This document shows, piece by piece, positions 1-20,615 of a DNA stretch of 20,615 nt (positions are counted from its first letter, which is position 1; every line of letters starts with the position of its first letter). The position numbers were made by a program, and so were the translations under genes. The notes under the pieces were generated by a model, which ran no database searches, was not told the origin of the DNA, and worked only from the letters and a program-made list of their open reading frames with translations. This DNA comes from a virus: the IMG/VR virus record IMGVR_UViG_3300024520_000588, positions 1 to 20,615 of that record; one strand, given 5' to 3'.

Positions 1-1
1 T

Positions 2-424
2 AAGAAGGTGATATGGTTGTACGATTCATTCAAAGGGATGCCTTCATCACATGAGCCGACGGATCTTGAACAGTATCCTCAAGGAAGATTCGGCAACGCA
101 TCGGCTGATGCAATACTCGATATCTCTGACTACAAGAGGCTTAGAGTTGTCGCTGGTTGGCTGCCCGAATCTATGATGAACATCACAGTAAGATACTGCT
201 TTGTATATCTGGATCTTGACCACTATGAAGGCACGATCCATACACTCAAGTGTCTCTGGCACCGTATCATCCTAGGTGGTGGAGTCTTGTGTGACGATTG
301 GTTTCCTCAACGACCCAAGATCCTTGCGACCAGAGCTATAAAGGAATTTGTTGCAAGCGTTGAGGATCTTGAGATGGTGGAATACCCTGCCCGCAATCAA
401 GTCCTTTTGGTTAAAAGGAGCTGA
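2..424 (+). CDS. TylF/MycF-like O-methyltransferase, C-terminal part (5' end outside window)
   Basis: The reading frame is open to the left edge. The GTG at 8 is probably internal, because the residues from there (IWLYDSFKGMP) match the middle of the macrocin O-methyltransferase (TylF/MycF) family and not an N-terminus. Two further family signatures follow: DLDHYEGT, like the Asp-rich metal-binding D-x-D-x-Y-x-x-T stretch, and GGGVLCDDW, like the conserved GG....DDY segment. Enzymes of this family transfer a methyl group from S-adenosylmethionine to a sugar hydroxyl. In phages and polysaccharide clusters such genes often modify surface glycans or accompany glycosyltransferases, but the substrate cannot be inferred here. 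The gene ends at TGA and is followed by about 700 non-coding bases, so it closes a separate transcription unit. Family membership rests on remembered motifs, not on a search. Confidence 0.7.
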   Translation, partial: KKVIWLYDSFKGMPSSHEPTDLEQYPQGRFGNASADAILDISDYKRLRVVAGWLPESMMNITVRYCFVYLDLDHYEGTIHTLKCLWHRIILGGGVLCDDWFPQRPKILATRAIKEFVASVEDLEMVEYPARNQVLLVKRS

Positions 425-473
425 TACCATTAAGGTATTGGCTAGGTGCAAGGATCGGCGTCCTTATTTGCGG

Positions 474-561
474 TGCTTGCATGGATCTTGTGTAAGGAGT
501 CGGGTATCGGATGTTGTATATCATTGCTTGTATGGATCTTGTGTATTGAGTCGGGTATCGG
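474..561 (+). repeat. Two direct copies of a 37-bp repeat
   Basis: Copies at 474-510 and 525-561 match at 34 of 37 positions with a 51-bp period. Each contains ATGGATCTTGTGTA followed by GAGTCGGGTATCGG. The second runs directly into an overlapping variant TCGGGCATCGG (558-568). The inverse of both halves reappears in the control region (CCGATACCCGA at 5045, CCGATGCCCGA at 5282, CAAGATCCAT at 4796 and 5303). Function unknown. Confidence 0.8.
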
Positions 562-631
562 GCATCGGACTGTATAGATTATACTATAGAGGACTACCAT
601 TCTAAGTGATATTACTTACTGGTGGAGCATT

Positions 632-645
632 GGACTTATAAGTCC
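632..645. repeat. 14-bp perfect palindrome GGACTTATAAGTCC
   Basis: The sequence is its own reverse complement, a typical form for a dimeric protein's binding site. The half GGACTTATRAG recurs at 796-806, 4789-4799 (one variant base pair) and 4825-4835, and as AGACTTATGAG at 4721-4731. All copies lie in non-coding DNA. Confidence 0.7.
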
Positions 646-795
646 TTTCATACCATAGGGTTACTAGATACTGTTACTGACTTAGAAAAGCAAAACCTAT
701 ATATAATACTCTCTTTTTATTCTACTTTTAAGATTACCAAAGTCTATAAAGTATTAGTAAAGAATAGTAAATTCTTATAACTCCTTGTGGTATTT

Positions 796-806
796 GGACT
801 TATGAG
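796..806 (+). repeat. GGACTTATGAG dispersed motif
   Basis: This copy is identical to 4825-4835 in the control region about 4 kb away and shares its first eight bases with the palindrome at 632-645. It lies in AT-rich non-coding DNA. Confidence 0.6.
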
Positions 807-1047
807 CTTACTAACTATAGAGGTAAGTAAAACAAAGTAAACTGATATACTCGTGTGTTTCTTGGAACTGATTCGTGCAGGATTGTATTGCCGCAAATGA
901 GTCAGTTTCATTGATCTTGGACGAAATAATTTTATGACGAATCTTGATTACCAATCGTCATGATCAGGGCCAAATTATTGCGAGATTCAACTTCCCAAGT
1001 GTCTATGAGAGAGGGCAACCGATTCTCCTATTCTGGTTTATCAGACG

Positions 1048-1060
1048 CCGATACCCGACT
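1048..1060 (-). repeat. CCGATACCCGACT, inverted copy of the motif in the 37-bp repeats
   Basis: These 13 bases are the exact reverse complement of the AGTCGGGTATCGG found at 498-510 and 549-561. The site lies about 50 bases beyond the terminator hairpin of the leftward cluster. It belongs to the wider CCGATNCCCGA family (see findings). Confidence 0.75.
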
Positions 1061-1108
1061 GTTGAATCTGGAAGATTCAATTCTTTCACAAGATTGGACA
1101 CAAAAAAT

Positions 1109-1143
1109 GGCTCCCGCACCCAAGGATCTTGGGTGCGGGAGCC
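1109..1143 (-). terminator. Intrinsic terminator of the leftward cluster
   Basis: Two perfect 16-nt complementary arms (GGCTCCCGCACCCAAG and its reverse complement) surround a GAT loop. Read leftward, the hairpin is followed by ATTTTTTGTGT, so a GC-rich stem plus U-run is complete for transcripts coming from the leftward genes. The last of these genes ends at 1150, seven bases away. Read rightward there is no T-run, so termination should be one-directional. Confidence 0.9.
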
Positions 1144-1149
1144 AAGTAT

Positions 1150-1449
1150 TCAGATCAAGATCAACTCATTGCGCAATGCTTTGATCACTTCCGTACGATT
1201 ATAGACCCAATATTCAGGCAAATGGCCCTTGTGAGCGAGCATGACACACTTCAAAATGCAAATCTTCAAGCCAATTACATTGTCGATCCAATCAGGCTGG
1301 TACTCGATATTCAACCAATCCTCATGATCGAGCTTACACCACATCCTACCCTTCTCGACACCATCGACAAAGACTTCGATCAGGTAGCTTCCTTCACCCC
1401 AATCAGCGATATTGATCGCATAACGGGGCGTGATATCCACAACTATCAA
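1150..1449 (-). CDS. Hypothetical protein (99 aa), probable frameshifted start
   Basis: I do not recognise a family. The protein is acidic and rich in W and Y, with alternating hydrophobic stretches (IVVDITPRYAI near the start, YLIEVFVDGVEKG near residue 22) that suggest a small beta-rich fold. The open frame can start only at TTG (1449) or GTG (1440), and neither has a Shine-Dalgarno site. A strong GGAGG lies at 1477-1473, nine bases before ATG 1463, but that frame reads M-R-K-I-A and stops. One extra T in the GCTTG at 1453-1449 would join the two as MRKIAL-IVVDIT, a natural-looking N-terminus. The gene is the last before the terminator, and a 22-bp inverted-repeat arm (1485-1506) lies just upstream of the RBS. 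Confidence 0.65.
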   Translation of the reverse strand: MIVVDITPRYAINIADWGEGSYLIEVFVDGVEKGRMWCKLDHEDWLNIEYQPDWIDNVIGLKICILKCVMLAHKGHLPEYWVYNRTEVIKALRNELILI

Positions 1450-1484
1450 GCAATCTTACGCATTTTAAGCGTCCTCCGGGCTGC

Positions 1485-1506
1485 CCGATCCCCGATTCGG
1501 CGTCCC
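1485..1506 (+). repeat. Left copy of a 22-bp inverted repeat
   Basis: It pairs with 1830-1851 in inverted orientation, 21 of 22 positions matching, and includes CCGATCCCCGATTCGG. This copy lies 22 bases upstream of ATG 1463 of the last leftward gene, and its partner lies upstream of the next gene. It carries one CCGATNCCCGA motif. Confidence 0.85.
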
Positions 1507-1516
1507 CGCAAGAAGA

Positions 1517-1807
1517 TTAGAGATGATCCGGGCGATGCAACATTGCAACGCATTTGATGTGATACTCGCTCCCATCGGGAGCCATAGCGATTGTGTGAGA
1601 TCCGGTCTTCGCTTCAAAGATTACCTCGCCTTCTTGGCCGGAATGCGAGATTATGATGCTCGATTTGGCGATTCCATGCTTCGGGCAGACTGCCAGAAAC
1701 TCACCACGAGCATTTGTGATGATCCAAGGGTCGGCCGGGATTATGTCTGTCAATCCTTGAGCCTTTGCTTCTTCCCTTACATCATCCCCAGGGTGATCAT
1801 TTGCCAT
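1517..1807 (-). CDS. Hypothetical protein (96 aa)
   Basis: The gene starts at ATG 1807, with AAGGAA about ten bases upstream. No family is recognised. The N-terminal 30 residues are polar and charged. The centre reads as a compact beta-rich domain from about residue 28 to 88 (WIITNARGEFLAVCPKHG, then SIIISHSG, VIFEAKTG). It contains a CPKHG turn and a later single Cys (KCVAML), which could bind a metal, though no complete zinc-finger pattern is present. An inverted-repeat arm (1830-1851) and a CTGGAGCGTATT element (1874-1887) lie just upstream, with a TATAAT hexamer between the latter and the gene. It may therefore have its own promoter. Confidence 0.7.
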   Translation of the reverse strand: MANDHPGDDVREEAKAQGLTDIIPADPWIITNARGEFLAVCPKHGIAKSSIIISHSGQEGEVIFEAKTGSHTIAMAPDGSEYHIKCVAMLHRPDHL

Positions 1808-1829
1808 AAATCACCATTTCCTTTCCGCA

Positions 1830-1851
1830 GGGACACCGAATCGGGGATCGG
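1830..1851 (-). repeat. Right copy of a 22-bp inverted repeat
   Basis: This is the reverse complement of 1485-1506 with one mismatch. It contains TCGGGGATCGG and lies 22 to 45 bases upstream of the ATG at 1807. The pair brackets the gene 1517-1807. Confidence 0.85.
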
Positions 1852-1867
1852 AGGTTCACGATTCGGC

Positions 1868-1873
1868 ATTATA
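1868..1873 (-). promoter_or_regulatory. Possible -10 hexamer TATAAT for gene 1517-1807
   Basis: A perfect TATAAT on the minus strand lies 60 bases before the start codon. The expected -35 position holds the repeat CCAATACGCTCCAG instead of a TTGACA-like sequence. If real, the promoter would depend on an activator or use a phage-specific element. Confidence 0.35.
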
Positions 1874-1887
1874 CTGGAGCGTATTGG
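1874..1887 (-). repeat. 14-bp upstream element, copy A
   Basis: Read leftward it is CCAATACGCTCCAG, one of four copies of a CCGATACGCTCCAG element found upstream of leftward genes (also 2373, 4032 and 4288). This copy abuts the TATAAT at 1868-1873. Confidence 0.75.
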
Positions 1888-1911
1888 GCAAGCGCACCGT
1901 CTCGTTGAGGG

Positions 1912-2346
1912 TTAGTGGTTGCGGATGAACAGTTGAATCTTGTGGCTGTCCCATTTGTCACGGGCACGTTGAACCTTGCTTGTGTCCGAATCGCCAAGAT
2001 CCATTGTCGCGTCGTTCATAAAGGACGTGAGTACAGATGCAATCATTGATTGCACGTGATGTTCGTTGAAGGTGCGACCCGTGGACTTACGCGACATTGA
2101 CGGTCTTGCTGCGGTCTGTTCCTTGAACAGCGCAAGCAACGCTTGTGCGATTCCGCCGGAGATTTCGGCATCCTCGGGGAGTCCAAGGATCACGGCTTCA
2201 ACGGCTCCACGAATCGGGCCTTCATCGACAAAGCCATCTTCGACGGCTTTACCGACATTCTCACCAAATTCGACTTGAGAATCTTCGTCTTTGAGCACTG
2301 GCAATTGTGCTAGAATCGCCAAGAGAATTTTCTTCCACATGAGCAT
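1912..2346 (-). CDS. Hypothetical protein (144 aa)
   Basis: The start is ATG 2346 (GGAAAG five bases upstream) or ATG 2340. The frame continues upstream to a GTG at 2442, but that would place the repeat 2373-2386 inside the protein and lacks a ribosome site. The protein begins MLMWKKILLAILAQLPVL, a basic-then-hydrophobic or amphipathic segment. An acidic helical part follows (GENVGKAVEDGFVDEG, then AVEAVILGLPEDAE, then GIAQALLALFKEQ), and then a basic C-terminal half after residue 75 (SMSRKSTGRTFNEHHVQSM). No family is recognised. The hydrophobic N-terminus is only about 11 residues after the lysines, short for a membrane span. Confidence 0.7.
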   Translation of the reverse strand: MLMWKKILLAILAQLPVLKDEDSQVEFGENVGKAVEDGFVDEGPIRGAVEAVILGLPEDAEISGGIAQALLALFKEQTAARPSMSRKSTGRTFNEHHVQSMIASVLTSFMNDATMDLGDSDTSKVQRARDKWDSHKIQLFIRNH

Positions 2347-2372
2347 TCTCGCTTTCCAGACGATGCGCTTAC

Positions 2373-2386
2373 CTGGAGCGTATCGG
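2373..2386 (-). repeat. 14-bp upstream element, copy B
   Basis: On the minus strand it is CCGATACGCTCCAG, the full consensus. It lies 27-40 bases upstream of ATG 2346. It has the same orientation as copies A and C relative to the gene it precedes. Confidence 0.75.
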
Positions 2387-2571
2387 TCAGACGCCGGGAG
2401 ATTCAAGGGGCACATGTGCATAATCCCCGCTGCTATGTACACTTGCGGCGACGATTGTCATTTATAGGCTTGCCTTGAACCATAAATCGGGAGCCGGAAG
2501 GCATCCCGGATTGTTAGCCAAAGAATGCCATTTGGATTGGTCGCACGTCCCGAATCCTTATCCGGGCGATC

Positions 2572-2582
2572 CCGATCCCCGA
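2572..2582 (+). repeat. CCGATCCCCGA motif between two leftward genes
   Basis: This member of the CCGATNCCCGA family lies in the 263-base gap between the genes ending at 2610 and starting at 2346. The gap otherwise holds no convincing gene. The only frames are a ten-residue one and a 23-residue one without ribosome sites. Confidence 0.6.
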
Positions 2583-2609
2583 CGCCTGAACCTTCCGGCC
2601 TTGGAAGAT

Positions 2610-2861
2610 TTAGTCCTTGTACCGTCTCATCCGAGTGTTGATGGGCACGATCTTCACCAAACCCGCCTTGATGAGCGGGATTGCGTGCGTTTCCAAGCAA
2701 CCATTCAGCTTCGCTTCAAGAATCTTCTCCGCCTTTTTGGCTTCCGCGACACCTTCTTGGAGCGTTTGGACATTCTCCACGATCCGAGTCAGGTCGCCTT
2801 CGATTTCGTCCTGCGGGTGCAGTTCCAATTCCACAGCTTCGACCAGGGTGATTCCGTTCAT
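2610..2861 (-). CDS. Hypothetical protein (83 aa), helical
   Basis: The chosen start is ATG 2861, because AAAGGA lies eight bases upstream. The in-frame GTG at 2867 is too close to that site. The sequence is strongly acidic at the N-terminus (VEAVELELHPQDEIEGDL). A heptad-like helix follows (IVENVQTLQEGVAEAKKAEKILEAKL, about residues 28-53), which could form a coiled coil. The tail is basic (KIVPINTRMRRYKD). No family is recognised. A 31-bp repeat shared in inverted form with the next upstream gene lies at 2905-2935. Confidence 0.7.
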   Translation of the reverse strand: MNGITLVEAVELELHPQDEIEGDLTRIVENVQTLQEGVAEAKKAEKILEAKLNGCLETHAIPLIKAGLVKIVPINTRMRRYKD

Positions 2862-2904
2862 AAGCACCGTCCTTTCACCAAGGCCGGACGATTCAAGCGT
2901 CGGT

Positions 2905-2935
2905 GATTCACGTGACCTGAATGTGGCTCCCTTGT
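2905..2935 (-). repeat. 31-bp inverted repeat, copy 1
   Basis: The copy pairs with 4001-4031 in inverted orientation, 27 of 31 positions matching, and all four differences are transitions. It contains GGGAGCCACA and CACGTGAATC (reading leftward). It sits between the stop of the gene 2940-3938 and the start at 2861. Confidence 0.85.
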
Positions 2936-2939
2936 GGTG

Positions 2940-3938
2940 CTACTTCTTGCCAGCCTTGGCGGGTTTCTTCGCCGCTTCGGCCTTCTTGTCCTCGGCGACC
3001 TTGAACTCTTCGTCGATCTTGTGCAGGGTGCCGAGGTCGCAACGCTGCACGCATCCGAGGATTTTCTTCATGATCTCGGATTTCATCTGGCCCGCTTGGA
3101 CGCGAGCATCGAAGACGGGCTTTTCGTCTTCGCCCTTGGCGGCGGCCGCTTCCGCTTCCGCCTTGCCACGGACTTCCTTGTCAGCGGAGCGCAAGCCATC
3201 CTTGTGATCGATGACTTCGTTCCACAGCTTCAAGGCTTCCGCACCCCAGCCGGTGTCTTCGTCCCACGAGTCCGCATTGGCTTGCGCCGCAGCGATCTTG
3301 CGGAATTCGGCAAGGGTGAAGTTCGCGATCATGTCCTTGTACTTCTTCTCCTGGTGGAGAATGAACTGCGTGTAGGCAGCCTTCGGACACAGGATCATCT
3401 GCAAGGATTGGATCGTGCCATTCTTCAACACGTCCATTCGCAGCGTTTCCTTGACTTGGATCGCGAATTCCTTCAAAGCCTGCTTGAACGTCCGACCCGA
3501 AGCGAGGTAGGACACCATTTGACGCAACAGTCCACCCACACCCAAGCCCTTTTGGGCCGAATGATCGGCACGAATGTCGTGCTCTTCTTCCGGCGTCTTG
3601 GGATTGTAGACTTGCACCGGGACGCCACCGTGTTCGTCGATGTACGCTTGGTATTCGGCCGGATGGTTTTTGGCCCATTCGGCGAATCCCAAGGTTTCCC
3701 GGTTCCCACGCATGACGATGTAGTCGGTATCCGGATCGTCCGGATTGACGGCCTTCACGACGACGGCGAACTGCACACCATTTTCGTGCAGGTATTCGCC
3801 CATGTGGCCTTCCGCATAGTCGTCATTGTCCCGGAAATTGTTGTGCTTCTCGACGATCAAACGCGCGAGATTCACGAACACGACCGGGAGTGTCAACAGG
3901 AATGACAGGTTGGTCTTCTTTCGACTTTTCTGGCTCAA
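2940..3938 (-). CDS. ParB/Srx-fold-like protein (332 aa)
   Basis: The likely start is TTG 3938, preceded by GGAAAAGAGAG. The frame remains open to 4157, but the upstream part is Pro/Arg-rich, covers the repeat 4001-4045 and overlaps the next gene. Residues 17-100 follow the layout of a ParB N-terminal domain. FVNLARLIVEKHNNFR resembles the first strand and N-x-R. YLHENGVQFAVVV resembles the ESI..NG..qPIvV helix-strand. DYIVMRGNRETLGF resembles YeIiaGhRRl.A, with GNR in place of GxRR, and VPVQVYNP is the following strand. A helical middle (GVGGLLRQMVSYLASGRTFKQALKEFA) comes next. The C-terminus ends in a Lys/Ala-rich tail (KAEAAKKPAKAGKK), which often contacts DNA. ParB-like proteins bind DNA sites and act in partition, regulation or as nucleases. 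The assignment is by pattern only. Confidence 0.55.
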   Translation of the reverse strand: MSQKSRKKTNLSFLLTLPVVFVNLARLIVEKHNNFRDNDDYAEGHMGEYLHENGVQFAVVVKAVNPDDPDTDYIVMRGNRETLGFAEWAKNHPAEYQAYIDEHGGVPVQVYNPKTPEEEHDIRADHSAQKGLGVGGLLRQMVSYLASGRTFKQALKEFAIQVKETLRMDVLKNGTIQSLQMILCPKAAYTQFILHQEKKYKDMIANFTLAEFRKIAAAQANADSWDEDTGWGAEALKLWNEVIDHKDGLRSADKEVRGKAEAEAAAAKGEDEKPVFDARVQAGQMKSEIMKKILGCVQRCDLGTLHKIDEEFKVAEDKKAEAAKKPAKAGKK

Positions 3939-4000
3939 TGTGAGACTCTCTTTTCCAGTAGGGTGGAGCGGGACCGACTGTCCCGAGCAACTCCAAAGGA

Positions 4001-4031
4001 ACAAGGGAGCCACACCCAAGCCACGTGAATC
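4001..4031 (+). repeat. 31-bp inverted repeat, copy 2
   Basis: This is the partner of 2905-2935. It lies 63-93 bases upstream of TTG 3938 and is immediately followed by copy C of the 14-bp element (4032-4045), so two kinds of repeat are joined here. Confidence 0.85.
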
Positions 4032-4045
4032 CTGGAGCGCATCGG
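4032..4045 (-). repeat. 14-bp upstream element, copy C
   Basis: Read leftward it is CCGATGCGCTCCAG, one base different from the consensus. It lies upstream of the gene 2940-3938 and directly adjoins the 31-bp repeat. With copy D (4288-4301), in opposite orientation, it brackets the small gene 4090-4263. Confidence 0.75.
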
Positions 4046-4089
4046 CAGGCCCACTAGGGGCGATGAAGGCGGGATAGGGGAAGTGAGTT

Positions 4090-4263
4090 TTAGTAGCACG
4101 AACGCGCCACTGTGTGGAGGGCCACATAACTGGCCCGAATCTCCGAGAAGTCTGCATCCGGTTGCACGAGTGTGTTCCACGACAGGCCCGCCACGGTTTT
4201 CACCGTGATCCGAGTCCATCCGTCGTGGAATCCACCGCGAATGGTGTTGATGATGGTACGCAT
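4090..4263 (-). CDS. Small hypothetical protein (57 aa)
   Basis: This short gene has an excellent start: ATG 4263 with GGAGA seven bases upstream. It encodes a 57-residue protein beginning MRTIINTIRGGFHDGWTR and ending VALHTVARSCY before TAA. The protein is mildly basic, without a signal peptide or obvious membrane span, and I do not recognise a family. Inverted copies of the 14-bp element (4032-4045 and 4288-4301) bracket it. Its codon use and GC content fit the neighbouring leftward genes. Confidence 0.65.
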   Translation of the reverse strand: MRTIINTIRGGFHDGWTRITVKTVAGLSWNTLVQPDADFSEIRASYVALHTVARSCY

Positions 4264-4287
4264 GGGCAAATCTCCATAGTGAGGTTG

Positions 4288-4301
4288 CCGATACGCTCCA
4301 G
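4288..4301 (+). repeat. 14-bp upstream element, copy D (opposite orientation)
   Basis: It reads CCGATACGCTCCAG on the + strand, identical to copy B on the - strand. It lies 25-38 bases upstream of the ATG at 4263. Confidence 0.75.
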
Positions 4302-4430
4302 TCGGAGGATCTTTCAGCTTACGTTTCGTCCGCGCACTTCCGTGCCCGCAGCCTACAATCCTCCTAATTGTAACCCCTACTCATCCGCGCCTGGTATACG
4401 CGGGTATTCGGGTTGTGTTCGCCTATACTC

Positions 4431-4697
4431 CTACTGCATAGCCCTCCACTTCTCCGCACGTGTGCGGTTTCGGCGTTGTCGGCAGGTTACGGCAGCACGT
4501 GCATACCGTTGTAGTTCGTCCCGGTTGCGGCAGGGGACCGGTTGACCCGGTTCAAGCCTGTCCGCATAGGTATCAGAGGGCTGATACCCTGGACATATTT
4601 TCTTTTCCATACCTAGCTCAGACCTCCATCCCCCGTCGGGCGGGGTGCCCCGTCCGCAACATGCGGACAAGAGTAAGAGAAGCAGATAGCGTGCCAA
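4431..4697 (-). CDS. Possible small lipoprotein (88 aa)
   Basis: The frame starts at TTG 4697 and reads ARYLLLLLLSACCGRG, in which L-S-A-C is a perfect lipobox for signal peptidase II and lipid attachment. The mature part has further Cys residues, is Arg-rich at the end (CRQRRNRTRAEKWRAM) and ends at TAG 4431. Phages use small lipoproteins as outer-membrane spanins (Rz1) or for superinfection exclusion, so either role is possible if the host has an outer membrane. Doubts: no clear Shine-Dalgarno site precedes the TTG, the signal peptide is short (12 residues before Cys), and the Arg-rich part could be a chance frame in GC-rich DNA. A shorter version from the internal ATG (MEKKICPGYQ) has GGAGG 12 bases upstream. 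Confidence 0.35.
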   Translation of the reverse strand: MARYLLLLLLSACCGRGTPPDGGWRSELGMEKKICPGYQPSDTYADRLEPGQPVPCRNRDELQRYARAAVTCRQRRNRTRAEKWRAMQ

Positions 4698-4776
4698 ACT
4701 TGTAACCCGTTGGTATGTATAGACTTATGAGAATACTATAATAGTAGATGATGGATCATGGGCTGGCCTGTAACCT

Positions 4777-4837
4777 GTTGACACCAAAGGACTTACAAGA
4801 TCCATATAAGTTGTTGACAGTAAAGGACTTATGAGAT
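4777..4837 (+). repeat. Tandem 25-bp repeat starting GTTGACA
   Basis: Copies at 4777-4801 and 4813-4837 match at 21 of 25 positions with a 36-bp period. Each begins GTTGACA and contains AAAGGACTTA. The TTGACA would suit a -35 box, but no good -10 hexamer lies 17 bp downstream of either copy. A more diverged third unit starts at 4701. Confidence 0.7.
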
Positions 4838-4856
4838 TACACCTTCCAGACCACGT

Positions 4857-4876
4857 TATACTACATTGTTAGTATA
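4857..4876. promoter_or_regulatory. Operator-like inverted repeat TATACTA-N6-TAGTATA
   Basis: Perfect 7-bp arms surround CATTGT. The size and symmetry suit a dimeric repressor or activator site. It also contains -10-like words on both strands. Confidence 0.45.
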
Positions 4877-5044
4877 GTGCACTTGTGAATTTCTGACGTA
4901 CTTGCGCCCCTTTATTGTCAATGCCTCTACCCTAATCTCTAAGTCTAGTTATATCAACAGGTTACAACTATGCTACCTATGGATACTCAAGTCATCTGAA
5001 GCATAGATACCATAACCTGTTGCCCTGTAACGGGTTGCATGTTA

Positions 5045-5055
5045 CCGATACCCGA
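5045..5055 (-). repeat. CCGATACCCGA motif
   Basis: This is an exact inverted copy of the TCGGGTATCGG in the 37-bp repeats at 474-561, situated immediately after the last TGTAAC iteron. Confidence 0.65.
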
Positions 5056-5099
5056 TGCATGTGACAAAATACGTCAATAGGGATGTTAGGGTGAGCACC

Positions 5100-5138
5100 T
5101 GTACAGGGGGTGTACAACACGTGTACACACAATGTACA
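5100..5138. promoter_or_regulatory. Four TGTACA palindromes with exact 11-bp period
   Basis: TGTACA occurs at 5100-5105, 5111-5116, 5122-5127 and 5133-5138, so the starts are 11 bp apart throughout. The bases between differ, so this is not a simple tandem duplication. One site per helical turn places proteins on the same face of DNA. A fifth TGTACA lies at 5382-5387. Confidence 0.85.
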
Positions 5139-5161
5139 AAGGTGGTGGGGTCAAATCGACA

Positions 5162-5176
5162 GTGTCAGATAGACAC
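5162..5176. promoter_or_regulatory. Inverted repeat GTGTC-N5-GACAC
   Basis: A perfect 5-bp dyad around AGATA, followed by another GTGTGTC at 5178. It is a possible operator close to the TGTACA array. Confidence 0.35.
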
Positions 5177-5237
5177 GGTGTGTCAAAATCCCATACTGCC
5201 CTAGTGACTATTACAGCTCCGCGATTTTCAGAAATCG

Positions 5238-5267
5238 GAATTTTGAAATTTCAGATTTTCAAAATTC
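5238..5267. repeat. AT-rich 11-bp inverted repeat
   Basis: GAATTTTGAAA and its reverse complement flank an 8-base loop. The surrounding 60 bases (5222-5281) repeat ATTTTCA and GAATTTT words. Such DNA melts easily and could be an unwinding element, or it could form a hairpin in RNA. No T-run or GC-rich stem makes it a terminator. Confidence 0.55.
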
Positions 5268-5281
5268 AGAATTTTCAACAT

Positions 5282-5292
5282 CCGATGCCCGA
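5282..5292 (-). repeat. CCGATGCCCGA motif
   Basis: This is the inverse of the TCGGGCATCGG at 558-568. It is followed by GATGCTTGTAT and then CAAGATCCAT, words that also occur in the repeats at 474-561, so a longer relationship between the two gaps is likely. Confidence 0.6.
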
Positions 5293-5440
5293 TGCTTGTA
5301 TCCAAGATCCATTCCCCGTGACTCAAGATCCGTGCACCATTACACATATCCCCTCACGTGCGCGCGATCATTAATCTTACGTGTACACGCGGGTACGATC
5401 CTGCATGGATCTGTTTCAGAAAGTATTTGATATTTTCTAC

Positions 5441-5469
5441 TTTACTTTTATTTCAAAGGAGCGTATTAT
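5441..5469 (+). promoter_or_regulatory. Candidate promoter for the rightward operon
   Basis: TTTACT (5441-5446) and TATTAT (5464-5469) are 17 bp apart, an acceptable fit to bacterial -35 and -10 boxes. The -10 overlaps GGAGCGTATTAT, which resembles the 14-bp elements of the leftward cluster. A transcript would have a leader of about 60 bases containing CCCGA/TCGGG arms (5482-5498). Confidence 0.4.
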
Positions 5470-5535
5470 AAAGTGGACGCACCCGATTAAGTTTCGGGAC
5501 ACAGTTTCAAGATCCTTCACGATCCAGGAACGAAA

Positions 5536-6156
5536 ATGAGTGAGAATAAATTCGAGCGATGCAAGGATGATGACGATCCGGATCGTTGCCAAGGGGTGAC
5601 GGGTAAGGGTCAATGCATCTACAAGGCTATGGAGAAGTCAACCTTCTGCCCCATGCATGGGGGCAATCGTGCAGGTAACGAAGCAGACCGAATCGAGCTT
5701 CGTAATATACGGCTCTCTCGTGCCAAGTGGATGACCCGAGCCAAGGAGCTTGCAGACTCCGAAGGGATCACGAGTCTCCGCGATGAAATCGCCATTTGTC
5801 GTTTGATGCTTGAAGAGAAGTTGGAGGGTTGTAAAGGCCCGGCCGATCTTATGCTTGCATCGCCCATGATCTCCGAATGGGTCATGAAGATCGAAAAGCT
5901 TGTCTGCTCAGCCCACCGTCTTGAATCAAGTCTCGGGCAGCTTCTCGACAAGGCTGCTGTCGTACAACTAACGGGCGAGTTGATCGCCGTGATCAGCGAT
6001 GGTCTCGACGGAGTAATGGACAAGTTGATCGAAGAGCTTGGACCCGAACACGAGGATACAATTCGCAATGCCATAACAGAAGATGTTGTGGACCAAATTT
6101 GCGAAAAGGTTACACAAACAACTGTTGAGGCAGGGAGGCAGAGTAATGACCAGTAA
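5536..6156 (+). CDS. Zinc-knuckle (C-C-C-H, HGG motif) protein, possible small terminase
   Basis: ATG 5536 follows AGGA with a six-base spacer. Residues 18-43 contain C-x8-C-x10-C-x2-H-G-G (C18, C27, C38, H41). This matches a short zinc-knuckle seen at the N-terminus of many phage proteins (G-x-x-C..C..HGG), several of them annotated as small terminase subunits. After the knuckle come a basic helix (RNIRLSRAKWMTRAKELAD) and an acidic helical body (about residues 75-200). A C-terminal segment resembles an oligomerisation domain (LIAVISDGLDGVMDKLIEELG). It is the first gene of the rightward operon. A small terminase normally lies next to the large one, which here is 6 kb away, so a DNA-binding regulatory role is equally possible. 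Confidence 0.6.
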   Translation: MSENKFERCKDDDDPDRCQGVTGKGQCIYKAMEKSTFCPMHGGNRAGNEADRIELRNIRLSRAKWMTRAKELADSEGITSLRDEIAICRLMLEEKLEGCKGPADLMLASPMISEWVMKIEKLVCSAHRLESSLGQLLDKAAVVQLTGELIAVISDGLDGVMDKLIEELGPEHEDTIRNAITEDVVDQICEKVTQTTVEAGRQSNDQ

Positions 6157-6565
6157 TGTTTCGGACGCTGCAATCGTCCACCGCATGAAAGTGTATCGAC
6201 TTGTTCTTCCTGCATCAGGCGGGACTGCGCTTACCATTCACAAAGCGTGGTCTGATCGTATGCAAGGCGTATTTGGTGATCTCAACGCCGGCGTCAAGGA
6301 GATGGCACGTCTCTTCCCGTATATCGTTTCCTGGGAATTGACCGAAAATCTTCAGGAGATGACTGTCCAAGAAGAGGGACCGGCTGTTGGTGTCGATGAC
6401 ATGGGGATCTTGACAATTGCCGCAAATTTGGGTTTCAACCCACCCGTCAGCAACGAAGAAATGTTCCGTTGGAAGTTCAAGTCAACCGGAATCATCAGTA
6501 ATGTCAAGCTGGTACTTTTCCTGAATAACAGGAAAGTCAGCTGGGGCACCGAAGGAGCACTCTAA
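6146..6565 (+). CDS. Hypothetical protein (139 aa), probable virion or appendage protein
   Basis: The start is ATG 6146, with GGGAGG seven bases upstream. It overlaps the previous gene by 11 bp, which suggests coupled translation. The frame also extends upstream inside that gene, but without a ribosome site. The protein is mixed alpha/beta: VYRLVLPASGGTALTIHKAW near the start, a helix around GVKEMARLFPYIVSWEL, and a beta-rich end (NVKLVLFLNNRKVSWG). No family is recognised. Its stop overlaps the start of the long fibre-like gene by one base, so it could be that fibre's attachment partner; this is inference from position. Confidence 0.7.
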   Translation: MTSNVSDAAIVHRMKVYRLVLPASGGTALTIHKAWSDRMQGVFGDLNAGVKEMARLFPYIVSWELTENLQEMTVQEEGPAVGVDDMGILTIAANLGFNPPVSNEEMFRWKFKSTGIISNVKLVLFLNNRKVSWGTEGAL

Positions 6566-8625
6566 TGGGACTTAATAGTCAAGGACTCACAGCCAACAAT
6601 TCGTCAGCGGGTGTTGCACGTGCTGTCAGAGATCCGGACGAAGTATTACCCTTTGGCGATATTGTTGACGGCGAAGTCCTCATTCGCTCTGGCGACGAGA
6701 TCGTCAGTACGCCACCCGGCGGCGCTGTGGCGCACGATCTTGGTGGCGCATTACACAATGCTGACACCATTGCAGCTTTGAATGCCAAGATCAGTGACGC
6801 AACCCTGGACGATTCGGGTGACCCACGTGACCCGAATGCTCATTCTTTGGCAGGTGCTGAACACAATGCTGCAACACTTGCGGCTTTGAATGCCAAGATC
6901 AGTGATGCCAACCTGGACGATGCTGGTGACCCACGCGACCCGAATGCTCACAACCACACGCTTGCTGACATCACGGATGATGGTGCGCTCGCAGCCAAGG
7001 ATACCGTTGCAACGGGTGATATTGACAATGATGCTGTCGATAACACCAAAGCTGCCAACATGGCGACGGCCAGGATCAAAGGTCGAACAACGGCAGGAAC
7101 AGGTGACCCCGAAGATCTGACCGTTGCGCAAGTCGTTGCAATGCTTGCGCTTGGCAAAACGAAAGTCGTTACGCTCGGTGCTGGCAAGGATTTCACGTTC
7201 TTCAATGATGCTTTGGATGCGATCACCAACGATGCTCTCGCACAACGCGGTGTTATCCTCGCCTATGGGGATACGACAACTGATGCCGACGCCACGATCA
7301 TCAAGCCCACTGAAGTCCTGGGCATCTTCGGTGCGACGGGCAATGATCTCCCTGAAATTAATCTTGCAAATGAGGTCATATTCAAAGATCCGGGTGCCGA
7401 CACCAAGTTTGCCTCCAATATTCGTTTCACAAACACCAAGCTCAAAACGGATGTCGGTGTCTTCCACATTGCACAACAAGGTCGGTATCTGTTTGAGAAT
7501 TGTCACCTCTCCACGGGAAGTGATTTTATCCGAACAGACCTTTCGGTCACCGGCATCAAGGTACGGATGCGGGATTGTGTACTCAAGACCGATGATGCTA
7601 CCGATGTCATAATCAATCACGGTGCCTTCACGACCGAAATGGTCTTGACGCTCGAAAACTGTACCGAAGATCCAACGTCAGCCGCAGGATTCCTCCTCAA
7701 GGGTCCGGGAACGACTGGGAAACAAACAGTACAGTTGAACCTTCAAAACACGAAAATCACGTCGCTTCGGTCACTCGGTTCGCCGGATATGCAGACGGTA
7801 ATCCACCGCGATACATTGTCGGAAGGCCCGCCGACCGCAGGTATTGATACGAATGCAACACTCCGAGGTCGTGTTTCTGACAAACCGACCAAGTTTACAT
7901 ATTTCTCAAGTTTCCAGGTTCTTTATGGCGAGGTGAATACCTTGTCAACTCTTCCTGATACACAAGGTCGAGGTTGGGTTACGATCTATGAGCAGATACT
8001 TCCCAGTGTTGCTTCACTCGGTTCAGCGGGTGTCAGTGGGCGTCTCATCGATGCTGAACTTTCCAACGAGTGGTATGCCATCATTCATGCCGTTGATGCC
8101 GAAGACAATTCTGTCGGTCCAGCGGGCTATTTTGTAAATGAAGCCCGCTTCAATGGCACGTACATCGCTGATCTTGAAGCATTTGGCTACACGCATTTCG
8201 CTTTGGTCGGTTGGGTGAGAAACAGCGGCGTGTCAACTCTTGTACCCTTCTTCAAGGAAGGTGATACTTACGAGTACGATACGCCTCGGACGAATCTTCA
8301 AGCACTCACGGGTGGTGCTGCGACGACCAAAACAGTCGTCGATCTTTCGGACTTTTGCCCGCCGGGAACAAAGTCTGTCATGCTTGGAGCCAATCTTGAT
8401 CCTGGTGGTAACGGGGACTATGCAGGTATTGCACGTGGTGACACGGTGTTGACAATTGTTTCACAATTTCCCAACCAAGTTGGTTGTCAAGATCAATTTG
8501 GTGCGGGCTATCAACGCCAGTATCTTGAAACACAGGTCGATGCAAGCCGACAGATTGCATACATCAACAATGATGCCAGCAATCTACTTGACTTGTTTGT
8601 TGTCGGCTGCAAAATAGGACTTTAA
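6565..8625 (+). CDS. Tail fibre / tailspike-like protein (686 aa)
   Basis: The ATG overlaps the preceding stop (TAATG), and GGAG lies seven bases upstream. The N-terminal 50 residues (LPFGDIVDGEVLIRSGD) probably anchor to the virion. Residues about 60-130 hold two 36-residue repeats (HNA-T-AALNAKISDA-LDD-GDPRDPNAH). NHTLADITDDGALAAKD and NMATARIKGRTTAGTGDPEDLT follow, the short collar-type repeats typical of trimeric fibres. From about 200 to 430 the sequence resembles a right-handed beta-helix (FTFFNDALDAI, FENCHLSTG, MRDCVLKTD, LENCTEDPT), as in pectate-lyase-like spikes. The C-terminal 250 residues are beta-rich and may bind receptor. No catalytic residues could be assigned. The following gene is a DUF4376-like assembly protein, supporting the call. 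Confidence 0.8.
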   Translation: MGLNSQGLTANNSSAGVARAVRDPDEVLPFGDIVDGEVLIRSGDEIVSTPPGGAVAHDLGGALHNADTIAALNAKISDATLDDSGDPRDPNAHSLAGAEHNAATLAALNAKISDANLDDAGDPRDPNAHNHTLADITDDGALAAKDTVATGDIDNDAVDNTKAANMATARIKGRTTAGTGDPEDLTVAQVVAMLALGKTKVVTLGAGKDFTFFNDALDAITNDALAQRGVILAYGDTTTDADATIIKPTEVLGIFGATGNDLPEINLANEVIFKDPGADTKFASNIRFTNTKLKTDVGVFHIAQQGRYLFENCHLSTGSDFIRTDLSVTGIKVRMRDCVLKTDDATDVIINHGAFTTEMVLTLENCTEDPTSAAGFLLKGPGTTGKQTVQLNLQNTKITSLRSLGSPDMQTVIHRDTLSEGPPTAGIDTNATLRGRVSDKPTKFTYFSSFQVLYGEVNTLSTLPDTQGRGWVTIYEQILPSVASLGSAGVSGRLIDAELSNEWYAIIHAVDAEDNSVGPAGYFVNEARFNGTYIADLEAFGYTHFALVGWVRNSGVSTLVPFFKEGDTYEYDTPRTNLQALTGGAATTKTVVDLSDFCPPGTKSVMLGANLDPGGNGDYAGIARGDTVLTIVSQFPNQVGCQDQFGAGYQRQYLETQVDASRQIAYINNDASNLLDLFVVGCKIGL
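6754..6951 (+). repeat. Two tandem 108-bp coding repeats in the fibre gene
   Basis: The unit beginning CACAATGCTG at 6754 recurs at 6862, encoding two 36-residue repeats with the same NAKISDA and GDPRDPNAH segments. Most differences are at synonymous or conservative positions. The copies could recombine to change fibre length. Confidence 0.85.
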
Positions 8626-8635
8626 GGGGTAAATC

Positions 8636-9199
8636 ATGAGTCAGAATGGTGTGATTGAAACAGCAACTGGCGATCTACTCCGGTGTGGGTTCGCTGATTT
8701 CGAAAACGATGGGACATTTGATGGTGGGACCGAATCCTATCGAACAGATGTTCCTGTCCCTGCGAATACACGAAACTGCCGTGACGACGATGACAAGTAT
8801 CACCAATGGGATGGCGATGCTTGGCAACTTGTTTCTTTGTCACTTGGCAATCAAAAGTCTGACAAGATTACAGCAATTGATGTACAAACAATGGTCTTGA
8901 TCGCGGGTGGTTACACCTACGATGCCAAGCAATTCTCACTTTCGGCACTGGCTCAGGTCAGTTTGGTCGGCCTCCACAGTCGTGCACAAGCAAACGCGGG
9001 GTTGGCATACCCGATTCATGTTTCAACAATTGCCGACGAGGACTATTCACTCGCGGATCTTGCAGCCATTGAAGGTCTTTACAATGCGGCTTTTGATCGT
9101 GTCCGTGTTATCAAGGAAGCAGGAACATCACTGAAACAAGACATCAACGACGCTGCTGACCAAGCGGTGCTTGATGCCGTTGTGGACAACCGAGCGTAA
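8636..9199 (+). CDS. DUF4376-like tail fibre assembly protein (187 aa)
   Basis: ATG 8636 has AAGGGG six bases upstream. The C-terminal half (from about residue 90) follows the DUF4376 pattern. TYDAKQFSLSALAQVSLVGLHSRAQ matches the G-x-x-F-x-x-S-x-x-A-Q segment. AYPIHVSTIADEDYSLADLAAIEGLYNAAFDRV matches the substrate-like middle. LKQDINDAADQAVLDAV is the closing helix with Lys-x-x-Ile-x-x-Ala. Members occur at the end of fibre genes or directly after them and act in fibre attachment or assembly. The N-terminal 80 residues are acidic (FENDGTFDGG, DDDDKYHQWDGD) and could bind calcium or contact the fibre. Confidence 0.7.
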   Translation: MSQNGVIETATGDLLRCGFADFENDGTFDGGTESYRTDVPVPANTRNCRDDDDKYHQWDGDAWQLVSLSLGNQKSDKITAIDVQTMVLIAGGYTYDAKQFSLSALAQVSLVGLHSRAQANAGLAYPIHVSTIADEDYSLADLAAIEGLYNAAFDRVRVIKEAGTSLKQDINDAADQAVLDAVVDNRA

Positions 9200-9211
9200 G
9201 GAAACGCATGA

Positions 9212-9616
9212 ATGAACGGACTGACATATATCTTGCTGGCGGAAGGCGCGCCGATAAGCAAGGAAGTTCTCGAAGAAAGCGGTTCAACGATCCTGAACCA
9301 AGCCGGTGCTGTCGGCGCGATGTTACTGATTGGTGTGGCAGTCGTCGTACCAGTGATGTGGTGGATCTTGCGCAATTTTCGGAGGGTGAATGACAAGCAG
9401 CGTGAGGATTACGAGTCTGACAAGGCTGAAACAGCTAAAAGGAACGCTGCAATTTTCGCAAAATACATGGATCTTAACGAGAAGTGTAACGATAAAAGGG
9501 CTAAAACAGCCGAAGACGCGACACGCGCAATTACTATGGTCATGACGAAAGTGGATGGGTACGTCGAGACGCAAAACAAGCTGTTGGAGAAGATGAATGG
9601 CAACTCCGATGACTGA
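9212..9616 (+). CDS. Single-TM protein with long charged helix (134 aa)
   Basis: ATG 9212 is preceded by AGGA nine bases upstream; the ATG at 9208 is in another frame. One membrane span is evident at about residues 33-53 (AVGAMLLIGVAVVVPVMWWIL), followed by RNFRR, which by the positive-inside rule puts the C-terminus in the cytoplasm. Residues 60-130 are highly charged and helical (DKQREDYESDKAETAKRNAA, KCNDKRAKTAEDATRAI), probably a coiled coil. The layout resembles several phage membrane proteins near lysis or appendage genes, and a holin or holin-partner role is possible. No endolysin is in the window. I do not recognise the family. Confidence 0.65.
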   Translation: MNGLTYILLAEGAPISKEVLEESGSTILNQAGAVGAMLLIGVAVVVPVMWWILRNFRRVNDKQREDYESDKAETAKRNAAIFAKYMDLNEKCNDKRAKTAEDATRAITMVMTKVDGYVETQNKLLEKMNGNSDD

Positions 9617-9821
9617 AGACGAAAAGACGCAGACCATCGATCTGTGTGACATCCAAGTGATGCTTGCTGAGCATGGGCTGCAAGCGATGGAAAACAACGA
9701 TGAGAAAGCACGTGAAGCCGAAGCAGAAATGCGAACAACGGCAGCGACGATCTACCTTGACGACAAGTTGGACAAGAAGATCGAAGACTCAGGAAGGACG
9801 ATCCGTGCTACCAAATTCTAA
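9597..9821 (+). CDS. Hypothetical protein (74 aa), helical
   Basis: ATG 9597 has GGAG seven bases upstream inside the previous gene, which it overlaps by 20 bp. The protein is almost wholly helical and acidic (DIQVMLAEHGLQAMENNDEKAREAEAEM) and ends with a basic segment (KLDKKIEDSGRTIRATKF). A second possible start is the ATG at 9609. No family is recognised. The tight overlaps on both sides suggest that this gene, the membrane protein before it and the small protein after it are made in a fixed ratio. Confidence 0.6.
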   Translation: MATPMTEDEKTQTIDLCDIQVMLAEHGLQAMENNDEKAREAEAEMRTTAATIYLDDKLDKKIEDSGRTIRATKF

Positions 9822-10089
9822 TCATTTCTTCCCGTTTGGCTCGATTGAGTCAGATGTTTCGACGCTTGTGGCACGATCTGAAGAGGTGTCTTTGGGTGTG
9901 GTATCAGACGGTACCTCTCTTAAAGTTACTTCAAACAGGAGTAGGCTTGATATCGTTTCGGATGATCCACGGGTGAAGATCAAAGAACGTCCGGACGAAG
10001 CACAACCGGGTGCCGTTGCAGGGTCTTTGATTGGTGATCCTGGTGACAATCTTGTTGACGACGCTGGAAACAAACTGGTGAGTGTCTAA
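9805..10089 (+). CDS. Small hypothetical protein (94 aa), probable appendage component
   Basis: The start is GTG 9805, with AGGAAGGA six bases upstream, overlapping the previous gene by 17 bp. The N-terminus (NHFFPFGSIESDVSTLVARSEE) resembles the start of the long fibre at 6565 (VLPFGDIVDGEVLIRSGDE), so the two may share an attachment region. The end is Asp/Gly-rich (IGDPGDNLVDDAGNKLVSV). It has no membrane span or signal. Its stop overlaps the next fibre-like gene by one base. Confidence 0.6.
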   Translation: MLPNSNHFFPFGSIESDVSTLVARSEEVSLGVVSDGTSLKVTSNRSRLDIVSDDPRVKIKERPDEAQPGAVAGSLIGDPGDNLVDDAGNKLVSV

Positions 10090-10850
10090 TGGCTGACAGA
10101 GAATTCAGAGATCTACCCGGTGACCCGACACCTGACGGTGGCGTCTTGATCCCGCATCAAGTTGCTACCGGCGGGCCTGGTTCTACCCGGACATCAACTC
10201 TGATGGCTCTTGTAGCATCTGTCCCGCCTAAGTCACATAACCACAATCTATCACAGGTAACAGATGCAGGAACGGCAGCAGCCAAGAATGTCCCTGCTGT
10301 TGGCAATGCCACAGTATCGCAGGTTGTTTTGGGATCGGATACTCGACTTACTGATGCGCGTACACCTACAGCGCACGGCCATGTCCTTGCTGACATCAGC
10401 AATGCGGGGACAGCCGCCGCCAAGAATGTCCCCGCAGGAGGCGATGCCGCTGCGGGTGAAGTCGTCCAGGGTAATGATTCTCGACTCATTAATAAGAGAC
10501 AACCCGCCAATAATGCGGATCTTAATGGGCATCGTGAGGCTCTTGATGTTCAAACAGGTGTGACAGGTGCCACAGCACTTGATCTTGACGGTCAGAATAC
10601 TTTTGATCTCACGATCGTAGGCAATACAACGATCACATTCTCCAACATCCCTGCTGGCAAACGAATTCAAGCCACACTGATCGTACGTCAAGGCGCTGGT
10701 GCACCAAATACTCTTGCGATCACCGGAGCCAAGTGGGACCAAAATACACCACCCACATTGAGTATCGGTGTTGGTGACATTGATATCATTGATGTCATGA
10801 TCATTGATGGTGAGATCTTTGCCTTCTTCGCAGGGGAGGCAATGGCATGA
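10089..10850 (+). CDS. Short tail fibre-like protein with collar repeats (253 aa)
   Basis: ATG 10089 overlaps the previous stop (TAATG). Residues 48-140 consist of phage fibre repeats: LSQVTDAGTAAAKNVPAVGN, VVLGSDTRLTDARTPTAHGH, VLADISNAGTAAAKNVPAGG, VVQGNDSRLINKRQPAN. This G-x-D-x-R-L-x-x-x-R signature is common in trimeric fibres and collars. The C-terminal 90 residues form a beta-rich domain (FDLTIVGNTTITFSNIPAGKR, then ATLIVRQGAGAPNTLAITG), a layout common for fibre tips. The N-terminus (PDGGVLIPHQVATGG) loosely matches the anchor of the longer fibre. It overlaps the next gene by 4 bp. Confidence 0.75.
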   Translation: MADREFRDLPGDPTPDGGVLIPHQVATGGPGSTRTSTLMALVASVPPKSHNHNLSQVTDAGTAAAKNVPAVGNATVSQVVLGSDTRLTDARTPTAHGHVLADISNAGTAAAKNVPAGGDAAAGEVVQGNDSRLINKRQPANNADLNGHREALDVQTGVTGATALDLDGQNTFDLTIVGNTTITFSNIPAGKRIQATLIVRQGAGAPNTLAITGAKWDQNTPPTLSIGVGDIDIIDVMIIDGEIFAFFAGEAMA

Positions 10851-11572
10851 ATAGTCTCCTAATGGCTGCCTCCAAGAAACGTGTTGCCAGTGTTGGCGCA
10901 AGTGTATTCTATGGCCCTGATTGTTGGCGTGTACGTGGTCCAGGAAAAGCAATCCTGCTTAACCCGGATGCGCTCATAATCAACGGTGCAACCGATTTGA
11001 ATACTGACAACGGCTATCTTTATTGGACAGCAGTACGCGCCAACTTTGATGTCTTTTTCTACAAGGATGCTGCTAAAACGCAACTTGTACTCCATGGAAA
11101 TGGATCACGAGATCCAATACTTGTTGGACAAAATGGTAGTGGGTTGTCTGGGAGTCTTCATTATGCCACCAATGGTGGTGCGGGTGATCCTAGCAACATC
11201 GTTCGCAGTTCAGCCGCACCAGAAGGGCAAACTGTTGTTGGCTATGGTCCACCGTATACGATCTTTGATCCAGGCGGCTTCATCAATCCCTCTAATCTGG
11301 TAATCAATGGGCTTGTTTGTAAGAATTCTGACAACGGTAAGCTCCTTGTATCTTTGATTGATTTTGGTGGTGGATTCATTTTTGTTGATTTCTCCGACGC
11401 ATGGGACAATTTTGTTCCTGCGGGTTTTGCATTCGGAAATACACCTGGGATCTTGTCTATTGGGCCTCAAGGAGCACCGCCGCCGCCACAACTCACAAGC
11501 GGAACAATTGAAATCTTGCTACCGGGACCCGCGTCTGGACTGTCGATCACTGGAACACCAATCTTTGGATAG
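10847..11572 (+). CDS. Hypothetical appendage protein with internal duplication (241 aa)
   Basis: ATG 10847 overlaps the previous stop (ATGA), and GGAGG lies seven bases upstream; an alternative start is ATG 10862. Two segments resemble each other. LIINGATDLNTDNGYLYWTA followed by FDVFFYKDA (about residues 43-75) parallels LVINGLVCKNSDNGKLLVSL followed by FIFVDFSDA (about 149-185). Between and after them are Gly/Pro/Ser-rich stretches, including GPQGAPPPPQL near the end. The duplicated beta-rich units suggest a tandem sandwich domain on a tail tip or fibre. No family is recognised. Confidence 0.65.
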   Translation: MNSLLMAASKKRVASVGASVFYGPDCWRVRGPGKAILLNPDALIINGATDLNTDNGYLYWTAVRANFDVFFYKDAAKTQLVLHGNGSRDPILVGQNGSGLSGSLHYATNGGAGDPSNIVRSSAAPEGQTVVGYGPPYTIFDPGGFINPSNLVINGLVCKNSDNGKLLVSLIDFGGGFIFVDFSDAWDNFVPAGFAFGNTPGILSIGPQGAPPPPQLTSGTIEILLPGPASGLSITGTPIFG

Positions 11573-11583
11573 GGAAGCCTAAG

Positions 11584-11943
11584 ATGTCACTAGAACTGAT
11601 AAGAGGCAACCAGATCACTTTTGTTCTTGAGTGTCGTCGTGGTGACGACCGTGAGCAGAATCTTGGGCTTGCGCTTGAGATCAAGGTTGCACTTAAGGAG
11701 ACAGGGAAAGCCGAAGGTGATGCAGCGGATATCGAACTCACATCACCCGACGCGAAGATCCAAGTTGATTCTCCGGAGATTGGTTTCTTGACAGTCACTT
11801 TTGACTCTGATGACACAGGGGTCTTGGTTCTTAACGATCTTCTTGACCTTGCTGCGCAAGCGAAGTTTGCAGCAGACAACTTTGTGGAGTGGAACGAACC
11901 CCGAGCCGTGAAGGTTGTGAGGCAGATCATTGCTAATGCATAA
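11584..11943 (+). CDS. Hypothetical protein (119 aa), probable virion protein
   Basis: ATG 11584 follows AGGGAAGCC. The sequence looks like a beta-sandwich: SLELIRGNQITFVLECRRG, LALEIKVALKETG, KIQVDSPEIGFLTVTFDSDDTGVL. A helix follows near the end (LLDLAAQAKFAADNFVEW). The pattern of an N-terminal strand with a charged turn, then D-T-G-x-L, recalls small phage structural proteins that cap fibres or baseplates, but I cannot name the family. Its end overlaps the possible start of the terminase gene. Confidence 0.65.
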   Translation: MSLELIRGNQITFVLECRRGDDREQNLGLALEIKVALKETGKAEGDAADIELTSPDAKIQVDSPEIGFLTVTFDSDDTGVLVLNDLLDLAAQAKFAADNFVEWNEPRAVKVVRQIIANA

Positions 11944-13576
11944 GATGGAAGTAATGTTTAGGGACAGGCTGTCCGCCGGATTGAAACGCTCCACTGTGAC
12001 TACATGTACGCGGTGGGCTGAGCAGTTTCGTATCATGGGACAGCCATTCCCTGGTCATTGGTCTTCCAAGTGGCATCCCTGGACAAGGGCAATGCATGAT
12101 TGCAATGTTGATTGGGTAGGTCAGAAATGTGCACAGGTTGGTTTTACCGAGACCGCTCTCAACAGAACGTTTTACAAGATCGATGTTGAAAGGGTTGACT
12201 GCCTGTACGTCTTGCCGACCAAGACGCCTGACGCTTCGGACTTCTCCGCAGCCCGATTTGATCCTGCACTTGATCTTTCAGATCACCTATCGGCCTTGTT
12301 CTCCGAGGTCAAGAATATTGGTCACAAGCGTGCAGGTTCAGTCAACCTTTATATTCGTGGCTCTCGTTCAAGATCCCAATTGAAATCCGTTCCTGCCGGT
12401 TTCATCGCTTTTGATGAAGTCGATGAAATGAACCAAGAGAACATCACTCTTGCAGAGGAACGGATGTCTGGTCAGCTTGTGAAGCAGCAAGTGAAGATCT
12501 CGACACCTACGATTGATGGTTACGGGATCAATCGCTATTTCAATGAGTCAACAAAGGAACACTGGTACTTCCCTTGTCCACACTGTGGTCGTATCATTGA
12601 TCTTCTTTTCCCACGTAACATTGTGATCACCGCCGATCACATCTCCGATCTTAGCATTGAAAACACACACATTATTTGTCATCTTTGCAAGAAGGAACTG
12701 AACCACAAAGCTAAGCCCGATTTCATTGGCAAGGGCGATTGGGTTCCTGAACACAAGGATCGCGGCGTTAGAGGCTTCCACGTCAATCAGTTGTATGCTG
12801 CAACTGTTAAGCCTGCTGAGATTGCAAAGGCACATTTCCGTGCGCAGACCAATCCCGCTGATGAGCAGGAGTTCCACAACTCCAAGCTCGGTGAGCCGCA
12901 CATTGTTGAAGGTGCACGGATCACCGATGCCATGATCGAAACGTGCATGGGCCAACACAAGAAAGGTCCGACGAATAACGGTAGAATCATCACGATGGGT
13001 GTCGATGTCGGTACATGGCTTGATGTTGAGATTAACGAGTGGACGCTTGCACCGACACTCATTGATAATGACATCAATCTTTCTGCCAGCCCTAGAGTAA
13101 TTCTTGAACAACGGATGGCCGAGTTTGAACATCTTGATCGTCTGATGTTCGACTATGGCATCTATTATGTTGTCATTGATGCCAACCCCGAGCGTCGAAA
13201 GGCTGCTGAGTTCTGTCGCCGTTGGCATGACTATGCAAGTATGTGCTTCTATGGCAATAACATCAAAGAAAAAGAAATCAACGTGAATGAAGACGAACAC
13301 ATGGTAACTGTTGACCGCACATCTTGGATGGATCTTTCGTTAGGTCGGTTCAAGACACAAGACATCAAGTTACCTGTTGACGTGTCATTGGACTATAGAG
13401 CACATTTGAAAGCACCTGTGCGTGTGTACAGTAAAGATTCAAGCGGTAATCCGATCGCGAGATATGTCGAAGGTTCAAGTGCTGACCACTTTGCACACGC
13501 CAGAACATACAATGAGATCGCACTACAGTTTGCGGCAGCCATTGGCTCACCGCGAGACATCAGGAGTCCACTGTGA
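11936..13576 (+). CDS. terL: Terminase large subunit, lambda GpA type (546 aa)
   Basis: This is the DNA-packaging motor ATPase and headful or cos nuclease. With ATG 11936 as residue 1, the signatures are as follows. The deviant Walker A of the GpA family is K64-CAQVGFTE. The adenine-side segment YVLPTKTPDASDF is at 91-103. Walker B with the catalytic acid is IAFDEVDEM at 157-165, and the coupling motif is STPT at 189-192. A zinc ribbon has C214-x2-C217 and C248-x2-C251. RNase H-like nuclease acids are D357 (MGVDVG), D415 (VVIDANPERR) and D517 (SADHFAHARTYNE). ATGs at 11945 and 11954 are alternative starts, and none has a strong ribosome site; coupling to the previous gene is likely. The length is slightly below lambda gpA. 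It overlaps the portal gene by 4 bp. Confidence 0.92.
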   Translation: MHKMEVMFRDRLSAGLKRSTVTTCTRWAEQFRIMGQPFPGHWSSKWHPWTRAMHDCNVDWVGQKCAQVGFTETALNRTFYKIDVERVDCLYVLPTKTPDASDFSAARFDPALDLSDHLSALFSEVKNIGHKRAGSVNLYIRGSRSRSQLKSVPAGFIAFDEVDEMNQENITLAEERMSGQLVKQQVKISTPTIDGYGINRYFNESTKEHWYFPCPHCGRIIDLLFPRNIVITADHISDLSIENTHIICHLCKKELNHKAKPDFIGKGDWVPEHKDRGVRGFHVNQLYAATVKPAEIAKAHFRAQTNPADEQEFHNSKLGEPHIVEGARITDAMIETCMGQHKKGPTNNGRIITMGVDVGTWLDVEINEWTLAPTLIDNDINLSASPRVILEQRMAEFEHLDRLMFDYGIYYVVIDANPERRKAAEFCRRWHDYASMCFYGNNIKEKEINVNEDEHMVTVDRTSWMDLSLGRFKTQDIKLPVDVSLDYRAHLKAPVRVYSKDSSGNPIARYVEGSSADHFAHARTYNEIALQFAAAIGSPRDIRSPL

Positions 13577-15414
13577 GTAAGACGAAACTTCGCGCACACA
13601 AGATTTTCGATCCAGCGTACTTCCCACATACGGCGCTGACTGAACCTCTGCTGTCTGCACATCTTGCGGGTATTGGTCAGGTCGAAGATATTGGCAATAT
13701 TGTGCACCCGAGGTACACTCACAGTACAGCGAATTGGGAAAAGTATCGTTACACTCTTGAAAGTCAAAGGGAGTACGTCGAGAAATACTTGAAAAAGTTC
13801 AGCGATCGTGAAGATACGACTGATTTTGATCGGCGTAAGGCTATCACGTATGTCCCTTCATTTGCAAGATCCAATCTTCTTGAAGTGACAAACTCAATTC
13901 ACCAACGTCTCATCGATGTGACACGTACTGGTGGTTCCAGTGACTATCAACAGTCAACAGATGGTCTCAATGGTGGTGTTGATCTTAATTCAAACTCAAT
14001 GAATAGTTTCCTTGGTCAGCAGGTCCTTCAAGAGTTGGCAGGAATGGGTAAGGTTGGTTTGTATGTTGACATGCCACCTCTCTTTGGTGAGACGGCAGCC
14101 GATCAACGCGGCAAACGCCCGTACTCTTATCTTTATCAAGCTGAAGATATCTTGAATTGGGAGTTCACGGCGGATGGAAAGCCCTCACAACTTCAAATGG
14201 TCCTACTCCGAGATCATTTCTTTACAAAACATGAATCTCTTGGCCTTCCGCAAGAGGAACAAACTCGGTACCGTATGTTGTGGATTGAAAATGGTCAAGT
14301 CTTTATTCAGTTCTTCGACAGTAAGGGCATAACAATCAGCCCGAATGGTCTACCGGATACAAGCGGGCCTATCGCACTCAACATTCCTCGTATTCCTTTT
14401 GTGATCTTGGAACTTTCCGATAGTCTCTTGGCAGATGTTTGTGATGTTCAGATTGCTTTGATGAACATGGCATCTTCCGATATTTCTTATTCCTTGAAAT
14501 CGAATTACCCATTCTATGTTGAGAAGTTCAACCCTGTTTCTTCTCCGCAACACATCAAGCGTCCGAATAACCCCGATAATGAAGGTGAGGCCGCGCAACA
14601 AACTGCTGGGAAGAAGGAAATCAAAACAGGCGGTACATCCGGACGGCAGATTCCCAAGGATATGGACTATCCGATCTTTCTCAGTCCTTCTGCTGAACCT
14701 CTTCGCGCAAGCATGGAAAAGCAAGGAGAGTTAAAGCAGGATATCCGGAACCTGATGAATCTTTCTCTCTCGCGTGTGACGGCAACACGTGCATCCGCTG
14801 AAAGTAAGGACCGCGATGATCGAGCCTTGGAAGCAGGACTCTCGGCCATTGGGCTTGAACTTGAAGTTGGTGAACGTGACTTCGCAGAAATTTGGGCTTC
14901 GTATGAAGGTGGTAAATCCGCGACGGTCAACTATCCTGAGAATTGGGACATCCGCACGGATGAAGATCGACGTACAGAAGCAAAAGAATTACGGGAGTCT
15001 GCAATTCAAATCCCGTCACCGACATACAAGAAAGCCGTGGCTAAGCGGACGGTTCATCTTGTCATGGGGAACCGCGTCTCTGACGAAGATCTCACGAAAA
15101 TGGAAAAAGAAATCGACGACGCTGACTTTACGATTATTGATCCTGACATCATTGAGAAGGATGTTGAGCAAGGCATCCTTTCGGCTAAAGACGCAGCAAA
15201 AGCGAAGAATTATCCTGAAGGAACAACCGAAGAAGCACAGAAGGAACACGCGGAACGACTTGCAAGAATCAAGGAAGCACAAGCGGGACCAGAAGCTCGG
15301 GGCGTGGCAGACGAAGATGGACAGACTAACAGTGGCAAGATCGAGAAACAACAATCGCGGCAAACGGATGAAGATGGTACTGTTACCGATAAGACCCGAG
15401 GGGAGGGCGAATAG
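13573..15414 (+). CDS. Portal protein, DUF4055-like (613 aa)
   Basis: GTG 13573 overlaps the terminase stop (GTGA), and AGGAG lies six bases upstream. The portal is the dodecameric head vertex through which DNA enters. The sequence follows the DUF4055 pattern. YVEKYLKKFSDREDTTDFDRRK is the early helical part. QVLQELAGMGKVGLYVDMPP is the wing segment, and RPYSYLYQAEDILNW is the hallmark (about residues 178-192). A long helical stem and crown follow (ISYSLKSNYPF, LRASMEKQGELKQDIRNLM). The last 110 residues are highly charged (AKAKNYPEGTTEEAQKEHAE, ending DKTRGEGE) and probably disordered inside the capsid. The N-terminus SKTKLRAHKIFDPAYFP carries the tag shared with scaffold, coat and tail tube. 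Confidence 0.85.
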   Translation: MSKTKLRAHKIFDPAYFPHTALTEPLLSAHLAGIGQVEDIGNIVHPRYTHSTANWEKYRYTLESQREYVEKYLKKFSDREDTTDFDRRKAITYVPSFARSNLLEVTNSIHQRLIDVTRTGGSSDYQQSTDGLNGGVDLNSNSMNSFLGQQVLQELAGMGKVGLYVDMPPLFGETAADQRGKRPYSYLYQAEDILNWEFTADGKPSQLQMVLLRDHFFTKHESLGLPQEEQTRYRMLWIENGQVFIQFFDSKGITISPNGLPDTSGPIALNIPRIPFVILELSDSLLADVCDVQIALMNMASSDISYSLKSNYPFYVEKFNPVSSPQHIKRPNNPDNEGEAAQQTAGKKEIKTGGTSGRQIPKDMDYPIFLSPSAEPLRASMEKQGELKQDIRNLMNLSLSRVTATRASAESKDRDDRALEAGLSAIGLELEVGERDFAEIWASYEGGKSATVNYPENWDIRTDEDRRTEAKELRESAIQIPSPTYKKAVAKRTVHLVMGNRVSDEDLTKMEKEIDDADFTIIDPDIIEKDVEQGILSAKDAAKAKNYPEGTTEEAQKEHAERLARIKEAQAGPEARGVADEDGQTNSGKIEKQQSRQTDEDGTVTDKTRGEGE

Positions 15415-15861
15415 ATGCCTCAATACATGACTGAACCAGATGCGGATGCGTATCTGACCGGAAACCTCCTTGAACATGAGGCATGGGAATGTGCTGAAGT
15501 CCCCGAACGTAACTTGGCTTTGATCGATGCGACCCGCGCTATCGATAACTTGAACTTTCGTGGTTGCAAAGCTGACGAATTGCAAGTCAATGAATTTCCC
15601 AGGGGTGAGGATACGGTTGTTCCTCTTGCCATTCAACAAGCATGTGCTCTTGAGGCCATGTCACTGTTGGATGGAAAATCAACCGAAGATGAGATCGAGA
15701 ACCTGACGGCCGCAAACAGGGGATTTTCTTCAGTACGGACTACCTACGACCGTAAGCAGGTGCAAGAATGGATTGCCAACGGAATCACTTCCGCGCGTGC
15801 CTGGCAATTCATCATGTCATTCTTGCGCGATGCTGAAGAAATCAGAATCAGTAGGGTGTAA
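15415..15861 (+). CDS. DnaT-like head-tail connector (148 aa)
   Basis: ATG 15415 directly follows the portal stop, and GGAGG lies eight bases upstream. Features of the phage DnaT-like / adaptor family are visible: an early DADAYLTGN helix, W28-type aromatic (HEAWECAEV), RNLALIDATRAIDNLNFRG (A-L-x-x-A-T-x-x-I-D), then VNEFPRGEDTVVPLAIQQAC (F-P-R followed by I-P..A). Such proteins bind beneath the portal as connector ring 1. Here the gene lies between portal and scaffold, whereas connectors more often follow the coat gene. The C-terminal tail (WQFIMSFLRDAEEIRISRV) is basic, as expected for insertion into the portal. Confidence 0.7.
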   Translation: MPQYMTEPDADAYLTGNLLEHEAWECAEVPERNLALIDATRAIDNLNFRGCKADELQVNEFPRGEDTVVPLAIQQACALEAMSLLDGKSTEDEIENLTAANRGFSSVRTTYDRKQVQEWIANGITSARAWQFIMSFLRDAEEIRISRV

Positions 15862-15872
15862 GGAAAAGAAAG

Positions 15873-16769
15873 ATGAAGAACAAGAAAAAAGTGTTTGCGT
15901 TTCTGAACCTGCGTCAACGTTCGATCTTTGCCAGTGCTTTCGAAGGCGAAGGTGGTGGCGAAGGTGGTGGTGAAGGTGGCGGTGAAGGTGGCGGTGGTGG
16001 CGGTGGTGGCGAAGGTGGTGGCGAAGGTGGTGGCGAAGGTGGCGGTGGTGCCGCTGGCGGTGGCCAGGGTGGCGGCGCAGCCAAGACTTTCACCGAAGCC
16101 CAAGTCAGCAAGATCGTCGAAGAGCGTGTTGCGCGCATGAAGAAGGACACCGCAGGTCTTTCAACACGTGTTGAAGATCTGACCTCGAAAGTCCAGATGT
16201 CGCAGGACGAAAAAGACGAGATCGCCAAGCAGCTTGAAGACGCCAACAACCGCTTCAAGTCCGCCGAACAGATCCAAAAGGAAACAGCGGAAAAAGCAGC
16301 AACGGCCCATGCTGAAGCTCTTCAAACCGCCAATGGTCAAACGGCCCATTACAAGAGTCTCTATGAGACAAATGTGATTGACCAAGCGATCGTCGGCGCG
16401 ATGGGCGAATTCGAAGCAATGCCCGGACCTGCTCTTCCTGCGATTTTGGCGCCGATGACGGTGGTGAAGGAAACTGTTGATAGTGATGGGAAGCCGACGG
16501 GCAAAATGGCGCCCGTTGTGAGCTATCCCGACATTGATCCTGAAACGAAAAATCCGGTCACGCTCGATCTGTCCGTGCGTGATGCTGTGAAACGGATGAG
16601 TGAAGACGATGTTCAGTACGGCAATTTGTTCAAAGGAAAGGGTACAGGTGGTGTCGGCGGAGGAAACGCCGGTGGTGGCCGTGTGGCGACCCAGGATGTC
16701 AAAGGGATGTCAACCTCTGAGTACCAAAAACAGCGTAAGGAAGGCAAACTTGCGCACCAGAACCAATAA
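15873..16769 (+). CDS. Capsid scaffolding protein with N-terminal tag and Gly/Glu linker (298 aa)
   Basis: ATG 15873 follows AGGA with an eight-base spacer. Position before the coat gene and composition identify a scaffold. Residues 71-160 are a long charged helix or coiled coil (FTEAQVSKIVEERVARMKKD, VEDLTSKVQMSQDEKDEIAK, LEDANNRFKSAEQIQKETAE). A C-terminal region of about 100 residues ends in a short basic segment (TSEYQKQRKEGKLAHQNQ) suited to coat binding. Residues 24-70 are almost only Gly and Glu in EGGG units. The N-terminus (NLRQRSIFASAFEGE, residues 12-26) resembles the N-terminus of the coat protein. No protease domain is present. Confidence 0.8.
   Translation: MKNKKKVFAFLNLRQRSIFASAFEGEGGGEGGGEGGGEGGGGGGGGEGGGEGGGEGGGGAAGGGQGGGAAKTFTEAQVSKIVEERVARMKKDTAGLSTRVEDLTSKVQMSQDEKDEIAKQLEDANNRFKSAEQIQKETAEKAATAHAEALQTANGQTAHYKSLYETNVIDQAIVGAMGEFEAMPGPALPAILAPMTVVKETVDSDGKPTGKMAPVVSYPDIDPETKNPVTLDLSVRDAVKRMSEDDVQYGNLFKGKGTGGVGGGNAGGGRVATQDVKGMSTSEYQKQRKEGKLAHQNQ
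15942..16079 (+). repeat. Low-complexity GGTGGCGAA-type tract in the scaffold gene
   Basis: About 138 bases of near-repeats of GGTGGTGGCGAA encode (E-G-G-G)n and poly-Gly. Codons vary between GGT and GGC, but the units are similar enough to allow slippage or unequal recombination. The strand asymmetry (G on +, C on -) could allow G-quadruplexes in the mRNA. Confidence 0.85.
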
Positions 16770-16782
16770 GGAGTTTACGACC

Positions 16783-18210
16783 GTGAAGACAATGAAACTG
16801 CGTGCATTGGCGATCTTCGCCGGTGCTTTCGACAACGACAACCGCGCCCTCATCCCTGAGTTGTGGGCACAGGAAGGTATCGCAATTCTCGTTGAGCAGA
16901 TGGTGGCTGCTGCCCTTGTCCACCGTGATTTCGAATCCGAAGTCGCCGAATTTGGCGACGTGGTGAACACGCGCAAGCCGCAGGAATTCAAGGCGAAGCG
17001 CAAGGTTGACGCCGACAACGTGACGGTACAGGATGCAGTCAGCACAAACGTTGCTGTCCGCCTGGACCAGCACGTCCACGTGTCTTTCCTCATCAAGGAC
17101 GGCGAACGTTCCAAGTCGTTCCAAGATCTGATCGTGACGTACCTGGAACCGGCCATGATCGCGATGGCGCGACACACAGACCAGATTGTTCTGGCGCAGT
17201 TCGCGCAGTTCCTGAACAACTCGGCCGGTCAGCTCGGTGACGGTGCCAGCAAGAGTTCGCTGACGCGCACTCGCAAGGTCATGAACGACAACAAGGTGCC
17301 GCAGCAGACGCGGTATCAGACCTTGACCAGTGAAGCCGAAACGGACTACCTGGAAATCGACAACTTCATGACGGCCGACAAGATCGGTGACGATGGCACG
17401 GCCCTGCGTGAAGCGTCTCTGGGCAAGAAGTTCGGCATCTGGTTGCTGCTGTCGCAGAACATGTCCGACATTGCGGCGGGCAACACGATTGTTGTGACAA
17501 CGTTGGTCAACCTCATTGCCGGTTACGCGAAGGGTGACACGGTCTTGCTCGTTGACGGTGGAACGGCAGCCGCAGACGCGCCGCTTGGTGCGTATCTGAC
17601 GATTGCGGGTGATGACACGCCGCATCGTATCGAAGCGATTGTTGGTGATCCGGTCACGTCGATCACGCTCGACACGCCGCTGAAGTTTGCGGTGGCCAAC
17701 GATGCCGTCATCACGATCTATGCGCCGGGTGAAGTCAACCTCGTCGCTGGCTACGCTGGCTTGCTGGCCGACGGCACGCCCGGCTACGCCAAGGAAATCG
17801 TCGTCGATGGCTTCACGGTTGCGCCGCAGGTTGGCCAGTTGGTCAGCTTTGGTGTGGGCACCGAGCAGTATGTGATCATCGACACCGATGACACGGGACT
17901 TGTTGGCATCACGCTCGACCGTCCGTTGGAGACGGCCATCGCCAACGATGACAACGTGAACATCGGTCCGGCGGGCAACTACAACTTCACGTTCCACCGG
18001 AACTGTCTGTCTCTGGTGACGCGTCCGTTGGAAGCGGCCATGGCCGGAACCGGTGCAAGCTCGGCCGTCGTGAACGATCCCGCAAACAACGTGGGAATTC
18101 GTGTGACGATCACCTACGATGGCAACAAACAGGGCCATCTGGTGACCTTGGACTTCCTGGCCGGCGTGAAGGTGCTGGACGAAGATCTCGGCGCGGTAAT
18201 GCTCTCCTAA
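16783..18210 (+). CDS. Major capsid (coat) protein, P22-like (475 aa)
   Basis: The start is GTG 16783, with AGGAG nine bases upstream; ATG 16792 has poorer spacing. The order LIPELWAQEGIAILVEQMVA, VHRDFESEVAEFGDVVNTRK, FKAKRKVDADNVTVQDAVST, VRLDQHVHVSFLIKDGERSK, LEPAMIAMARHTDQIVL fits P22 gp5-type HK97-fold coats. These have a helix-rich N-arm, the early E-x-G-D-x-V loop, and a long spine helix. Residues about 250-402 are an insertion made of two similar beta-rich units, with SITLDTPLKFAVAND at 293-307 and GITLDRPLETAIAND at 375-389. The C-terminal part (SLVTRPLEAAMAG, GIRVTITYDGNKQ) closes the fold. The first 16 residues carry the tag KLRALAIFAGAF. The GC-rich, regular codon use suits the most highly made protein. 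Confidence 0.88.
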   Translation: MKTMKLRALAIFAGAFDNDNRALIPELWAQEGIAILVEQMVAAALVHRDFESEVAEFGDVVNTRKPQEFKAKRKVDADNVTVQDAVSTNVAVRLDQHVHVSFLIKDGERSKSFQDLIVTYLEPAMIAMARHTDQIVLAQFAQFLNNSAGQLGDGASKSSLTRTRKVMNDNKVPQQTRYQTLTSEAETDYLEIDNFMTADKIGDDGTALREASLGKKFGIWLLLSQNMSDIAAGNTIVVTTLVNLIAGYAKGDTVLLVDGGTAAADAPLGAYLTIAGDDTPHRIEAIVGDPVTSITLDTPLKFAVANDAVITIYAPGEVNLVAGYAGLLADGTPGYAKEIVVDGFTVAPQVGQLVSFGVGTEQYVIIDTDDTGLVGITLDRPLETAIANDDNVNIGPAGNYNFTFHRNCLSLVTRPLEAAMAGTGASSAVVNDPANNVGIRVTITYDGNKQGHLVTLDFLAGVKVLDEDLGAVMLS

Positions 18211-18223
18211 GGAGCTTTTCGGC

Positions 18224-18251
18224 GGGAGCGGCCCAATGACGGGCCGCTCCC
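18224..18251 (+). terminator. Stem-loop after the coat gene (attenuator or stabiliser)
   Basis: Perfect 11-bp GC-rich arms GGGAGCGGCCC / GGGCCGCTCCC enclose AATGAC, 13 bases after the coat stop. No T-run follows (CAAACCGAGG), so full intrinsic termination is unlikely. It may protect the coat mRNA 3' end or reduce read-through into the neck genes. Confidence 0.75.
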
Positions 18252-18267
18252 AAACCGAGGGATAAAC

Positions 18268-18696
18268 ATGAGTCAACTGAGAATGATACGACAAACGATC
18301 TATGCTCTCAACAGAGAGTATGGTCGCGCAATCGTGATCGTTCGTCCCACGGTCACCGAGCGAGACTTCACGGAAGGTTGTCTTGAGATCGAGACGGATA
18401 AGACCAAGATCCGTCGGGCAATTGTTTTGCCTTCTGCCGGTCAACGAGACTTTGACTACGATCTGTCGTTCATTGCTGCGAACAAAAATTTCACATATGG
18501 TGCGTTGTTTGAGAAGTCTGCGCGTCCGATCATTATTGAATCCAAGTATTTGCCCAAGGACTACGTGATTGATCATGAGAGTCACGTGGAATTTGACAGC
18601 AAACGCTGGGAGATCAAGAAGATCGAAACAATCCTTGAAGGACGAGCTATTGGTCTTATGGTTCAAGAAGTTCAGAGCGAGGCTCCGACACCATAA
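18268..18696 (+). CDS. Putative head closure / neck protein (142 aa)
   Basis: ATG 18268 follows a GAGGGATAAAC leader. The protein begins MSQLRMIRQTIYALNREYGR. It ends with a segment typical of head-closure proteins, HVEFDSKRWEIKKIETILEGRAIGLMVQEV, where a Phe/Asp turn leads into a strand with W-E-I-K-K-I and then a last strand. The centre is beta-rich (RRAIVLPSAGQRDFDYDL, RPIIIESKYLPKDYVIDHES). Position after the coat gene and before the tail terminator supports a connector sealing the head and docking the tail. The family is inferred from layout. Confidence 0.6.
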   Translation: MSQLRMIRQTIYALNREYGRAIVIVRPTVTERDFTEGCLEIETDKTKIRRAIVLPSAGQRDFDYDLSFIAANKNFTYGALFEKSARPIIIESKYLPKDYVIDHESHVEFDSKRWEIKKIETILEGRAIGLMVQEVQSEAPTP

Positions 18697-19181
18697 TGCC
18701 AAACACCAGACTACCACAATGGATCTTCCTGTCAGCCGTTGAGTACTTCAGGAAAATCGTCGAAGACGACGAATCCCTCAAGTACTTTGTTGAAGGTGAA
18801 CCGAGAACGACGGACAAGGACACTGAGTACATTGAGTTTCGGCTTGATGGCCCTGAGTCCGAAGAAGTGAGTCACAACTATTGGCACCATGATGTCGAGA
18901 TCAATCTCGCTATCACGGTTGTTCAAAAGAAGGACATCGGGCGAATACACCGATATGTCGGGATAATCGTCCAAGCGATGAACGCTGAAATTCCGGTCTT
19001 CAAATATGGTTGCCCAACTGATGTGGCAAATGACAAGTCGTTTATTGGATGCTTGCAATTACGTCGTGAATTCAGGGAGCGTGCAATCGTTGCCGCCCAC
19101 TTCGGCCAAGTAGAGGCCAGTCTCAATGTCATGCAAGCGACTGTCGAAGGTCACTTCCGTCTAACCTTGTGTGAGGACTAA
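18696..19181 (+). CDS. Putative tail terminator / tail completion protein (161 aa)
   Basis: ATG 18696 overlaps the previous stop by one base. The pattern fits tail terminators of the lambda gpU / SPP1 gp17 type: an N-terminal helix (IFLSAVEYFRKIVEDDESL), then strands in which the acidic EYIEFRLDGPES is followed by HHDVEINLAITVVQKKD. A helix follows (RIHRYVGIIVQAMNAEI), then two C-terminal strands (FGQVEASLNVMQATVEGHFRL). Such proteins form the ring that stops tube growth and joins tail to head. The gene lies immediately before the tail tube gene, where terminators normally are. Confidence 0.6.
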   Translation: MPNTRLPQWIFLSAVEYFRKIVEDDESLKYFVEGEPRTTDKDTEYIEFRLDGPESEEVSHNYWHHDVEINLAITVVQKKDIGRIHRYVGIIVQAMNAEIPVFKYGCPTDVANDKSFIGCLQLRREFRERAIVAAHFGQVEASLNVMQATVEGHFRLTLCED

Positions 19182-19186
19182 AAAAG

Positions 19187-19753
19187 ATGAAGCTCCGTGC
19201 ATACAATGTGTTCGATCCTGCCTACGGGCAGATCGACCTCAAGAATGCCACCCTGATCATCAGGGATGGTACAACGCCAACAGCGCAAGAATTGGAGATC
19301 AAGATCGGTGAAGGAAACTTCACGTGGACCGAGCGGCAAGAAATGAATTACGTTCTTGACCGTGGCCGCTTGGACATCGTGAACGAAGGCGACGAACAGC
19401 CGGTCGAAGTCAGCTTCGATGGCGTCTGGGAATTCATCACCGCGTTTGCGGGTGATGCTCCGACGCTCATCGATGCGTTGAAACGGTCGGGTGAAGCTGC
19501 ACCTGCTGCGGACAACTGGGTGTCTGTTGACACTGATGTCTGTCAGCCGTTTGCTGTGCAGCTTGAAGTGCGGCACGTACCCGTCTGTTCGGGTGCAACG
19601 GTTGCCGCGTCCGATCCGTTGGAGATCACCGTCATTGATCTGTTCCGTTGGGAACAGATTGACTACGATCTTCGTGCCGGTACGTTTGCAATTTCTGGTC
19701 GCGCGAATGTGACGGAAGCCGTCAGCTCCCGGTTCACGCAGACCTCGACGTAG
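19187..19753 (+). CDS. Tail tube (major tail) protein (188 aa)
   Basis: ATG 19187 starts five bases after the previous stop, with GAGG about ten bases upstream. The protein is beta-rich with the strand-loop-strand layout of tube proteins. ATLIIRDGTTPTAQELEIKI leads into GNFTWTERQEMNYVLDRGRL, then EVSFDGVWEFITAFAGD, the tube-type V-x-F-D-x-x-W/F segment followed by a helix. DPLEITVIDLFRWEQIDYDL and GTFAISGRANVTE form the final strands. Position between terminator and chaperone agrees. The first 13 residues are MKLRAYNVFDPAY, the best match to the portal's N-terminal tag. Confidence 0.75.
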   Translation: MKLRAYNVFDPAYGQIDLKNATLIIRDGTTPTAQELEIKIGEGNFTWTERQEMNYVLDRGRLDIVNEGDEQPVEVSFDGVWEFITAFAGDAPTLIDALKRSGEAAPAADNWVSVDTDVCQPFAVQLEVRHVPVCSGATVAASDPLEITVIDLFRWEQIDYDLRAGTFAISGRANVTEAVSSRFTQTST

Positions 19754-19759
19754 TTGATT

Positions 19760-19803
19760 TTTGGGGATGGCGGGTGGCATTGGGCCACCCGCCTAACCCC
19801 AAA
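19760..19803 (+). terminator. Stem-loop after the tail tube gene (attenuator or stabiliser)
   Basis: A 10-bp stem GGCGGGTGGC / GCCACCCGCC with a five-base loop is extended outside a small bulge by TTTGGGG / CCCCAAA. It lies seven bases after the tube stop and has no downstream T-run. As with 18224-18251, it follows one of the most abundant virion proteins. Confidence 0.75.
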
Positions 19804-19826
19804 TTACATGTTGGAAGGAGTGAGTG

Positions 19827-20315
19827 ATGAAGATTGGTGGCGAAAAACTTGCAGTTGCGAAACCTGTCCTGGTGATCATTCCGCGTACTGATGACGCGGG
19901 CGAACCGGCCGACATTGTGTTCAAATGTGGGCCTGTGACTGATTACGAAGAATTCGAACAACTTTGTCCGCGCCCTGAGCCACGCAAAAAGACATTTCCT
20001 GCGGACTCGGGCAAGCCGGATGAAATTCTCATCAATGAACCACAGTACACAGAAGCCCTTGATGCCTGGGGCTTGAAAAAGTCATCTTGGCTTTTCGTTG
20101 CGTCTTTGAACGCAACAGAAGGTCTTGAATGGGAACTCGTCAAGGCAGAAGATCCTGAAACTTGGGTCAAGTGGCAAGACGAACTTCGTGAATCCGGACT
20201 CAATGACGTTGAGACCGCCAAGATCATGGACGGGATCATGGAGGCCAACAGTCTCAGCGAAGATCGGATGCGCGAAGCACGTGAACGTTTTTTTACCGCG
20301 GAGGCGGCGGAGTAA
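19827..20315 (+). CDS. Tail assembly chaperone, gpG-like (162 aa)
   Basis: ATG 19827 has AGGAG six bases upstream; the GTG at 19824 is too near that site. The protein is acidic and helical (QYTEALDAWGLKKSSWLFVA, EWELVKAEDPETWVKWQDEL, NDVETAKIMDGIMEANSL). It lies between tail tube and downstream tail genes, as gpG-type chaperones do; these coat the tape measure protein during tail assembly. Seven T residues near the 3' end (20288-20294) form a slippery site, and the -1 frame stays open for 76 more codons, the genetic signature of lambda G/GT-type chaperones. Confidence 0.8.
   Translation: MKIGGEKLAVAKPVLVIIPRTDDAGEPADIVFKCGPVTDYEEFEQLCPRPEPRKKTFPADSGKPDEILINEPQYTEALDAWGLKKSSWLFVASLNATEGLEWELVKAEDPETWVKWQDELRESGLNDVETAKIMDGIMEANSLSEDRMREARERFFTAEAAE
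20288..20294 (+). promoter_or_regulatory. Slippery heptamer T TTT TTT for -1 frameshift
   Basis: In the chaperone frame the run reads cg-T TTT TTT acc, the canonical X XXY YYZ arrangement. After slipping, the next codon is TAC and the frame is open to TAA 20522-20524. The zero frame stops 21 bases later at 20315. Confidence 0.8.
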
Positions 20316-20524
20316 GGAAACTGTATCTTCCGTCAGGAAGATCAATGGAGTTTGCTGTGTGGGAAGCATGTGAAAGACTCGGTATTCGTCCTCCTGGTGT
20401 AAAAGCCAGTTGGGATGAGATGGAGGAAGACATCATCGCACAGTCATTGATCTTGGCATTCAACCAGATCCGGACGATGGAAGAACAGAAGTGGCAAGCG
20501 GAACTGGCAGGAGCCAAAGTCTAA
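20294..20524 (+). CDS. Frameshift extension of the tail chaperone (gpGT-like), or separate 59-aa gene from 20345
   Basis: Read in the -1 frame after the slippery site, this adds 76 residues to the first 156 of the chaperone, giving a 232-residue fusion. The extension begins Y-R-G-G-G-G and continues into a helical domain (MEFAVWEACERLGIRPPGVK, WDEMEEDIIAQSLILAFNQI, TMEEQKWQAELAGAKV), like the T part of GT proteins that recruits tube subunits. The same frame has its own ATG at 20345, with AGGAAG four bases upstream, so a free 59-residue product is also possible. That ribosome site lies inside the hairpin 20325-20342. Its stop overlaps the next gene (TAATG). Confidence 0.7.
   Translation, partial: YRGGGGVRKLYLPSGRSMEFAVWEACERLGIRPPGVKASWDEMEEDIIAQSLILAFNQIRTMEEQKWQAELAGAKV
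20325..20342 (+). promoter_or_regulatory. Hairpin covering the AGGAAG ribosome site
   Basis: ATCTTCC and GGAAGAT pair perfectly around GTCA. The right arm holds the ribosome site of ATG 20345. At 30 bases beyond the slippery run it is too far for a standard frameshift stimulator, so masking of internal initiation is the more likely role. Confidence 0.5.
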
Positions 20525-20615
20525 TGGGTATCGGTGTTAAGATGACAGCAAGGGTTACTGAAGTCAAAGGTGACCTCACCGTTACGCTCCAGAAGGCTAT
20601 CAATAGGATCTTCCG
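20524..20615 (+). CDS. Hypothetical tail protein, N-terminal 30 residues only
   Basis: ATG 20524 overlaps the preceding stop (TAATG). The frame (MGIGVKMTARVTEVKGDLTV...) is open to the right edge of the window. The part seen is basic and beta-like and too short to classify. After a G/GT chaperone the tape measure protein or another tail gene is usual, so a tail role is inferred from position only. Confidence 0.55.
   Translation, partial: MGIGVKMTARVTEVKGDLTVTLQKAINRIF

Follow-up and report, generated by a model that had tools for sequence, protein, structure and literature searches.

The scaffold and coat proteins of a large, almost uncultured group of phages, often together with the tail tube protein, begin with an N-terminal peptide tag that is alike within each phage and differs from one phage to the next. 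We put at roughly 0.5 the probability that these tags are leaders which a cysteine peptidase of papain fold (C39-like), encoded by the phage and shared by its substrates, cuts off, a reading drawn by analogy with known leader-processing systems.

The window (the whole stretch of DNA analyzed, 20,615 bases) is one IMG/VR virus contig, a fragment. Its right half encodes a head-tail module comprising a gpA-type terminase, a portal, an Ad1 connector, a scaffold, a P22-like coat protein, two connector-type genes and a tail tube (Table 1). The coat gene starts at a GTG at 16783, with the SD sequence AAGGAG. The tube had no match in any family library, and was recognized from its AlphaFold model, which matches the tail tubes of P74-26 and T5 best and also that of DT57C (model m410782a542d5; mean pLDDT 79.7, about 51 for residues 1-10). 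The N-termini of the portal, scaffold, coat and tube read as given in the preliminary description, all four beginning with one motif: when every ORF start of the window record was scored for the shared motif, the four tagged proteins reached 41.8, 41.2, 35.2 and 32.5, and the best other ORF 12.5. Homologue searches with the window portal and with the window tube returned no close homologue, and a scan of IMG/VR with the exact DNA motif of the window tag returned no match, so the specific motif is private to the window phage. Among relatives, the linker behind the scaffold tag has a composition that depends on the phage (GGGE, DPDP, PAGDPP, NKET or poly-Ala). Elsewhere in the window, two presumed tail-fibre-like proteins contain internal duplications at 6753-6950 and 10264-10448 (a 90-nt repeat, 88% alike, at 108-nt spacing, and a 47-nt repeat, 79% alike), and non-coding stretches of the left half hold short AT-rich direct and inverted repeats, possibly regulatory, at 774-813, 4699-4842 and 5013-5067.

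Table 1. Tagged proteins of the window, their tags and the scaffold linker (a slash marks the presumed junction between tag and body)
Feature	Position	Strand	Basis and remarks
Portal	13573..15414	+	phrog_145, E 4.7e-36; 38-residue N-terminal extension absent from nearly all homologues
Tag KLRAHKIFDPAY in portal, residues 5-16	13585..13620	+	N-terminus read and motif scan; portal = M-SKT-KLRAHKIFDPAY
Scaffold	15873..16769	+	phrog_206, E 9.8e-13; Pfam Phage_scaffold
Tag NLRQRSIFASAF in scaffold, residues 12-23, presumed junction F23/E24	15906..15941	+	MKNKKKVFAFL-NLRQRSIFASAF
Gly/Glu flexible linker after scaffold tag	15942..16082	+	Sequence; other low-complexity linkers there in relatives
Coat (major head), P22-like/HK97 fold	16783..18210	+	phrog_283, E 1.4e-55, and coat alignment
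Tag KLRALAIFAGAF in coat, residues 5-16, presumed junction F16/D17	16795..16830	+	MKTM-KLRALAIFAGAF
Tail tube	19187..19753	+	AF2 model resembles P74-26 and T5 tail tubes
Tag KLRAYNVFDPAY in tube, residues 2-13, presumed junction Y13/G14	19190..19225	+	M-KLRAYNVFDPAY

Relatives were found via the terminase (29) and the coat (more than 500). Their tags differ from that of the window, each being common to the proteins of its own phage, which corrects the initial picture of the tag as one fixed sequence: YQIKWVG in L008, PFKVAH in L033, W.NVY in L016, IQLTYC in L100, and in L096 RFVPSLFTPAH on both coat and tube. For 88 related IMG/VR phages, the similarity between scaffold and coat tags within a phage was 26.9, compared with 13.9 after the phages were shuffled and a maximum of 16.0 in 20,000 shuffles; a larger set of 121 distinct phages gave 21.1 for same-phage pairs versus 7.0. 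About a third of the tubes (33 of 90) scored as tagged, at a level that some 10% of mismatched pairs also reach, and tagged portals were seen in 4 of 107 phages (the window, L013, L082 and L119).

Only scaffold and coat, with the tube, carry their phage's own tag regularly among about 28 core families, and the remaining families show no excess of it, save for one protein in one phage. The preliminary description had raised the case that the pattern might be equally frequent at the N-termini of non-structural proteins; across these families that does not occur. Now and then the tag is found on other proteins: the tape measure protein in G004, two small proteins in tandem on the head-module side in G014, and one replication-module protein in G007. 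The G014 pair (L153:6238-6513 and L153:6557-6832) are 91-aa paralogues encoded a short way upstream of the terminase region; each starts with the tag of its own phage, and neither has a PHROG match. The G007 protein (MTMNRIFVSVFDG; 30208-30912 on the minus strand, = L047:10208-10912) is the only non-virion carrier seen; it has no family match, and its counterparts are untagged in the 18 other records scanned.

Untagged coats begin M-ANSLDAF or M-ANDLDAF, and tagged coats run tag/ANSLDAF; likewise, untagged tubes begin M-AQIDLK or M-AVIDLK, and tagged tubes run tag/AQIDLK. The Met-Ala start of the untagged proteins coincides precisely with the end of the tag, which marks the tag as a leader added to the protein, and loss of the initiator Met from the one and of the tag from the other would leave identical mature ends. 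In alignments, the 29 portal homologues match the window portal from residue ~37-45 onwards, and coat homologues match the window coat from ~12-18. The tag had indeed been described as appended to unrelated folds, and the refuting case named there, homologues with these residues as part of their own folds, does not occur. The likeness between coat and scaffold tags is highest near the junction: identity within a phage is 0.50, 0.47, 0.49 and 0.41 at P1, P2, P3 and P5, compared with 0.25, 0.17, 0.13 and 0.14 after shuffling, and it fades upstream. This junction-side matching, strongest at P1-P3 and P5, is what the sequences of a cleavage site would be expected to show. P1 is mainly Tyr or Phe, with [YF]/A in most coats, and P1' is Ala in coat and tube and Glu/Asp in the scaffold. 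Of the roles proposed at the outset, that of a removable leader is the best reading here, and nothing found here points to delivery of the proteins to a membrane or compartment.

A candidate enzyme surfaced in core-gene clustering of the long relatives, as a family of 130-180 aa proteins. The family has just two invariant columns, C11 and H121, and a near-invariant D132, which together supply Cys, His and Asp, with the Cys at the start of the first helix (residues 11-20). Its AF2 model (pLDDT 96.5) predicts a papain-like fold: the top Foldseek matches are staphopains and the leader-peptidase domain of PCAT1, along with the C39-like 3b79, with probabilities to 1.0 but E-values above 1e-3. This candidate papain-fold Cys-His-Asp protein is undescribed; a Pfam search with eight members at E up to 1 and a tblastn search of cultured phages gave no match, and comparison with PHROG gave no meaningful one. 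Peptidase C39, the family of bacteriocin leader peptidases such as PCAT1, removes N-terminal leaders. The candidate resembles it in its predicted papain-like fold and its Cys-His-Asp residues, but is a stand-alone phage protein with no ABC transporter, and the leaders here lack a double glycine, Tyr or Phe being the main residues at P1.

The candidate gene lies in the replication module, in the conserved order DNApol, VRR-NUC, NYN, peptidase, sigma-like, and does not adjoin the scaffold gene, beside which prohead proteases are usually encoded. In the systems of the HK97 (S78), ClpP-like and T4 gp21 (S77) prohead proteases, one enzyme trims several head proteins that share a motif. Several proteins share one motif here as well, but the tail tube, which lies outside the capsid, is tagged too. 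An S78 or ClpP-type protease was found in 0 of 21 records, with positive controls; the S77 profile also gave no match, and its control was equally silent. That no protease had been seen in the window reflects the 20.6 kb fragment, which does not reach the peptidase locus, whereas the relatives encode the candidate elsewhere in their genomes; judging by them, the window phage probably has it too.

Every one of the 22 tagged records spanning the locus has the peptidase (19 long records, G044 and two Planctomycetota MAG contigs). The only untagged record to cover the locus is G006, as the remaining untagged records do not reach it; there, the NYN and sigma-like genes are adjacent, with no peptidase, and the coat begins MANSLDAYIPELW, the scaffold MSTSEEV and the tube MAQIDIK. 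In the coat tree, the G006-type coat (L222) groups with tagged coats, among them that of the peptidase-bearing G022, which suggests a joint loss of tag and peptidase. Untagged coats turn up at scattered positions in this tree, implying that gain or loss happened repeatedly. Tagged G045 and untagged G043 were considered as peptidase-free and set aside, both records stopping before the locus; p215, considered as an alternative partner missing in G006, was likewise rejected, as that record ends where p215 would lie. Across 21 phages, tag and peptidase similarity are weakly correlated (rho 0.26, p 0.011; partial p 0.05), and DNA polymerase similarity tracks tag similarity as well as the peptidase does, or better. 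G016 has the weakest tag pair, with Lys/Arg at P1, yet the peptidase is present. The two Planctomycetota contigs, L149 (QQVP01000119.1, 444 kb) and L150 (CAUJHS010000076.1, 290 kb), hold complete-looking tagged proviruses with the peptidase, and are the best lead to a host.

We infer that the tag is cleaved and that the peptidase is the agent. The N-terminal leader would single out virion proteins that are abundant and self-assemble (scaffold and coat, often the tube, at times the portal or tape measure), and would be recognized by one shared partner, most likely the phage-encoded enzyme, which would cut at the junction of tag and body, typically after Tyr/Phe and before Ala (coat, tube) or Glu/Asp (scaffold). 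With a single enzyme acting on every substrate in a phage, leaders would then match within a phage and drift between phages. The broader proposal, that a widespread phage group matures its virions with a private, co-evolving pair of leader and peptidase, each phage having its own key, we rate at slightly worse than even odds.

A system of related design is known from Staphylococcus phage 80alpha, in which 13-14 N-terminal residues common to the non-homologous coat (gp47) and scaffold (gp46) are cut off by the host protease Prp (MEROPS C108); the major tail protein of phi13 has this motif too (PMC5744158). The 80alpha junction is ..F/A, and no phage prohead protease was found (PMC5744158, PMC9405229). 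The initial statement that no such phage signal had been described therefore stands for the sequence of the tag but not for its kind. As in 80alpha, one N-terminal motif is found on coat and scaffold within a phage, and the [YF]/A of most coats fits the F/A cut, as far as sequence can tell. Unlike the Prp phages, which share LNLQFFA, the phages described here each have a different leader; the Prp motif MLxx[DN]LQ[FL]F/A, identical to the leader of host L27, is absent; some portals and one tape measure protein have the leader as well; and in place of Prp the phages encode a candidate enzyme that is papain-like. The combination of matching leaders with a small papain-like protease in most of these phages suggests, by this analogy, a lock-and-key maturation like that of 80alpha.

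The main rival, which we consider unlikely but serious, is that the tag remains uncleaved as a docking or assembly peptide. It would bind one phage or host partner, be it a chaperone, an assembly factor or a further tag copy, and this common partner would coordinate how coat, scaffold and tube fold or assemble. In favour of docking, the tag of the scaffold is followed by a long flexible linker, as expected of a docking peptide. Moreover, 80alpha needs the N-terminus of its scaffold for assembly but can do without the cleavage, and a common chaperone was proposed there (PMC5744158). Docking accounts less well for the concentration of matching at the junction with the body and for untagged relatives that begin exactly there, and in untagged G006 the gene whose loss is most specific is that of the peptidase.

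Cleavage by a host protease of the Prp type, with phage parts imitating the leader of a host substrate such as ribosomal protein L27, is a good deal less probable still. The layout in 80alpha is alike, in that coat, scaffold and a tail protein carry a leader ending ..F/A (PMC5744158, PMC9405229), but the tags here vary among relatives whereas LNLQFFA is constant among Prp phages. No Prp (PF04327) was found in 22 phage records or in the two Planctomycetota MAGs with tagged proviruses, where L27 is short (MAHKKG..) and without a leader; in those two MAGs, mimicry of a host leader found no support. An Acetothermia MAG (G030:C23, L219) has a sub-threshold Prp-like ORF directly before L27, which there too lacks a leader (LRMAHKSS..).

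The tag is conserved as a peptide, because codons differ: of 216 cases of identical tag residues across 18 phages, 96 share the codon, against 73 expected under uniform usage, and agreement is far lower at third codon positions than at first and second ones. This bears out, on a wider sample, the earlier remark that codons differ among the window copies and that the protein is what is conserved. The codon evidence, together with the absence of any Rfam match, led us to reject a DNA or RNA element. It is also very improbable that the first codons form an expression signal that boosts translation of the most abundant proteins, the peptide likeness following from the RNA: the tagged proteins are mostly expected to be high-copy (coat, scaffold, tube), but third positions diverge, synonymous codons differ and other expressed genes lack the tag. 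A recent duplication of DNA, or a chance likeness that has no function, is scarcely credible. In the window, the DNA of the scaffold tag does agree with that of the coat tag at 78% over 40 nt (repeat D16), and a DNA stretch that is nearly identical occurs in one phage, L018; yet the likeness persists across 88-121 diverged phages with codon divergence, and none of 20,000 shuffles came near it.

Within-phage matching offers a simple rule by which the coat, scaffold and tube genes of unknown phages can be annotated. If cleavage by the candidate peptidase is correct, these phages would do with an enzyme of their own what 80alpha achieves with that of its host, a second solution to one task, and the candidate would represent a new cysteine peptidase family with substrates among both head and tail precursors. 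Their many naturally matched pairs of leader and enzyme would be a ready-made set for learning protease specificity. The purpose of a removable leader on self-assembling proteins is still unclear according to the authors of the 80alpha work (PMC5744158), and the matched pairs would allow one to test why such proteins carry it.
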